DNA of 64,000 bases from Planctomycetota bacterium (GTDB taxonomy: Bacteria; Planctomycetota; UBA1135; GCA-002686595), in the NCBI GenBank assembly GCA_014237855.1, contig JABACD010000003.1:62001-126000 (forward strand), read 5' to 3'. Below, piece by piece: positions 1-64,000 of this stretch; the first letter of the stretch is position 1; each line of letters begins with the position of its first letter. The translations under genes and the position numbers were made by a program. The notes under the pieces were generated by a model, which ran no database searches, had not been told where the DNA came from, and saw nothing but the letters and a program-made list of their open reading frames with translations.

Positions 1-64
1 CCGACGGCGACTGAACTCTCCCTCGCTGGACCCTGCTGGTCTCGCACGAACGCTTCGACCCCTC

Positions 65-1033
65 ATGGCAAAACCCCGCGTACTGATCACCGGCGGCGCA
101 GGATTCCTCGGTAGTCATCTCTGTGAGCGCTGGCTCGCTGAGGGCTACGAGGTCATCTGCATGGACAACCTCATCACGGGGGCAGTTGCCAACGTGGAGC
201 ACCTGTTCAGCAACCGAGACTTTCACTTCGAGGATCGAGACGTCACCGAGTACATCCACGTGGTGGGAGCGCTTGAGGGAGTCCTGCACTTTGCCTCGCC
301 GGCGAGCCCGATCGACTATCTGGAGCTCCCGATCCAAACCCTGAAGGTCGGGTCCCTTGGGACACACAAGGCATTGGGGTTGGCTCACGCCAAGAAGTCC
401 AGGTTCCTTCTCGCGTCCACCTCGGAGTGCTACGGCGACCCGCTCGTTCATCCCCAGTCGGAGGACTACTGGGGGAACGTGAATCCCGTCGGCCCTCGCG
501 GTGTCTACGACGAAGCCAAGCGCTTTGCAGAGGCGATCACGATGGCCTACCAGCGCTTCCATGGCGTGGACACGAGGATCGTGCGAATCTTCAACACCTA
601 TGGGCCCCGTATGCGGCTGAATGATGGGCGGGTCCTGCCAGCCTTCATGCCTCAGGCGCTCAAGGGCGAAGCGCTGACGGTCTTCGGGGATGGATCGCAG
701 ACACGTTCATTCTGCTACGTGGATGATCTGGTCGAGGGCATCTGGCGCCTCTACAACTCGAAGGAGTTGCTGCCGACCAACATCGGCAATCCAAACGAGA
801 TGACGATCCTCGAGTTCGCCAAGGCAGTCATCGAGATCACCGGCTCCAGGTCCAAGCTGGAATTCAAGACCCTTCCCGAAGACGACCCCAAGGTGCGGCA
901 GCCAGACATTTCAAAGGCCACGCGTGTGCTTGATGGCTGGGAGCCGAAGGTGCCGCTGCACGATGGGCTTACCAAGGCGCTGGCGTCCTTCCGTGAACGC
1001 CTCCTGGCGTTGGGCGAGATCAGTGCCCACTGA
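65..1033 (+). CDS. uxs: UDP-glucuronate decarboxylase (UDP-xylose synthase)
   Basis: Extended short-chain dehydrogenase/reductase of 322 residues. It is predicted to oxidise and decarboxylate UDP-glucuronate to UDP-xylose in the cytoplasm. The NAD-binding motif GGAGFLGSH is at residues 10-18. The motif TSECYGDP (119-126) holds the Glu typical of UXS enzymes, and YDEAK gives the catalytic Tyr148 and Lys152. The ATG at 65 sits directly before the Rossmann fold. It is the first complete gene of the + strand polysaccharide run. The 64 bases upstream could hold the end of an earlier operon gene (a TGA lies at 12-14), but that is too short to judge. Close SDR families share the fold; the TSE-CYGDP signature makes UXS the best reading. 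Confidence 0.88.
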
Positions 1034-1090
1034 CCTGGGATCTAGGAGGCAGCTCTCAGCGCTGTAGCGGACGAACCGGAGGAACGGATC

Positions 1091-2929
1091 ATGTGCGGCA
1101 TCGTCGGTGCGATTCTGAAGAGAGGTCAGGTCCTGCAAGGCATGATCGAGGGCCTGCGTGTCCTGGAGTATCGCGGTTATGACAGTGCTGGTGTCGCAGT
1201 GGCGACCGCGGATGGCATTCGAGTGGCCAAGAAAGCGGGGCGGCTCGAGGGACTCGAAGGAGTCCTGGTGGAGCGAGACTTCCCCGATGCTCAGGCGGGG
1301 ATCGGGCACACGCGCTGGGCAACGCATGGTCCGCCCACGGATCTCAATGCACACCCACACGTCGACGACTCCGGCCAGGTCGCCGTGGTGCACAATGGCA
1401 TCATTGAGAACTATCTCGAGTTGCGTGATGAGCTTCAGGCCAAGGGGATCGAGCTCAAGTCCGACACCGACACCGAGGTCCTGACTCAACTCATTGGTGA
1501 GGAGCTCAAGGACTCAGGGCTGGCCGTCGCGGTTGGCCGCGCTCTGGCCCGGGTACGTGGTTACTACGCGATCGCGGTCCTGCGTGGCGGATCAAGCCCC
1601 GAGGTGGTCTGCGCGCGGCAGGGACCTCCGTTACTGGTGGGACTGGCACGCGAGGGAACCTGGTTGGGCTCTGACGTCCTGGCGGTGATCCCGCACACTC
1701 GCGATGTGATCTTCCTCGAGGACGGTGACATCGCCGAGCTGACTGCGAGTGAAGTGACTGTGCGCGACATGGAGGGCAAGGTCGTGAAGCGCGAGTCCCA
1801 GCGGGTCGACTGGGAAGCAAGCCATACTGGTAAGGGGCAGTGGCCTCACTTCATGCTCAAGGAGATCCATGAGCAGCCGGATGTCCTTGCGCACACGTCA
1901 TTCCACCGGATCGACGAGGAGCAGGGAGACGTTCGCTTCGATGAGGGAGGCTGGACCGATGCGGACCTGGCGGGGATCGATTGCATTCAGGGAATTGCCT
2001 GCGGCACGGCGCTGCATGCGGCCCACGTCACTCGCAGTCTGATCGAGGGACTTGCCAGAGTTCCTGTCGATCTCGACTTCGCGAGTGAGTTCCGCTATCG
2101 AGACCCCATCGTCAGGCCGGGAACGCTGGCCCTGGCAATCTCCCAGTCGGGGGAGACGGCGGACACACTGGCAGCCTTGCGGAAGGCTCGCGAGCTTGGG
2201 GCACGAACTGCCTGCATCTGCAATGTGGCGGGTAGTACGATGGTACGCGAGTCGGACTCTGCCTTGATGACTCAGGCGGGGCCGGAGATTGGCGTGGCGA
2301 GTACCAAGGCCTTCGTCGCCCAGCTCGTGGCGGCCTACCTGCTGGCGATTCGCCTTGGTCGTGCACGGGGCGTGTTGTCACGGGATCGTGGACGCGAGCT
2401 CCTCAACGACCTTCGAACCCTTCGGCCGAAGATGGAGCAGCTGCTCAGCGACGACTTTCGTGAGCACGTCCTGGGAATTGCTCAGCGCCATCAAGGAGTC
2501 AAGGGCTTCCTCTTCCTTGGGCGCGGCATCAATTACCCGATTGCTCTCGAGGGGGCTCTCAAGCTCAAGGAGATCTCCTACATGCATGCCGAGGGATACG
2601 CGGCAGGGGAGATGAAGCACGGCCCAATCGCCATGATCGAGGCCTGGATGAGCAGTGTGGTGGTCACCGGGCATGGCCTCATGGCGCAAAAGGTGCGCTC
2701 AAACATCGAGCAAATCCGAGCCCGTGGAGGGCCCGTGATTGCCGTCGGCGCCGATCGGGAGAGCCTGGACCTGGCCGACGAAGCCATGGAGGTGCCCGAC
2801 TGCGGTGAGTGGCTCTCACCCATCCTCAACGTGATACCCCTTCAGCTGCTCTCCTACGAGATCGCGCGGCTGCGGGGCTGTGACATAGACAAACCCAGAA
2901 ACCTCGCCAAGAGCGTCACGGTCGAATGA
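1091..2929 (+). CDS. glmS: Glutamine--fructose-6-phosphate aminotransferase (isomerizing)
   Basis: Makes glucosamine-6-phosphate from fructose-6-phosphate and glutamine, the first step to UDP-GlcNAc. The protein starts MCGIVGAI, so the nucleophile Cys2 is exposed once Met is removed. A class II glutaminase domain covers about residues 2-215 and includes RWATHG. Two SIS isomerase domains cover about 285-425 and 455-600. The C-terminal KPRNLAKSVTVE carries the family's active-site Lys. The 612-residue length is normal. A GGAGGA ribosome site lies 7 bases before the ATG. Only 57 bases separate it from uxs, which leaves no room for a glmS ribozyme. The stop overlaps the next start as ATGA. Its place inside a polysaccharide operon suggests amino-sugar precursor supply. 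Confidence 0.95.
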   Translation: MCGIVGAILKRGQVLQGMIEGLRVLEYRGYDSAGVAVATADGIRVAKKAGRLEGLEGVLVERDFPDAQAGIGHTRWATHGPPTDLNAHPHVDDSGQVAVVHNGIIENYLELRDELQAKGIELKSDTDTEVLTQLIGEELKDSGLAVAVGRALARVRGYYAIAVLRGGSSPEVVCARQGPPLLVGLAREGTWLGSDVLAVIPHTRDVIFLEDGDIAELTASEVTVRDMEGKVVKRESQRVDWEASHTGKGQWPHFMLKEIHEQPDVLAHTSFHRIDEEQGDVRFDEGGWTDADLAGIDCIQGIACGTALHAAHVTRSLIEGLARVPVDLDFASEFRYRDPIVRPGTLALAISQSGETADTLAALRKARELGARTACICNVAGSTMVRESDSALMTQAGPEIGVASTKAFVAQLVAAYLLAIRLGRARGVLSRDRGRELLNDLRTLRPKMEQLLSDDFREHVLGIAQRHQGVKGFLFLGRGINYPIALEGALKLKEISYMHAEGYAAGEMKHGPIAMIEAWMSSVVVTGHGLMAQKVRSNIEQIRARGGPVIAVGADRESLDLADEAMEVPDCGEWLSPILNVIPLQLLSYEIARLRGCDIDKPRNLAKSVTVE

Positions 2930-3870
2930 ACCGAACCCTCGTTACCGGAGGAGCCGGGTTCATTGGCTCCCATCTCTGTGATCAGCTCCTCGCGCGCGGC
3001 GACGAGGTGACGGTTCTTGACAACTTCAACGACTTCTACGATCCCGCCATCAAGCGACGGAATGCCGCCGGCCTTGAAGGTGCTCGAATTGTCGAGGGTG
3101 ACTTTCGAGACGTGGAGTTGGTGGAGAGCCTGTTCGACGAAGGGAACTTCGATGTGCTCGTTCACCTGGGCGCCATGGCTGGCGTGCGCCCTTCACTGCT
3201 CGATCCGCTTCACTACGAGGACGTGAATGTTCGAGGCACTCTGAACCTGCTTGAGGCGATTCGCAAGCGGGAGGGGATTCGTCTGGTGTTTGCCTCCTCG
3301 TCGAGCGTCTATGGCTCGAATGAGGACGTGCCCTTCCGCGAAGAGGCCGATATTCATCATCCGGTCTCACCATACGCGGCGACCAAGAGGGCTGGTGAGC
3401 TGATGTGCTTCACCTACCATCACCTCTATCAGATCCCGACTACATGCCTTCGATTCTTCACGGTCTATGGCCCGCGGCAGCGGCCGGAGATGGCCATTCA
3501 CAAGTTCATCCGGATGACCATGGCGGGGCAGCCGATTCCCTTCTTTGGCGACGGAACCACCCGTCGTGACTACACCTACATCGACGACATCATCGATGGA
3601 GTGGTTCGGTCGATCGACCATTGCGAGGGCTACGAGATCTACAACCTGGGGGAGTCTGAGACGACCTCCCTCTCGGAGCTGGTCACCGCAATCGGTGAAG
3701 TCTGCGGAAAGCAGCCTGTCCTGGATCGCCAGCCCATGCAGCCAGGCGATGTGGTGGTCACCTATGCGGACATCAGCAAGGCTCGCAAGAAGCTCGGATA
3801 CGCTCCCAGGACCCTCGTTTCAGAGGGCCTACGGCGCTTCTTCGCCTGGTACCAGGAACAGGAATCGTAG
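2926..3870 (+). CDS. NAD-dependent epimerase, UDP-glucuronate 4-epimerase-like
   Basis: SDR-family nucleotide-sugar epimerase of 314 residues, expected to act on UDP-glucuronate or a related UDP-sugar. GGAGFIGSH (8-16) binds NAD, SSSSVYG (124-130) supplies the catalytic Ser/Thr region, and YAATK gives Tyr150 and Lys154. GPRQRPEMAIHKF (182-194) resembles the signature of bacterial UDP-glucuronate 4-epimerases such as CapI. The ATG overlaps the glmS stop by four bases, which implies translational coupling. With uxs upstream, UDP-glucuronate appears to feed both xylose and galacturonate donors. The exact stereochemistry cannot be read from sequence; a UDP-glucose 4-epimerase is less likely. Confidence 0.82.
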   Translation: MNRTLVTGGAGFIGSHLCDQLLARGDEVTVLDNFNDFYDPAIKRRNAAGLEGARIVEGDFRDVELVESLFDEGNFDVLVHLGAMAGVRPSLLDPLHYEDVNVRGTLNLLEAIRKREGIRLVFASSSSVYGSNEDVPFREEADIHHPVSPYAATKRAGELMCFTYHHLYQIPTTCLRFFTVYGPRQRPEMAIHKFIRMTMAGQPIPFFGDGTTRRDYTYIDDIIDGVVRSIDHCEGYEIYNLGESETTSLSELVTAIGEVCGKQPVLDRQPMQPGDVVVTYADISKARKKLGYAPRTLVSEGLRRFFAWYQEQES

Positions 3871-3993
3871 TTCTGGCAGCAATACGGAGCGGGGACTATC
3901 CTGCTGGCCTCGACTGACCGTCGCAGGTCTACTCGAACACCGGCCGCGTTCTGTCACGCGGTCCTCTACCGACCCGAAGCATCCCCCCAAAAA

Positions 3994-4725
3994 ATGAAGG
4001 GCATCATCCTCGCTGGGGGACTGGGCACGCGCCTTTTCCCCCTCACCAAGATCACCAACAAGCACCTCCTGCCGGTCTACGACCGGCCGATGATCTATTA
4101 CCCGATCGAGTCCCTGGTCAATGCCGGCATTGACGACATCATGATCGTCACGGGTGGTAAGAAGTCCGGCGATTTCCTGAGCCTGCTCGGCAATGGTAGT
4201 GACTTTGGGCTGAAGCACCTCAACTACACCTACCAGGAAGGTGAGGGGGGCATTGCGGATGCCCTGGGCCTTTGCGAACACTGGGCTGCCGATGATTCGA
4301 TCTGCGTGATCCTCGGAGACAACCTCATCGAGCGGAACATCCGCAAGGCAGTGGGTGACTTCCGAGAGCAGGGAGCCGGTGCGAAGATCATGCTCAAGGA
4401 GGTGCACGATCCGCAGCGTTTTGGTGTCGCCACTCTCGAGGGAGAGAAGGTGAAGGGGATCGTGGAGAAACCCAAGGAGCCCGAGTCGAACCTGGCGGTG
4501 ATCGGCATCTACATGTACGACAATCGGGTGTTTGATGTGATCAAGACCCTTGAGCCCTCGGAGCGTGGAGAGCTGGAAATCACGGATGTGAACAACTGGT
4601 ACATCAATGACGACTCCATGACCTTCGAGGTCATCGATGGCTGGTGGACTGACGCGGGGACCTTCGAGTCCCTGCATCGCTCGGCGAGCCTCGTTGCGGA
4701 CACCGGCGCCAACAAGCTGGACTGA
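3994..4725 (+). CDS. rfbA: Glucose-1-phosphate thymidylyltransferase, short RmlA type
   Basis: Nucleotidyltransferase that activates glucose-1-phosphate to dTDP-glucose. The signature GGLGTRLFPLTK is at residues 8-19, the acidic metal site is in VILGDN, and the sugar-site motif WWTDAGT is near residue 225. At 243 residues it lacks the C-terminal extension of the roughly 290-residue RmlA of enteric bacteria and matches the short class. The 123-base gap to the upstream epimerase is the widest in this stretch of the operon and could hold an internal promoter, but no clear -35/-10 pair was found. It is followed closely by rfbD and rfbB, which supports the dTDP-sugar role. The start is followed at once by the nucleotide-binding strand. 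Confidence 0.85.
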   Translation: MKGIILAGGLGTRLFPLTKITNKHLLPVYDRPMIYYPIESLVNAGIDDIMIVTGGKKSGDFLSLLGNGSDFGLKHLNYTYQEGEGGIADALGLCEHWAADDSICVILGDNLIERNIRKAVGDFREQGAGAKIMLKEVHDPQRFGVATLEGEKVKGIVEKPKEPESNLAVIGIYMYDNRVFDVIKTLEPSERGELEITDVNNWYINDDSMTFEVIDGWWTDAGTFESLHRSASLVADTGANKLD

Positions 4726-4740
4726 ACTCAGAGCGATCGC

Positions 4741-5634
4741 TTGAACGACAGTCGACAAGCCCGGGTGTTGGTCACCGGTGCCGCTGGAATGCTGGGCAGC
4801 CAGGTGCTGCTCTCCATGCCCGACGGTGAAGCAGCTATTGGAACGGACCTGGTCGAGGCGCCGGGCGTGAGTGCCGTGGGCGTTGACCTTGCAGACGCTC
4901 GAGCCGTGGCCGAGCTGTTTGAGGAGCATGGGCCGTTCAGCGGCGTGATTCACTGTGCTGCCTATACGGCGGTTGACAAGGCCGAAGAGGAACCCGACCT
5001 GGCCCACCGGGTGAATGCGGAGGCTTGCGGTGTCCTGGCCGATGCGTGCGCCGAGGCCGACATCCCGATGGTGATGATCTCCACGGATTTCGTCTTCGAT
5101 GGACAGGCAGACCGACCCTATCGCGAGACCGACCCGGTGGATCCGCTCTCGGTCTACGGCAAGACCAAGCTGGAAGGCGAGCGCCTGGCTCGTGAGCGAC
5201 ATCCAGAGGGCACCCGGATCGTGCGTACCCAGTGGCTCTACGGGCCCCGGGGCAAGCACTTCCCTCGGACCATCGAAAGCCTGGCCCGCGAGCGCGATGA
5301 ACTCAAGGTGGTCTCCGACCAGATTGGCTCTCCCACCTCGACCTTGGAGCTCTCTCCGGCTCTCTGGGACGTCCTGCATGAGGGGGAGGCAGGGATCTAC
5401 CATGCGGTCTGCGAGGGAGCCTGCTCCTGGTACGAATTTGCCTGTGCGATCGTTGTTTTGTGTGGGATCGAGACCGTGAGCGTCTTGCCCTGTTCCACAG
5501 AGGAGTTCCCCCGGCCGGCGCCCCGGCCGGCCTACAGTGCCCTTGATTGCTCAAAACTCACGAACTTGAGAAAGAAGCCCCTCTCATCCTGGAGAGAGGC
5601 GCTCTCTACCTATCTCGGCAGCGAGGACCACTGA
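4741..5634 (+). CDS. rfbD: dTDP-4-dehydrorhamnose reductase
   Basis: NAD(P)H-dependent SDR that performs the last step to dTDP-L-rhamnose. GAAGMLG (13-19) binds the cofactor, STDFVFDG (114-121) supplies the catalytic Thr, and YGKTK gives Tyr139 and Lys143. The C-terminal motif RPAPRPAYSALDCSKL is typical of RmlD. The length of 297 residues is normal. The start used is a TTG at 4741: the next in-frame ATG falls inside the Rossmann loop and would delete the first strand. A GTG at residue 9 is possible but less likely. It begins 15 bases after rfbA and ends 4 bases before rfbB. The rhamnose 3,5-epimerase (rfbC) expected between the dehydratase and this enzyme is absent from the window. Confidence 0.88.
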   Translation: MNDSRQARVLVTGAAGMLGSQVLLSMPDGEAAIGTDLVEAPGVSAVGVDLADARAVAELFEEHGPFSGVIHCAAYTAVDKAEEEPDLAHRVNAEACGVLADACAEADIPMVMISTDFVFDGQADRPYRETDPVDPLSVYGKTKLEGERLARERHPEGTRIVRTQWLYGPRGKHFPRTIESLARERDELKVVSDQIGSPTSTLELSPALWDVLHEGEAGIYHAVCEGACSWYEFACAIVVLCGIETVSVLPCSTEEFPRPAPRPAYSALDCSKLTNLRKKPLSSWREALSTYLGSEDH

Positions 5635-5638
5635 CGCC

Positions 5639-6688
5639 ATGACCCCTGCAGAATCCCAAATTGCACCCATCAAGACGGTCCTGATCACCGGTGGTGCCGG
5701 CTTCATCGGGACCAATTTCGTCCACATGCTGTCGGAGCTGCGGCCGGAGTGGCGGATCGTCAACCTCGACGCTCTGACCTATGCCGGCAATCTCGAGAAT
5801 CTGACGGAGCAGGAGTCCAATCCGAACTACACCTTCGTCCATGGTGACATCCGTGAGGCCGCGGACGTCTCCCGGGCTCTGGAGCTCGCCGGAGACCCCG
5901 CCGAGCTGGGGGTGGTGCACATGGCAGCGGAGAGCCATGTGGACCGGTCCATCACGGGTGGACTTCCCTTCGTCACGACCAACGTGGTTGGTACCCAGGT
6001 CCTCTTGGATGCCTGCAGGGCTGCGGGAGTTGCCCGATTCGTGCACGTCTCCACCGACGAGGTCTACGGTTCCCTGGGGGATCAGGGATTTTTTACCGAA
6101 GAGACGCCCCTGGCTCCCAATTCACCCTATTCAGCGAGCAAGACAGGAAGTGACCTGCTGGTACGCGCTGCCTTCCATACACACGGCTTCCCGGCCTGCA
6201 TCACGCGATGCTCCAACAACTATGGGCCCTACCAGTTTCCTGAGAAGCTGCTGCCCCTGATCATCGCCAATGCCCAGGAGGACAAGCCCCTGCCGATCTA
6301 CGGAGATGGAATGTATGTCCGCGATTGGCTCTATGTCCGTGACCATGATGAGGCCATCCTGGCGGTCCTGGAGAAGGGGGCACCGGGTGAGGTCTACAAC
6401 ATCGGTGGAAATAACGAGATGCCGAATCTGGACCTTGTTCGAGCGATTTTGAAGGAACTTGGAAAGCCGGAGAGCCTGATCACCTTCGTCAAGGATCGCC
6501 CGGGGCACGATCGCCGGTACGCCATCGACGCGAGCAAGATCAAGCGTGAGCTGGGCTGGGAGCCTCGCTACACCTTCGAACAGGCGCTCCCGCTGACGAT
6601 TCGCTGGTACCAGTCACAAGGTGATTGGTTGCAGAGGCTTAGGAGCGGCGAGTACCGGGAGTACTACAGCCGTCAATACGGGGGATGA
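5639..6688 (+). CDS. rfbB: dTDP-glucose 4,6-dehydratase
   Basis: Converts dTDP-glucose to dTDP-4-keto-6-deoxyglucose. GGAGFIGTN (18-26) binds NAD. STDEVYG (138-144) has the dehydratase-specific Asp140 and Glu141, and YSASK gives Tyr164 and Lys168. The substrate-site sequence TRCSNNYGPYQFPEK is present. The 349-residue length is normal; about 12 residues precede the first strand. It follows rfbD by 4 bases. Together with rfbA and rfbD it makes an incomplete rhamnose pathway, or the first part of another dTDP-6-deoxysugar route. Confidence 0.92.
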   Translation: MTPAESQIAPIKTVLITGGAGFIGTNFVHMLSELRPEWRIVNLDALTYAGNLENLTEQESNPNYTFVHGDIREAADVSRALELAGDPAELGVVHMAAESHVDRSITGGLPFVTTNVVGTQVLLDACRAAGVARFVHVSTDEVYGSLGDQGFFTEETPLAPNSPYSASKTGSDLLVRAAFHTHGFPACITRCSNNYGPYQFPEKLLPLIIANAQEDKPLPIYGDGMYVRDWLYVRDHDEAILAVLEKGAPGEVYNIGGNNEMPNLDLVRAILKELGKPESLITFVKDRPGHDRRYAIDASKIKRELGWEPRYTFEQALPLTIRWYQSQGDWLQRLRSGEYREYYSRQYGG

Positions 6689-6767
6689 CAGTGGTCAACC
6701 CGGTGCGCTGATGAGCCGATCTAGTTCTTCGAGGGAGTCTCTCCTGGGCCTCCTGACGCGCCAGAGC

Positions 6768-6784
6768 GGATCCGAGCTGGATCC
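6768..6784 (+). other. Small GGATCC-GGATCC hairpin upstream of the export gene
   Basis: GGATCC (6768-6773) and GGATCC (6779-6784) form a 6-bp stem with a 5-base loop, 27 bases before the preferred start of the export lipoprotein. The 123-base gap from rfbB (6689-6811) holds no T-tract terminator and no clear promoter. It could modulate translation, or be chance because GGATCC is itself a palindrome. Confidence 0.2.
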
Positions 6785-6811
6785 TTCAGGGTGCAATCCT
6801 CGATCGAAAGC

Positions 6812-7603
6812 ATGATGCACCCTTCCTCCCGGTTACGACTCCTGGTCGTGGCACTCCTGGCGCTGGTCACAAGCTGCTCTACGCAGCCAGACAAGCGTGT
6901 CCTGCAGCTCCTCAACACCTCCGGGTTTGGCAAGAGCTACACGGGTAATGCGGAGGAAGAGGACTACATCACGATCGGTGACACCCTGGTCGTCACGGAG
7001 ACCTATCAGCCTGAAGAGCTTCGCGCCAATGAGCGCGTGGCCATTGACGGGACCGTGCTGTTGCCCGTGGTCGGTGCCGTGAACATCGCCGGAATGACAC
7101 GTACCGAGATCGAGGCATTCCTGCTCGACAAGTACAGTCCCTACTACGACCTGTTGGACATCAAGGTCCGCATCGTCTCGACCTCGGGGAAGTACTACTT
7201 CATCTTTGGGGAAGTCTCCCAGGAGGGGCGCCAGGTGCTCGAGGGAGACCTGACGATCTGGGAAGCCGTCATGGGAGCCGTGCCGGATGATGAGACCGCC
7301 AACCTTGGGCGCGTGCGGCTGATACGCGCCGATCCACGCGATCCACTCGTGGTTCCGATCGACATCGGTCAGCTGATCGATCATGGCGACTCGACCTACA
7401 ACATCAAGATCAAGGAGCTGGACATAATCTATGTCCCGCCAACCATGCTTGCCCAGGTTGGTTACTTCATCAACACGTTGCTATTCCCTGTGAAGATGGT
7501 GCTCTCGGGGCTTGGCGATGCGGTCCGAACTCTGACGAACATCAGCACGATCGGCCTGAATCGAAGGAGCAACAATAACTACAACGCCGGGACAATTTTC
7601 TAG
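6812..7603 (+). CDS. Polysaccharide export outer-membrane lipoprotein (Wza family)
   Basis: Predicted outer-membrane export channel or periplasmic collar of a Wzx/Wzy-type polysaccharide system. The ATG at 6812 gives a short positive N-region, a hydrophobic stretch and a lipobox ending VTSC, with lipidated Cys22. A GTG at 6791 would add seven residues and is less convincing. A Poly_export (SLBB-fold) domain covers about residues 45-125 and includes the typical run around VAIDGTVLLPVVG. A second SLBB-like segment starts near GEVSQEGRQVLEGDLTIWEAV. At 263 residues it is shorter than Wza (about 380) and matches the short export proteins of exosortase-type loci. The chain-length gene follows after 9 bases. 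Confidence 0.88.
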   Translation: MMHPSSRLRLLVVALLALVTSCSTQPDKRVLQLLNTSGFGKSYTGNAEEEDYITIGDTLVVTETYQPEELRANERVAIDGTVLLPVVGAVNIAGMTRTEIEAFLLDKYSPYYDLLDIKVRIVSTSGKYYFIFGEVSQEGRQVLEGDLTIWEAVMGAVPDDETANLGRVRLIRADPRDPLVVPIDIGQLIDHGDSTYNIKIKELDIIYVPPTMLAQVGYFINTLLFPVKMVLSGLGDAVRTLTNISTIGLNRRSNNNYNAGTIF

Positions 7604-7612
7604 GCGCACCCG

Positions 7613-9250
7613 ATGGCCGTTCAGATTGACTCACCCGGACAGGTTCAGGAATTCCTGGGCATACTTCAGCGGAGGAAGTGGCAGATAGTTCTGCCTACAT
7701 TGCTGTTCCTCTCGTTGGGCATTGCGATTGGGACCATCATCCCCAAGAAGTTCCTGGTGACGACTCAGGTCGAGCTGCGTGAGATCTATCTGGACGACGA
7801 GTCAGGCAAGGATGCCTCGGCCACGGCCCAGGGGATTGCGGAGAACGCACCCCAGCAGATCCTCTCTCCCAAGCGCATCACCGAGGTGCTGGAGAAGCTC
7901 AAGTGGCCTGAATATCTGACACTGAACAAGGTTCAGGCAAGCGAGTTTCGAGCCACGGTCAAGGAGAACACATCGGTCTCCGTGCCCCGGAAGGGAAAGA
8001 ATGCCGGCTCCTCTTTCGTCACAATCGAATACCGGGACATCAACAAGGATTACGCTCAGCTCTTCCTGAAGGAGCTGCGCACGGCCTGGATCGAGCAGGT
8101 GGTTGAACGCCAGCGCACCCGCTACGACGTCGAGTACCGAAAACTTCTGGAGCGCCGAGATGAACTCGAGAAGGACTACCTGGACGAGACACGCAGCCTG
8201 GCAGAGCTGCGGAGCGTGAACGAGATCTCGCCGACCCAGCCCACGCCGGCCGCCAACCAGCAGCGAGTGGAGGACCCGACGGTCACGCGCTTCGAGGCAA
8301 ATACCGAGCGCTCAGAGGAACTCGACGGACTGATCGAGGCCAAGGAGGCCTCCTTGGGCTTGCTGAGGAATCTGCTCGCGGAAACGGAACCGCAGAAGCC
8401 CAAGACCAGGATCATCGAGGGCCAGTCATTCGCAATTCAGATCGAGCAGGCACGATCGAAGCAGCGCACTCTCGAGCAGGAGCTCGATGGGATTCGTCCA
8501 GCTCACCCGCGCTTTCAGATGATTCAGCGCGAGCTCACCAAGATCGACGAGGAGATTCGAGAGCTGGAGGATCAGCAGACCAGCAATGAGGTCTCCCAGG
8601 AATTCGAACCAAACGAGGACTACGAGAGGTATCAATCCCAGATTGCCAATCTCGAGCTGGAGCTAGGTAGCCTCACCGCAGAGCAAGCTTCCTTGAGGAA
8701 GACTCTCGACCAGAACCGCCGTGATCTGAGGCGTCTCAATGAGGCCTATCGCGAGGATCGTGAGTACTCGGCGCGCATCGCCACCATCGAGGAGGCACGG
8801 AAGCAGGTCGAGATAGAGCTGGTACACAAGAAGCAGCGTCGGGACGTGGTGTACGGCGCTTCTGGAAACCCCTTCCAGGTCACTCAGGAGGTCGAGGAGC
8901 CCGGGACACCCACTGAGCCGGACCCCTTGCTGATCATTGCCTTCTCGCTGGTCCTGGGTCTGGCGATTGGTTTCGGCTCTTCGATTGCCCTTGAGTTCAG
9001 CAAGAGCTGCTTCAGAAACACCGGCGACATCAGCCGAGTCATGGTTGCCCCGGTTCTTGGTGTTATCGCCCCGATCACAACCAGGGCGGAGCGGCGGCGA
9101 AGAAGGGTCAGGAGGTTCCTGGTTGGTTCGTTCAGCCTGTTCATGATTGGCTCGATCCTGTTCGTCACCTGGGCCTGGTCTAATGAGCCCGAGATGCTGG
9201 GTGCTCAGCTCAACGATTCAATCGAGGAGTTCCGGATCCTCTTCATCTAG
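7613..9250 (+). CDS. Chain-length determinant, Wzz/GNVR family (XrtA-type)
   Basis: Inner-membrane polysaccharide co-polymerase of 545 residues, thought to set polymer length and link synthesis to export. TM1 is about residues 24-43. A long periplasmic region follows, with heavy Glu/Arg/Leu heptads at about 165-410 (GNVR-type coiled coil). TM2 is about 438-460. Unusually, a third hydrophobic segment (about 502-522) and a short tail follow. No BY-kinase domain is fused and no separate kinase lies in the window; the Arg-rich loop around 494-501 is cytoplasmic if TM2 ends inside. This layout resembles the chain-length proteins of XrtA loci. It sits between the export lipoprotein and the polymerase. 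Confidence 0.85.
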   Translation: MAVQIDSPGQVQEFLGILQRRKWQIVLPTLLFLSLGIAIGTIIPKKFLVTTQVELREIYLDDESGKDASATAQGIAENAPQQILSPKRITEVLEKLKWPEYLTLNKVQASEFRATVKENTSVSVPRKGKNAGSSFVTIEYRDINKDYAQLFLKELRTAWIEQVVERQRTRYDVEYRKLLERRDELEKDYLDETRSLAELRSVNEISPTQPTPAANQQRVEDPTVTRFEANTERSEELDGLIEAKEASLGLLRNLLAETEPQKPKTRIIEGQSFAIQIEQARSKQRTLEQELDGIRPAHPRFQMIQRELTKIDEEIRELEDQQTSNEVSQEFEPNEDYERYQSQIANLELELGSLTAEQASLRKTLDQNRRDLRRLNEAYREDREYSARIATIEEARKQVEIELVHKKQRRDVVYGASGNPFQVTQEVEEPGTPTEPDPLLIIAFSLVLGLAIGFGSSIALEFSKSCFRNTGDISRVMVAPVLGVIAPITTRAERRRRRVRRFLVGSFSLFMIGSILFVTWAWSNEPEMLGAQLNDSIEEFRILFI

Positions 9251-9277
9251 GAGGGGAACTACCAGGACCCGAGAGCC

Positions 9278-10666
9278 ATGCGGGACATCATCGTCAGCCT
9301 GTTGCTTCTGGCGGTGATGCCAACCTGTTTCCGTAAGCCTTTCGTGGGCATGTTGGTCTTCTCGTTGCTGGCCTACATGCGTCTGCAAGACCTGACATGG
9401 GGGTTCGCACGCGGAATCAGGTGGTCCTTCTACGTGGCCATCATCACATTCTCGGGCTTCTTCGTCTCGACCCGAGAGAGGCGCTTCATGATCCAGGACA
9501 TACGGTCCACGATCATGATGGTTCTGGTCGTGCTGGTGGGGCTCTCGATTCTCAAGAACCGTGGCCCCGATCCCGCGGACCTGCCGGGCTTTGTTGAATT
9601 CACCAAGATCGTGGTGATTGCGCTGTTCACCACTGGCCTGGTGAGCACCAGGGAGCGCCTGCGGATGATCTTGTGGGTGATTGCGCTGTCTTTCGCCTTC
9701 TTTGGGTTCAAGTCAGGACTTGTTGGCATCCTGACCGGTGGCCAGACCCAGATCATTCAGGGGCCCGGGGGCATGTTGAATGACAACAATGACTTCGCTC
9801 TGGCCCTGGGAATGGGGATTCCCATGATGGTCATGCTCGGGACTTCCGAGCGTCGGGAAGCACTCCGCCGCCCGCTGTTGGTGTGTGTCCCGCTGACGAT
9901 GATCACCATCCTCATGACGCACTCGCGCGGCGGTTTTCTCGCCATGGGGCTGGGCATCTTCGTCATGATCCTCCGATCACGTAACCGCATTGCCGGCTTC
10001 GTCATGATCGGGATCATGGGCTTGGGCGGGTTGCTGGCAGCTCCGTCCAACATCACCGAGCGACTCAGCTCGATTGGTGAGTACGAGGAGGACAGCTCGG
10101 CGCAGGCTCGATTCGCTGCCTGGCGTGTGGCCGGAGTGATGATCCAATCAAACCCACTCTTTGGGGTTGGATTCGGCCACTTCCAGGATAACTACAACAT
10201 CTACGATCCTGCGCGGAAAGATGCCGAGCTGCAGCTGCACGGGTCGCACGTGGCGCACAATAGCTATCTCCAGATATGGGCTGAGTGTGGGACGCCAACT
10301 TTCCTGCTGTACATCAGCCTGATCTTGCTCAGCTTCTTGGACCTTTGGAGCGTGCGAGCTCTGGCCGTGCGCAGGTACCATTCGAGCTGGATTCTGAATT
10401 ACACGACCATGTTCGAGGCCTCCCTGGCGACCTTCACGCTCGGAAGTGTCTTCCTGAACCGTGCACACTTCGACCTCTTCTACCACTGGGTTGCATTGAT
10501 CCTTGCCTTCACGACCATCGCTCGCCAGCACATGAGCGACCCCGCCTTCTATCCGAAGGTCAAGGTGGGGGAGCGTGGGGTCTTGCATGCGGTGTCCGGA
10601 AGTGGATTCAATCGACGCCTGCGCCGTGACGGGTTCACAAGACGTCGCGCTGGAGTCCAAACCTAG
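9278..10666 (+). CDS. O-antigen ligase/polymerase-like membrane protein, exosortase-A-associated type
   Basis: Polytopic inner-membrane protein of 462 residues with about ten hydrophobic segments, in the Wzy/WaaL/O-glycosylation ligase superfamily. The N-terminus, the run FGFKSGLVGILTGGQ followed by DNNDFALA, the motif HSRGGFLA, the stretch IGEYEEDSSAQARFAAW and the late loop HNSYLQ match, as I recall it, the putative O-glycosylation ligase of exosortase-A systems. It is expected to polymerise or transfer lipid-linked glycans on the periplasmic face. Downstream genes for an amidotransferase and a deacetylase of the same association support this. An AGGAGGGG lies about 22 bases before the ATG, which is far for a ribosome site. 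Family membership rests on remembered motifs; no search was run. Confidence 0.8.
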   Translation: MRDIIVSLLLLAVMPTCFRKPFVGMLVFSLLAYMRLQDLTWGFARGIRWSFYVAIITFSGFFVSTRERRFMIQDIRSTIMMVLVVLVGLSILKNRGPDPADLPGFVEFTKIVVIALFTTGLVSTRERLRMILWVIALSFAFFGFKSGLVGILTGGQTQIIQGPGGMLNDNNDFALALGMGIPMMVMLGTSERREALRRPLLVCVPLTMITILMTHSRGGFLAMGLGIFVMILRSRNRIAGFVMIGIMGLGGLLAAPSNITERLSSIGEYEEDSSAQARFAAWRVAGVMIQSNPLFGVGFGHFQDNYNIYDPARKDAELQLHGSHVAHNSYLQIWAECGTPTFLLYISLILLSFLDLWSVRALAVRRYHSSWILNYTTMFEASLATFTLGSVFLNRAHFDLFYHWVALILAFTTIARQHMSDPAFYPKVKVGERGVLHAVSGSGFNRRLRRDGFTRRRAGVQT

Positions 10667-10670
10667 CTCC

Positions 10671-12563
10671 ATGTGCGGGATCTGTGGTTTTGCCCTGCGT
10701 GACTCGAGTGCGCCCTTCGATCGAGACCGCCTTCGTGCCATGAACGACTCGATCGTTCACCGTGGCCCGGACGATGAGGGTATGGAGTACCGCGATGGTG
10801 TGGCCATGGGCTTCCGCCGGCTCTCGATCATTGATCTGGAGGGGGGGCATCAGCCCATCTGGAACGAGGACGAGACGATTGCTGTCTCATGCAATGGAGA
10901 GATCTACAACTATCGGGAGTTGCGCGCGAAGCTCGTAGCCAGTGGACACTCATTCAGGACCAACTCTGATGTGGAGACCCTGGTGCACCTTTACGAGGAG
11001 CATGGGGCTGCGATGCTCGAGGAACTCGTGGGGATGTATGCCATCTGCATCGCGGACTTCAGGGTAGCAGGCGCACCCAGAGTGCTCCTCGCTAGAGATC
11101 GGCTGGGCATCAAACCACTCTACTGGTGCGAGACCGAAGAGGGCCTCTTCTGGGGTAGCGAGACCAAGGCCATCCTTGCCAGTGGTTGTCTCTCGCGCCG
11201 GATGCGCGGGCATGCGCTGATTGACTACTTCGTTCAGGGTTACAGCAGTGGATCGAGAGCTGTCTGGGAGGGCATGCAGCGCCTGAATCCGGGCTGTCTG
11301 CTGGAGTGGACACCCCAAGATGCCCAGCCATCAACTCGGCGTTACTGGGACCTGCCGGTTGACGGTGAACGTGCTGATGTTGATTCAGCTGAGATTCTCG
11401 AGTTGCTCGACCAGGTCGTCGCCGATCGTCTGGTCGCGGATGTTCCGCTGGGGGCTTTTCTCTCCGGAGGAATCGATAGTACGGCGGTCGTCACGGCGAT
11501 GGCGGCCTCGAGCTCCGATCCGGTTCTGGCCTGTAGCGTGGGCTTCGCTGAGAAGAGTCACAATGAACTCGATCTGGCGAGAAGGACCGCCGGTCGTCTT
11601 GGATTGACGCATCACACGGAGGTCTTGCACCCCGATCCGACCGTTGCCATCGAGCACCTTCCGTGGTTCTACGATGAGCCGCTCGCTGACTCCTCGACGG
11701 TCCCGACCTGGTTGGTCTCGCGTATGGCTCGTGAGCACGTCACGGTGGCTCTATCGGGGGATGGTGGGGATGAGATCTTTGGCGGGTATCGTCGGCAGGT
11801 CTTTGACGTGGCTGAGAACCGCGTACGCAGGTCACTGGGGCGAGCCGGTCAGGCGCTTCTCGCCGGGGCTGGCGCGGTCTATCCACGGATGGCCTGGGCT
11901 CCTCGTTTCCTCAGGGCGAAGAGTGTCCTTCAGAATCTAGGAAGTGAGCCAGGGCGGGCCTACTACGCAAGCATGACTCAGGTTCCTCTGAAGGAGGTTC
12001 AGAGCATCCTGAATCCGGAGCTTGGCCAAGCTCTGGCGAGTTATGACCCATATCACGCTTTTGCCGAGCACTATGAGCGTCCTCGCGATTGTGATCCGCT
12101 CTACCGTGCGCAGTACGCGGACTTCAAGACCTGGCTGCCAGACCGGATCCTGGTCAAGACAGACCGAGCTTCCATGGCGGTCTCACTGGAAGTCCGAGTG
12201 CCCATGCTTGACCATCGGTTCGTGGAGGCCTTCGCGAATCTAGCAACGCGGCACAAGGTTAGCGGAGGCCGGGGCAAGCATGCCCTCCGTGAGGCCCTTC
12301 GTCCTCGGATTCCATCGGAGGTGCTCGATGGCGCAAAGCGGGGATTTGATACACCTCTCAGAGCCTGGATCCAGGGCCCGCTGGCGGGCTCAATTGGCCA
12401 GGCAATCGAGGAAGTGCCCGAAGAGATCTTCAATCGTGTTCAGTTGCGTAGGCGATTGGAGCAGCACAGGAGCGGTGCATACGACCACTCTCAGCTGCTC
12501 TGGAGCCTCCTGGTCTGGGAACACTGGCGCCGCCGCCATGAGATGTCTGGGATCGCCCCATGA
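10671..12563 (+). CDS. Asparagine-synthase-type amidotransferase (XrtA/PEP-CTERM EPS type)
   Basis: Glutamine-dependent amidotransferase of 630 residues. The start is set by MCGICGF, which leaves Cys2 as the glutaminase nucleophile; the longer frame upstream would bury it. The class II glutaminase domain covers about residues 2-190 with RGPDDEG (31-37) and CNGEIYNYREL (74-84). The ATP-binding synthetase domain has the PP-loop SGGIDST (265-271) and a later SGDGGDE motif. Length and order match the amidotransferase that accompanies exosortase A loci, where amidation of a sugar acid is presumed. Uronate donors from uxs and the epimerase upstream make uronamide formation plausible here. It begins 4 bases after the polymerase stop and overlaps the deacetylase start as ATGA. 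Confidence 0.85.
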   Translation: MCGICGFALRDSSAPFDRDRLRAMNDSIVHRGPDDEGMEYRDGVAMGFRRLSIIDLEGGHQPIWNEDETIAVSCNGEIYNYRELRAKLVASGHSFRTNSDVETLVHLYEEHGAAMLEELVGMYAICIADFRVAGAPRVLLARDRLGIKPLYWCETEEGLFWGSETKAILASGCLSRRMRGHALIDYFVQGYSSGSRAVWEGMQRLNPGCLLEWTPQDAQPSTRRYWDLPVDGERADVDSAEILELLDQVVADRLVADVPLGAFLSGGIDSTAVVTAMAASSSDPVLACSVGFAEKSHNELDLARRTAGRLGLTHHTEVLHPDPTVAIEHLPWFYDEPLADSSTVPTWLVSRMAREHVTVALSGDGGDEIFGGYRRQVFDVAENRVRRSLGRAGQALLAGAGAVYPRMAWAPRFLRAKSVLQNLGSEPGRAYYASMTQVPLKEVQSILNPELGQALASYDPYHAFAEHYERPRDCDPLYRAQYADFKTWLPDRILVKTDRASMAVSLEVRVPMLDHRFVEAFANLATRHKVSGGRGKHALREALRPRIPSEVLDGAKRGFDTPLRAWIQGPLAGSIGQAIEEVPEEIFNRVQLRRRLEQHRSGAYDHSQLLWSLLVWEHWRRRHEMSGIAP

Positions 12564-13411
12564 GCCAGCCCAGACATGCCATCAGCTTCGATGTGGAGGA
12601 GTACTTCCAGGTCGCAAACTTCTACGAGCAGTTTCCCCGGGCGCAGTGGGACTCTGTCGAGCCGCGCATCGACGTGGGCATGGATCGGATCTTTGGGGCG
12701 CTCGAGCGCCAGCGGACCAAGGCAACCTTCTTCTTTCTTGGGTGGATTGCAGAACGTCATCCGCACTGGGTAACTCGTTGCCTGGAGGCCGGCCACGAGG
12801 TAGCCAGTCACGGTTACGATCATCAGTTCCTCTGGAACCTGGGCAAGGAGGGCTTTGCTGACGACCTTGCCAGAACTGAGGAGATCCTGATGGCGGCTGG
12901 TGCGGAGCGCCCCTCTGGGTTTCGGGCCTGCACTTTCACCATCACACGCCGCAGCTGGTGGGCGTTTGATGTCCTCTGCGAGCGAGGCTATCGCTTTGAC
13001 TCGAGTGTTCATCCTGTACGTCATCCGGTCTACGGGGTGCACGACTTCGAGCCAGGGATCTCAAGGGTGACCTCTCCCGACGGGAAGGGTTCGCTACTCG
13101 AGTTTCCAGTGACTACCTATCCAATTGCAGGCAGGAACTTTCCTGCCGGTGGTGGTGGTTATTTCCGGCTCTACCCACTGGCCGTGACTCGCGCCGTGCT
13201 GCGCAAGATGGAGAGGCTGGACAGACCTGCGGCCCTCTACATGCATCCATGGGAGTTCGATCCCGAGCAGCCTCGCGTGAGGGCCAGCGCCTCCAAGCGA
13301 TTCAGGCACTACGTGAACCTCGACAGGACTCTTTCCCGGCTGGAAGCGCTGCTGGCGGAGTTCGATTTTGGAAGCTTCTCGCAGGTCCTGGCAGGGCGTG
13401 ACCTGATCTGA
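12560..13411 (+). CDS. Polysaccharide deacetylase (XrtA-type, DUF3473)
   Basis: Carbohydrate esterase 4 fold of 283 residues without a signal peptide. FDVEEYF (10-16) carries the catalytic Asp11, SHGYDH gives the metal ligands His84 and His88, and Arg122 lies in GFRACTF. The C-terminal part with PAGGGGYFRLYP and MHPWEFDPEQPR is typical of the exosortase-associated deacetylases with the DUF3473 extension. The usual GYRAPSFS motif reads GFRACTFT here, so the Pro after Arg-Ala is lost; activity may still be retained. The ATG overlaps the amidotransferase stop by four bases. It is the last gene of the EPS operon and ends 12 bases from the convergent TPR gene, with no terminator between them. Confidence 0.87.
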   Translation: MSQPRHAISFDVEEYFQVANFYEQFPRAQWDSVEPRIDVGMDRIFGALERQRTKATFFFLGWIAERHPHWVTRCLEAGHEVASHGYDHQFLWNLGKEGFADDLARTEEILMAAGAERPSGFRACTFTITRRSWWAFDVLCERGYRFDSSVHPVRHPVYGVHDFEPGISRVTSPDGKGSLLEFPVTTYPIAGRNFPAGGGGYFRLYPLAVTRAVLRKMERLDRPAALYMHPWEFDPEQPRVRASASKRFRHYVNLDRTLSRLEALLAEFDFGSFSQVLAGRDLI

Positions 13412-13423
13412 TGCCGGGTGGGG

Positions 13424-16400
13424 CTAGTCCTGCTGGACCGGATCAAACGAACGGGCCAGGCCAATCAGGCAGGTAAAGGCCTCATGCTCGTAGGGGAGCG
13501 AGGTGTTCTGTAGCTCGCTCGATAGTACATTGACCGCACGGCGTGCATCGCCGGGGTCGCCCCGCAGGAGCAGCCCCCGTGCATAGAGCTTGGCCAGATG
13601 GGTGCGTGCCTCCTGCTGCTCGAGCTGGTGGCGACTCTCCCAGATTTCCTCCAGGATCACGATCGCTGTTGCCCAGGACTTGGGGTCGTAGGCACTCAGC
13701 TGGGCCTCCGCCAGGAGAAGCTGGCTCTCGAGAGATTCTTCGCCCTTCTTGAGTCCGGCAGCAGCCTTGAGAACTCGCGAGACCGTGCGTGGGTTGGCAC
13801 CCAGCGCCGCGTAACTCCTAGCCAGCTCCATTTGGACCTCGACGGAAGGAGCCATCAGTGCAACACGATTGAGGGTCTCTATCGACTCACTGAACCTGCC
13901 CAGGTCTCGGTAGACCTGGCCTAGAAGTCGCCACAGATACAGATTGCCGGGCTGTCGTCCGAGTTCGCTGAGGATGAAGTCGACCGCAGAGTCGGGATCC
14001 GTCTCGACGTAGTAGTTTGCCCACGCTTGCGTCGCACCTCTCTGCAGTTCCTCCAGGGGAACGTCGAAGTGTTCGCGCAGGGCCCTCAACCTCGACCAGG
14101 CTCGTTCGAGCCCGAAGGCAGGATTCTTCTCGTCCATCATCAGGTCGATGTGAGCCAGTGCGAGGACGACGCGAGGGTCGTAGGGGCGTCTGGCATCGAG
14201 CGCGTCGAGCTCAACCTTGATCTGAGACATCTCTATCACTGGTGGAGTGGTGCGCGCAGCGCGCCCCAGCGTGCGGATGTACCCGGCTACCGATCGCGCT
14301 ACTTCCCCGGGGTTTGTTCCCTCCACAAGCTTGCGCCACTCCTCGAGTGCCGGTTCCCAATGTCCCAAGTCAGCGTACAGGGTGGCCACCGCGATGCGTG
14401 GCTCGAACCAATCCGGTGCGAGTTGCTGTGCCTTCAGGCTGACGCGAAGAGCGGACTCCAGCTCTCCCTTGGCCTTGAGGCGTTTGCCTTGGATGAGGAG
14501 GCCGGCAGCACCCTCCGGATCCGCCTGAGCAAGAGCTATCAGACGGCGGTTGCGAACGCTTACCACCTGCGGGTGGCTGTTGGAACCGTACTGCTGCGCC
14601 TGGGCTGCTTCGAGCGCATCCCAAGCAGGCAGGCAGTCGCTGTAGCTTCGGAGCAGCCCGTTGTAGGTAAGCACTGCGCCCTGGATGTTCTTGGCCTTGC
14701 TCTGGATCTCCGCCTTGAGCATCTCGCGCCAGAGCAGCCCTCGTTCACTCTGCTCCATGCCCTCGAGGATGGCCAGGATGAACGGCTCCGAGCCCTGTAT
14801 CTCCGAGGCAATCAGCAGGGTGGCTGTCTCACGCGGATCCATAAGAGCCTCTCCTCGGCCCTCGATGAAGGTGATGAGGTCGCTGCGTGCCTTGGAGCCG
14901 TAGCTAGGGGGCAGCTCGAGCCTCTCGTCTTGGGCCAGTCGTGCGATCCCATCGGCGACGATCCACGTGGGAACCAACGGATTGAGCTGGAGCGCGAAGC
15001 TGGTGTTCTCAAGGGCGCGCTGGTTCTCGCCTACGATCAGATCGATCAAGACGTCTACAAGCGGTAGTCTTGCCAGCTGCGTGCTGCGCAGCTCCTCCGC
15101 ATTCTTGCGAGCCCGCACCCAGTCTCCCCTCTGTGCATCGAGGAGCAGACGTGCCACCAGATACTGTTCCTCGTCCAGGAAGGCAGCCGATCGCTCGATG
15201 ATGGCAGATGCTTCCCGCTCGTCGCCTCTAAGGAGGGCGAGTAGCACTTCGCGGCGACGAATTTTTCCCGGGTCACCGATGGAACCGGGAGGGATCTGAT
15301 CGAGCAATACCTGGGCCGGTCCCAGCTGATTGACGCGAATACACCCGTCGGCGAGTATCAGTAACTCCTGAGGTCCTGGCTCTTGCCCGTTGAGCAGTGC
15401 AGCGAGACGTTCGAGGATCGTGTCAGTCTTGCCCATGGCCATGGCACAGGACATCGCCAGGCGAAGCTTGGTCCCGGTCTGTGGGCTTTCCGGTTCGATC
15501 TCGTCAAGCCACCGAAGGGCGAGCTTGAAGTCGCCCTCAGCCATCAATACCTGGGACCCAAAGATCCTCTCCTCATCGGTGCGCGTACTCCGGGAGGAGG
15601 TCTCGATGGTGTCGATGGCGGAGGAGTTCTCACCATTCTCATAGAACCACTTGGTGACAACCATTCGACCCGTATTACGAGGGTCAGCCTGCATGACTCG
15701 CAGGAGCTGAGGCATGGTGTACTCATCGATCCGTATCGCGGAGATCATCTCCTCGGTACTCTCGTTGATGCCCGTGAGCTCAATCCTCTCGAGAACCAGT
15801 TCGATGAACTTCTCGCGATCGTTGAGGGCAAGACGCGCCTCGATTACGAGATCGAGTGCCGGAATGAAGTCAGGCAGATGATCGAGCAGCTTGCGCCCGG
15901 CTGCTAGCTGGCCAACGAAGTTGCCCTCTTCACCGTGCATTTGCGCGATCCTGTACAGCGCGTACGGGCCGTAGTCTCGCGAAGGAACTCTCTGTCCGCT
16001 GCGCTTGAGGTCCGCGAAGATGACGTCGATGTTTCGCTCTTCTGCCTGCAACGTCAGCTCACCCATCTCGATGAACTTCGCCAGCAAATCATCGCTGCGC
16101 TTGGGCAGGAGGCTCATTCCGGTCGCCCATGAGTCGAGTGGGAGACGGTAGCCGTTGTGTGGTGTCTCGAGCTGAATCTCCGCACGCCTGAGCCAGAGAG
16201 ATCCAGCGTTTGCTGGGGATTGGCCGAGCGCTGCCTGAATTGCCTCTCGCTCCCGAGAGAGTTCGCCCCGTTCCTTGCGTAGGCGAGCGATTTCTCGCCA
16301 GGCCATCTCGCGTGCCCCGGGGATATGATCGTCTGCACGCGAGTTGGCGAAATCCATCAGCGAGCGCATGGCCTTGTCGAGCCGTGGCCTGGCGGAGTTG

Positions 16401-17506
16401 GCCTGAGCGAATCCGCTGTAGAAGGCCCAGATGTCCTCGTCCTCACTGGTTCCGATCGAGCGCAGCTTGTAGGCAGCGCGATTGAGGTCGGACCATTTCT
16501 TCGCTCGGAAGAGGGCCTCGCAGCTCAGCCGCAGGAATGCTGCTCCCACGGGTTGATCCGCATCGATCCAGATGGATGCGAGGTAGCCGGCGTGTTCATA
16601 GTTCCTGCGCTCCATCAGCATCTCGATCAAGAGCAGCGCACTCGTCGGGTCCGCTCGCTCGGGGCCCTCGAGGGCCACGATGCTGCCGAGGCGCAGGGCC
16701 TCGGCCGAGCGTCCTGCGGCCTTGAGAATTTCGAGGTAGCGGGTGAGGGCTACAGGATCAAGACCCAGCGAGAAGCTCTGCACGTAGGCCTTGCGAGAGC
16801 TCACGAGGTGTTGGCTGGCCTCTTCACAGAGTCCGAGGATCTGGCCGAGGGACTCATCCGCACTCGCAGGGAATAGCTCCTTGAGCTTCAAGATGATCGT
16901 CGCGCGTGCCGGATCGCTGGGGTCCCTGGATGCCAGCGTGCGCAGGATCTCTGCCCCTTTCTCGGCATCGGCCTCGACCAGTACGAACCTGAGCTTCTCG
17001 TCGCATTGCTCCAGTGCACGATTCGCCAGCTGCTGCTGTAGGTGCCCTTTCTCGACCAGGGCCTGACCGAAGTTCGGCTGCTCGCGTAGGAGCTCCTCGA
17101 GGTGTGCCAGTGCGGAGAGGACTTCGCCGGCTGAGCTCTCTGCGTGGATCAACAGCCGTCGAACATCGCGGTCGCCGGGACGATATTTCTCCAGCACGAT
17201 CTCGAAGTCCTCGCGAGCCTCTCGAGTGGCTCCGATATTGAGGAAGAGCTCTCCTCTGGTCATCCGAATGTCTGCGCATAGCATGCGGGTGGCCGGTAGG
17301 GAGAGATCGCCTCCCTCAGCACGGCGCAAGCTACTGGAGAGCTGACGGAGCAGGTCCTGCTCGTCGTAGCTCTCCGACTGGAGCTGGAGCTGTACCTCCT
17401 CGAGGACCTGCCTCGGGGTCCGAAGGGTCTTGCGCGAGACCACAGCGACCAAGGACGCGATGATCACCAGGACCAGGAGGGCTAGAATGCGGGTGGGCCA
17501 GTTCAT
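13424..17506 (-). CDS. Giant membrane-anchored TPR protein (1360 residues)
   Basis: The N-terminus has one hydrophobic helix (about residues 7-23) and no lipobox, so it is probably anchored in the inner membrane with a large periplasmic part. The rest is almost wholly alpha-helical, with many degenerate 34-residue TPR-like units rich in Ala, Leu and Glu; clear ones lie around residues 125-150, 1010-1090 and 1175-1235. No catalytic motif was found. Its start overlaps the stop of the upstream response regulator as ATGA, so the two form one operon. Exosortase-type EPS loci carry a large TPR lipoprotein (PrsT); this one is longer and not lipidated, so it may be a functional analogue. It ends 12 bases from the EPS operon. 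A scaffold for assembly or sensing is inference. Confidence 0.82.
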   Translation of the reverse strand: MNWPTRILALLVLVIIASLVAVVSRKTLRTPRQVLEEVQLQLQSESYDEQDLLRQLSSSLRRAEGGDLSLPATRMLCADIRMTRGELFLNIGATREAREDFEIVLEKYRPGDRDVRRLLIHAESSAGEVLSALAHLEELLREQPNFGQALVEKGHLQQQLANRALEQCDEKLRFVLVEADAEKGAEILRTLASRDPSDPARATIILKLKELFPASADESLGQILGLCEEASQHLVSSRKAYVQSFSLGLDPVALTRYLEILKAAGRSAEALRLGSIVALEGPERADPTSALLLIEMLMERRNYEHAGYLASIWIDADQPVGAAFLRLSCEALFRAKKWSDLNRAAYKLRSIGTSEDEDIWAFYSGFAQANSARPRLDKAMRSLMDFANSRADDHIPGAREMAWREIARLRKERGELSREREAIQAALGQSPANAGSLWLRRAEIQLETPHNGYRLPLDSWATGMSLLPKRSDDLLAKFIEMGELTLQAEERNIDVIFADLKRSGQRVPSRDYGPYALYRIAQMHGEEGNFVGQLAAGRKLLDHLPDFIPALDLVIEARLALNDREKFIELVLERIELTGINESTEEMISAIRIDEYTMPQLLRVMQADPRNTGRMVVTKWFYENGENSSAIDTIETSSRSTRTDEERIFGSQVLMAEGDFKLALRWLDEIEPESPQTGTKLRLAMSCAMAMGKTDTILERLAALLNGQEPGPQELLILADGCIRVNQLGPAQVLLDQIPPGSIGDPGKIRRREVLLALLRGDEREASAIIERSAAFLDEEQYLVARLLLDAQRGDWVRARKNAEELRSTQLARLPLVDVLIDLIVGENQRALENTSFALQLNPLVPTWIVADGIARLAQDERLELPPSYGSKARSDLITFIEGRGEALMDPRETATLLIASEIQGSEPFILAILEGMEQSERGLLWREMLKAEIQSKAKNIQGAVLTYNGLLRSYSDCLPAWDALEAAQAQQYGSNSHPQVVSVRNRRLIALAQADPEGAAGLLIQGKRLKAKGELESALRVSLKAQQLAPDWFEPRIAVATLYADLGHWEPALEEWRKLVEGTNPGEVARSVAGYIRTLGRAARTTPPVIEMSQIKVELDALDARRPYDPRVVLALAHIDLMMDEKNPAFGLERAWSRLRALREHFDVPLEELQRGATQAWANYYVETDPDSAVDFILSELGRQPGNLYLWRLLGQVYRDLGRFSESIETLNRVALMAPSVEVQMELARSYAALGANPRTVSRVLKAAAGLKKGEESLESQLLLAEAQLSAYDPKSWATAIVILEEIWESRHQLEQQEARTHLAKLYARGLLLRGDPGDARRAVNVLSSELQNTSLPYEHEAFTCLIGLARSFDPVQQD

Positions 17507-18966
17507 GGATGAGACGCCTGCGTGTCGTCCTGGCTGGAGCTGTTGAACTGCCGCTCCATCAGGCCGAGCTTCGTCATCTTGTTGAACAATGTGGTCCGAT
17601 TGATACCGAGTTGAAGGGCGGTCGCCTTGCGAGATCCACCGTTTTCTTCAAGAGCCTGGAGAATCAGCAGCCGCTCGGCCTCAACCATGGCCTCCTTGAG
17701 GTTTCGGCCGGCCAGGAAGAAGCCCGGGCTCTGGGCCTCCTCCGGGGCCAGGGAGGCCCTGCTTGATGTGACCTGAAGAGCCTCTGGGAGGCTCTCAGGG
17801 CCGATCCTGGGCTCTTGGTTCATCAACACGGCACGTTCGACCGAGTTCTCGAGTTCCCTGACGTTTCCGGGCCAGGAATAAGCGCTCAGGGCTGAGAGGG
17901 CCTCCGATGTGAACCCCTCGACCTGGCGGTCGTACTCCTGAGCGATACGTTCCAGGAAGGCTTCTGCCAGGAGCACCACGTCACCACAGCGGTCTCGGAG
18001 AGGCGGGATGTGAAGGTTCAGTACATTCAGGCGGTAGAACAGGTCCTCCCGGAAGCGCCCTGCCTCGACCTCTTCACGGAGAGGTTGATTGGTCGCAGCG
18101 ATAACCCTGACATCGACCTGCCGGGTCTCACTGGAGCCAACCCGCTCGAACTCGCGATCCTGGAGCACTCTCAGGAGCTTGATCTGCAGGTCCATCGATG
18201 CGCAGGCAATCTCGTCCAGGAAGATGGTCCCCCGGTGCGCGGCCTCGAACTTTCCAGATCGTGACTTGATGGCGCCGGTGAAAGCGCCGCGCTCATGTCC
18301 GAAGAGTTCGCTCTCGAGGAGATTGTCAGGTAGTGCACCGCAGTTGACGGCAATGAAGGGCTCAATGGCTCGCGACGACAGGCGGTGAATGCCTCGTGCC
18401 AGGAGCGTCTTTCCCGTACCGCTCTCGCCTTCAACCAGGATCGTCGCACGAGTATCGGCGACCTTTCGGACGGTCTCGAACACCTGGCGCATCTCCGATG
18501 AGCGGCTGATGAGCTTGTCGAGCTCGAACCGTTCGCCGAGATCCTCTCTCAGTCGCCGGTTCTCGCTGCGTAGTTCACGTTGCTCGAGTGCGCGTCCGAG
18601 GCTGACCTTGAGTTGTTCCCCCGAGATGGGCTTGGTGAGAAAGTCGGAGGCGCCAGCTCTGACCGCCTCGACTGCATCGTCAATCGATCCAAACCCACTC
18701 ATCATGACCAGGACCGGAGGGTCTGGCCGTGCGAGCAGGGACTCGAAGATCTCGATTTCAATCGTGTCTTGATCGGCCAGGATGGCGTCCCACTGCTGTC
18801 GCTCCAGCAGTCGGCCCAGGCGCTCGCCCGGGGTGCAGAGCTCCACCTGGCAACCGAATTCGGCGAGGTCGGAGCGCAGGAGCTCTGACCCGAACTGGTC
18901 GCTGTCGATGATGAGCAGGCGCGGCTTGGCGTCGCTGGAGGTGAACATGTCCACGTTTATCGACAT
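17503..18966 (-). CDS. Sigma-54-dependent response regulator (NtrC family)
   Basis: Transcription activator of 487 residues. The receiver domain (about 15-125) has acidic Asp21/Asp23, probable phosphoacceptor Asp65, Ser90 and Lys112. The usual Met-Pro after the phosphoacceptor is missing: the sequence reads ILADQDTIE. The AAA+ domain has Walker A GESGTGKT (180-187), GAFTGA (227-232), which contacts sigma-54, and Walker B GTIFLDE. A Fis-type helix-turn-helix ends near SRKATALQLGINRTTLF. The ATG at 18966 touches a GGAGG, which is too close for a ribosome site; GTG or ATG codons at residues 5 and 7 are alternatives. It is co-transcribed with the TPR gene and may control the EPS locus through RpoN (encoded at 27194-28687). 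The regulator's target is inference. Confidence 0.9.
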   Translation of the reverse strand: MSINVDMFTSSDAKPRLLIIDSDQFGSELLRSDLAEFGCQVELCTPGERLGRLLERQQWDAILADQDTIEIEIFESLLARPDPPVLVMMSGFGSIDDAVEAVRAGASDFLTKPISGEQLKVSLGRALEQRELRSENRRLREDLGERFELDKLISRSSEMRQVFETVRKVADTRATILVEGESGTGKTLLARGIHRLSSRAIEPFIAVNCGALPDNLLESELFGHERGAFTGAIKSRSGKFEAAHRGTIFLDEIACASMDLQIKLLRVLQDREFERVGSSETRQVDVRVIAATNQPLREEVEAGRFREDLFYRLNVLNLHIPPLRDRCGDVVLLAEAFLERIAQEYDRQVEGFTSEALSALSAYSWPGNVRELENSVERAVLMNQEPRIGPESLPEALQVTSSRASLAPEEAQSPGFFLAGRNLKEAMVEAERLLILQALEENGGSRKATALQLGINRTTLFNKMTKLGLMERQFNSSSQDDTQASHP

Positions 18967-19074
18967 CCTCCAACCTGATCAGGACCCTATTCGCCAGGTC
19001 TGGAGGGGAATTGGGGGCCGGGGAGGTCCTCAACAGCCGTGGAGGCGGACTCCATTGGGGGATAAGCTGGCGTG

Positions 19075-20319
19075 ATGGAAGGCAAGAAGGCTCGCTCCCC
19101 CCTGAGAATCCTCGGACCGGGACTGCTCGTGGCGGCCACGGGTGTGGGCGCTGGGGACCTGGCGACGGGTGCCTTCTCCGGGAGTGCGCTGGGGCCGGCC
19201 GTCTTGTGGGCCGTGCTGGTTGGGGCCTTCCTGAAGTACGTCCTGAGCGAGGGTCTTGCACGGTGGCAGCTCTCGAGTGGCGAGACCTTGCTGGAGGGGG
19301 CACTGCTACGTACTCCACGTAGGTTGCGCTGGCTCTTCTTGATCTACCTCCTTCCTTGGAGCTGGTTCGTGGGGTCTGCGCTGGTGGGTGCCTGTGGCGT
19401 CACGGCCCAGGCCCTCCTGCCGATTGCCGATGATCCCCTGCGAGGAAAGGTCATCTGGGGCGTGGTTCACTCGGCCCTGGGGCTCTTGCTCGTTCGCCGA
19501 GGAGGCTTTCGCCTGTTCGAGAGAATGATGGGCGTGGCAGTCGGTGTGATGTTTGTCACGGTGGTCTGGACGGCTGTCGCGCTTGGCTTCGATGGCGGGG
19601 AGGTGCTACGCGGGCTCCTCGTGCCCAGCCTGCCAGACGCGGGTGGCGAGGGGTTGGACTGGACTGTTGCCTTGATCGGAGGGGTCGGCGGAACCCTGAC
19701 CCTGTTGTGCTACGGCTACTGGATCCGGGAAGAGGGTCGAACGAGCGCAGCTGAGCTGGGTCTTTGCCGTATCGATCTCGCCGTCGGATTCAGCGTCACT
19801 GCGCTCTTCGGGGTCGCGATGGTCTTGATTGGCAGCCGGGTGGAGACCAGTGGCCGGGGCAGCGGCCTGATCGTCTCTCTCGCATCTCAACTGGAGGGCG
19901 AGCTCGGCAGCACAGCGCGCTGGGCCTTCCTGCTTGGGGCCTGGGGGGCGGTCTTCTCGAGTCTCGTTGGAGTCTGGCAGGCGGTGCCCTACATCTTTGC
20001 GGACTTCTGGCGATTGAGAAGGGCGAGCTCCACTGACCCCCTGCCTTCGGTCGACACCTCGGCGCCGCCCTACCGTCTCTATCAACTCGGGCTGGCAGCG
20101 ATTCCACTGCTCGGCTTGGGTGGCGGATTCAAGCAGGCTCAGAAGGCCTATGCAGTCGTGGGGGCGGGCTTCCTACCCATCCTGGCCCTGGTGCTCTTGA
20201 TCCTCAATCGCCGCTGGCTGATCGGAGCTCAGCACGCAAATCGACCGCTGACCGTGGTCGCCCTGCTCGCTACCCTGGTCTTCTTCTTCCTTGCCGGGGT
20301 CCACGGCCTCAAGCAGTGA
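19075..20319 (+). CDS. Nramp-like metal transporter with altered metal-site motifs
   Basis: Polytopic protein of 414 residues with about 11 hydrophobic segments and the opening GPGLLVAATGVGAGDLATG, which aligns with TM1 of Nramp divalent-metal carriers. The canonical DPGN is replaced by GAGD. The TM6 metal-binding Met-Pro-His is also missing: that segment reads GGVGGTLTLLCYGYWIREEG. The substrate is therefore uncertain and may not be Mn or Fe. The ATG at 19075 is preferred over the GTG one codon earlier. It diverges from the response regulator across 108 bases (18967-19074), which hold the opposing promoters; no convincing -35/-10 was found there. It ends 25 bases from the convergent kinase-like gene. 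Confidence 0.75.
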   Translation: MEGKKARSPLRILGPGLLVAATGVGAGDLATGAFSGSALGPAVLWAVLVGAFLKYVLSEGLARWQLSSGETLLEGALLRTPRRLRWLFLIYLLPWSWFVGSALVGACGVTAQALLPIADDPLRGKVIWGVVHSALGLLLVRRGGFRLFERMMGVAVGVMFVTVVWTAVALGFDGGEVLRGLLVPSLPDAGGEGLDWTVALIGGVGGTLTLLCYGYWIREEGRTSAAELGLCRIDLAVGFSVTALFGVAMVLIGSRVETSGRGSGLIVSLASQLEGELGSTARWAFLLGAWGAVFSSLVGVWQAVPYIFADFWRLRRASSTDPLPSVDTSAPPYRLYQLGLAAIPLLGLGGGFKQAQKAYAVVGAGFLPILALVLLILNRRWLIGAQHANRPLTVVALLATLVFFFLAGVHGLKQ

Positions 20320-20344
20320 CGGGGACCCCCTCGCCGGGGCGGAC

Positions 20345-21781
20345 TCAATCGGCGCAGGGCAGGATCACGACCCACTCGAGATTCCCTGAACTCTCCTGGG
20401 AGAGGCCCAGGCTGCACCCCTGGCCGCGCAAGATGCCCGCCGCAGCTGCCAATGCGTTGGCTCCCAGCTCGGGGAGCAGGCGCCGCAGGGCGTAGGGCTC
20501 GAGCAGACGAGCAGGAGAGATGTCGGAGAAGAGTCCGGCGGGAAACCGGATCGAGAGCTGGACCTCGGCTTCGACCTCGATGCCCTCCTCGAGGCGCGCG
20601 TCGACTCGTACCGTGCCCTCCTCTCCAGCGCCCTTGTGGGCAAGAAAGAGCAACGCATCCAGCGCCTGGCTCAGGAGCTGCTTGTCCGCTCGCAGCGGGA
20701 GCTCTCCGGATGTACGAAGTAGGTAGCGGGGAGCGTCGGGCTCGGAGCGACGCATCGTCAGCATCTCCTCGAGCATGGGAGCGAGATCGAAGACTCCGTC
20801 ACCACGCATTGGGGGGGAGACAAGGTAGGAGAGCGTCCGTGTGTACTGACGCAGGCGTACGGTCTCGGCTCTCAGTTCATCCAGGTGCGTGGCGACGGCG
20901 GTTGCCTCGGTTGTCTCCGAGCCTGCCGCCTCCTCAGCGGCACGGTCGATTCCCAGATCGATGCACTGAACAATGTCCGCCAGATCAGCGACCTGGTGTC
21001 GAAAGTATCGAGCAGGGGCCTGGGGCTCGTCCTCGTCATCAGCTGCGGTCGCCATCGAGGGGGCGTCATCGCTGACCGAAACAGAGGCACCGGCCGGCTC
21101 GAGTTCGCGAGTCTCCTCAGGGGTCACGTGCGCTGGAGTGGAGATGCTCACGTGTTCGTTCAGTGCGCTGACCTCTCCGCGCAGGATACGCTCGACCTGG
21201 CTGAGAAGGTCGCCATCCACCAGCTCGTCACTCTCCTCACTCTCCTCACTCTCCACCTGAGGGTCAGGCTCCTCCTCCAAGGGCTCGACCAGTGACTCTC
21301 CCTCGGCCAGATCGACTTCTTCGAGTTCCGAAGACCAGGAGTCATCCTCGGCCTCCAGGAGTCCTTCGTCGTCAAAATCCATCATGGGCGAGATCAGAGC
21401 CCCGTGCATGGATGGCACGTCGAGCGGAGCTGGAATCCAGGTGGCGCAGCAGCTCTGGAGCAACTCCCTGGAGGCACGGGCTGAGGGATCCTCTCCGAGG
21501 AGCCACAGCTCCCAACCCGGGTGCTGGGCCAGGAATGACTCGATCAGACCAACATTCCTGAGCTCCATGCTGTCCGCATCTATCAAGATACGGCCAACTT
21601 CTGGAAACTCGCAAAATAGCGCATCCCACGTCTCCAGCTGCTCGATGCCCTCTGGGCAGGATGACTCGGCCCTCATGCGGAGCGTCTCCAGCAAGGGGAG
21701 GCACTCAGCCAGTGAGGGGCCAGGTCCGAGAAGCAGAGTCCAGGGGAAACGCTCCATGGATCGGGCGCTTTCGGACGTCAT
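20345..21781 (-). CDS. Histidine-kinase-like protein with degenerate catalytic domain
   Basis: Protein of 478 residues with three parts. Residues 12-130 resemble a receiver or other alpha/beta domain. Residues 133-255 form a very acidic, low-complexity linker. Residues 256-478 resemble the DHp and ATP-binding parts of a histidine kinase, with a possible phosphoacceptor in YFRHQV (His262). The N-box position reads QALDALLFLAHKGA, with no Asn, and the DxGxG and GxGxG boxes cannot be found. It is probably a pseudokinase, or a phosphotransfer or anti-activator protein. The start at 21781 or Met9 are both possible. It is not in an operon, and the NtrC-type regulator at 17503-18966 is a candidate partner by proximity only. 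Confidence 0.55.
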   Translation of the reverse strand: MTSESARSMERFPWTLLLGPGPSLAECLPLLETLRMRAESSCPEGIEQLETWDALFCEFPEVGRILIDADSMELRNVGLIESFLAQHPGWELWLLGEDPSARASRELLQSCCATWIPAPLDVPSMHGALISPMMDFDDEGLLEAEDDSWSSELEEVDLAEGESLVEPLEEEPDPQVESEESEESDELVDGDLLSQVERILRGEVSALNEHVSISTPAHVTPEETRELEPAGASVSVSDDAPSMATAADDEDEPQAPARYFRHQVADLADIVQCIDLGIDRAAEEAAGSETTEATAVATHLDELRAETVRLRQYTRTLSYLVSPPMRGDGVFDLAPMLEEMLTMRRSEPDAPRYLLRTSGELPLRADKQLLSQALDALLFLAHKGAGEEGTVRVDARLEEGIEVEAEVQLSIRFPAGLFSDISPARLLEPYALRRLLPELGANALAAAAGILRGQGCSLGLSQESSGNLEWVVILPCAD

Positions 21782-21938
21782 CAGGGTTTAGATCCTATCC
21801 GGTTTCGCTATCGTCTCAAGATCGAGCATGCAGTCCTGGGTCAACTGGCCCACTTCAGCACCGTCTGAGGGCCTCAAACCTACACCAGGGTCCGCAAAAG
21901 GCCGAAAGAGCCCCTGAGCTTCCAGTTGCTCCCCCCCA

Positions 21939-22955
21939 ATGTTTGCCGCCGAGCCCGATTCCCCACCGAAGACCCCGGACGTCTCAGTCGTCGTCCCCAT
22001 CTTCGACGAGGAGCCGAACCTACCGATCTTGCACGAGGAGATTGTCCAAGCCTTCGAGGGGCTGGGGCTGGAGTGGGAGGTGATCTACGTGAACGATTGC
22101 TCAGCCGATCGCTCCCTGGCAATCATGATCGAGCTGTGGCGCTCTGATCCCCACGTTCGTGCGGTCCACTTCAGGAAGCGCAGTGGTCAGACGTCAGCCA
22201 TGGCAGCAGGCTTTGACGAGTCTCGTGGACGGGTCGTGATCACGATGGACGGGGACCTGCAAAATGACCCGGCGGACATTCCAAAGTTGCTGGAACGCCT
22301 GGAGGCTGGAGCCGACATCGTTGCGGGCTGGCGCAAGCTGCGGCACGACGGCTTCCTTCTGCGCCGTCTACCCTCGGTCATCGCCAACCGGCTGATTGGC
22401 ATGGTGACTGGGACGACGATTCACGACACCGGTTGTAGCCTCAAGGCCTTTCGCCGCGAGCTCGTCAAGAACCTACCGATCTACGCAGAGCAACATCGAT
22501 TCTTGCCAGCCATGTCCGCGGGCAGTGGTGCTCGCATCGAGGAGGTCGTTGTCAATCATCGTCCACGACGATTCGGTCGTAGCAAGTACGGCATCGGTAG
22601 GGCGACCCGCGTGATCCTCGATCTGATGACAATCAAGATGATCACCTCCTTCTCACAGCGACCCTTGACCTACTTCGTGGCCATCGCGGTTCCATTTGCT
22701 GCAACCACGACTGGTCTGGTGATCGCCGCAGCCATGTATGCCGGTCGGGGGGTCTGGGGAAGGGGCACGGAGCAGATGGTCTTCATGGCATTCCTGCTCT
22801 CATTCATGGCCGGGGTTTACTTCTTCCTGCTAGGTCTATTGGCGGAGCTGGTGGTGAAGGCGAGTGACCTTCACGGGAGTGAAGGTGGCCGGCGGATCTC
22901 CATTGACAGGGTGGGTGCTTTTGATGAAGAGGGAGGCTACAGCTTTGGTGCTTGA
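21939..22955 (+). CDS. GT2 polyprenyl-phosphate glycosyltransferase (DPM1/ArnC-like)
   Basis: Family 2 glycosyltransferase of 338 residues with a GT-A domain and two C-terminal transmembrane helices, the layout of enzymes that load a sugar onto undecaprenyl phosphate. VSVVVPIFDEEPN starts the fold, VNDCSADRS binds nucleotide, and MDGDLQNDP carries the metal-binding DxD. TGCSLKAFRR is a typical acceptor-loop motif. The TM segments are about residues 245-270 and 285-315. No ribosome site precedes the ATG, which follows a run of seven C residues. The 157 bases upstream (21782-21938) show no clear promoter. A second GT2 gene overlaps its end. A GT39-like enzyme at 25039 could use the lipid-linked sugar made here. 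Confidence 0.85.
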   Translation: MFAAEPDSPPKTPDVSVVVPIFDEEPNLPILHEEIVQAFEGLGLEWEVIYVNDCSADRSLAIMIELWRSDPHVRAVHFRKRSGQTSAMAAGFDESRGRVVITMDGDLQNDPADIPKLLERLEAGADIVAGWRKLRHDGFLLRRLPSVIANRLIGMVTGTTIHDTGCSLKAFRRELVKNLPIYAEQHRFLPAMSAGSGARIEEVVVNHRPRRFGRSKYGIGRATRVILDLMTIKMITSFSQRPLTYFVAIAVPFAATTTGLVIAAAMYAGRGVWGRGTEQMVFMAFLLSFMAGVYFFLLGLLAELVVKASDLHGSEGGRRISIDRVGAFDEEGGYSFGA

Positions 22956-23937
22956 GCAAGAGATGCCCGTGCCTGAGGCGCCGGAGGTCGAACCGACCCT
23001 GGACCTCTCCATCATTGTTCCGGTCATCACTGCGGACGGTAAGATCGGTGAGGTCATCGAGGCCCTCGGTGCCGAACTCGATCGCTTGGGCAAGACCTGG
23101 GAGTGCATCGCGGTCTTCGATGGCTGCCGTGGCCCGGCCTGGGAGGTTGCCTCTGGCCTGGCCGACGCACATCCAGACAAGATCAAGGCGATCGCATTCC
23201 AGCAGCCCTTCGGTCAGGCGGCCTGCCTCACCAGCGGGCTGCAGGAGTCTCGAGGACGGGTGATCCTGACCTCACCGCAGTACGTGCAGGTAGACCCACG
23301 AGAGATCGAGAAGCTACTGGCGAAGCTGGATGCAGGTGCCGACTTTGCGGCGCCTTGGAGGCACCCTCGAATCGATCCTCTGCTCAATCGAATCCAGTCT
23401 GCGGCCTTCAATCTGGTGATGCGTCGGATCATCAAGGCCCCATTTCACGACCTCAACTGCTACTTCCGGGCGATCAAGCGCGAGGTCATCTCCGAGATGG
23501 CGATCTACGGGGACATGTACCGCTTCCTGCCGTTGATCGCCTACCGTCAGGGCTTCCAGGTGCAGGAAGTCAAGGTGCGCCACATGCAGGAGTGGGGAGG
23601 CTCGGGCTTCTTCGGCTTCGGAGTCTACATCCGCCGCTTCCTGGACATCATCGGTCTGGTCTTCCTGACCCACTTCACGCTCAAGCCACTGCGGTTCTTT
23701 GGAACTCTCGGGGCTCTGTTTGCCGCGACGGGTGGCGGGGCGATGATCGTGGTCTCTCTGCAGTGGCTCCTGATGGAGAGTGCACCGCCCTACTCCTGGC
23801 CCATATTTCTCATCGGCATGTTGCTCTTCGTGCTCGGCGTGCAGGTGATCGGGTTTGGCCTGGTAGGGGAGATCATCATCTACACCCAAGCTCGTAAGCT
23901 GCGCGAGTACGTTGTCGAGAGGGTCTACGACAAGTAG
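22924..23937 (+). CDS. GT2-family protein with degenerate DxD motif
   Basis: Paralogue-like neighbour of the preceding GT2, with the same GT-A plus two-TM layout (337 residues from the ATG at 22924; GTG at 22948 and ATG at 22963 are alternative starts). The fold is visible in LSIIVPVI, FDGCRGPAWEV, the Gly-Gln-Ala helix and LNCYFRAIKREV. The metal-binding DxD is lost: where the upstream gene has MDGDLQNDP this one has TSPQYVQVDP. It overlaps the first gene by about 32 bases, so the two are co-expressed. It may be a regulatory or structural partner, or use a metal-independent mechanism. The C-terminal TM segments (about 250-275 and 285-310) remain intact. Confidence 0.8.
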   Translation: MKREATALVLEQEMPVPEAPEVEPTLDLSIIVPVITADGKIGEVIEALGAELDRLGKTWECIAVFDGCRGPAWEVASGLADAHPDKIKAIAFQQPFGQAACLTSGLQESRGRVILTSPQYVQVDPREIEKLLAKLDAGADFAAPWRHPRIDPLLNRIQSAAFNLVMRRIIKAPFHDLNCYFRAIKREVISEMAIYGDMYRFLPLIAYRQGFQVQEVKVRHMQEWGGSGFFGFGVYIRRFLDIIGLVFLTHFTLKPLRFFGTLGALFAATGGGAMIVVSLQWLLMESAPPYSWPIFLIGMLLFVLGVQVIGFGLVGEIIIYTQARKLREYVVERVYDK

Positions 23938-23943
23938 TCCGAG

Positions 23944-24516
23944 CTATTGGCCGTTGGCCTCTCGGGCCAGAATCACATCGACTGCGGCAGGCAGGTCGGG
24001 CACGACCTGGTGAGTGCGCCGAAGCTCGTCGGTGATTGGCTTGCCACTTTCCACGAGTAGACCTGGTACTCCCATGGCGGCAGCAGCTTCCAGATCCCGC
24101 GGGGAGTCTCCCACAGCCCAACTGCTGGCAAGGTCGATCTCGTGGTCGAGGCAAGCCTGCTGGAACAAGCCGGGTAGCGGCTTGCGACAATCACACGGCT
24201 GACGAAGGGGCTCTACCCCGAAGTCGGGGTGGTGTGGGCAGTAGTACACTCCATCCAGGCTTGCACCCGCCGGAGCCAGGAGCTCCTCGAGTCGAGCGTG
24301 GATCTGATCCAGCTTCTCTTCTGTCAGTTTTCCACGGGCAACGCCGCTTTGGTTCGTGACGACTAGAGTCAAGTAGCCATGCTCAACGAGTCTGGCGATG
24401 GCCAGGTCTACGCCCGGAAGGAGCTGCAGCTGTCCGGGGTCGCAGAGGTAATCCACCTCCGCATTGATCGTGCCATCGCGGTCCAAGAAGACCGCGGGGC
24501 GCGGGTCACTCCCCAC
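23944..24516 (-). CDS. gmhB: D-glycero-D-manno-heptose 1,7-bisphosphate 7-phosphatase (HAD-IIIA)
   Basis: Haloacid-dehalogenase phosphatase of 190 residues. FLDRDGTI (10-17) holds the nucleophile and acid/base Asp, VVTNQSG (53-59) is motif II, and CDCRKP with WAVGDSPRD give motifs III and IV. CPHHPDFG with the later CDC forms the GmhB zinc loop. It would dephosphorylate heptose bisphosphate for LPS core or S-layer glycans; histidinol-phosphatase relatives share the fold. The start is a GTG at 24516, 11 bases inside the upstream lipoprotein gene and next to a GAAGG-like site, so the pair is coupled. No other heptose gene is present. It ends 6 bases from the convergent GT2 gene. Confidence 0.88.
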   Translation of the reverse strand: MGSDPRPAVFLDRDGTINAEVDYLCDPGQLQLLPGVDLAIARLVEHGYLTLVVTNQSGVARGKLTEEKLDQIHARLEELLAPAGASLDGVYYCPHHPDFGVEPLRQPCDCRKPLPGLFQQACLDHEIDLASSWAVGDSPRDLEAAAAMGVPGLLVESGKPITDELRRTHQVVPDLPAAVDVILAREANGQ

Positions 24517-24928
24517 CTTCTTCCTCTATGTCCACGAGGCGCTTGAGGCGCACGTAGATGCGGGCGGGAATCAGCTCATTTTTTCTGACGACCGGCTGCA
24601 AGAAATCGTCGAGGTTGATGAAGGTCGGAAATGGGTAGGTGTGTGGCCCCACCGATGCCTCGATCCAGAACCAGGTGTCGTTGTAGGGATCGGGATAGAG
24701 CACCCGGGCTGGTATCTGGTACCCGGTCTTTTCCAGGGTGACGACCTGCTTTTCCTTTACCAGGGCCACCATGCAGGGCGTGGCAAACCCCGTTGGGACG
24801 CCATTGACGACCACGTCAGCCCCGGGGGGGTCGGAGGAGAAGTGGATCGGGATCGACTCGTAGTCGGTCACGCACGACGCCAGGGCCGCGCACAGGAGCG
24901 CGAGAGGGAGAGTGCGGGGAGACTGCAT
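24506..24928 (-). CDS. PEGA-domain lipoprotein
   Basis: Small exported protein of 140 residues from the ATG at 24928. A TTG at 24964 would add 12 residues ahead of the signal and is less likely. The signal peptide ends in a lipobox (LASC), so it is probably lipidated. A PEGA-like segment with PPGADVVVNGVPTGFATP lies about residues 34-55; PEGA modules are surface or cell-wall-facing beta domains. The rest, rich in Tyr, Trp and Pro, is not recognised. It precedes gmhB with an 11-base overlap. It diverges from the GT39-like gene across 110 bases (24929-25038). Confidence 0.75.
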   Translation of the reverse strand: MQSPRTLPLALLCAALASCVTDYESIPIHFSSDPPGADVVVNGVPTGFATPCMVALVKEKQVVTLEKTGYQIPARVLYPDPYNDTWFWIEASVGPHTYPFPTFINLDDFLQPVVRKNELIPARIYVRLKRLVDIEEEGGE

Positions 24929-25038
24929 GAGGAGAATTCTCGGGATCCTCGAGAGACCTTTCAACTGGAAGGATCGTTCAGGGTGACGGAAAGCCTGTTG
25001 CCTTCCTCGACCAGCTTTGAAAACCTGCTGAAGTCCTC

Positions 25039-26517
25039 ATGAGCGAAAGCACCCCGCAAACCCCCCAGAACGACATTCCGGCCAGCTCCACTACCTCCAG
25101 GGGCGTGGGAGGCCAGGATCGAGTTGCTGTCGTCCTGCTGCTCCTGGCGTGCCTTCTGGGCCTCCTGCGCTTCTGGAAACTCGGCGATTGGAGCCTCTGG
25201 ATCGATGAGGCCTACACCTTTGCCGACGGTAGCTCGAGCCCCTGGGAAGGGCAGGTTTGGAACCCCCTGGGATATCAGCTCATCCTCTGGACCGTCGATC
25301 TGGTCGGAGGCCGCGCTGACGAGTTCAGTCTCAGGCTCCTGCCGGCCATTGTCGGCTGGCTCTGTGTGCCGCTCTCGTTCTGGGCGTTTCGCGGTCGCAT
25401 CGGTGACCGCAGCGCGGCCTTGGTGGCGCTCCTGCTGGCCGTCAGTTCCTGGCACATCTACTGGTCCCAGAACGCTCGCTTCTACACCTTTGCGATGGCT
25501 GCATCGCTTCTGGGTGGCGGCATCTACCTGCGTGGAATGTGGGGAGGGAGGCCTCTGGTGGCGATGCTCGGGATCCTGCTCTCGGTCATCGGCGCAGCCT
25601 TTCATGTAACCGCAGCGCTGGTAGTCCCCGCGCTCTGCCTGGCGCCATTCCTGCCCAGGATGCGAAAGGCAGCAGTGCCCCCGGGGTTCTGGCGAGCCTG
25701 GCGGGTGATCCTGATCGTTGCGCTGCTCGGCGGACTCCTCGCAACGCCATGGCTTCTCGGTGCACTGAGCAAGCACATGGAGGACAAGCTCACCGCGGAT
25801 GCCTTGCGAGGTCCGGCACACCTGATGCTGACATCGGGCTACTTCTATACACCATTGCTCGGGATTGCAGCCGTCATCGGAGCGTTCTGGGCCTGGATTC
25901 GCCGTGATGGGCCGACGCTCCTCGCTGTGGCCGTGGTGCTCCTGACCCTGGGGGGGACCTTGGTCATCTCGACGAGGGTGCTGATGACAGCTCAGTACAC
26001 CTTCTGTCTCTTGCCCTGGGTATTCTTCGTCGCAGTTGCCCCCCTCGAGTCCCTGGGGAGGTGTCGCAAGGGTCAGGCACTGTTCTGGGGTGGAGCCGCT
26101 GTACTGGCAGCTCCGGCTCTGGCCGGGACGCTGCTCTATCTCACGGTGCGGCAGGGGGAGAGACCTCGATGGCGGGACGCCTACACCTGGGTTGACAGTG
26201 CTCGCGAGGATGGAGACCTCATCCTCGGCATGGGGGCGCCGATCGGTGAGTTTTACCTGGGGGCCCACTCGCCTGACCTGCGCCGTACGCGGACGGTCTC
26301 TCCGCTCGGAGATTGGTTCCCTGAAGGTCCCAGGCGCTGGAACCGTCATGATCGTCGGATCTGGGTCGTGATTCGGCCCCAGTGGCTGCCAAGCCTGAAT
26401 CCCGATGATCGACTAACCCTGGAGTCCTGGTTGGCGAGCGATTGCCGTCTCGTGAAGAGCTTTCCGGTCCTGATGGAGGGCCGGGACCTCGAACTACGGG
26501 TGTACCTGAGGGGCTGA
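25039..26517 (+). CDS. GT39/ArnT-like membrane glycosyltransferase
   Basis: Polytopic protein of 492 residues with about 11 transmembrane segments, resembling the PMT/ArnT superfamily that moves sugars from polyprenyl-phosphate donors to extracytoplasmic acceptors. The first periplasmic loop has SLWIDEAYT with the catalytic-type Asp-Glu, and the next has HIYWSQNARFYT, like the acceptor-loop motif of the family. A soluble tail of about 120 residues follows the last helix. The GT2 enzyme at 21939 could provide the lipid-linked donor. The acceptor (lipid A, protein or polymer) is unknown. The ATG at 25039 leaves about 30 residues before TM1. Confidence 0.8.
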   Translation: MSESTPQTPQNDIPASSTTSRGVGGQDRVAVVLLLLACLLGLLRFWKLGDWSLWIDEAYTFADGSSSPWEGQVWNPLGYQLILWTVDLVGGRADEFSLRLLPAIVGWLCVPLSFWAFRGRIGDRSAALVALLLAVSSWHIYWSQNARFYTFAMAASLLGGGIYLRGMWGGRPLVAMLGILLSVIGAAFHVTAALVVPALCLAPFLPRMRKAAVPPGFWRAWRVILIVALLGGLLATPWLLGALSKHMEDKLTADALRGPAHLMLTSGYFYTPLLGIAAVIGAFWAWIRRDGPTLLAVAVVLLTLGGTLVISTRVLMTAQYTFCLLPWVFFVAVAPLESLGRCRKGQALFWGGAAVLAAPALAGTLLYLTVRQGERPRWRDAYTWVDSAREDGDLILGMGAPIGEFYLGAHSPDLRRTRTVSPLGDWFPEGPRRWNRHDRRIWVVIRPQWLPSLNPDDRLTLESWLASDCRLVKSFPVLMEGRDLELRVYLRG

Positions 26518-26545
26518 GTCAGATTGCCCAGCGGGCGTCGCCAGC

Positions 26546-27115
26546 TCAATCGTTGGCGCGCCCCATGAAGTCACCATTGTCCGTGTTCAGCTTGATCCGA
26601 TCACCTTCCTTGACGTGCATCGGAACCTTGACCTTCATGCCGGTCTCGACCGTCGCGTCCTTCTTGACGTTCGTCGCCGTGTTGCCCTTGACGGCCATCT
26701 CAGCCCAGGACACTTCCAGGATCACCTGGGGCGGGAGAGCGATACCAATGGCCTTGCTGTCGTGAAAGGTCACCTCGACCGTCGTGTTCTCCTTGACGAA
26801 TCCCATCGACTCCTCGGCAAGTGAGGCGGGGAGCTGGAACTGCTCGTAGGTCTCCTCGTCCATGAAGATGTAGTCCTCGGTGCCCTCGCGGTAGAGGTAC
26901 TGGCACTTACGCCGGTCGAGGTAGGCCACCTCGAAGTTGTCGCTCGAGCTGGCGCGGATGGAGCCGGTTGCCCCCGTCGTCAGACTCTTCGTCTTCATCT
27001 GTATGATGGCGCGCAGGTTTCCCGGCGTGCTGTGGTGATACTCGGTGATGACGAGGACATCGCCATCCTTCTCGATGACGGTTCCCTTGCGGAGTTCGGT
27101 GGCGCGGGAGGACAT
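26546..27115 (-). CDS. efp: Elongation factor P, variant with Asn at the loop tip
   Basis: Translation factor that relieves ribosome stalling at polyproline. The three-domain beta structure is visible across 189 residues, including the KOW-like start and the C-terminal OB signature around VKVPMHVKEGDRIK. In most bacteria the domain I loop tip is Lys or Arg (modified by EpmA/B, EarP or YmfI). Here the loop reads STPGNLRA, with Asn33 at the tip. Those modifications cannot occur on Asn, so this EF-P either acts unmodified or belongs to another subgroup. It follows rpoN after 78 bases on the same strand. Confidence 0.92.
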   Translation of the reverse strand: MSSRATELRKGTVIEKDGDVLVITEYHHSTPGNLRAIIQMKTKSLTTGATGSIRASSSDNFEVAYLDRRKCQYLYREGTEDYIFMDEETYEQFQLPASLAEESMGFVKENTTVEVTFHDSKAIGIALPPQVILEVSWAEMAVKGNTATNVKKDATVETGMKVKVPMHVKEGDRIKLNTDNGDFMGRAND

Positions 27116-27193
27116 GGTGGACGGGGCTGGGGTGCTGTTGTGGGCTTCGACCCCTCTGCTGCTCGAGCGGGGCCAGTCTGATGCCCACAGATG

Positions 27194-28687
27194 CTAGTAA
27201 CTACGGCGTTGGCTGGAAGAGGGGATTCCCAGCATCTTGCGGTACTTGCTGACAGTTCTTCGCGCTATCTGGATGTTGTCGCGTTCCTTGAGCTGGGCGG
27301 CGATCTCCTCGTCCGAGAGAGGTTTCTTGCTATCTTCCTTGCTGACAAGTTCCTTCATGCGCTGCTGGATGCTGACCTGGCTGGCAACCTCTCCAGTCTC
27401 CTTGCGGGTCCCACCGCTGAAGAAGAACTTGAGCGGGAAGATCCCTCGCGGGGTCTGAGCGTACTTTCCACTCACCGCACGGCTGACCGTGGAGATGTGC
27501 ACGTGCACCTCATCGGCGACCTCCTGCATCCGGAGGGGCTGCAGGGCAGTGAGACCTCGTTGCAGGAACGGCTTCTGACGCTCAAAAATGACCCCCGCAA
27601 TGCGCTCGAGGGTGCTCTGGCGCTGGGTGATGGCGTCGATGAACCAGCGCGCCGACTCCAGTCGCTTCTTCAGCCAGGACTGGGTGCCGTCACCCTTCTT
27701 CGAGTCCTCGAGCAGCTTCCGATAGGTGGGTGAGAGCTGAAGGCGCGGTAGGCGCGCATGCTCGAGGCTCACGACGTATTCGCCTTCGTCTTCCTCCACG
27801 AGCACGTCCGGAACGATCGTGTTCGCTACAGACTCCCCGTACTCGGCGCCCGGCGTCGGATCCAGTCTTCGTAGTTGCTCGAGGACCTCCTGGATGGTCT
27901 CCAGCGTCTGACCGGTGGCCTTGGCAATCCTGGGAAGGCGGTTGTTCTGAACGTCCTCGAGATGGTTGGCGACGATCGATCTGAGGATCTGCTGCTCCCC
28001 TTCCAGGGTGTCGATCTGTAGCAAGAGGGCCTCGCGAAGATCCCGTGCACCAAGAGCCGGATGGATGAGGCTGCGCAGGCGGTCCAGCACCCACTGCAGC
28101 TCTTCGACGGTCACGGGTGTGTCCTCTTCCTCGCCGTTTACTGCCAGAGGGCAGTCCTCGGCAAGGGTCTCGAGGTCCTCGGGGAGGTACCCCCGCTCGT
28201 CCAGCGAGAAGATCAAGAACTCGGCTATGGCGCGCTTGCGCCGTGATAGCTCGATGAAGGCCAGCTCTTCGCTGAGGGCTTCGGCCATGCTCTTGGGGAC
28301 CGCCGGTGCGTTGGCCAACGCTTGGAGCTTGCGGTCTCCGTCTTCACCATCGCCCTGGCCCGAAGATCGGCGACCATCTCCGAAGTCGCGCTCGATGCGC
28401 TCGAGGTCATCGAGCATTCGACGAACCTCGTCTCCCTCGCGCTCGACGCTGCTCTGGGGTTCGTCAGGGTTTGTCGTCTGGATCTCGGAGCCGCTGGCTT
28501 CGTCCGTGTTGCGATCGTCGGCCGAGAGCTGGGCTTCCTCCAGCATTGGATTTTCCACCAGCTCCTGGTCGATCCTCTCACGCAGGTCGAGCGTCCCGAG
28601 CTGCAGGATTTTCATTGCCTGGATCATCTGCGGCGACTGAATGAGTCGCTGATCCAGACGGGCGGATTGGTGTAGACCTAGCTTCAA
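27194..28687 (-). CDS. rpoN: RNA polymerase sigma-54 factor
   Basis: Alternative sigma factor of 497 residues for -24/-12 promoters. Region I is Gln/Leu-rich (MKLGLHQSARLDQRLIQSPQ), region II is acidic (about 55-120), and the core-binding and helix-turn-helix parts include VHISTVSRAVSGKYAQT. The RpoN box ARRTVSKYR is at residues 475-483. The start is a TTG at 28687; the next ATG (Met21) would remove part of region I, which activators need. Two NtrC-type activators lie in this window (17503-18966 and 31902-33293). The 163 bases upstream (28688-28850) show no convincing promoter, so it may be read from the gene upstream. efp follows. Confidence 0.96.
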   Translation of the reverse strand: MKLGLHQSARLDQRLIQSPQMIQAMKILQLGTLDLRERIDQELVENPMLEEAQLSADDRNTDEASGSEIQTTNPDEPQSSVEREGDEVRRMLDDLERIERDFGDGRRSSGQGDGEDGDRKLQALANAPAVPKSMAEALSEELAFIELSRRKRAIAEFLIFSLDERGYLPEDLETLAEDCPLAVNGEEEDTPVTVEELQWVLDRLRSLIHPALGARDLREALLLQIDTLEGEQQILRSIVANHLEDVQNNRLPRIAKATGQTLETIQEVLEQLRRLDPTPGAEYGESVANTIVPDVLVEEDEGEYVVSLEHARLPRLQLSPTYRKLLEDSKKGDGTQSWLKKRLESARWFIDAITQRQSTLERIAGVIFERQKPFLQRGLTALQPLRMQEVADEVHVHISTVSRAVSGKYAQTPRGIFPLKFFFSGGTRKETGEVASQVSIQQRMKELVSKEDSKKPLSDEEIAAQLKERDNIQIARRTVSKYRKMLGIPSSSQRRSY

Positions 28688-28850
28688 CTAGAGAGTATTG
28701 GAGTTTGCGTGGGAGTCGCCGTGGGGGAAGCCTGCCGAGTGGCTGAGGAATTCCCCTCACCTACTAGGGTAGCTGCTATAGCCGGGTGGGGACCCGATAC
28801 GCACGGCGCGAATTTGAATTGTCGGCCCTGAGAGGAACCAAGAATAGGGC

Positions 28851-30458
28851 CTAGCGGGCTGACAACTCGATTTGGACGCTTTCCGAATTCTTCAAGGGGC
28901 CGAGCAGTTCCGTGCTGCCATCTCCAATTCTCACGTCTTTTCGTGCTGCTCTCACGCTTCGGCGTGGGAGCTGAACTGCGCCCAGGCGGGCCTCAAAGCG
29001 ATCTCGGACGGCAATCTCTTCGGTGGTACTGAGCCACAAGCTGGAGTGCAGCTGCTCTCCACCGAGGCGGCCCTGCCAGGCGAGGCCGTCGAAGTGGTGT
29101 TCCACGATTGGGATTGGCATCCAGGTGTTGGGAGCGATCTCGGCGGAGTATCCAGTGAGCAGGGTGCGCTCCCTTCCTGAAGCCAGCCGCACGGGCTCAC
29201 CAGAGGCCGCAGGAAAGGTGGCCCGCAGTCCTCCCATTCGAAGTTCGACCGTGATGGTATTGAGTCGAGGGCTCTCCACCGCGCGCACGAAGCTGGCGAC
29301 TCGGTCAGCGGTGCTATCAGCGGAGTCGCCTGCTGCGATGAGCAGCAAGCCCTCAGCGATTTGGGTGGTCGGCCCAGCCTTGGAGATCGAGCGGGACGTC
29401 CTGGAGCTACGAGATCCTGACTCCACCGCACTGAGGACTCCCGAGGGTGTGATGGCCGCCGAATGGGAACTCATGGCCTCGAGGTAGACCTGGTCGCCAA
29501 TTCCCGCTCCGGGGTTGAAGTGGGGTAGCCCAGCTGAGCGAGTGGAGAGCAGGGTGACATCGATCGCTCTCCAGTCATGCCCTGGCAGGACTCCATCGGT
29601 GGCAGGACCCTCGGGCTCAGCGACGGTCTCTACCCGGACGAGTAGGGTCCAGTCCGGCTCCTTCAGCGGAGTGCCGGAAAGATCCACTCGCAGGAACTCT
29701 CCGCTCTCGGCGACTCCGGAGAAGTTGAGAGTGGTCGAATTGACGAGGGGTTGTCGTATCTTCCCCAGGTCGGGCGAGTCCGGATCGAACTCTTCGAAGC
29801 CTGCCAGCTCAGCAAGATCCAATTGTCCGCGCAGGTGATAGCCCGTGCCGCCGCGAATCTTCGATGCACGCAGGTGCACGGTCTTGCCGCTGGTCACGCC
29901 TCCCACCATGGGGGCCGCCACCCCGGCATCGGTGGAGACATTCACGTCGTAGTTGGCAACGAAGTCCTCATGAAGGCGCTGGCCAAAGACGATCTCTTCA
30001 CCGGGACTGACCACCGCTTGCCAGGCGTGGGCTTGGGGCCAGGCCCCGTCTCCGTCCGGTGCGCTAGCGCCGGCTTCGGGTATCAACCAGGCGGACAGCT
30101 TCATGCTCTGCCTCTTGCCAGCGGCGTCGATGGCTGAGAGGGTCGCCCTCGCCCAGGCGATGTCCTCGTCACTGCCCCTGGCCAGAAGGGGCGGTGAGTA
30201 GGGAAAAAGGGCAAGGTTCTTACCGGCAGCCCCGGCGCTGCGCTCGAGCAATGCGGCGACATCTTGAGCGGTGAGCAGGGCTCTGGAGTTTCGCGCCTGA
30301 GTCCTGTCTCGGGCGTCCAGCTGGATGTGACCCCCGGACGCGACAGGCGGGAAAAAAGCATCTGGATTCGTCTCTCCGCTCAGCTCAGGAAGCTCCAGGG
30401 CAGTCCAGTCCTGCTGGGGCATGGCGATTGCGAGCAAGGTCAGGCAGAGATTGAGCAT
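28851..30458 (-). CDS. Exported protein of unknown function upstream of rpoN
   Basis: I do not recognise this 535-residue protein. A short signal-like N-terminus (MLNLCLTLLAIA) precedes a mature part with no further membrane helix. Two segments, about residues 63-125 and 375-415, share a pattern of helix, strand ending in L-L, helix, strand (AQDVAALLERS then SAIDAAGKR; EGLLLIAAGDS then ADRVASFVRAVE). That recalls the ring-building or N-domains of secretins, but no secretin barrel motif is present. Late segments are beta-rich. It lies 163 bases upstream of rpoN on the same strand and diverges from the FHA-like gene across 142 bases (30459-30600), where I see no clear promoter. Confidence 0.7.
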   Translation of the reverse strand: MLNLCLTLLAIAMPQQDWTALELPELSGETNPDAFFPPVASGGHIQLDARDRTQARNSRALLTAQDVAALLERSAGAAGKNLALFPYSPPLLARGSDEDIAWARATLSAIDAAGKRQSMKLSAWLIPEAGASAPDGDGAWPQAHAWQAVVSPGEEIVFGQRLHEDFVANYDVNVSTDAGVAAPMVGGVTSGKTVHLRASKIRGGTGYHLRGQLDLAELAGFEEFDPDSPDLGKIRQPLVNSTTLNFSGVAESGEFLRVDLSGTPLKEPDWTLLVRVETVAEPEGPATDGVLPGHDWRAIDVTLLSTRSAGLPHFNPGAGIGDQVYLEAMSSHSAAITPSGVLSAVESGSRSSRTSRSISKAGPTTQIAEGLLLIAAGDSADSTADRVASFVRAVESPRLNTITVELRMGGLRATFPAASGEPVRLASGRERTLLTGYSAEIAPNTWMPIPIVEHHFDGLAWQGRLGGEQLHSSLWLSTTEEIAVRDRFEARLGAVQLPRRSVRAARKDVRIGDGSTELLGPLKNSESVQIELSAR

Positions 30459-30600
30459 GAAATGTCAGTGGAAATGGCCGGAATGGATGTCGTAGTGGAT
30501 CCCGGTGCAGGATAGTTCCGCAGGAAGGCCATGTTACGGTCGTACTTGCAGCAGGGATCGACCCGTGCATCTTTAGTCTGAATCGTCTACCTAATAGCCC

Positions 30601-31377
30601 GTGAACGAAGCTTGGCTCGAAATTGAAGTGGGGGGGGTCACCTCTCGCGCGGACCTGAGGTCGGGGATGACCCGCCTGGGAGGTCCAGGCTGCGATGTCG
30701 TCATCCCCGGGGCTCCGGAGGGTGAGCTGCATGTCTGGAGCGACCCGCCCAAGGTCATCCAGATCTCGGGACGGGCAGCCCTGGAGGTCCAGGGCAAGGC
30801 CGCCGAGGAGAGCCTGCTGGCCTCCGGTCAGATCATCCGCTGGGGCGCGGTCTCGATGGTCTACAAGCGAGCGCAGCCCGTGCTCGAGGAAATCGCCCTG
30901 GTCGATGAGTCGCCGCCAGTGGCAGATCTCCCATCGAAGAAGCGGGTGTTTGATCCGCGTGAGAAGTCCTGGTTGCGTGTGCAGGCTGGCCTGGCCATTG
31001 ACCTGGACCTGGCTGACCGCAAGCTGGTCAAGCGCTGGCAGGAGATCGTTCTTCAGCAGGAGTTCGATGCCGATGCCTGTGCACGGGAGGTGCTGTCTTC
31101 CGCGGAGAAGTTCACCCTCGATGATCCACGGGTGATCGAGCGATCGGGTAGGCTCTTGCGAGATTTCTTGATGTTCTCGCTCCAGCGCGGTGTCAAGGGC
31201 ACCAGCAGGAAGATTCGCTCGCAGGCAATGAGCGGCTCGGCCTACCTCATGGCAAACGCCATTGGAATCCTGGTCTACACCGGCATTGTGCTCGTCGTGA
31301 TGCTACTCGCACGCTTCAAGTGGGGCGCCAGCTTCGACGATATGTTCGACCAAGTACTCGGCTCCTCCGAAAAATGA
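30601..31377 (+). CDS. FHA-like membrane protein
   Basis: Protein of 258 residues starting at GTG 30601. The N-terminal 95 residues are beta-rich with SGMTRLGGPGCDVVIPG, like the first strands of forkhead-associated domains that bind phosphothreonine; the usual Ser-x-x-His is not obvious (GELHVWSD may stand in its place). A helical middle (about 120-215) follows, then one hydrophobic helix (about 222-243) and a short C-terminal tail. The FHA-like part is probably cytoplasmic. Its stop overlaps the next start as ATGA, so it forms an operon with a GGDEF-like protein and an NtrC-type regulator. The operon suggests signalling; the FHA call is tentative. Confidence 0.6.
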   Translation: MNEAWLEIEVGGVTSRADLRSGMTRLGGPGCDVVIPGAPEGELHVWSDPPKVIQISGRAALEVQGKAAEESLLASGQIIRWGAVSMVYKRAQPVLEEIALVDESPPVADLPSKKRVFDPREKSWLRVQAGLAIDLDLADRKLVKRWQEIVLQQEFDADACAREVLSSAEKFTLDDPRVIERSGRLLRDFLMFSLQRGVKGTSRKIRSQAMSGSAYLMANAIGILVYTGIVLVVMLLARFKWGASFDDMFDQVLGSSEK

Positions 31378-31898
31378 ACCAGATGGCCGGCACCTCGGAA
31401 AACTCGGTACCCGAAGTCTTATCACTTGCTCAAATTCAGCACTTGATGCGTGTTGAGTTCAGTCGGGCACAGCGCTACGGCTACCCGATTGTCTGCCTGG
31501 TCGTCGCTGTCGACCAGCTTGGTGCTGTCAGGGATGAGCTGGGCTATGAGGTCAAGGAGAATGTCGTGGACAGGATCATCGAACTGTTGCACTCCCAGAC
31601 GAGGGGCAGCGACTTCATCGGTCGCCTCCCCGACGACCGATTCATGCTCGTTGTTCCGCATTCGGAGCCGGACATGGTGGAGGTGATGGCTCGTCGCCTG
31701 GTGGTAGGGGCCAGAGGACTCGAGCTGGCTGAGCTCAACGATGAGCGCCTGACGCTCTCAATCGGCGGCTCCTGGATGCGTAGCGGAGAGACACTCTTCT
31801 TCGATGACCTCCTCCAGACGGCGCAGGCTTGCCTGGCACGGGTGGCAGGAGATGGGGGCGATGATCTGATGATGCAAGGCCCTCAGGGTGTGGACTAG
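31374..31898 (+). CDS. GGDEF-like domain protein, degenerate
   Basis: Single-domain protein of 174 residues. The ATG at 31374, overlapping the upstream stop, is preferred over an in-frame start at 31320 inside that gene. The pattern FSRAQRYGYPIVCLVVAVDQL, then an amphipathic helix, then SDFIGRLPDDRFMLVVP matches the fold of GGDEF diguanylate cyclases. The signature Gly-Gly-Asp/Glu-Glu-Phe reads RLPDDRF, so cyclase activity is unlikely, and the metal-binding Asp in the first strand is only partly kept (VVAVDQL). It may bind nucleotide or c-di-GMP, or act as a partner domain. It ends 3 bases before the sigma-54 regulator. Confidence 0.68.
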   Translation: MNQMAGTSENSVPEVLSLAQIQHLMRVEFSRAQRYGYPIVCLVVAVDQLGAVRDELGYEVKENVVDRIIELLHSQTRGSDFIGRLPDDRFMLVVPHSEPDMVEVMARRLVVGARGLELAELNDERLTLSIGGSWMRSGETLFFDDLLQTAQACLARVAGDGGDDLMMQGPQGVD

Positions 31899-31901
31899 GC
31901 C

Positions 31902-33293
31902 ATGCGCGTTCTGCTTGCGGACGACGAGGTGACCATTGCCGTCACCCTCGGGGATGCCCTGGAGGAGGCCGGGTTCGAGGTGGTGATAGCGGCAGACACC
32001 GGAGCGGCCCTGACTGCTCTGGAGGAGCGCGATATTGAGATCGTTCTGACGGACATTCGCATGCCAGGAGAGGGTGGTATGGCTGTCCTCGAACGATCGG
32101 TGGAACTTCAGCCCCAGCGCCCGGTCATCATCATGACCGGCTTCGCGGCCATGGAGGACGCCGCCCGCGCTGTCTCCATGGGAGCGAAGTTCTACGTCCA
32201 GAAGCCCTTCCCAAACGACTCCATGGTTGCTCTTGTCGAGACCTATTCGAGGCTGCGCTCGCTGGAGTCGGAGAACGAATCACTGCGCGAGCGCCTGAAT
32301 TCGGGCAGCGAGTTCTCGGAGATCATCGGGGCCTCGAAGGTCATGCAGGAGGTCTTTGACCGGGTTCGTATCGTTGCTCCTACAGACGCGACCATCTTGA
32401 TCCAGGGAGAGAGCGGTACCGGAAAGGAGCGCATTGCCCAGGCCATCCACAATTCGAGTCGTCGCTCCCAGGGACCCTTCGTGGCGATTTCCTGTGCAGC
32501 CCTGCCCGAATCCCTGCTGGAGGCGGAGCTCTTTGGCTTTGAGAAGGGAGCCTTCACGGACGCACGCAAGGACCGCAAGGGCCGGTTCGAGATGGCTCAT
32601 GGGGGCACGATATTTCTTGACGACATCGACGACATGCCACTGGCGACACAGGTCAAGCTACTTCGAGTCCTTCAGGAGCGCTCGCTGGAGCGCCTGGGCT
32701 CGGAGAGCACACGAGAGGTGGACATTCGTGTCCTGGCAGCCACCAAGGTGTCTCTGCGCCAGCTAGTTCGTGAGGGCCGTTTTCGTGAAGACCTCTTCTA
32801 TCGCATCAACGTGGTGCCAGTGGAGCTACCACCGCTTCGTGAGCGAGTGGGGGATGTTCCGCACCTGGTGCACTTCCTGATCGGCCGTCACGGAGGTGGC
32901 CGCGATTATTCGCTAGGAACGGCCACGATGAGGGCCCTCGAGCGCTATCCGTGGCCTGGGAACGTGCGTGAGCTGGAGAATGCCGTTCAGCGAGCCATAG
33001 CACTGGCCGGGGCGAGCAAGGAACTCTCAGCGGATGACATGCTGCCTCGCGACAAGCGCTGGCGAGGAGCGACCGAGGTCCACGACGAGATCCTGCCCCT
33101 GCGTGAGGTCTTGCGGTCCAGGGAAATCGAGCACATCGGCCGTGCTCTGGAGAGGACTGGTGGGCATCGAACCCAGACGGCTGATGCCCTGGGTATCAGC
33201 CGAAAGGTGCTATGGGAGAAGATGCGGGATCTGGGAATCGAGGGACCCGGAGGTGCGAAGGAAGCCGGCACCAAGGAGCCAGATGATCGCTGA
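31902..33293 (+). CDS. Sigma-54-dependent response regulator with GAFTDA loop
   Basis: NtrC-family activator of 463 residues. The receiver domain has the acidic pocket ADDE (6-9), phosphoacceptor Asp51 in TDIRMPG, and Lys101. The AAA+ domain has Walker A GESGTGKE (169-176) and Walker B GTIFLDD. The sigma-54 contact loop reads GAFTDA (216-221) instead of GAFTGA, a known natural variant that may change coupling. A Fis-type helix-turn-helix lies near THRTQTADALGISRKVLW-like residues 430-450. It is third in the FHA-like/GGDEF-like operon and overlaps the start of lpxH by 11 bases, which links this regulator to lipid A synthesis at the level of translation. The upstream sensor kinase is not in this window. 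Confidence 0.92.
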   Translation: MRVLLADDEVTIAVTLGDALEEAGFEVVIAADTGAALTALEERDIEIVLTDIRMPGEGGMAVLERSVELQPQRPVIIMTGFAAMEDAARAVSMGAKFYVQKPFPNDSMVALVETYSRLRSLESENESLRERLNSGSEFSEIIGASKVMQEVFDRVRIVAPTDATILIQGESGTGKERIAQAIHNSSRRSQGPFVAISCAALPESLLEAELFGFEKGAFTDARKDRKGRFEMAHGGTIFLDDIDDMPLATQVKLLRVLQERSLERLGSESTREVDIRVLAATKVSLRQLVREGRFREDLFYRINVVPVELPPLRERVGDVPHLVHFLIGRHGGGRDYSLGTATMRALERYPWPGNVRELENAVQRAIALAGASKELSADDMLPRDKRWRGATEVHDEILPLREVLRSREIEHIGRALERTGGHRTQTADALGISRKVLWEKMRDLGIEGPGGAKEAGTKEPDDR

Positions 33294-34041
33294 GCACGAA
33301 CTGCCTCTCGTGGAGTTCACGGGGGTCACGCTTGCCGTGGCCGATCTGCATCTCGACCCCTTCGATCAGGAACGCTGCCAGCGGTTCGCGGACTGGGCCC
33401 GAGGACTGAGTGCAGGCCGTCTCCTGATCCTCGGAGACCTGTTCGATGCCTGGGTAGGGCCTGCCCACGAGAGCGCTCCCGGAGCCAGTCTGGTGATCGA
33501 TTGCTTCCGTGAGCTGAGCCGCAATCAGTGCTCGGTCTGGATTCTGAAGGGCAACCGCGACTTTCTGCTCGGGAGCAGCTTCGAACAAGCGAGCGGAGCG
33601 CGAGTCTGCCCCGAAGGCCTGATCGGAGAACTCGGAGATGGAACGCGGGTTCTCTTCCTGCATGGGGACGAGCTCTGCACGCGCGACCTGGCCTACCAGA
33701 GGCTGCGTCGGGTGACTCACTCGAGACTTGTTCAGGTGCTCGGCCCGCGAGTGCCCCTGTTCTTCTCGCGCCGCATTGCTGCACGCTTGAGGCGGATCTC
33801 CAGGAATGCTGTCGCGCGTAAGCCATCCCAGGAGAAGTCGATCCAGGACCAGGCTGTTCGTGCCTTCTCAGAGCTCCACGGTTGCTCCGTACTCGTCTGT
33901 GGTCACGCCCATGAGGCTCGTGATCGAGAGCTGGAGGGGGGGCTGAGGGTGGTGATACTGGATGCCTTCGGCGATGGCCCAAGGGATACTCTGAAGGTGG
34001 GAGCGCAGTCGCTCCTTGGGCTGGAGTCCAGCGGACTCTAG
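33283..34041 (+). CDS. lpxH: UDP-2,3-diacylglucosamine diphosphatase-like phosphoesterase
   Basis: Calcineurin-like metallophosphoesterase of 252 residues from ATG 33283; the frame is open further upstream, but that part lies inside the regulator gene. The five metal motifs are visible: ADLHL (Asp21, His23), GDLFDAW, GNRDF, HGDE and GHAHEA. This set and the extra helical insert match LpxH, which hydrolyses UDP-2,3-diacylglucosamine to lipid X at the inner membrane during lipid A synthesis. The 11-base overlap with the upstream regulator suggests coupled translation. cmk starts 43 bases downstream. Other membrane phosphoesterases of this fold remain possible. Confidence 0.82.
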   Translation: MIAEHELPLVEFTGVTLAVADLHLDPFDQERCQRFADWARGLSAGRLLILGDLFDAWVGPAHESAPGASLVIDCFRELSRNQCSVWILKGNRDFLLGSSFEQASGARVCPEGLIGELGDGTRVLFLHGDELCTRDLAYQRLRRVTHSRLVQVLGPRVPLFFSRRIAARLRRISRNAVARKPSQEKSIQDQAVRAFSELHGCSVLVCGHAHEARDRELEGGLRVVILDAFGDGPRDTLKVGAQSLLGLESSGL

Positions 34042-34084
34042 GACGATGGACCGATCCGCATGCGTGGGTGATAAGCTTCGCACC

Positions 34085-34735
34085 ATGATCATCGCCATCG
34101 ACGGACCTGCCGGTGCAGGCAAGAGCACGATTGCCAGGCGTCTCGGGAGGGAGCTGGGGTTGTTCTTTCTCGACACGGGGGCGATGTATCGCTCGGTGGC
34201 AGCGGAGGCTCTCCGCCGTGGAGTCGACACGAGTGACGAGGCAGCTCTGGTCCAGGTAGCGCGAGGTATTGATCTACGCTTCGATGAAGAGGGTGAGATC
34301 TTCATCGATGGGCGTCCAGGCGGCCAGGAGATTCGAGCAAGTGCGGTGGACGGAATCGTCTCGGTCGTTGCGGCAGTGCCGGCGGTGCGTGCGGCCCTCG
34401 TACCCAAGCAAAAGCTGGTTGCCGAGCGTCAAGGCGGGGTGGTGGCAGAGGGCAGGGACATGACCACCGTGGTCTTCCCGGAGGCCGACTATCGGTTCTT
34501 CCTTGATGCCAGTGCCGCGGAGCGTGCACGCCGACGTGTCGCGCAGCGAGGCCAGCCCGAGCTTGAAGAGGAGATTCGTCGAAGTATGGAAGAGCGTGAT
34601 CGCATCGATTCAACACGAATGGACTCTCCCTTGCGTCTCGCAGCGGGGGTTCAGCGAGTGCAGACCGACGAGCTCACTGTTGATGAGGTTGTGGCCCACC
34701 TGCTGGAGGTCATTCGCGGAGGGGACCGGAGGTGA
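34085..34735 (+). CDS. cmk: Cytidylate kinase
   Basis: Phosphorylates CMP and dCMP with ATP. The P-loop GPAGAGKSTIA is at residues 8-18 of a 216-residue protein, a normal length. The start is ATG 34085 (MIIAIDGPAG); an in-frame start at 34016 lies inside lpxH. The CMP-binding region includes DTGAMYRS, and the lid has EGRDMTT and the Arg-rich part near ERARRRVAQRG. The order cmk-plsC-rpsA is common in bacteria. Its stop overlaps the GTG start of plsC by four bases. Confidence 0.95.
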   Translation: MIIAIDGPAGAGKSTIARRLGRELGLFFLDTGAMYRSVAAEALRRGVDTSDEAALVQVARGIDLRFDEEGEIFIDGRPGGQEIRASAVDGIVSVVAAVPAVRAALVPKQKLVAERQGGVVAEGRDMTTVVFPEADYRFFLDASAAERARRRVAQRGQPELEEEIRRSMEERDRIDSTRMDSPLRLAAGVQRVQTDELTVDEVVAHLLEVIRGGDRR

Positions 34736-35409
34736 GCGCCCCTGCTCAGACCTCGTCAGGCCTGCCGCGGGACACGTCAGACCAACCTCCTCTCAAGATC
34801 TTCGTCCACAAGACACTTGTCTACAGGCTCTGCCGAGGAGGGGTTTGGCTGTATCTGAAGCTGCGCAACAGGATGCGGGTCGAGGGGCGCGAGCAGGTAC
34901 CTGCCGAGGGGGGGGCCTTGATCGTGGCCAACCACCAGTCCGTGCTGGACATACCGCTGATGGCCGCCTCGACGTCTCGCCACATCTCGTTTGTGGCTCG
35001 CAAGAGCCTGGCCAAATCCTGGCTTCTGGGTTTCATCATGCGCCAGTGTGGCGCAGTCCTGATCGATCGCGGAGCAGGTGATCGAACGGCGATGCGTGAG
35101 ATGGTCGAGCACCTGACCCGGGGCGACCTGGTGGCAATCTTTCCCGAGGGCACCCGTACCCAGGACGGGAGCGTGGGCGAATTCAAGCGAGGGGCTCTGC
35201 TGGCAGCGCGCAAGGCTAAAGTCCCCTTGCTGCCTGCATCCATCAATGGATCCTTTGGGATCTGGCCAAGGACGCAGAAATTCCCGGGTCGCGGCCGAAT
35301 CTCGGTCAGATACTCCCCGTTATTGCCGGCCGATGGAGAGAATGCGCTCAGCGGGGTCCGCAGCGCTGTGGTTGCGGGTGTCTGCCCCACCAGCGGTCCG
35401 TCCCGATAG
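34732..35409 (+). CDS. plsC: 1-acyl-sn-glycerol-3-phosphate acyltransferase
   Basis: Adds the second acyl chain to lysophosphatidate in phospholipid synthesis. The HX4D catalytic motif is NHQSVLD (about residues 64-70) and the glycerophosphate-binding motif is FPEGTRT (about 138-144) in a 225-residue protein. An N-terminal hydrophobic/basic stretch would hold it at the membrane. The start is a GTG at 34732 within GGAGGTGA, overlapping the cmk stop, with the GGAGG of the upstream codons as ribosome site. The C-terminus after the acyltransferase fold is short and unremarkable. rpsA follows after 213 bases, which hold a stable inverted repeat. Confidence 0.9.
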   Translation: MSAPAQTSSGLPRDTSDQPPLKIFVHKTLVYRLCRGGVWLYLKLRNRMRVEGREQVPAEGGALIVANHQSVLDIPLMAASTSRHISFVARKSLAKSWLLGFIMRQCGAVLIDRGAGDRTAMREMVEHLTRGDLVAIFPEGTRTQDGSVGEFKRGALLAARKAKVPLLPASINGSFGIWPRTQKFPGRGRISVRYSPLLPADGENALSGVRSAVVAGVCPTSGPSR

Positions 35410-35481
35410 GGGGCGTTTCCGGGCCAATCTTCCGCCAAAAGCTCTCCGCTGGCTCGCCTGCAGCCGATAGACTCCCGCGTT

Positions 35482-35503
35482 CGCCCTGGGCCTCTCCAGG
35501 GCG
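35482..35503 (+). other. Inverted repeat between plsC and rpsA
   Basis: CGCCCTGG (35482-35489) and CCAGGGCG (35496-35503) form a perfect 8-bp stem with a 6-base loop, 120 bases before rpsA. No T-run follows, so it is not a classical terminator. It may be an RNA structure in the rpsA leader or an operator; S1 is often autoregulated through its leader. The rest of 35410-35622 shows no strong -35/-10 pair. Confidence 0.35.
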
Positions 35504-35622
35504 GCGAAGCCCCCGGCCAGCCCCGCCGCCGACGACTGTCGAGTGTGCACTTGCTCCGGAGGATTCGAAGCCTCGTCCCTTGAGATGGTTCCCCGGCGAA
35601 CCCACCCCGCTCTTACATCTTC

Positions 35623-37596
35623 ATGGCTATTGCCTCTCAGCGCCTCAAGCGCTTCGACCTCGACCCCGACGATCTGGACAAGAAGCTCCAGGCAGCGCTC
35701 GGCGACTTTTCCGAACAGGCCTTTGACGAGGTCTTGGCGACCTCGGTCAAGGACATCAAGCCCGGCACGATAGTCATCGCCATCGTCGACTCGGTCGACG
35801 ACAAGACCAAGATGGTCGTGATGGACATCGGCGGCAAGTCCGAGGGACAGATCCCTCTCGCCGAGTTTGGCGAGGAGCTGCCGTCCAAAGGTCAGGAGTT
35901 CGAAGTCTTCTACGAGGGAGAGGATCCCTACGAGAACACTGCCAACCTCTCGAAGCGACGCGCTGATCGTCTACGAGCCTGGGAGCGGATCTCGGTCAAG
36001 TACCAGGAAGGAGACGAGGTTCAGGGCATCGTCCTGCGCAAGATCAAGGGCGGCCTCCTTGTCGATGTGGAAGGCGTCAACGTCTTCCTGCCTGCGAGTC
36101 AGGTCGACCTGCGACGTACCCACGACATCTCGGCCTTCATCGAAGAGCCGATCCGTGCTCGGATCATCAAGATCGATCCGGAGCGCATGAACATCGTGGT
36201 CTCCAGGCGCAAGCTGCTCGAAGAAGAGCGCCAGCGTCTCAAGGAGACCCTGCTCAGCGATATCGAGGAGAATCAGGTGCGCATGGGCGTGGTCAAGAAC
36301 ATCGCCGACTTCGGTGTGTTCGTCGACCTCGGCGGCATCGACGGTCTCCTACACATCACTGATATGTCCTGGGGCCGCATCAGCCATCCCTCGAAGATGG
36401 TGGAGATCGACCAGGAGATCGAGGTCATGGTGCTGCGTATCGACCGCGATCGCGAGCGCATTGCGCTGGGCCTCAAGCAAAAGCAAGCCTCTCCGTGGGA
36501 GGGCATCGACAAGCGCTACCCCGTCAACTCGAAGCAGAAGGGCAATGTGGTCAACATCATGTCCTACGGAGCTTTCGTGAAGCTCGAGGACGGTATCGAG
36601 GGTCTTGTTCACATCTCCGAGATGTCCTGGACTCGTCGCATCAACCACCCCTCCGAGCTGGTCTCCAGCGGAGAAGAGGTCGAGGTTGTCGTCCTCGATA
36701 TCGACAACGAGAAGCAGGAAATCTCTCTCGGCATGAAGCAGGCCGAAGCGAACCCCTGGGATCTTGTCGATGATCACTACCCCGTGGGGACGGTCATCGA
36801 GGGCAGTGTCCGCAACCTGACCTCCTACGGTGCATTCGTGGAGATCGAGGAGGGCATCGACGGTCTTCTGCACATCACCGACATGAGCTGGACCAAGAAG
36901 GTCACGCACCCGTCGGAGGTCGTCAAGAAGGGCGACAAGGTGCAGTGCGTCGTGCTCAGTGTCGACAAGGAGAAGAAGCGGATTGCCCTGGGTATGAAGC
37001 AGCTCACTCCTGACCCGTGGATGGACGAGATTGCCAACAAGTATCACATCGGCGATCTTCTCTCCGGCTACGTGACGAAGACCACCAGCTTTGGTGTCTT
37101 TGTGAAGCTCGAGAACGAACTCGAAGGGCTCCTGCACATCTCTGAACTGTCTGACACCAAGATCTCTTCACCGGAAGAGGTCCTGCGTCCAGGCATGAAG
37201 GTCGAGGTTCGAGTGATTCGTGTCGACATCGAGGAGCGCAAGATTGGCCTCTCCTTCGTCCATGCGGACTTCGAAGAGAACGTCGAGATCCAGAACCAGA
37301 TTCAGGAGGACAACGCCTCCGGCAAGACTGCCGAAGAGGCCGCTGCGCGACTCGAGCGTGAGGCCGGCGGCGCAGGCGAAGTTCCTGCAGCTCCGAACGT
37401 ACCCCCTGCGGCAAAGATTGAGGAAGCCGCCGCGCCTGCGGAAGAGGCTCCCGCCGAGGAGGCCGCCGCTGTGGAGGCTCCCGCTGCCGAGGCTCCCGCT
37501 GCCGAGGCTCCCGCGGTCGAAGAGGCTCCCGCCGAGGAGGCTCCTGCAGAGGCCGAGGCAGCCAGTGAGGAAGGTGAGAAGCCCAGCGAAGGCTGA
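35623..37596 (+). CDS. rpsA: 30S ribosomal protein S1
   Basis: Binds mRNA on the small ribosomal subunit. There are about six S1 RNA-binding repeats over residues 45-565, with the typical phrase G-x-F-V-x-L-x-G-I-x-G-L-x-H-I visible five times (for example GLLHITDMSW, GLVHISEMSW, GLLHISELSD). The 657-residue length exceeds the usual 557 because of a C-terminal tail (about 575-657) made almost wholly of Ala, Glu and Pro, with repeated APAAE and APAEEA units. The ATG at 35623 has no strong Shine-Dalgarno sequence. A strong terminator follows at 37625. Expression is probably independent of plsC. Confidence 0.95.
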   Translation: MAIASQRLKRFDLDPDDLDKKLQAALGDFSEQAFDEVLATSVKDIKPGTIVIAIVDSVDDKTKMVVMDIGGKSEGQIPLAEFGEELPSKGQEFEVFYEGEDPYENTANLSKRRADRLRAWERISVKYQEGDEVQGIVLRKIKGGLLVDVEGVNVFLPASQVDLRRTHDISAFIEEPIRARIIKIDPERMNIVVSRRKLLEEERQRLKETLLSDIEENQVRMGVVKNIADFGVFVDLGGIDGLLHITDMSWGRISHPSKMVEIDQEIEVMVLRIDRDRERIALGLKQKQASPWEGIDKRYPVNSKQKGNVVNIMSYGAFVKLEDGIEGLVHISEMSWTRRINHPSELVSSGEEVEVVVLDIDNEKQEISLGMKQAEANPWDLVDDHYPVGTVIEGSVRNLTSYGAFVEIEEGIDGLLHITDMSWTKKVTHPSEVVKKGDKVQCVVLSVDKEKKRIALGMKQLTPDPWMDEIANKYHIGDLLSGYVTKTTSFGVFVKLENELEGLLHISELSDTKISSPEEVLRPGMKVEVRVIRVDIEERKIGLSFVHADFEENVEIQNQIQEDNASGKTAEEAAARLEREAGGAGEVPAAPNVPPAAKIEEAAAPAEEAPAEEAAAVEAPAAEAPAAEAPAVEEAPAEEAPAEAEAASEEGEKPSEG

Positions 37597-37624
37597 AGGT
37601 AACCCTGGACTCTTGATCACGAGT

Positions 37625-37662
37625 GCCCCCCAGCCGGTTTGGTTGGGGGGCGCTCTTTTCTT
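37625..37662 (+). terminator. Intrinsic terminator of rpsA
   Basis: GCCCCCCAGCC (37625-37635) pairs with GGTTGGGGGGC (37641-37651) with one G-T wobble around a 5-base loop. GCTCTTTTCTT follows with a short T-rich run. It lies 28 bases after the rpsA stop and is the clearest intrinsic terminator in the window. Confidence 0.9.
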
Positions 37663-37732
37663 GTCCAGCTGGTGATCGGCCTCGTGGAGCATTGCCCGAC
37701 TCGGTCTTGACGATTCTCGGTTTCGATTGAGA

Positions 37733-37752
37733 AGCGAGTGGATAGACTCGCT
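37733..37752. promoter_or_regulatory. Inverted repeat before the lipoprotein start
   Basis: AGCGAGT (37733-37739) and ACTCGCT (37746-37752) form a perfect 7-bp inverted repeat with a 6-base centre, ending 6 bases before the preferred ATG at 37759. A TTGACG (-35-like) lies about 27 bases upstream, but no matching -10 was found. It could be an operator or a hairpin that hides the start. Confidence 0.3.
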
Positions 37753-37758
37753 ATTCGG

Positions 37759-38799
37759 ATGTGGAACACGAGCACCCAGCTCTTCTTGGCCCTGCTCCTG
37801 CTCTGCAGCTGCCGAGGGATCGAGGAGGCCCTCGACACGCCAGAGGGGGTCGTCTTGCCGGCAGAGAGCCTTGAGAGCAGGCGGGACATGACCCGGGGAG
37901 TTCCGCCAGAGTTTGTTCCGGCGCTGGAGGCTATCCAGCAGTCACTCGAGACCAACGATGAGCTGAGCGCGCGGCGAATCCTGGCCCTGTTGCTGGAGCG
38001 CAAGCCGGTGGGGCGAACTCTAGAGCTCGCACAGGGCTTTGAGCGAATCCTCGCAGCCCGGATGAGAATCCGCTGGCTGGATCTGCGCTTGGAGGCCTTC
38101 GAGGAGCCCGGAGTTCCCGGTCGCTTCAAGCTCGATCTGGTTGTCTCTCAGCGCGGACCCGAGGACCTGCGCCTCAGGGTTGGGGGGGCGCGACTGATGG
38201 TCCGCAAGTACGCAATTGATCCGGATGGGCGTGAGCGTCGCGGGACACGCCGGGATGGAGTTCCCTTTCCCGACGAGATCTTGATCGAGTCCGGAGGTGT
38301 CGAACAGCGCTTCGAGGTGGCCCTCTTGGAGTTGAGTGCACCAGCGGACATCCTGGCCTTCTCCTTCCTGCTGGCCCTTGAGTTCCTTCCGGGCGAGTTC
38401 GTGATGGCGGATGGGCGCTATCTGCCGGTGCAACGAATTCCACCTCCTGAACTCGAACTCGTACGCCTGGCAAAGGTCCTGCCCACAGCAGCTGTCGAAC
38501 CGCAGGAGCTCTACGACTATGTGGCTCAGGGGCGCATCTACGTCCCAGCCCTGCTCGAGAGGACCGTTCGGATTCCACCCTCGAGACGGGGTGAGACCCT
38601 TGATCTGCTGGAGCCGCTGGTCCAGAAACTCAATGTGATCGAGCTGGAGCTCCTGGTCCCAGCCTTGCGGTGGCTGTCGCGAACGATCCGGCCGGGGGGC
38701 GATCCGGAGGCCTGGCGCTCCTGGATGGCTTTACGCAGGGAGCAGTCTGAAGCGCTGGAGATGCCCGACTGGGACCGCGTGGACCTGCCGCAGCGCTGA
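37759..38799 (+). CDS. Probable lipoprotein of unknown function
   Basis: I do not recognise this 346-residue protein. From ATG 37759 it starts with a short signal of six leucines and alanines ending LLCSCRG, a plausible lipobox (Cys18). A GTG at 37738 would add seven residues. The first part is helical (about 45-100, TPR-like in feel). The middle (about 105-215) is beta-rich with FKLDLVVSQRGPEDLRL, and the end is helical again. No catalytic motif is seen. It stands between the rpsA terminator and tyrS, 63 bases before the latter, on the same strand. Confidence 0.7.
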   Translation: MWNTSTQLFLALLLLCSCRGIEEALDTPEGVVLPAESLESRRDMTRGVPPEFVPALEAIQQSLETNDELSARRILALLLERKPVGRTLELAQGFERILAARMRIRWLDLRLEAFEEPGVPGRFKLDLVVSQRGPEDLRLRVGGARLMVRKYAIDPDGRERRGTRRDGVPFPDEILIESGGVEQRFEVALLELSAPADILAFSFLLALEFLPGEFVMADGRYLPVQRIPPPELELVRLAKVLPTAAVEPQELYDYVAQGRIYVPALLERTVRIPPSRRGETLDLLEPLVQKLNVIELELLVPALRWLSRTIRPGGDPEAWRSWMALRREQSEALEMPDWDRVDLPQR

Positions 38800-38862
38800 G
38801 TCTGTCAAGGAGACTGGCAGAGGCCTCTCGGAACTCCAGGGGGCTGACGCTATTCTTCAGTG

Positions 38863-40059
38863 ATGGATCCCAATGTCTCCACCCACCTCGCCGCTTTCAA
38901 GCGCGGTTGCGTCGATCTGATCGAGGAAAAGCAGCTCGTCGGTCTCCTCGAGAAGAGCGTCGCCGAACAGCGGCCTCTGCGGATCAAGTTCGGGATGGAC
39001 CCGAGCAGCCCCGACCTGCATGTGGGGCATGGCGTACCGTTGATGAAGCTCCGCGACCTCCAACAGCTCGGCCATGAAATCGTGCTGATCGTCGGAGACT
39101 CGACGGCGATGGTCGGCGACCCAAGCGGGAGGAACAAGCTGAGGCCGGTTCTCACAAGGGAGCAGGTCGAGGAGAACCTGCAGACATACACCGAGCAGGC
39201 CTCGCGAGTTCTGGACATGTCGGTCACCGAAGTGCGACGGAACTCCGAGTGGTTCGACAAGATGGACTTCTACGATGTGCTCAAGCTCACCAGTCGGATG
39301 ACGGTGGCTCGAATGATCGAACGCGACACCTTCCAGAAGCGGATGAAGGATCAGGAGCCGATCGGCATCCACGAGTTTCTCTACCCGCTGATGCAGGGGT
39401 GGGACTCGGTGGAGATTCAGTGTGACGTGGAGCTCGGCGGTACGGATCAGCTGTTCAATCTGCTGGTGGGGCGTCATCTCCAGGAGCAATGTGAGCAAAG
39501 ACCTCAGGTTTGCATCACCACCCCTCTCATCAATGGCCTCGATGGTCGCAAGATGAGCAAGTCCTACGAGAATGCCGTGGGGATTACCGACGAGCCAAGG
39601 GACATGTTTGGCAAGGTGATGGCCATCGATGACGAGGTCATGGAGTCGTGGTTCTTGGCCGTGACTCGAGTTCCGGAACCGGAATTCCGGGAGATCCTCA
39701 GCGGGCATCCTCGAGAGGCCAAGGCGCGGCTGGCTCAGGAGATCACCGCTTTCTACCACGATGAGCTGGCCGCCGGAGCCGCCCGGGAGGCCTTCGACAA
39801 TCAGTTCAGGGATCGTCAGCTTCCAAGCGACATTCCTGAGATGCCATGGCCAGGTGAGCAGAATGAGCTGCCCCTGCCGAGCCTGCTGCGCGAGCTAGGC
39901 CTGGCCAAGTCGACCTCGGAGGCTCGTCGTCTCATCGAGCAGGGTGGCGTCAGGCTGGACGGCGAGGTCAACAAGGACTCGAAGGCCAGCGTGGTCAGAC
40001 CTCAAGGGGAGCTACTGGTTCAGGTCGGAAAGCGCCGATTCACCAGGGTCCAGGGCTAG
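38863..40059 (+). CDS. tyrS: Tyrosyl-tRNA synthetase
   Basis: Class Ic aminoacyl-tRNA synthetase of 398 residues. The HIGH-type motif appears as HVGHG (residues 53-57) and the KMSKS loop as GRKMSKSYEN. The family motif GGTDQLFNLLVGR and the C-terminal S4 domain (about 330-398, with SEARRLIEQGGV) are present. This matches the longer TyrS class that pairs with HVGH. ATG 38863 is preferred to the GTG one codon earlier. No T-box or other leader is recognisable in the 63 bases upstream. It ends 33 bases from a convergent lipoprotein gene without an obvious terminator. Confidence 0.96.
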   Translation: MDPNVSTHLAAFKRGCVDLIEEKQLVGLLEKSVAEQRPLRIKFGMDPSSPDLHVGHGVPLMKLRDLQQLGHEIVLIVGDSTAMVGDPSGRNKLRPVLTREQVEENLQTYTEQASRVLDMSVTEVRRNSEWFDKMDFYDVLKLTSRMTVARMIERDTFQKRMKDQEPIGIHEFLYPLMQGWDSVEIQCDVELGGTDQLFNLLVGRHLQEQCEQRPQVCITTPLINGLDGRKMSKSYENAVGITDEPRDMFGKVMAIDDEVMESWFLAVTRVPEPEFREILSGHPREAKARLAQEITAFYHDELAAGAAREAFDNQFRDRQLPSDIPEMPWPGEQNELPLPSLLRELGLAKSTSEARRLIEQGGVRLDGEVNKDSKASVVRPQGELLVQVGKRRFTRVQG

Positions 40060-40092
40060 CTCCGCCGAGGCCTGGGGCATGGGGTTCTGAAG

Positions 40093-41229
40093 TCAAGGCC
40101 CCCGGTAGATGAACTTCACTTCCACCGGATCCAGGTTCGGATCGTCGAGGGTTAGCTGAACCACCCCCGTCAGCATGGAGGTCTCCGGCAGCTCAGGGGC
40201 CTCGACCACCACATTCCATCTCGAGCTTCGTCCTTCGGCGTCGGGTGATAGGGCCTCGTAGCGCACGATCAATGCGTCCAGTCCCTTGCCCTGCAACAGT
40301 GCGTCGACAATCTTGATTCGATGGCCGGGAGCGAGTGCGGTCAAGGTTCCCTGGCCGGTGAGGCCCTTGCCGTCTTCGGCTGCAGCGAGGCCCAGCAACG
40401 TGGGGAACATGACCACATCAGGGACGACCTGGCCGGTCACCGGGATCAGAACGGGAATCCCCTCGCCATCTTCTGAGAAACTCGAAGTCTGGAGCCGGAG
40501 CTCTCCCTTGAACGGGCCCAGCTCAAGCGGGGGCAAGAGCGATACCTGAACTCGCCAGAGAGTTTCCCCCATGGGGCTTAGCTCAGCGATGGTCACATCA
40601 AGGCCCTCGGTGGCTTCCAGTAGTTCTTCTATCCCGACCTGTGCGCCGGGTAGGGCGGTGATGATGTCGGAGGATCCGCTCTTACCACTCGAGACCGGTA
40701 TGTTCCCCAGGTTGATGGTGGTTGGTGTGACCTGGAAGTGCTCGTTAGCGATCAGATGCATCTCGAAACGCAGGTAGGGCGTGTTGAGCGAGTCGCACCT
40801 GACGAGAACGGCGGATAGCTTGTCCACGTTCTTGACCTTGACATGATTGGTGTCGATCTCAACCTCGAGAGATGCGGTGACCCCCGGGGGCAAGGTGATC
40901 ACTGGCGTGCCACGACGCTTGCCTCGTACCACCTCGCCGCTCTCGTCACGGTAGCTGATCAAGGGGATCGTGCAGCTGCAGGCAGGGGTCATGTCCTGGA
41001 TGGTGACCGGGACGCTGTCGGTGTTCAGCAACTGGTAGGTGTGCTTCACCTTGGTCCCGTTCGGGACCTCCCCGAAGTCCACGAAGTAGTCCCGCTCGTT
41101 CGTCGGATTCTGAATGACCAGCCCCGAGCCCTCCTGGGCAGCCTGCGTCGTCTCATGGCCGCATCCGCTGGTGGCGGCGATCAGGGCCAGGGGAGCGAGA
41201 AGGTGCAGGGGGGTGATTCGGTAGTTCAT
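40093..41229 (-). CDS. DUF1573 lipoprotein
   Basis: Exported protein of 378 residues from ATG 41229; an open frame continues 22 codons upstream without signal character. The signal peptide ends AATSGC, a probable lipoprotein site. The N-terminal domain with VDFGEVPNGTKVKHTYQLLNT and PACSCT is the DUF1573 immunoglobulin-like module, common in planctomycetes and Bacteroidetes, where Cys-x-Cys-Thr is the hallmark. Two or three further beta-sandwich units follow. Its function is unknown; it is probably periplasmic or surface-exposed. It diverges from a P-loop kinase across 161 bases (41230-41390), where GTGGAATCG occurs twice. Confidence 0.82.
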   Translation of the reverse strand: MNYRITPLHLLAPLALIAATSGCGHETTQAAQEGSGLVIQNPTNERDYFVDFGEVPNGTKVKHTYQLLNTDSVPVTIQDMTPACSCTIPLISYRDESGEVVRGKRRGTPVITLPPGVTASLEVEIDTNHVKVKNVDKLSAVLVRCDSLNTPYLRFEMHLIANEHFQVTPTTINLGNIPVSSGKSGSSDIITALPGAQVGIEELLEATEGLDVTIAELSPMGETLWRVQVSLLPPLELGPFKGELRLQTSSFSEDGEGIPVLIPVTGQVVPDVVMFPTLLGLAAAEDGKGLTGQGTLTALAPGHRIKIVDALLQGKGLDALIVRYEALSPDAEGRSSRWNVVVEAPELPETSMLTGVVQLTLDDPNLDPVEVKFIYRGP

Positions 41230-41390
41230 GGGCGGGGCTGGGGCCGGTGGGGTGGAATCGTAGCGTGATTGGCCCTCTCCTGAGAGCAGCCTCAAGCAAG
41301 TTCCCTGCCGGTAGTGGAATCGGGACTGGCGCCCAATCGTTAGATTTGCTGTGCGGAACCGACACTCCCGGTGGTGAGGAAGCGCACATC

Positions 41391-42014
41391 ATGGACTCAG
41401 AGGACCCCAGGACAGGATTACCAGAGCCACTGCCGTGGCGAGCTCGTCGTATCTGGGTGGTGGGGAGTTGCGGGAGCGGCAAGACAACCCTGGCCCGCCG
41501 CATCGGGGATCTCTTTGGAGTCAGCTCGGTACACCTGGATGACTACCTCTGGCTACCTGGCTGGCAGCTACGAGAGCGCGAGCAGATGCTCGAAATGGTC
41601 GAGGGACGACTCTCGGGTGACGAGTGGGTCATGGAGGGGAATCTGGGCCGTGACGCCGTGCGGCTCTGGAAGATTGCAGATCGCGCCGATGTGATTGTCT
41701 GGATCGATCTTTCTCTCCGGGTGACCTTCTGGCGACTTGTGAAGCGCTGCCTACGCCGAGCCCTCTTGCGAGAGGAGTGCTGCAACGGAAATCGAGAGAC
41801 CTTGAGGCAGGCACTCTTCAGTCGCCACTCGATCCTGCTGTATGCCTGGTCAACCCGGCACAAGCGCCGCGTGATCTACAGCCACATGTTGAAGACCAGG
41901 CGACACGTCCGCCTCCGCAGCGCGGAGGAGGTGCGTGGATGGTTGGATGCACTTGCGATTCCACTCGAGGAATCGAGGTCGCCCGGTGTCCTCAGTTCGT
42001 TAGCTGGCGTGTGA
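41391..42014 (+). CDS. P-loop kinase, adenylate-kinase/FlaR-like
   Basis: Protein of 207 residues from ATG 41391; the frame is open 48 codons further upstream, but that part lies in the divergent promoter region. Walker A GSCGSGKTT is about residues 25-33. HLDDYLWLPGW is the substrate-side motif and WVMEGNLG the third typical piece of the topology-modulation (FlaR)-like kinases that are related to adenylate and shikimate kinases. The substrate is unknown. Its last 23 bases overlap the convergent aldehyde dehydrogenase gene. Confidence 0.78.
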   Translation: MDSEDPRTGLPEPLPWRARRIWVVGSCGSGKTTLARRIGDLFGVSSVHLDDYLWLPGWQLREREQMLEMVEGRLSGDEWVMEGNLGRDAVRLWKIADRADVIVWIDLSLRVTFWRLVKRCLRRALLREECCNGNRETLRQALFSRHSILLYAWSTRHKRRVIYSHMLKTRRHVRLRSAEEVRGWLDALAIPLEESRSPGVLSSLAGV

Positions 42015-43425
42015 CAAGCAGGCGGACCTCGGTCATGTCCTCGATCGCCCAGCGAATTCCTTCACGTCCCAGACCGCTGTCCTTCACTCCACCGTAGGGC
42101 ATGTGGTCCACGCGCCAGGAGGGTGCATCGCCAATCACCACTCCGCCGACCTCGAGCTCGTCGAAGGCTCGCTCGGCCTTGTAGATGTCGCGGGTGAAGA
42201 CGCCTGCTTGCAGGCCGAAGCACCCCTCGTTGACCTCGGCCAGGGCCTTGCCGAAGTCGGAGAAGGAGGACAGACAGGCAACCGGTCCGAAGGCCTCCTC
42301 TGCGTAGACCTGTGCATCGCGCGGAACACCCTCCAGTAGGGTGCCCTCCAGCATTGCTCCCCGGCGAGTGCCGCCACAGAGCAGCCTGGCACCTGCTGCG
42401 ACTGCAGCTGTGATCCAACCCTCGAGACGCAGGGCCTCCTTCTCGGAGATCAAGGGGCCCAGTACGGTGTCTTCTTCCAGGGGATTGCCCAGCTTGAGAC
42501 CGCGCGTACCAGCAACGAGCCGGTCGCGTACCTCTGAATAGAGGCTCTCGTGCACGAGAATGCGTTGCACGCCGATACAGCTCTGGCCGGATTGATAGAA
42601 GGCACCGATCAGTATTCGTTCGACGGCGTCCTTCACGTCTGCATCCTCGTCGACGATCACGGCAGCATTGCCTCCGAGCTCCAGCACCACCTTCTTCTTG
42701 CCTGCACGGGCCTTGAGTTTCCAGCCAACCTCCGGAGAGCCCGTGAAGCTGAGCAGCTTGAGGCGCTCGTCCGTGGTGAAGGCCTCGGCCCCAGTGCGAT
42801 GACAGGGAAGAATCGAGAAGGCCCCGGCGGGGAGGTCGAGCTCGGCGAGGATCTCACCGATCTGCAAGGCGCCCACCGGCGTGAAGCTGGCCGGCTTGAG
42901 GATGAAGGGACACCCAGCAGCAAGTGCAGGTGCGATCTTGTGGGCGACGAGATTGAGCGGGAAGTTGAAGGGCGAGATGAATGAACATGGTCCCACGGGT
43001 ACGCGCTTCCAGCGTCCGGTGTAGCCCCGGGCACGCTCTGTCACATCCAGGGGTAGGACTTCGCCGTAGATCCGGACCGCCTCTCCAGCTGCGGACTTGA
43101 AGGTGTCAATGAGGCGGTTGACCTCTCCCCGGCTGTCACGAATTGGCTTGCCGGCCTCGATGCAGAGTGTCTGGGCCAGCTCGTCGAACCGCTCTCGAAA
43201 GCGGGCCACACAGTGCTCGAGCCAGCGCTGACGCTCAAACGCTGGTACGCGGCTCAGCTCGCCGGCTGCGGCGGCAGCTGCGCTGATCCCCGCCTCGATC
43301 TCGGCAGCGCCGGCGAGGGCGACGAGCGTCGCGGGCTCACCGCTGTACTTGTCGAGGACTTCGAGCCACTCGCCGGTCTCTGTCGGCCGGCCGGCCACGT
43401 AGCAGGGTAGCTTGTCTTGCAGCAT
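41992..43425 (-). CDS. Aldehyde dehydrogenase family protein
   Basis: NAD(P)-dependent oxidation of an aldehyde to an acid. From ATG 43425 the protein has 477 residues, a normal length; 44 further upstream codons would overlap the divergent ligase gene. The Rossmann region has FISPFNFPLNL and FTGSPEVGW. The catalytic Glu is in LELGG, and the nucleophile Cys283 is in GQSCIG. The C-terminal EEAFGPVA and PYGGVKDSGLGREG are standard. It resembles broad-substrate or non-phosphorylating glyceraldehyde-3-phosphate dehydrogenases, but the substrate cannot be read. The 121-base divergent gap (43426-43546) to the ligase has no clear promoter. Confidence 0.9.
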   Translation of the reverse strand: MLQDKLPCYVAGRPTETGEWLEVLDKYSGEPATLVALAGAAEIEAGISAAAAAAGELSRVPAFERQRWLEHCVARFRERFDELAQTLCIEAGKPIRDSRGEVNRLIDTFKSAAGEAVRIYGEVLPLDVTERARGYTGRWKRVPVGPCSFISPFNFPLNLVAHKIAPALAAGCPFILKPASFTPVGALQIGEILAELDLPAGAFSILPCHRTGAEAFTTDERLKLLSFTGSPEVGWKLKARAGKKKVVLELGGNAAVIVDEDADVKDAVERILIGAFYQSGQSCIGVQRILVHESLYSEVRDRLVAGTRGLKLGNPLEEDTVLGPLISEKEALRLEGWITAAVAAGARLLCGGTRRGAMLEGTLLEGVPRDAQVYAEEAFGPVACLSSFSDFGKALAEVNEGCFGLQAGVFTRDIYKAERAFDELEVGGVVIGDAPSWRVDHMPYGGVKDSGLGREGIRWAIEDMTEVRLLVTRQLTN

Positions 43426-43546
43426 GGGGATCAAGAGGGAAAAGGGCTGGCGAAGCCTAATCGATGTTCCTTCCCGGTCGTAGCCCCGGACAGCAAGGCC
43501 CGGATAGACCGCTCCCCGCCTCTCTGATAGGCTCTGCCGCCAACCA

Positions 43547-44911
43547 ATGTCGACCATGGATCTCTCAGGCTCCTTCGGGCTGGACGAAGCTCGTGCTCAC
43601 ATAGCCCGGACAGTCTTTGAAGAAAGGCTGGGAGGGGAAGAGGTCGGAAGTATTGGGCTCGAGCCGGAGTACCTGGTCTTTCGTCTGGATGAGTCGGGGC
43701 GGCCCACCGAGCGGCTCCCCCTGGAGGGGGAGAGCAGCGTGCTGGGGGCCCTCGAGAGATGCGTCGGCCATGGAACTGAATTGCAGCTCGGTGTGCCCGG
43801 GCCTCCCCCAGTCTACGAGCTCGCCAATGGCGGTCGGGTCACCTTCGAACCGGGAGCCCAGGTTGAGCACTCGACAGCGGTTCACCGCACCGCTGCGGAG
43901 GCGATGGAGGATGTAGACAGCTTCGCGCGCTTCCTGGCGGAGGCTCTCAGGCCCGAGGGGGCACGTATCGCCTCGGCTGGTCTGGACCTCTGGACAGATC
44001 GATCCAAGGTGACTCAGCAGCTGCGGGCTCCTCGCTATCACGCCATGGATGCCTACCTCTCCAGGCGATCCAAGCACGGCCTGATCATGATGCGTCATAC
44101 GGGGAGCTTTCAGATCAATCTCGACCTCGGTGAGAGGGGTGTTGCAGAAGAACGCTGGCGGCTCTCCAACTTGCTCAGCCCGATTGCAACTGCCTCATTT
44201 GCCTGCAGCCCCGAAAGCGGCTGGAAGTCCCGTCGCGCCCGTGCCTGGCAGGGCTTGGACCCGACCCGAACGGGTTTTCCGCGCTGTCTGATGGCCGGAG
44301 CCGTTGTTGACCCGGGAAGCTGCTACTCGGAGTTAGCCTTGGATGCCGACATCCTGCTCTTCCGAGCGGGCAAGGAGGGTGAGGCGAGCGCGGGTACTCC
44401 TGGCTTTACCCTGCGTCACTGGATCGAGAATGGTCACCCGGAGCGTGGACAGCCCTCTCTCGATGACATTGATTACCACCTGACAACTCTCTTTCCAGAG
44501 GTGCGTCTCCGTGGGTTCTTCGAGATCCGCTCCATCGATGCCATCCCACTCTCCCTGAGGAGTGCTCAGGTCGTTTTCTGGGCCGGGCTGCTCTACGACA
44601 AGGTCTCCAGGCAGCGGGTACTCGAGTTACTCGAACCCAGCATCTCGCTGCTCGAGACTCAGTGGGTAGTCTCGGCGCGAGAGGGATTCGGAGACGCAGA
44701 CCTTCACAAGCAGGCCCTGGAGATCTGGGGCCTCGCTCTCGAGGGCGCGAGCCGCCTACCGGATGGTTACTTTCGCGCGGATGACCTGCGCATCGCACAA
44801 GCCTTTCATCACGAGTACGTGGAGCGTGGTCGGGCGCCTGCAGACGAGCTCGAGCGACTCCTGGCCAGCGACCCAGCCGCCGCCCTTGACTGGTGTTCCC
44901 TGGGGAGCTGA
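43547..44911 (+). CDS. Glutamate--cysteine ligase (GCS2 family)
   Basis: ATP-dependent formation of gamma-glutamylcysteine, or a related gamma-glutamyl amide. The 454-residue protein has the GCS2 opening IGLEPEYLVFRLD, the glycine/asparagine run around NGGRVTFEPGAQVEHST, the metal or substrate strand FQINLDLG and the late LRGFFEIRSIDAIP. These match the EgtA/plant-type ligases of this family rather than proteobacterial GshA. The ATG at 43547 is used; an ATG three codons later is an alternative. No glutathione synthetase or ergothioneine gene is nearby, so the end product is open. It ends 4 bases from the convergent DUF481 gene. Confidence 0.85.
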   Translation: MSTMDLSGSFGLDEARAHIARTVFEERLGGEEVGSIGLEPEYLVFRLDESGRPTERLPLEGESSVLGALERCVGHGTELQLGVPGPPPVYELANGGRVTFEPGAQVEHSTAVHRTAAEAMEDVDSFARFLAEALRPEGARIASAGLDLWTDRSKVTQQLRAPRYHAMDAYLSRRSKHGLIMMRHTGSFQINLDLGERGVAEERWRLSNLLSPIATASFACSPESGWKSRRARAWQGLDPTRTGFPRCLMAGAVVDPGSCYSELALDADILLFRAGKEGEASAGTPGFTLRHWIENGHPERGQPSLDDIDYHLTTLFPEVRLRGFFEIRSIDAIPLSLRSAQVVFWAGLLYDKVSRQRVLELLEPSISLLETQWVVSAREGFGDADLHKQALEIWGLALEGASRLPDGYFRADDLRIAQAFHHEYVERGRAPADELERLLASDPAAALDWCSLGS

Positions 44912-44915
44912 GAGA

Positions 44916-46037
44916 TCAGTACTCGATCCCTAGCCCAAAGGAGATCTTCAGATCGTCGGGCCTGGGGGTCACACCATCGATGTTCTCAAGTGGCTTGTTG
45001 ACCCTGTCCCAGATCAGCTGCAGGTCGATATCGAGGGAGTCGGTGAGCTCGAGCGACAGCATGGTTGAGAGGTGATGGGTGTAGGTATCTGGATTGTTCA
45101 CAGGGATGGTGATCTCGTAACCAAACGTGAACTCCACATCTGGAGTGACATCCCAATCGATGTTCATGTTTGCCAGGGCTGCCCAAGCTGAGTTCTTGAT
45201 TGATTGGTCAGCCGGGGCCAGGTCGTACTGCGTGTACTCCCAGGCGGGCCCGCCACCGAGTTCCCAGGACAGGGTGTTGGAGTCCACAATGTTGTATCCC
45301 AGCCGAGCAGAAGGCGTCAGCCGTAGGTCGATGTTGGTGAACTGGTCCTGATAGGCGGTGACAGCCACCGGGGTAAGAAATAAGCGCTTGGTCAGAAAGA
45401 CATCGAAGTTGCTCGCCAGGCGATTGTTGTTGGCCGTCTCCACGCTCTGGCTCCGAGAAAATGCGCTGTTGTACACCGTGTCCCAACGTGTGGTCGCGCT
45501 CTGGCGCCGGGCAAAGATATAGGTGCTCAGATCTAACTGCCTGGTGTTGCCTTCACGAGCTGTGTAGCCGAGTGTGACCTTTCCCTTCCAATGGCTCAGG
45601 AGGCTTCCGTCTGATGGCACAGCTGACATCAGCTTGCTTCGTGGGGCGACGCCTCCGCCTGGGCCGCCGACCGTGACAGTTCCATCCTTGATCAGGAGGG
45701 TTCCGTAGAGGATCTCCTCGCCCTCGAGTTGGACAGACTGCCTGCGCGGGCTACGAACGAAGGCGATGTCGTCCATGTCGAAGGTGAGTTCATCAAGCTT
45801 CTCGCTGTCGAACTCCAGCGTCTTGTCGCGGATGTCGAGGAGCTCGCCCTTCAGCCATTCTCCTGTCGTGAGCTGAATCCAGTCCGAACCGTCTTGTACC
45901 GGCGGTACTGGGGCAAACTGCGGCAGTGGCGGCTGCGGAACAGGCGAGGGTGCAGAGGGAGAATGGTCTTGCGTGGGCCCAATGCAGCTGGCTAGAGAGC
46001 TGACATAAGTCAACATCATGATTAGCAAGAATCGCAT
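44916..46037 (-). CDS. DUF481 outer-membrane protein with lipoprotein-type signal
   Basis: Protein of 373 residues. The signal peptide ends SLASC, a good lipobox, followed by a Pro/Ser-rich linker (about 20-45). A small beta domain with LTTGEWLKGELLDI and LYGTLLIKDGTV follows. Then comes a DUF481/YdiY-type beta barrel of about 240 residues starting at WKGKVTLGYTAREGNTRQ, and the chain ends in GLGIEY with a C-terminal aromatic residue, as outer-membrane barrels do. A lipidated N-terminus ahead of a barrel is uncommon. The function is unknown. A good sigma-70-type promoter lies at 46070-46098. Confidence 0.85.
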   Translation of the reverse strand: MRFLLIMMLTYVSSLASCIGPTQDHSPSAPSPVPQPPLPQFAPVPPVQDGSDWIQLTTGEWLKGELLDIRDKTLEFDSEKLDELTFDMDDIAFVRSPRRQSVQLEGEEILYGTLLIKDGTVTVGGPGGGVAPRSKLMSAVPSDGSLLSHWKGKVTLGYTAREGNTRQLDLSTYIFARRQSATTRWDTVYNSAFSRSQSVETANNNRLASNFDVFLTKRLFLTPVAVTAYQDQFTNIDLRLTPSARLGYNIVDSNTLSWELGGGPAWEYTQYDLAPADQSIKNSAWAALANMNIDWDVTPDVEFTFGYEITIPVNNPDTYTHHLSTMLSLELTDSLDIDLQLIWDRVNKPLENIDGVTPRPDDLKISFGLGIEY

Positions 46038-46069
46038 CGAATTAGCTGGTTCACCCTCCCGTGGGAAGA

Positions 46070-46098
46070 CTAATAGGTGGATTGGGATGAGCAGTCAA
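46070..46098 (-). promoter_or_regulatory. Sigma-70-type promoter of the DUF481 gene
   Basis: On the minus strand, TTGACT (46098-46093), a 17-base spacer and TATTAG (46075-46070) match -35 and -10 boxes at 5/6 and 4/6. Transcription would start near 46063, about 26 bases before the ATG at 46037, with a GGGAGGG sequence in the leader. The rest of the 262-base divergent gap (46038-46299) holds two TTCAT repeats (46111 and 46124) and no equally good + strand promoter. Confidence 0.55.
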
Positions 46099-46299
46099 GT
46101 ACGAAGCAAATTCATGCTGATCGTTCATTGAAGCAGCCGCGAAGAACGGGAAAATCTGCATCCGATCTTCACACCAGCCGCACAGGCAAGGTGCGGGATG
46201 AGAACCAATCTCCCAGGCGGCAGTCTAGAAGTGTTATTCAGGGCTGAGTAACCGGTTGGAGAACCCTAATCACTGACCCTCGAATCCCCAAATTTTCTC

Positions 46300-47574
46300 A
46301 TGAACAAGTTCTACCTGACCCTGGCGCTGCTAACGGTCCCTACGAGCACTTCCCTTGCGAATGGTGGTGAGGGGGGCATGCCAATCACTGCGTTGCCAGA
46401 CTCCCTGCCTGAGGTGACCGCGGACGACAAGGTCAACTTCGATGTTTACTGGAAGAATGGTCTCCAGTTCATCGGAAATGACGGCGACACGAAGATTCAA
46501 ATCGGGGGGAGAATCTACAACGACTGGGCGTGGTTCTCTGCAGATAAGGATCTCAAGGATGATGTCGGGCCGTTCGTGAATGGTACCGAGATGCGCAGTG
46601 CGCGGATCTACATGAAGGGCACCATCGACGAGCGCTACTTCTTCAAGGCCAACTACGACTTTGGCGCGACCAGGCCTGGTGATGGCGGCCCTGGCTTCAA
46701 GGACGTGTTCATGGGGCTCAAGAAGCTACCAACCATCCAGAATATCCAGGTCGGGCACTTCAAGGAACCGATCGGACTCGACGTCCTGACCAGCTCCAAG
46801 TACATCACCTTCATGGAGCGCTCTCTCACGGGAGGCAGCGAGCCCAGTCGCAACACGGGGGTGATGGTCTTCGGTACCCAGGACACCAAGCGCATGACGT
46901 ATGCTGCCGGTGTCTTCCGGGACAGCAACAAGTTCGGGCTGGCTGGAGAGGACAATGGCTATGCATTCACCGCCAGGGTCACCGGACTGCCCGTGGTCAA
47001 TGATGATCAAACAAGCTTGATCCACCTGGGGATCGGTGTCAGTCACCGCCAGAAGAAGGACCTGCCCGTCAGCTACGACCCCCGTCCGGAGTCACATCTG
47101 GCACCCAGGTTCCTGGATACGGGGGACATCGCCGCAGATTCCCAGGACATCATTGGTCTGGAGTGGGCGTCGATCAATGGGCCCTTCTACACCCAGGCGG
47201 AGTACGTCTACACCGATATTGATGGCAAGGATGCGGGGCCGAGTCCCTCATTCAGCACCTACTACGGTCAGGCTAGCTGGTTTGCGACCAACGACTCGAA
47301 GACCTACCTCAACAAGACCGGCACCTTTGGCCGCGTCACGCCCTCCTCGCCCTGGGGCGATGGTGGCTGGGGGGCGCTCGAGTTCGCGCTGCGTTACTCC
47401 AGCACTGACCTGAACAATGATGGGGTTGAAGGCGGAGAGCTGAGCGACATTACCTTCGGTATCAACTGGTACCTGTCCTCCTTCTCACGATTGATGTTCA
47501 ACTACATCAACGCAGACAAGGATAGTGTCGGCACCGCAGACATCTTCCAGGTGCGCTTCCAGATCGACTTCTAG
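46300..47574 (+). CDS. Phosphate-selective porin (OprO/OprP-like)
   Basis: Outer-membrane trimeric-type barrel of 424 residues with a clear signal peptide cleaved near SLANG. The typical start of the mature barrel, VYWKNGLQFIGNDGDTKIQIGG, is followed by RSARIYMKGTIDERYFFKANYDF, VGHFKEPIGL and FMERSLTGG, all landmarks of the OprO/P family. The protein ends VRFQIDF with a terminal Phe. Phosphate or polyphosphate selectivity is a family trait not provable here. It diverges from the DUF481 barrel gene. Two hairpins follow the stop. Confidence 0.9.
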   Translation: MNKFYLTLALLTVPTSTSLANGGEGGMPITALPDSLPEVTADDKVNFDVYWKNGLQFIGNDGDTKIQIGGRIYNDWAWFSADKDLKDDVGPFVNGTEMRSARIYMKGTIDERYFFKANYDFGATRPGDGGPGFKDVFMGLKKLPTIQNIQVGHFKEPIGLDVLTSSKYITFMERSLTGGSEPSRNTGVMVFGTQDTKRMTYAAGVFRDSNKFGLAGEDNGYAFTARVTGLPVVNDDQTSLIHLGIGVSHRQKKDLPVSYDPRPESHLAPRFLDTGDIAADSQDIIGLEWASINGPFYTQAEYVYTDIDGKDAGPSPSFSTYYGQASWFATNDSKTYLNKTGTFGRVTPSSPWGDGGWGALEFALRYSSTDLNNDGVEGGELSDITFGINWYLSSFSRLMFNYINADKDSVGTADIFQVRFQIDF

Positions 47575-47603
47575 TCGCTTCTGGTCTGTCGCGAGTCTTG
47601 CAG

Positions 47604-47641
47604 AGAGAGCGAGGGGTGTTCTGAGACACCCCTCGCTCTCT
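47604..47641. terminator. Long perfect hairpin after the porin gene
   Basis: A 16-bp perfect inverted repeat, 47604-47619 and 47626-47641, with a 6-base loop (TCTGAG). It lies 29 bases after the porin stop. The + strand continues CTTATC, with only a weak T-run. As the gene on the other strand ends at 47729, it may serve both directions. Confidence 0.7.
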
Positions 47642-47650
47642 TATCAGGCA

Positions 47651-47674
47651 CTCCCGCGGCACACACCGCGGGAG
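47651..47674. terminator. Second GC-rich hairpin after the porin gene
   Basis: CTCCCGCGG (47651-47659) and CCGCGGGAG (47666-47674) form a perfect 9-bp stem with loop CACACA, 9 bases after the first hairpin. No T-run follows. The pair looks like a tandem bidirectional terminator between convergent genes. Confidence 0.5.
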
Positions 47675-47728
47675 CTGACCAGGCCGATCCCCATCAGACG
47701 CAACCAGCCCGGAATTCGTGGGGTGGTG

Positions 47729-48199
47729 TCAGCCCACCAGCTTCCAATGGGCGGGTTCCCACACCCGCCTCTCCTTCTGATCCCAGTAGCCGGGGTGTCT
47801 TATGGTTCGGTAGAAGCCAACATTGATCTGGAACTGGAAGGGCTTGCCACAAGCCAGTAAGCGAGTCTCAACGAGGGGCGGTTGCCAGCTGCTCTCGACT
47901 CGAGCGGGTACCCAGACCTTCTCGGATCGCACAACCCACCGTCCAGGAATCCAGACCCTGCGGGGCTGCGAGTCGCAGCGGCGATTGGCAATGGGAATCG
48001 TCCCTGAGTGCACCGAGGAGCGAACTCGCCGGTACTGGTTCAATGATCGCCGGTAGGAGTTGCTGGGAACGGAAGGGCGTCCATAGCCGGTCCAGGTGCT
48101 TTCCTGGGGTGAGCTCATCGGAGTTGATTGGGCGGTGGAGCTCACGATCGAGAGGGCGAGTGCCAGGGTGAGGAGGGGGGCTTGGATCAGTTTCTTCAT
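47729..48199 (-). CDS. Small secreted Trp-rich protein
   Basis: I do not recognise this 156-residue protein. It has a standard signal peptide cleaved near STAQS. The mature part is basic and carries repeated W-x-P-G-x-W-like phrases: RVWIPGRWV, KVWVPARV, HPGYWDQ and RVWEPAHWKL. Two Cys (in RRCDSQ and LLACGK) could pair. This resembles the Tyr/Trp-rich YXWxPGxW repeats of small periplasmic proteins in planctomycetes and others. It may bind cell-wall or polymer surfaces (inference). It ends after the double hairpin; 254 bases without another gene (48200-48453) precede it. Confidence 0.7.
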   Translation of the reverse strand: MKKLIQAPLLTLALALSIVSSTAQSTPMSSPQESTWTGYGRPSVPSNSYRRSLNQYRRVRSSVHSGTIPIANRRCDSQPRRVWIPGRWVVRSEKVWVPARVESSWQPPLVETRLLACGKPFQFQINVGFYRTIRHPGYWDQKERRVWEPAHWKLVG

Positions 48200-48453
48200 G
48201 GGAACAACTCCTGAGACCTCGATTTACGGGGCGGCTGTGGGACGCAGCCGGCGGTGGCCGCTGAGCAGCGAGGAGCAGAAGCCGTGCCAAGAGCGCCGGG
48301 GTGTGCATAAGTCCTTTTTTTCTAGTAGCTTGGCGGGTATCGGGGAGTCGCCGGCGGCTCTTGCAGGGAAGCAGCTAGCCTTGAAGATGCCCCATCTGGA
48401 GGACGTACTGACCACGCTCGCGGTCATCGAGGGCAGTCGCTAAGGTGCTCGTC

Positions 48454-49065
48454 ATGACGCACCATCTCCTGCGCCTTGCCCCCTGCTTTCTGCTCGTCGG
48501 TTGCATGTCCAGCTCCGACACCGTCGAGGCTGACCTCGTCGAGCCCGTGACCTCCGTGCCCGATGTCCAGGCGCGTAAGCTGGAGTCGGCTCCTGCGGTG
48601 GAACTCACCGAGGTTGGAAATCTGGTTGGAGTCTGGGTCGTGACCCTGGAGCACGTTACACAGGGCGAGGACCGAGCCCGAACGGTGGCCCACGGAACAG
48701 CCACGATCTCACCCGATCTGAATGGTCGCTTCCTGTGCTGGATGACGACCCTCGAGAGCGAGGGGGAGACCATCGCCTCACGCGGCAGGCTGGGCTTCGA
48801 TCGGCGCCTGGAGGTCTATGAACTTCTCTGGGTGTCAGAGCTCTCGAGTGCCCAACGTCTGGCGCGGGGTCGCGGAGATGCACGTCGCGGGGGAATTCAG
48901 CTGGACTGGGGGGATGTTGACCCCGAGACCCAGTCCATCATGCGCTCGCGTACTGTTCTCAAGATTGCAGATGATGATCACTTCTCCCTCGAGCAGTGGG
49001 CACTCAATGCTGATCTCGAATGGGTACCCGTCTGGAGAACGAGCTACACCAGAGCTTCGAGCTAA
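48454..49065 (+). CDS. DUF1579-like lipoprotein
   Basis: Protein of 203 residues from ATG 48454; a GTG three codons earlier is possible. The signal peptide ends LLVGC, a canonical lipobox. The mature domain (about 60-195) has the beta-barrel-like pattern of DUF1579 proteins, with LVGVWVVTLEH, the strand pair around RFLCWMTTL and LGFDRRLEVYELLW, and a final SLEQWAL. The function is unknown; some members bind small molecules. The upstream 254 bases (48200-48453) include a T-rich run at about 48314-48321 and no clear promoter. It overlaps the convergent permease gene by four bases. Confidence 0.72.
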   Translation: MTHHLLRLAPCFLLVGCMSSSDTVEADLVEPVTSVPDVQARKLESAPAVELTEVGNLVGVWVVTLEHVTQGEDRARTVAHGTATISPDLNGRFLCWMTTLESEGETIASRGRLGFDRRLEVYELLWVSELSSAQRLARGRGDARRGGIQLDWGDVDPETQSIMRSRTVLKIADDDHFSLEQWALNADLEWVPVWRTSYTRASS

Positions 49066-49988
49066 CCACGGCGGACCGAGCGTCGTGCCAGTGCTGAGGT
49101 CAGGTCTGCCAGGATCACCAGACCGGATCCAAAGAGAACCAGCAGCAACATCTCGTCGTAGTACTGCTTGGAGCGTGCGTCCTGGATCCAGTAGCCCAGA
49201 GAGACGACGCCGAGCATGCCGAGTACTGTCGCCTCGCGCACACATGTCTCGAAGCGATAGAAGAAGTAGAGCAGATTGCGGCCCATCGTCAGCGGAATGA
49301 GCGCGAAGACCACCAGACCACCGTGTCGCCCGCCTATTGCGGTCAGGGAGCGTACTGGGGCAGGCTCGAGGTTCTCAACGACCTCACCACCGAGGCGCGC
49401 CAGGATTCCACCATTGTGGATGGCGAGCGCGAGGACTGCCGGCCAGGCTGTGCGCGGCCCCAGCACGGCGAGCAATAGAAAGGCGAGGATGTACTCAGGC
49501 ACGGCTCGCATCAGGATGGCGAGGCCCCGAGAGGCCCGTCTTGCTGCGGTCCAGACCAGCTGCTTGCCCCTGGAGCTGTCCCTGACCTCGGGTGAGAAGG
49601 GGGCCGAGGTGGCGAAGTTACTGGCGGCCAGGATGGAGAGCGGCCAGGCGAGCACAGCGGACAAGGCGATCGCCAGGATGGAGATCTGCAAGGTGGCCAG
49701 GGTGCTGCTGGCCCCCACCTCATTCCAGATTCCATGGCCCCATGCCCAGAGTCCGGAGAAGGTGAAGGGCTCGGATCGCAGGGCATGAGGCCATAGCTCT
49801 TCACGGATGAAGTTCTGGAAGTTCGTGAGGCGACGCTCGGTAAGGGAGTCTCCCAGTGCAATCTCCGGACTGGCCCAGGCGTAGAGTGTCCAGGAGGCGA
49901 GAGCCATCACGGTTCCGCGCAGCAGTCGGCTCCGTGGGCGAGCACGCCTGAGGGCCTCGACTTGGGTTCGGCGACTTGAGCTGTTCAT
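49062..49988 (-). CDS. phnE: PhnE-type ABC transporter permease (second)
   Basis: Inner-membrane permease of 308 residues with about six membrane segments, the last gene of a four-gene importer operon. The coupling-loop region AIHNGGILARLGGEVVENLEPAP corresponds to the EAA motif of PhnE proteins, and the later YRFETCVREATVLGMLGVVSLGYWI matches their C-terminal core. The ATG overlaps the stop of the first permease by four bases. Two PhnE proteins probably form a heterodimer. It overlaps the 3' end of the DUF1579 gene by four bases. The symbol denotes the family; the substrate is uncertain. Confidence 0.82.
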   Translation of the reverse strand: MNSSSRRTQVEALRRARPRSRLLRGTVMALASWTLYAWASPEIALGDSLTERRLTNFQNFIREELWPHALRSEPFTFSGLWAWGHGIWNEVGASSTLATLQISILAIALSAVLAWPLSILAASNFATSAPFSPEVRDSSRGKQLVWTAARRASRGLAILMRAVPEYILAFLLLAVLGPRTAWPAVLALAIHNGGILARLGGEVVENLEPAPVRSLTAIGGRHGGLVVFALIPLTMGRNLLYFFYRFETCVREATVLGMLGVVSLGYWIQDARSKQYYDEMLLLVLFGSGLVILADLTSALARRSVRRG

Positions 49989-50881
49989 CGAATCACGACG
50001 CGCTCTCTCAAGAGACTGCTGACGAACTCAAGGACGACGACCACGAAGATCAAGGCGTAGAGGTAGCTCCAGACCTCGTGATAGTGCTGGTTGACGAAGG
50101 CCAGCTTCACGAAGTAGCCGAGGGTCGGGAATCCGAAGAAACCCAACACGGCAGAGGAGCGCACCGCGCACTCCAGACGATAGAAGGTGTAGGCCGCCAT
50201 GTCGGGAAGAGCTCGCGGCATCAGGCCAAATAGGAAGACCTGCAGGCTTGTGGCCCCGGTGTCATGCAACTGCGCCGCGCTGTCACGGGGAGCCTCATCG
50301 AGCATCTCCGAGAACACCTTCGCCAGGGTGCCGCCGTAGGGGATTGCAATGGCCCACACGGCGCTGAATGAGTTCAGGCCTAGCGCTGCCAGCAAGAGCA
50401 CGGCCCAGAGTAGTTCATGGATGGAGCGCATGAACGCGATCAAGGCTCTCAGGAAGACGAAGGCCCCTGAGCGCCCCAGACGCCCAATCCAGCGTCGGCT
50501 CCAGGAAGAAGCGGGGCTCGACTCTCGCCACCAGGCGGTGGAAGTCAGAACTCCGAGGGGGAGTCCGATGGCCAGGGCCAGACTCATTCCCGTGGCAGCG
50601 AAGATCAGGGTGCGTCTCAGGGCGTCGAGCACCTTTGCCCACAGGGGTGCTGTTCCGGCGGGAACCTGGCTCTCATAGTCGAGAGCTGGAGTCAGGCCAG
50701 CGGCGAGGAACTCCTCGAGAATCTCGATGCCGTTTCCGCTGGGGATCAGTTGGGCGGGGCTGGTGCCCAGGCCCAGGGCAGCCCAGATGGCTGCGCAGAC
50801 AATTCCAAGCATCCACCAGCGTCGACGCCCCGAGAGGATTCGTAGGGGGTGGACGTCAGACAGCCGGGCCTCATTCTTCAT
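49985..50881 (-). CDS. phnE: PhnE-type ABC transporter permease (first)
   Basis: Inner-membrane permease of 298 residues with about six membrane segments. A periplasmic segment of about 45 residues follows TM1. The EAA-type coupling loop reads AIPYGGTLAKVFSEMLDEAP, and the C-terminal core YRLECAVRSSAVLGFFGFPTLGYF is typical of PhnE. Its start overlaps the ATPase stop by 11 bases and its stop overlaps the second permease. Paired PhnE genes occur in phosphonate, phosphite and related oxyanion importers. Confidence 0.85.
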   Translation of the reverse strand: MKNEARLSDVHPLRILSGRRRWWMLGIVCAAIWAALGLGTSPAQLIPSGNGIEILEEFLAAGLTPALDYESQVPAGTAPLWAKVLDALRRTLIFAATGMSLALAIGLPLGVLTSTAWWRESSPASSWSRRWIGRLGRSGAFVFLRALIAFMRSIHELLWAVLLLAALGLNSFSAVWAIAIPYGGTLAKVFSEMLDEAPRDSAAQLHDTGATSLQVFLFGLMPRALPDMAAYTFYRLECAVRSSAVLGFFGFPTLGYFVKLAFVNQHYHEVWSYLYALIFVVVVLEFVSSLLRERVVIR

Positions 50882-51653
50882 GAAGCCCCAGGCTTGGCTT
50901 GAGACCGTAGAGAGCTTCTATCTCGTGGTCCTCAATCTCAGAGGTGACTCGATCGAACTGGATGCGGCCATCACGCAGACCTATCAGCCGCGGAATCATC
51001 TCACGGGCCAGGCCGATGTCGTGCAGGCTGAGCACAAGGGTCAGTCCTTGGCTTCTTGCAAGCTGGACGAGGATGAGAAGGGTCTCCCTGGCTCGAGCCG
51101 GATCAAGCGCAGAGAGCGGTTCATCCGCAAGCAGTGCGCCTGGTGACTGGTACAAGGCTCGCGCGATGGCGACTCGTTGCTGCTCTCCGCCGGAGAGAGA
51201 ATCCACCCGTTGAAAGAGCTTCTCCTCGATGCCAAGGCTCTCGAGCAGCTCATGCACCTCGTCCAGTTCTGCAGCACGTTGATGAAGCATGGCTCTCAGC
51301 GCTCCGAGAGTCCCCATCCTGGCGATGCGCCCGGCAATCACGTTCTGGATGACACGCAGATTTGGAATCAGGCCGAAGCTCTGTGGGACGAATCCGATCT
51401 GGCTACGAAGCTCCCGAAGACCTGCGGTCGGCAGGGTCTTCAGGTCCTGATCCTGCACCAGGACGCTGCCCTCCGCGCTGGGCAGGGAGCCGTTCAGCAT
51501 CCTCAGGACACTCGTCTTGCCGGCCCCACTGGGGCCAACAAGTGCCACGATCTCTCCCGGTTCAATCCTGAAGCTGAGCCCCTCGAGGACCGCCGGTCCA
51601 TCGAAGTCGAGGCTCACCTCTGTGAGTGAGAAGGAGAGCGCGGAATGATTCAC
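50871..51653 (-). CDS. phnC: PhnC-type ABC transporter ATPase
   Basis: ATP-binding subunit of 260 residues. Walker A GPSGAGKTS is near residue 39, the Q-loop is in IGFVPQSFGL, the ABC signature is LSGGEQQR, and Walker B is GALLADEPLSALDP. The order and the string NVIAGRIARMGTLGALR are typical of PhnC-type ATPases. It starts 5 bases after the binding-protein gene and overlaps the first permease. Confidence 0.9.
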   Translation of the reverse strand: MNHSALSFSLTEVSLDFDGPAVLEGLSFRIEPGEIVALVGPSGAGKTSVLRMLNGSLPSAEGSVLVQDQDLKTLPTAGLRELRSQIGFVPQSFGLIPNLRVIQNVIAGRIARMGTLGALRAMLHQRAAELDEVHELLESLGIEEKLFQRVDSLSGGEQQRVAIARALYQSPGALLADEPLSALDPARARETLLILVQLARSQGLTLVLSLHDIGLAREMIPRLIGLRDGRIQFDRVTSEIEDHEIEALYGLKPSLGLHEE

Positions 51654-51658
51654 TTCCC

Positions 51659-52546
51659 TCAGCGAACCAGACCAAGCTGACGGGCGAGGTCTTCCAGGGG
51701 CTTGAACTCCTCGTTGCTGGCGTCGATCAAGCCCTCCTCCCTCATCATCGCTCCGAGCAGGACGGGGTCACCCATTTTGGTAAGGGTCTTCTGGACCCTG
51801 TCCGTGAAGCCCTTGCCGTACCGGATATCAAGGGCCGGGTGCGAGTTCCAGGAGTAGTCCGGGTAGGGAGGTGTGATCCAGATGATGCGGCAGACCTCCG
51901 GGTCGATCTTTCCCTCCTTGACTCGGGTCTCGTAGGTCTTGTAGCTGAGTACGCCTGCGTCAAAGCTTCCACTCTGGACTAGCTGCCAGGTCTGGTCGTG
52001 ACTGCCGGAAAAATTCATCTCCGAACCAAAGTACTCGGCTGGAGTCTTTCCAGTCGCCTTGCGAATGAAGTACTCGGGCATCAAGCGGCCAGAGGTGGAA
52101 GAGTCTGAGCCAAAGGTGAAGCTATGCTTGTTCAGGCCCTCGGGAAATGACTCACTTGCTTCAAGGCCGCTATCTGCATTGGCGATGAAGTAGGACTTGT
52201 ACTTGGGATCGATCTTGCCCTGGGCGATTGCCCGAGCTCCAGGGACTGCTGCGCGTGCGCGTACGCCAGTCAGACCACCGAACCAGGAGAGATGCACGTC
52301 ACCGTTCTTGAAGGCCTCAACCGAAGCACCATAGTCAGCAACATGGACGTACTCGAAGGGGACGCCTAGCTCGGCCGAGAGGTAGTCGGCAACGGCACCG
52401 AACTTCTCGATCATCTCGGTCGTGTTTTCGCCAGGAATGGCGGTAAACCGGATGGTGGCGTCACCACCCCGTACATCGGAAGTGCATGCGGCGGCCAGGA
52501 GCGCGAGTAGCGGCAAGCACAAGGCCCGGATGGTCTTGTTCGTCAT
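51659..52546 (-). CDS. phnD: PhnD-family substrate-binding protein of an oxyanion importer
   Basis: Periplasmic binding protein of 295 residues; the signal ends LLAAACTSD and may be lipidated. The PhnD fold is shown by FTAIPGENTTEM, VADYGASVEAFKNGDVHLSWFGG, FIANADSGL, FGSDSSTSGRLMP and SGSHDQTWQLV. The Ser-Ser-Thr-Ser-Gly run binds the anion's phospho group in relatives. The W-F-G-G-L-T stretch and the sequence around it also resemble the binding proteins annotated as putative selenate carriers, so phosphonate, phosphite, phosphate or selenate-type anions are all possible. It is the first gene of the importer operon and diverges from a molybdenum hydroxylase. Confidence 0.82.
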   Translation of the reverse strand: MTNKTIRALCLPLLALLAAACTSDVRGGDATIRFTAIPGENTTEMIEKFGAVADYLSAELGVPFEYVHVADYGASVEAFKNGDVHLSWFGGLTGVRARAAVPGARAIAQGKIDPKYKSYFIANADSGLEASESFPEGLNKHSFTFGSDSSTSGRLMPEYFIRKATGKTPAEYFGSEMNFSGSHDQTWQLVQSGSFDAGVLSYKTYETRVKEGKIDPEVCRIIWITPPYPDYSWNSHPALDIRYGKGFTDRVQKTLTKMGDPVLLGAMMREEGLIDASNEEFKPLEDLARQLGLVR

Positions 52547-52612
52547 CGATTGGGTTCTGCTGGACAGGGGATGGAGGGCTCTGTTGAGGCCTTCTTGGGC
52601 AATGAGGGTGGG

Positions 52613-52642
52613 ATTCTAGTCGGGCAGCTTCACACGATCCAA
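52613..52642 (-). promoter_or_regulatory. Possible promoter of the importer operon
   Basis: On the minus strand, TTGGAT (52642-52637), an 18-base spacer and TAGAAT (52618-52613) give a weak -35 and a good -10 (5/6), about 67 bases before the phnD start. It is supported only by consensus similarity. Confidence 0.35.
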
Positions 52643-52659
52643 CATGCAGGAGCAGCACC

Positions 52660-52686
52660 GCTGACATTGATCGAACAGCCGTCAGC
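52660..52686. promoter_or_regulatory. Possible operator in the phnD/Mo-hydroxylase divergent region
   Basis: GCTGAC (52660-52665) and GTCAGC (52681-52686) form a 6-bp inverted repeat with a 15-base centre. It lies in the middle of the 248-base divergent region (52547-52794), just upstream of the phnD promoter-like site, where a shared regulator could bind. Chance occurrence cannot be excluded. Confidence 0.25.
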
Positions 52687-52794
52687 ACCCCACATGCTGT
52701 TATGAGCGGCCCTGAGCACCTAAGATGGGCGTATGACTCACTTGGTGCTGCACCAGCAGGTCCAGGATTCCCAAGCCCGTCTCCCTCCAATTCG

Positions 52795-53472
52795 ATGACC
52801 AGAGACCACTCTTCAGACCCCGAGCCCAAGAGCCTCAGCCGACGCTCATTTCTCAAGGGCGCAGGTGGCGCAGCTGCTAGCGGCGTGTTCGTCGGTGAAC
52901 TCGCTACTGGAGCGAAGCCGGTTGAGCCCACCAGATGCCTTTCTTCCGAAGAGACACTCGAGGGAGATGTGGAGGTCACGTTCCATCTGAACGGTGAGAG
53001 CATCGCGGTAACAGTTGAACCTCGCACAACCTTGTTGAGCGCCATGCGCGATCGCATCGGCCATACCGCGGCCAAGTCAGTCTGCGAGCAGGGAAACTGC
53101 GGCGCCTGCACTGTCTTGCTCGACGACGAGCCCGTCTACTCTTGCCTGACTCTGGCGGTGAAAGCTGACGGTCGTGAGGTGCGGACTGCTGGTGGTCTGG
53201 CCGAGGGGGGAGAGCTGAGTCCGGTACAGGCCGCCATGGTAGATCGTGATGGCATGATGTGCGGCTTCTGCACACCTGGGCTTGTGATGTCAGTGACGGC
53301 CTGTCTCGAGAAGAACCCACGAGCCGACGAGGCCGAAGTGCGCCAGGCATGTTCGGGCAACCTCTGTCGCTGTGGCACCTACCCACATGTATTTCAGGCA
53401 GCTCTGGACGCTGGTCGCAAGATGGTCGCCAGCAGTAACTCAGGCAGCGGCTCCGCAGGGGGTGGGCGATGA
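52795..53472 (+). CDS. Molybdenum hydroxylase 2Fe-2S subunit with Tat signal
   Basis: Small iron-sulfur subunit of the xanthine dehydrogenase/aldehyde oxidoreductase family, 225 residues from ATG 52795; an open frame reaches back to 52702 but only adds Pro/Ser-rich sequence before the signal. The N-terminus has a twin-arginine signal, SRRSFLKGAGG (Arg16-Arg17), so the folded complex is probably exported. The plant-type 2Fe-2S cluster uses Cys97, 102, 105 and 117. The second cluster uses Cys156, 159, 191 and 193 (CGFC and CRC). This layout matches periplasmic PaoA-type enzymes. The stop overlaps the large subunit start as ATGA. Confidence 0.92.
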   Translation: MTRDHSSDPEPKSLSRRSFLKGAGGAAASGVFVGELATGAKPVEPTRCLSSEETLEGDVEVTFHLNGESIAVTVEPRTTLLSAMRDRIGHTAAKSVCEQGNCGACTVLLDDEPVYSCLTLAVKADGREVRTAGGLAEGGELSPVQAAMVDRDGMMCGFCTPGLVMSVTACLEKNPRADEAEVRQACSGNLCRCGTYPHVFQAALDAGRKMVASSNSGSGSAGGGR

Positions 53473-55634
53473 GTCTCCAGCCCAAGAAGAACACCAAGGA
53501 CGGACAGCCGACCTGGGGTGAGCGTGATCGGCTCTCGGTCCTCAACACGGACACGCGGCGCTTGAGTGCGGGAGCAAAGGTGAGTGGTGAGGCACTGTAC
53601 AGCATGGATCAGCGCCCGGAGGGCATGCTGTTTGGTCGCCTGGTCTGTGTTCCTGTGGCCACCGCGGAGTTCACCCTGGACCTCGAACCGGCCCTCGCCA
53701 TGGATGGAGTGGAGGGAGCCATTGTCTTGAGGAAAGATAAGACTCTCTACAATGGCCAGGCGGTAGCCGCTGTTGCAGCACGAACACCGGAGCTGGCTGA
53801 GGATGCGGCCCGAGCGGTAAAGCTGGAGATCAAGCCCCTGCCCTGGGCGGTAACAGCCGAGCAGGCAATGGCCGAGCGCGCCCCTCAGGTTCTTGGGCGT
53901 CGGCCCAACTACGGGCCGCGGGGGCGTGGTGACGGAACGACAGGAGACGAGGAGGAGACCATGCTGGCCCTCGAGGGGGCGGCCTACCGGGTGGAGTCCG
54001 AGTACCACGTTCCAGTTCAGCATCACTGCAGTCTCGAGACCCATGGAGTCGTGGCGGACTATGACGGTGGTGAGGAGGCGACGATCTACGCCTCGACGCA
54101 GTCGGTCTTCGGCATCCCGGGGAGCGCAGCCAGGGAGATGGACCTCAGCAGGAAGAACGTCCGCTGTGTGGTGGAGCACATGGGGGGCGGCTTTGGCTCG
54201 AAGTTCTCCATGGACGTTGCGGGCAAGGCTGCCTGTGCTCTTGCGAAGGAGACGGGCAGACCGGTCTACGTCTTCAATGACCGTGAGCAGGAATTTCAGA
54301 CCTCAGGAAACCGCTCGGGCTCGACTCAGCGGATCCAGGCGGGCGTGGACGAAGAAGGCAAGCTGGTCGCGATGCACTCGGAGATGGAGAAGCTCGGTGG
54401 TCTGGGCCCGGGGCCCGGTACACGCCAGCCCTACATCTACGATGTGGCCGAGTCTTTCACTCGGGAGCACTCGATCCACACCAACACGGATGCCAGTCGC
54501 GCGATGCGTGCCCCCGGTCATCCGCAGGTGTCCTTTGCGATGGAATCCACCATTGACCAGCTGGCCTACGAGGCCGGGATCGATCTGGTCGAGTTTCGCA
54601 AGTTGAATCTCTCTGACCCGGTCTACCACCGACAGCTTGATCGAGTGGCCAGGGAGATCGGCTGGGCCGATCATCCGCACAAGTCCGCTCCGGGAACCGG
54701 CGATGGCTGGACGGCCGAAGGCATCGGTTTCGGGGTGACGATCTGGGGAGGCGGCGGCTACGCGGGCTGCGGTGCGAATGTTCGCATCGAGCGCGATGGC
54801 GGTGTGATCTCCTCCATCGGCGTACAGGACCTGGGAACGGGGGTGCGCACCCTCGTGGCTATGATTCCGGCGGAGGAATTCGGCCTGACGGTTGAGGACG
54901 TCGATGCGCGCATCGGCGACTCCCATCTACCGCAGGGTGTCAGTTCAGGCGGAAGCGTGACCACCGGCTCAGTCTCCCCCGTGGTGAAGTCCGCTGCATG
55001 GAACGCACGCCTTGCCTTTGCGGAGCATCTGGCACCGATCCTGAGCTGCGAGCCAGGGAATGTGACCTTCGCTGACGGCAAGGTCTTCGACAGGGCTTCT
55101 CCCGATCGCGGACTCTCCTGGCAGGACGCCTGCGCTGCACTTCCAACCGAGGGCCTCACGGCCAATGGTGAGTTCGTTGACGACCTCCAGGCCAGTGGGG
55201 TGCATGGTGCGCAGGCGGCACGTGTCCGTGTCGACCTGAAGACCGGGCAACTGACCGTGCTCAAGATGGTTGCGATTCAGGACAGCGGTCTGGTGCTCAA
55301 TCCACTCACCTGGCGCAGCCAGGTGAACGGCGCGATGATCCAGGCCCTGGGCCAGGCACTCCTCGAGGAGCGTTGTATGGATCCTGACCTCGGCCTTCAG
55401 ATCAACCCGAACTTCGGAGACTACAAGATTCCCGGCTCGCTCGAGATCCCTGAGCTGGTTGCGATCATCGATGAAGAAGATACGCGTCAGGCAGTGATCG
55501 GTGTGGGGGAGCCACCTGTCATACCCGGTGTCGGCGCCATCGCCAATGCGCTGCAAAATGCGTGCGATGTACGAATCACCTCATTGCCCCTCACTCCAGA
55601 TAAAATCCTTTCGGCCATCGCCTCTCAAAGTTAG
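53469..55634 (+). CDS. Molybdenum hydroxylase large (molybdopterin) subunit
   Basis: Catalytic subunit of 721 residues that binds molybdopterin cytosine dinucleotide and hydroxylates aldehydes or N-heterocycles. The family pieces are clear: SGEALYSMDQ at the start, HMGGGFGSK for cofactor binding, AMRAPGHPQ for the substrate-side Arg, SSGGSVTTGSV, and GVGEPP with the catalytic Glu681. It has no signal of its own and would be exported together with the Tat subunit. It follows that subunit with a four-base overlap and touches the FAD gene with no gap. The substrate is unknown. No XdhC or MocA maturation gene lies in the window. Confidence 0.92.
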   Translation: MSLQPKKNTKDGQPTWGERDRLSVLNTDTRRLSAGAKVSGEALYSMDQRPEGMLFGRLVCVPVATAEFTLDLEPALAMDGVEGAIVLRKDKTLYNGQAVAAVAARTPELAEDAARAVKLEIKPLPWAVTAEQAMAERAPQVLGRRPNYGPRGRGDGTTGDEEETMLALEGAAYRVESEYHVPVQHHCSLETHGVVADYDGGEEATIYASTQSVFGIPGSAAREMDLSRKNVRCVVEHMGGGFGSKFSMDVAGKAACALAKETGRPVYVFNDREQEFQTSGNRSGSTQRIQAGVDEEGKLVAMHSEMEKLGGLGPGPGTRQPYIYDVAESFTREHSIHTNTDASRAMRAPGHPQVSFAMESTIDQLAYEAGIDLVEFRKLNLSDPVYHRQLDRVAREIGWADHPHKSAPGTGDGWTAEGIGFGVTIWGGGGYAGCGANVRIERDGGVISSIGVQDLGTGVRTLVAMIPAEEFGLTVEDVDARIGDSHLPQGVSSGGSVTTGSVSPVVKSAAWNARLAFAEHLAPILSCEPGNVTFADGKVFDRASPDRGLSWQDACAALPTEGLTANGEFVDDLQASGVHGAQAARVRVDLKTGQLTVLKMVAIQDSGLVLNPLTWRSQVNGAMIQALGQALLEERCMDPDLGLQINPNFGDYKIPGSLEIPELVAIIDEEDTRQAVIGVGEPPVIPGVGAIANALQNACDVRITSLPLTPDKILSAIASQS

Positions 55635-56639
55635 ATGAAGACGTTCAAGATCCATCGTCCCAAGACGGTCGAGCAGGCCACCGGGCTCTTACCCTCGCGT
55701 CGGGGTCCGGCCGAGATCGACGAGGCGCGGCCCATGGCCGGTGGTCAGGATCTCCTGACTGAGATGAAGTCCTACCTGGTTCAGCCCGAGTCAGTCGTCG
55801 ATCTCGGTGCGGTTGCCGAACTCGAGGAGTACGAGGTGGGGGCTTCCCTGCGACTCGGCGCTCTGACCACGCTGGCAAGGATTGCATCTGACACCGAGAT
55901 TGGAGCGCGCTGGACCGCCCTGGCTGAGGCTGCAGCATCCGTGGCGAGTCCACAGATCCGCACTCAGGCAACGCTGGGCGGAAACCTCTGCCAGCGACCT
56001 CGATGCTGGTACTTCCGGCACGAGGATGCTGTCTGTATCAAGAAGGGTGGCTCTGAGTGCTTTGCCGAGAGTGGGCTCTCCAAGTACAACGCGATCCTGG
56101 GGGGTGGGCCCTCCTACATCGTGCACCCCTCTGATTGTGCGACCGCCCTGGTCTGCCTCGATGCCGAGGTAACCCGTAGCACCAAGCGAGGCGAGAGGAC
56201 TCAACCACTCGAGGAGTTCTTCACGCTGCCCTCGGAGGGCAGCGTCATGCGAGAGAACGTGCTCAAGGCTGATGAGCTGCTCCTCAAGATCGAGGTGCCG
56301 GCCCTACCCGAGGGCTGGAAGAGCACCTATCTCAAGTTCAAGGAGCGCGCCTCCTATGACTTCGCGCTCTGTGCGGTGGCGCTCTCCGCCAAGCTCGAGG
56401 GAGGCAAGATCGAAGACGCACGTCTGGTCCTGGGCGCGGTCGCGCCGATCCCGTGGCGCGCCAGGGCTGCTGAGGAATTCCTGGCCGGTAAGCAGAGCAC
56501 TCCCGAGGTCTGGGAGAAGGCGGGAGAGCTGGCCATGGAGGAAGCAGAGCCGCTCGCGGACAATGCCTTCAAGGTGCCCCTGGCTCAGGGGCTGATTCAG
56601 AAGGCCTTCAAGTCGCTGACCGATGGAGGTGCCAAGTGA
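55635..56639 (+). CDS. Molybdenum hydroxylase FAD subunit with 4Fe-4S loop
   Basis: Flavin-binding subunit of 334 residues in the vanillyl-alcohol oxidase fold. MAGGQDLLTEMK (34-45) and TLGGNL (113-118) bind FAD. Four Cys (119, 124, 134 and 142) lie in an insert of the kind that holds a 4Fe-4S cluster in PaoB and 4-hydroxybenzoyl-CoA reductase. The C-terminal CO-dehydrogenase-flavoprotein-type domain starts near residue 215. The ATG follows the large-subunit stop directly. The gene order (2Fe-2S, Mo, FAD) differs from the paoABC order. Its stop overlaps a small Cys-rich ORF as GTGA. Confidence 0.9.
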   Translation: MKTFKIHRPKTVEQATGLLPSRRGPAEIDEARPMAGGQDLLTEMKSYLVQPESVVDLGAVAELEEYEVGASLRLGALTTLARIASDTEIGARWTALAEAAASVASPQIRTQATLGGNLCQRPRCWYFRHEDAVCIKKGGSECFAESGLSKYNAILGGGPSYIVHPSDCATALVCLDAEVTRSTKRGERTQPLEEFFTLPSEGSVMRENVLKADELLLKIEVPALPEGWKSTYLKFKERASYDFALCAVALSAKLEGGKIEDARLVLGAVAPIPWRARAAEEFLAGKQSTPEVWEKAGELAMEEAEPLADNAFKVPLAQGLIQKAFKSLTDGGAK

Positions 56640-56860
56640 GTTCCTTCGAGAGAATCCAGCTCAGCCCCTACTGCGTGCATTTGAAGAGCAAGAAGCTGGT
56701 CTTCCAGCCCCGTCCTCCTGTGAGTGACGAGGACATCCTCGATGGGAGCGGCCACACCTGGTGTCAGCAGACTCAGGAGGTCGTTGGGGAGGACGGAGAG
56801 CCCAGTGATCCGAGGGAGTGTCAAAAGGGGCGCAGCTGTTTCTGCTCCTACAGCGACTGA
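56636..56860 (+). CDS. Small Cys-rich protein coupled to the Mo-hydroxylase
   Basis: I do not recognise this 74-residue protein. It starts at a GTG that overlaps the FAD-subunit stop by four bases, so it is translated with the complex. It has five Cys (13, 43, 62, 68 and 70), with CQKGRSCFC near the C-terminus, and no signal peptide or membrane helix. The spacing suggests metal or Fe-S binding. It could be a maturation factor, an electron carrier or a small extra subunit. The coding call rests on the tight coupling and codon use like its neighbours. Confidence 0.7.
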   Translation: MSSFERIQLSPYCVHLKSKKLVFQPRPPVSDEDILDGSGHTWCQQTQEVVGEDGEPSDPRECQKGRSCFCSYSD

Positions 56861-56895
56861 CCAGCGCCGTACCACGAGTCCATTGAGCTGAATGT

Positions 56896-56921
56896 CCGGG
56901 CCCGGCAGCGAGCGGGCCCGG
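56896..56921. terminator. GC-rich hairpin after the Mo-hydroxylase operon
   Basis: CCGGGCCCG (56896-56904) and CGGGCCCGG (56913-56921) form a perfect 9-bp stem with an 8-base loop in the 99-base gap between convergent genes. No T-run follows, so it may be a weak bidirectional terminator or a Rho-independent block needing other help. Confidence 0.45.
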
Positions 56922-56959
56922 CCCGGGATTACTCGTGGGCAGGACTTGTGCCCTGCTGT

Positions 56960-57925
56960 CTAGTTACCGGAGAGGGTCTTGGGCAAGAGGCTGCCATTGA
57001 ACTGCTCCCCAATCGTGAAGGGCAGCGAGGCTGAACTCAAGCGGCCAACCTCGACCATGATTGCCAGCATCGCCGGATTCGTGATCGACGTTGTTGTGGA
57101 TGAGGCAACCGAGCCGTCAATCTGGAACCAGCCCGTCTCCATCAGCGGAAAGCCCTGGACCTCGTTCGGATCGTGATTGGTGGAGTTGTAGAGGAACGAC
57201 TGGCTGAAGACACCTGAGATGTCGAGCAGGCTGACTCGCTCCCAGCAATCAAAAGAGTGCTGTGCGCTGAACACCTCCTCGTTGTCGTTGTAAATCAGGA
57301 AGTTGGCGCTGGTGTTGAACTTGGTACCCGTCAGGCCGATGAATATCAGCTCAGCCCTCGGCATGCCCTGACCAGGGATTTGACCAAAGAAGCGAGGGAT
57401 GGCAATGAGATCGGGGGTCGTGCCGTACTCGACACCATCAAGGTCGGCGTTACCATCGCCATTCAAATCGGTGGGGTTTCCCTCGCCAGTTTGGCCTTCA
57501 TAGACCAGTGCGTTGACCTGATACTCGCTCGAGGTCCAGCCGTCAAAGGTCAGCTCCGTTCCGATGAGATAGTCAAAGTCCGTTGCTGAGGGTGAGGCCA
57601 TGCCGCGTGCGTAAGCGAAGCAATAGCCGCGGTTCTCGTTTGGTGAGGCGCTCGAACTCAGGAAGGTGATCGTGTCCAGAGGCGTCAGGGTTTGCCAGGC
57701 ATCAGTCTTCAGGCAGCTCTCTTCGTCTACCCAGTTGAAGTGGACCCTGATTCCCTCGTCTGGGTTGACATTCGTGACGGTCAGAAAGGTATATGAACCC
57801 GGCCGCGAGTCGAATTCTGGGAAGATCAGCAGGCTCCCAGGGTCATTGCGCTCGGAGTGAGCGGCGGGCAGGAGCACACCAATAAGAGAGACCACAGTGA
57901 AGAGGACCTTGAGAGGGAGATTCAT
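56960..57925 (-). CDS. Secreted protein with dockerin-like calcium loop
   Basis: I do not recognise this 321-residue protein as a whole. A clear signal peptide (cleavage near AAHSE) precedes a beta-rich, Asn/Ser/Thr-rich mature part with three Cys (in EESCLKT, RGYCFAYA and SFDCWER). The segment DLNGDGNADLDGVEYG (about 153-168) looks like a single EF-hand or dockerin-type calcium loop. There is no PEP-CTERM or LPXTG-type tail. It may be an extracellular or cell-surface protein. It diverges from lon across 195 bases (57926-58120). Confidence 0.72.
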   Translation of the reverse strand: MNLPLKVLFTVVSLIGVLLPAAHSERNDPGSLLIFPEFDSRPGSYTFLTVTNVNPDEGIRVHFNWVDEESCLKTDAWQTLTPLDTITFLSSSASPNENRGYCFAYARGMASPSATDFDYLIGTELTFDGWTSSEYQVNALVYEGQTGEGNPTDLNGDGNADLDGVEYGTTPDLIAIPRFFGQIPGQGMPRAELIFIGLTGTKFNTSANFLIYNDNEEVFSAQHSFDCWERVSLLDISGVFSQSFLYNSTNHDPNEVQGFPLMETGWFQIDGSVASSTTTSITNPAMLAIMVEVGRLSSASLPFTIGEQFNGSLLPKTLSGN

Positions 57926-58120
57926 GGTGTGCTAGATCAGGTTGTAAGATCGCTGGTATGGTGGGTAGGGTCACAGCCACATTCCGGTGATCATACTCCG
58001 TACGCCCAAGTTAGGTGGGGTGTGGACGGCTCTTCATGCGGCGCTCACCTGCCAGAATGGTTGGAACGGGGCATTCGGGGCGTCATACTGGGTGCTGACG
58101 CTTCACCCTGAGGAACAGAC

Positions 58121-60688
<2,568 letters not shown>

Positions 60689-60708
60689 GCTCCGCTGGGT
60701 TTGGCGTA

Positions 60709-62787
60709 CTAGAAGGCAATACCCAGGCTGAACTGCAGGACCCAGTCCTCCTCGTTTGGGCGCGGGCTGGGGTTGATTCCCCAGTCAAGCCTCAGGGGGC
60801 CGATGGGAAGCAGCCAGCGCAGTCCGGGGCCAACCCCGTAGCGCATGTCATCAAAACGCAGGGCATCCTCGTAGTCGAGCGACACGTTGCCAGCATCCAC
60901 GAACACTGCGGCAGAGAAGCTCCCGGGAAGCTGTCGCCTGTACTCGATGGAGAAAACGCTGTAGGCCTCGCCACCAATGGGAACGTTGTTGGAGTCCTTT
61001 GGTCCGAGCTCGTCATCTCTGAAGGAGCGCACGGTATTCTGCCCGCCATTGAAGAAGCGCTCCTGAATTGGAATGCCACTCGTGTCTCCCATGGGAGCAA
61101 TGACTCCACCCCTGATCGTTCCGGCGAGATAGTTGTCCTCGTCCAAGGGCTGGTAGTACACGATTCGTCCATCGAGCTTGAAGAAGGTCAGCTCAGACGC
61201 GAGAGCGGCGGGGGCGATCTCATTCCTGAGGCGGAACCAGGTGCCCTTGGTCGGGAGAAAGCTGCTGTCTCGGCTGTCGTAGACATTCGTCAGATAGACA
61301 GTGGAGATGCCAACGTCGCTCTGATTCAGCGGATCCTCATCAGGGATGTCAATCTGAACAGAGCTGGCCTCAGAGATTCGATACTCGTAGCCGTAGATGT
61401 TTCGGTAGCTCTCGGTCAGCAGTCGGGTGAGGTTGAAGCCGGCCCCATACTCTGTCTGATCGAAGCTGACCAGTTGGCGCTCCTCGAAGAAGGTGTTCAT
61501 ACCCAGGACGTTCTCCTTGTTGATGGTGTAAGGGTCCTTGTAGAAGAGTGATACACCTCGGGCCTTGACCGCTAGCTTTCCGCGGAAGGTCAGGGAGCGA
61601 CCTGTTCCAAAGAGATCGTGTTCGGTGACACCTACGAGGAGCCGCATGCGTTCGAAGGAGCCATAGCCTCCCTCGACCATGAAGCTGAGGGTCTCGGCCT
61701 CTTCAACGCGGACGCGCAGGGTGCGTTCAGGACCACTACCCTCAAGGTCGATGCTGACGGAGTCGAACAGCCCGGATGCGTACAGGTCCCGGAAGGCCCT
61801 GCGCTCGTCAGCCCGCCGGACCAGAGCTCCGATCTCAATATCCATCACGTCCAGGATGAATGAGTCCCTGGTCTTTTCATTGCCCTCGATGATGATCTCG
61901 GCAAGACGCACCTGCTCGCCAGGGTGCAGGCTGATTTCCATCCGTACCTCGCCAGTTTGATCGTCAACACCATCCTTCGCTGTGGCGTAGGCGTCGGCGT
62001 ATCCCTGGTCGATCAGGATACTGGCTGCCGCCGCACACACTTCGTAGTTGAGCCGGGGGAAGTAGGGCCTGCCAACGAAGGATGCAAGGCGCTCAACCAT
62101 CGCTGTGTCCTCGTGTCCGGTCTGAGAGACGAGGTCGACGGCCTCGATGGCAAAGCGTGGTCCCTCGGTGATGTGATACTCGAGGAAGGCCTCTCTTCTG
62201 CTCTCGCTGAAGGAGACCTCGGGGCCATCTATCTGGACTTTGATGTAGCCCCGCTGGTAGTACAGCCTCTCCATGGAGGAGCGGGCTGAGCTGGCCTCGT
62301 CCGCCACGTAGTAGAGTTCCCCAAGGCCAAAGAGGCGGGTGGTTGGGCCACCGAGCAGGCTCCTGAGATCTCGATTGGAGATCCTCTCATTGCCGGTCAG
62401 GCGCACGTCCGCCACAGTGCAGCGTGGTCCCTCATTGATGCGGAAGCTAACCAGGGGGAGTTCGCCTGCTGTGGTCGAGAGCTCGTAGGCGACCTCGGTA
62501 AACGGGAAGCCACGCCCACGATAGAAGTTCTCGATGGAGTAGGCCGCGTCGTCTATGAAGGAGATCTGGAAGCCAGCAGCCTCGAAGTCCGAGAGGTCCT
62601 CCTTTGCTGCAATTTGGAGGAGACCTCTAGAGAAGGAGCTCACGCCCTCAAACACGAGGCGGTAGTTCTTCGGAGTCTTCATCAGTTGAGTCTTCAGACC
62701 CTTGAACTCATCGGTCGAGCGGCAGCCCATCAGGCAGAGGAGCCCTGCAAGCAGCAAGAGTCGCGCGATTCGGTTCTGACGACTCAT
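60709..62787 (-). CDS. TamA/BamA-like Omp85 protein with lipoprotein-type signal
   Basis: Outer-membrane assembly protein of 692 residues. After the signal (ending CLMGC, a plausible lipobox) come three or more POTRA modules (about 55-380, with YRGRGFPFTEV and YYQRGYIKVQID). A 16-strand Omp85 barrel follows, ending SLGIAF with a terminal Phe. GGQNTVRSFRDDELGP is the Omp85 signature loop. A lipidated member is unusual for the family. The gene overlaps the stop of tamB-like DNA by one base, and TamA-TamB pairing supports a TAM role in outer-membrane protein or lipid transport. Confidence 0.88.
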   Translation of the reverse strand: MSRQNRIARLLLLAGLLCLMGCRSTDEFKGLKTQLMKTPKNYRLVFEGVSSFSRGLLQIAAKEDLSDFEAAGFQISFIDDAAYSIENFYRGRGFPFTEVAYELSTTAGELPLVSFRINEGPRCTVADVRLTGNERISNRDLRSLLGGPTTRLFGLGELYYVADEASSARSSMERLYYQRGYIKVQIDGPEVSFSESRREAFLEYHITEGPRFAIEAVDLVSQTGHEDTAMVERLASFVGRPYFPRLNYEVCAAAASILIDQGYADAYATAKDGVDDQTGEVRMEISLHPGEQVRLAEIIIEGNEKTRDSFILDVMDIEIGALVRRADERRAFRDLYASGLFDSVSIDLEGSGPERTLRVRVEEAETLSFMVEGGYGSFERMRLLVGVTEHDLFGTGRSLTFRGKLAVKARGVSLFYKDPYTINKENVLGMNTFFEERQLVSFDQTEYGAGFNLTRLLTESYRNIYGYEYRISEASSVQIDIPDEDPLNQSDVGISTVYLTNVYDSRDSSFLPTKGTWFRLRNEIAPAALASELTFFKLDGRIVYYQPLDEDNYLAGTIRGGVIAPMGDTSGIPIQERFFNGGQNTVRSFRDDELGPKDSNNVPIGGEAYSVFSIEYRRQLPGSFSAAVFVDAGNVSLDYEDALRFDDMRYGVGPGLRWLLPIGPLRLDWGINPSPRPNEEDWVLQFSLGIAF

Positions 62788-64000
62788 CAGCGAAACCGGA
62801 AGACGAGGCGTACGCCGAAGTTGTAGTCCTCATAGACATCGCGTTCTCCTGCGAGGAACAGATGCTGCTTGTTGCGCACCTCGCGGGGTAGACCTGCCTT
62901 GTCCGTCAGCCGAAAGGCCAGGTCCACTGTTTCGACTCCGTTCTTGCTGACATCGGTGCCGTAGCTGAACTCGACACGCTCGAGGAGGTTGTCCTCGTTG
63001 ATTGGACCGTCATCGGCGAACCAGCGTGAGACCGTGTCCCAGGCAAGGTAAATGGCCACGGTGTTGGCAGTATTGAGGGCGTCGTTACGATCTGCGTCCT
63101 CTGGCAATCTACCCGTGAGAACCAGTAAGAACAGGTCTTCCTGGGAGAGTGAAGGTGTTGACGTGAAGAGAACATCGGCGTCGTCGTAGTCGCCACTGAT
63201 CGTTCCGCGAATGTCATAGCCGAGCATTCGAGTTCGGCAGACGATCTCGACAGTTGGTACGAACGGGTTCTCCTCGTTGAAGCGAACTGTTCCGCCTGTG
63301 AGCTCGAGCCGTGTGGCTGGAAGCTTCAGAAAGGTCTGGTCGAGGAAGACAGATCCGGTCAGCACTGGGACGAGGCCCGTCCCGCCCAGCCGGAGGTGTG
63401 GGCGCATGCTCCCGCTGACGACCGAGTTACGGACATCGAAGGGAAACCTCGAAGAGAGCTCTACATCGAACCTCATGTCTTTCAGCGGGGACTCTCGCAG
63501 TGCGAAGAGCTGAAAACCGCGTACGCCACTGGCCGTTGGTCCTGGCCTCAGGTCGAGGAACTGCGTACTTGGTGAGTAGTGTCCCTTGGTCAGCGCGACT
63601 CGCCCCGAAAGCAAGAGGTCATCGGCAGATCCACTGACGTTGAGCTGAGTGTCGGCACGAACGCTTGTCTTGGGGTCTCTGAAGAGCAGCAGGTTGTCCC
63701 CGCTGATCTCAAGGTCGACGAGGGTTGAATCCCCATTGAAGCTCGCGCCTCCACTCACCTCGAATGGGGCTGCACCAAGAGTCCCTGTGAGATTTGCGAC
63801 GCGAACCTCACCGCCCTCAAAGGCCAGCTTGCCCTGTAGCGCTTCGATTGTAGGGAGTCCACCGTCTAGCCGAACGCGAGTGTCTGCTACCTCTAGCTCA
63901 CCCTTCAGCTCCGGATCCGTCAGAGGCCCGTCGATGCGCACGGTGCCAGACACCTGACCACGTCTCAGGCTTCTGGCTGAGGCAACGTATCGCTCCAGCA
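62787..64000 (-). CDS. TamB-like translocation protein (C-terminal part, cut by window end)
   Basis: Only the last 404 codons lie in the window. The frame is open to 64000, and the GTG at 63953 is not a real start. The fragment is rich in beta repeats of the TamB (DUF490) type, with phrases such as GTVRIDGPLTDPELKGEL. Near the C-terminus come FLDQTFLKLPATRLELTGGTVRF, YDIRGTISGDYDDADVLFTSTPSLSQEDLFLLVLTG-type motifs and a final VRLVFRFR with a basic end. TamB forms a periplasm-spanning groove for lipid transport with TamA. Its TGA overlaps the tamA ATG by one base. Confidence 0.88.
   Translation of the reverse strand, partial: LERYVASARSLRRGQVSGTVRIDGPLTDPELKGELEVADTRVRLDGGLPTIEALQGKLAFEGGEVRVANLTGTLGAAPFEVSGGASFNGDSTLVDLEISGDNLLLFRDPKTSVRADTQLNVSGSADDLLLSGRVALTKGHYSPSTQFLDLRPGPTASGVRGFQLFALRESPLKDMRFDVELSSRFPFDVRNSVVSGSMRPHLRLGGTGLVPVLTGSVFLDQTFLKLPATRLELTGGTVRFNEENPFVPTVEIVCRTRMLGYDIRGTISGDYDDADVLFTSTPSLSQEDLFLLVLTGRLPEDADRNDALNTANTVAIYLAWDTVSRWFADDGPINEDNLLERVEFSYGTDVSKNGVETVDLAFRLTDKAGLPREVRNKQHLFLAGERDVYEDYNFGVRLVFRFR

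Follow-up and report, generated by a model that had tools for sequence, protein, structure and literature searches.

In this work, we found that a small cysteine-rich gene at the end of a molybdenum hydroxylase (Mo-hydroxylase) operon is real, and that it represents a conserved family with both operonic and phyletic coupling to a class of Mo-hydroxylases that carry a twin-arginine (Tat) signal. The gene lies in a 64,000-nucleotide stretch of a Planctomycetota contig (JABACD010000003.1; hereafter, the window) and is the fourth and last in a run of genes for the Fe-S, Mo, FAD, and small proteins (Table 1). The occurrence of this widespread and undescribed family behind Mo enzymes that look exported hints that these enzymes have an additional component, or an aid to their assembly, that has been overlooked. 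As the best available explanation, we tentatively favor a co-exported fourth subunit, bearing a metal site, of a periplasmic PaoABC-like Mo-hydroxylase.

Table 1. Features of the Mo-hydroxylase operon and of the small gene, in window positions.
Feature	Position	Strand	Basis or remark
Fe-S subunit, PaoA-like, two [2Fe-2S]	52795..53472	+	Fer2, Fer2_2, TAT_signal
Twin-arginine motif SRRSFL, Fe-S subunit	52837..52854	+	Pfam TAT_signal and TIGR01409 above cut-off
Molybdopterin-binding subunit, PaoC-like, catalytic Glu in GVGEPP	53469..55634	+	
FAD subunit, PaoB/4-hydroxybenzoyl-CoA reductase beta type, Cys-bearing insertion loop	55635..56639	+	
FAD-subunit Cys loop: C119, C124, C134, C142	55989..56060	+	
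Shine-Dalgarno-like GGAGGT	56625..56630	+	5 nt before the small-gene GTG; read directly
Small Cys-rich protein, 74 aa	56636..56860	+	ORF reading, homologs, dN/dS
Cys13 codon, invariant; motif C-x2-L-x2-K	56672..56674	+	133/133 sequences
W42-Cys43 codons; Cys invariant, Trp 115/133	56759..56764	+	
Cys62 codon, invariant	56819..56821	+	
R66-x-Cys68 codons, invariant	56831..56839	+	

Position and sequence of the small gene

The first-pass annotation described a 74-residue open reading frame with five Cys that starts inside the stop codon of the FAD subunit. This reading was confirmed: the GTG start codon and the FAD-subunit stop codon (TGA) overlap as GTGA (56636-56639), and a strong ribosome-binding site, GGAGGT, is found 5 nt upstream. 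The Cys residues are located at positions 13, 43, 62, 68, and 70, and a signal peptide of its own is absent from the small protein. For the Fe-S subunit at the head of the operon, the longest open reading frame begins at 52702 and the likely start is the ATG at 52795. Two neighbors outside the operon are encoded on the opposite strand. The first is a divergent ABC transporter (49985-52546) with a binding protein above the cut-off for TIGR04553 (putative selenate transport); its position is kept in locus L100, from a genome of the same genus, and it was not found in the remaining loci searched. The second, behind the operon, is a 321-aa protein (56960-57925) that has no Pfam or NCBIfam match and has a homolog near the operon in L015.

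Among the five Cys, those at 13, 43, 62, and 68 are conserved in homologs; C70 is not. Seven residues (C13, K19, C43, G51, C62, R66, and C68 in window numbering) are invariant in 133 distinct sequences, which were gathered by a pattern requiring Cys, K, G, and R, such that the invariance is partly built in; profile-based alignments made without this filter gave the same invariant positions. The invariant residues hold down to approximately 20-30% identity. W42, T46, P52, and D53 are common, and the window protein has Glu at the position of P52. The Cys spacing in the window is C-x29-C-x18-C-x5-C; the gap between the first two Cys is variable in the family (mostly 28-32 positions), and there is no conserved CxxC pair. 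The resulting motif, C-x2-L-x2-K ... WC-x2-T-x4-GPD ... C ... R-x-C, is now usable for annotation.

Searches of Pfam, NCBIfam, PHROGs, PADLOC, and PDB sequences gave no named family for the small protein (any matches were at chance level), with nothing up to E=1 in Pfam and NCBIfam, and a literature search found no paper on it. The claim made at the outset that the protein is undescribed is strongly supported. Two AlphaFold2 models were weak (pLDDT 53 and 69), and Foldseek found no usable fold match with the better, still weak, model.

Distribution and selection

Homologs are present in 38 of 61 related genomes, which is beyond chance. For the scan of genome contigs, a four-sequence alignment was used, as a broad alignment was too degenerate. 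Family members occur in 101 of 392 Planctomycetota genomes (two weak matches left out), 58 of 297 Acidobacteriota genomes, and 31 of 284 Myxococcota genomes; these counts depend on draft assemblies, and the assignment of the latter two sets to phyla follows the names of the seed loci (Acidobacteriaceae and Myxococcales).

The small gene is located directly 3' of the FAD subunit in essentially all of the ~150 loci examined across the three phyla, and every homolog with a visible upstream gene follows a FAD subunit. For those matches in the 38 related genomes that were fetched as loci, FAD adjoins the small gene and Mo precedes FAD, except for one locus that ends before FAD. FAD is also directly upstream in 46 of 48 further loci; no FAD match was seen in the other two, both of which are short. 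In locus L099, an insertion at ~5500-6290 that holds repeats and an unrelated gene, judged GxxExxY-like by eye, separates FAD from the small gene, which is still kept ~830 nt downstream. A fusion of FAD and small gene was suspected from long open frames and rejected, as the frames merely overlap; no such fusion was seen.

In close pairs, the dN/dS of the small gene is 0.02-0.14, indicating strong purifying selection on the protein. The first-pass annotation had proposed to look for homologs at the same place behind other Mo-hydroxylases and for coding conservation by dN/dS. Both were found, so neither of the outcomes that it named against its own claim (no homologs at equivalent positions and no coding conservation) occurred.

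Association with Tat-signaled Mo-hydroxylases

The partnership between the small gene and one enzyme class is well supported. Among 71 genomes of the window's family, the FAD orthologue (cut-off of at least 290 bits) is present in 52, and exactly these 52 carry the small gene. In all 51 cases in which both genes are on one contig, they are adjacent and share one strand, and 6-125 nt separate the edges of the two matches; in the 52nd genome, they are on separate contigs. In most of the remaining family genomes, a second FAD gene of more distant type is still present, without the small gene. With this co-occurrence and the conserved position, the tie to a Mo-hydroxylase that had been claimed from the window alone is now strongly supported.

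A similar pattern was found for the phylum. The FAD match scores in the 392 Planctomycetota genomes are bimodal (at least 303 bits or at most 272 bits), and both genes are present in 99 genomes, FAD only in 11, and the small gene only in two (G042 and G286). G042 has an adjacent FAD gene below the cut-off (L068). In two of the 11 genomes with FAD only, the gene is at a contig end. The remaining nine operons, including those in five genomes of one family (f69), appear to be without the small gene, and several of them show a Tat signal. In the five f69 loci (L233, L234, L235, L237, and L238), the small gene's place is taken by a conserved protein of ~118 aa with no Pfam match.

The small gene was found only beside enzyme versions that have a Tat-signaled Fe-S subunit. 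The Tat motif is present in 55 of 56 related loci; the remaining locus is truncated by the end of its contig. From this signal, the host enzyme looks exported. A 4-hydroxybenzoyl-CoA reductase (4-HBCR)-type paralogue operon is present in seven family genomes, including that of the window; it lacks the small gene, and no Tat motif was seen at the N-termini that were read. In the window's own genome, this second Mo-hydroxylase operon (L193, C24:205000-215500) has neither Tat signal nor small gene, and the Cys of its FAD loop are present.

Since nine operons of the same class are without the small gene, the protein is not strictly required. E. coli PaoABC likewise functions in its absence, such that enzymes of this type can do without it. 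All operons examined that include the small protein look exported, yet enzymes of this type do not always depend on it for export, as the Tat operons without the gene and E. coli PaoABC illustrate.

Possible functions of the small protein

The first-pass annotation suggested a maturation factor, an electron-transfer subunit, or a chaperone. The present results narrow the context of these roles to Tat-exported PaoABC-like enzymes and do not decide between a redox or structural subunit and a chaperone.

One specific version of the first role, in which the protein provides or installs the [4Fe-4S] cluster in the loop of the FAD subunit, is highly improbable. The gene directly follows the FAD subunit and the loop has the PaoB/4-HBCR pattern, both of which suit this role. 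However, conservation of the loop is uneven: in an alignment of 59 rows, C124 is present in 58, C134 and C142 in 45, and Cys at the fourth position in 38, and the window itself has C124, C134, and C142 with Ser at the fourth conserved position. In 13 rows (12 distinct loci), C124 is the sole remaining loop Cys, so no loop cluster can form in the usual way, and the small protein of these loci retains all four of its Cys. Cluster delivery to the FAD loop is largely contradicted by such loci, and the cytoplasmic 4-HBCR-type paralogue has several loop Cys and no small gene.

Ligands are also lost in the Fe-S subunit. Four Planctomycetota loci (L075, L083, L091, and L099) have none of the four Cys that make up the plant-type [2Fe-2S] center (FeS II) and keep FeS I, the Glu of the Mo subunit, and the FAD gene. 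The small protein still has all four Cys in the loci with C124 as the sole loop Cys and in those without FeS II ligands. Its Cys thus outlast the loss of both sets of ligands, which argues that they are not simply serving those clusters. A far-reaching proposal is that the protein is a four-Cys redox metalloprotein of a new type that provides the electron exit of exported Mo-hydroxylases and replaces the missing electron-wire step in the Planctomycetota lineages without FeS II; we regard this full version as clearly unlikely.

Retention of the four invariant Cys in lineages that lack Fe-S ligands, together with a presumed periplasmic residence, would also suit a small structural subunit that forms two disulfides after export and binds no metal. 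An odd number of Cys in 88 of 133 sequences means that a free thiol would be common, which speaks against this role; the Mo subunit of the window also has several non-ligand Cys, such that the argument from Cys parity is weak. Overall, we consider the disulfide-only role quite improbable.

A cytoplasmic chaperone dedicated to assembly or to export (Tat proofreading) is a more serious alternative, although we still judge it somewhat unlikely. Such a protein would bind the apo-complex or the Fe-S precursor, aid cofactor loading, and be released before translocation. The exclusive link to Tat-signaled versions, the lack of the gene in the cytoplasmic paralogue, and the missing signal peptide are consistent with this role. 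In addition, the small gene ends its operon, as does paoD, the last gene of paoABCD in E. coli, which encodes a chaperone for insertion of the molybdenum cofactor (Moco) (PMC3909100). No recurrent extra neighbor of any kind (XdhC, cytochrome, or radical-SAM genes) was found in the fetched neighborhoods, so that an XdhC/PaoD-like gene is not a conserved neighbor, though the window's own genome encodes a separate XdhC_C protein elsewhere. Nevertheless, the four invariant Cys with the invariant K and R point to a metal site more than to a signal-peptide-binding groove, several Tat-type operons are without the gene, and the sequence has no homology to named chaperone families in Pfam or NCBIfam that would place it among the Tat proofreading chaperones.

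For the fourth-subunit explanation that we favor, both the four-Cys metal site and the membership in the complex are inferred. The small protein may fold around one four-Cys metal site, either Fe-S or Zn, and would attach to the FeS-Mo-FAD complex once this is assembled in the cytoplasm, with the FAD subunit as the probable neighborhood. It would then cross the membrane with the complex as a hitchhiker, which we propose because it has no signal of its own. Outside, it may serve as the final part of the complex, either giving electrons a way out or capping the structure. Operon order, co-occurrence, the Tat link, the invariant residues, and the absence from the non-Tat paralogue suggest such a subunit. 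E. coli PaoABC offers a precedent: it is a substrate of Tat, and PaoB and PaoC, which have no signals, ride with PaoA (PMC4273604). The weak models, the lack of a fusion, and the nine operons without the gene count against it, and the last position in the operon also fits a chaperone. Evolutionary distances of the small protein correlate with those of Mo, FAD, and FeS (r of 0.70, 0.60, and 0.58, respectively); it tracks all three about equally, so the correlations carry no docking information.

With the order FeS-Mo-FAD-small recurring in three bacterial phyla, this apparently exported four-gene operon has a fourth gene without a family model in the libraries searched. If the protein is a subunit, then for a large group of exported enzymes of the xanthine oxidase family, the accepted set of three subunits leaves one out. 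A chaperone, on the other hand, would represent a new kind of Tat-linked assembly factor.

Comparison with known systems

Rubredoxin, HiPIP, and plant-type ferredoxin share small size and four invariant Cys with the small protein. However, the latter has no CxxC knuckles and no ferredoxin spacing, and it has no Pfam or PDB sequence match to these groups. The XdhC/PaoD Moco chaperones are likewise encoded beside enzymes of the XDH family, but they are much larger and belong to a different family; the small protein has no XdhC domain similarity in Pfam or NCBIfam up to E=1.

4-Hydroxybenzoyl-CoA reductase is a cytoplasmic enzyme type and is not known to have a fourth small subunit. Its beta subunit has a Cys-bearing insertion like that of the window FAD subunit (best NCBIfam match TIGR03195; PDB 1rm6), although the latter is below the equivalog cut-off and lacks the fourth conserved Cys.

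The closest comparison is E. coli PaoABC(D), a periplasmic aldehyde oxidoreductase. The gene order differs, being A-B-C-D (FeS-FAD-Mo-PaoD) in E. coli, where the fourth gene encodes a 35 kDa XdhC-type chaperone and a small Cys-rich gene is absent. The window proteins also score far below the NCBIfam equivalog cut-offs (145.7 vs. 322 bits for PaoA and 295.1 vs. 1180 bits for PaoC), and the FAD loop of the window lacks the conserved four-Cys pattern for a [4Fe-4S] cluster, unless C119 stands in for the missing Cys. Nonetheless, the window Mo subunit has its best named match in PaoC, and in both systems the Fe-S subunit alone bears a Tat signal, the Mo and FAD subunits have no signal, and the FAD loop is of the PaoB type.
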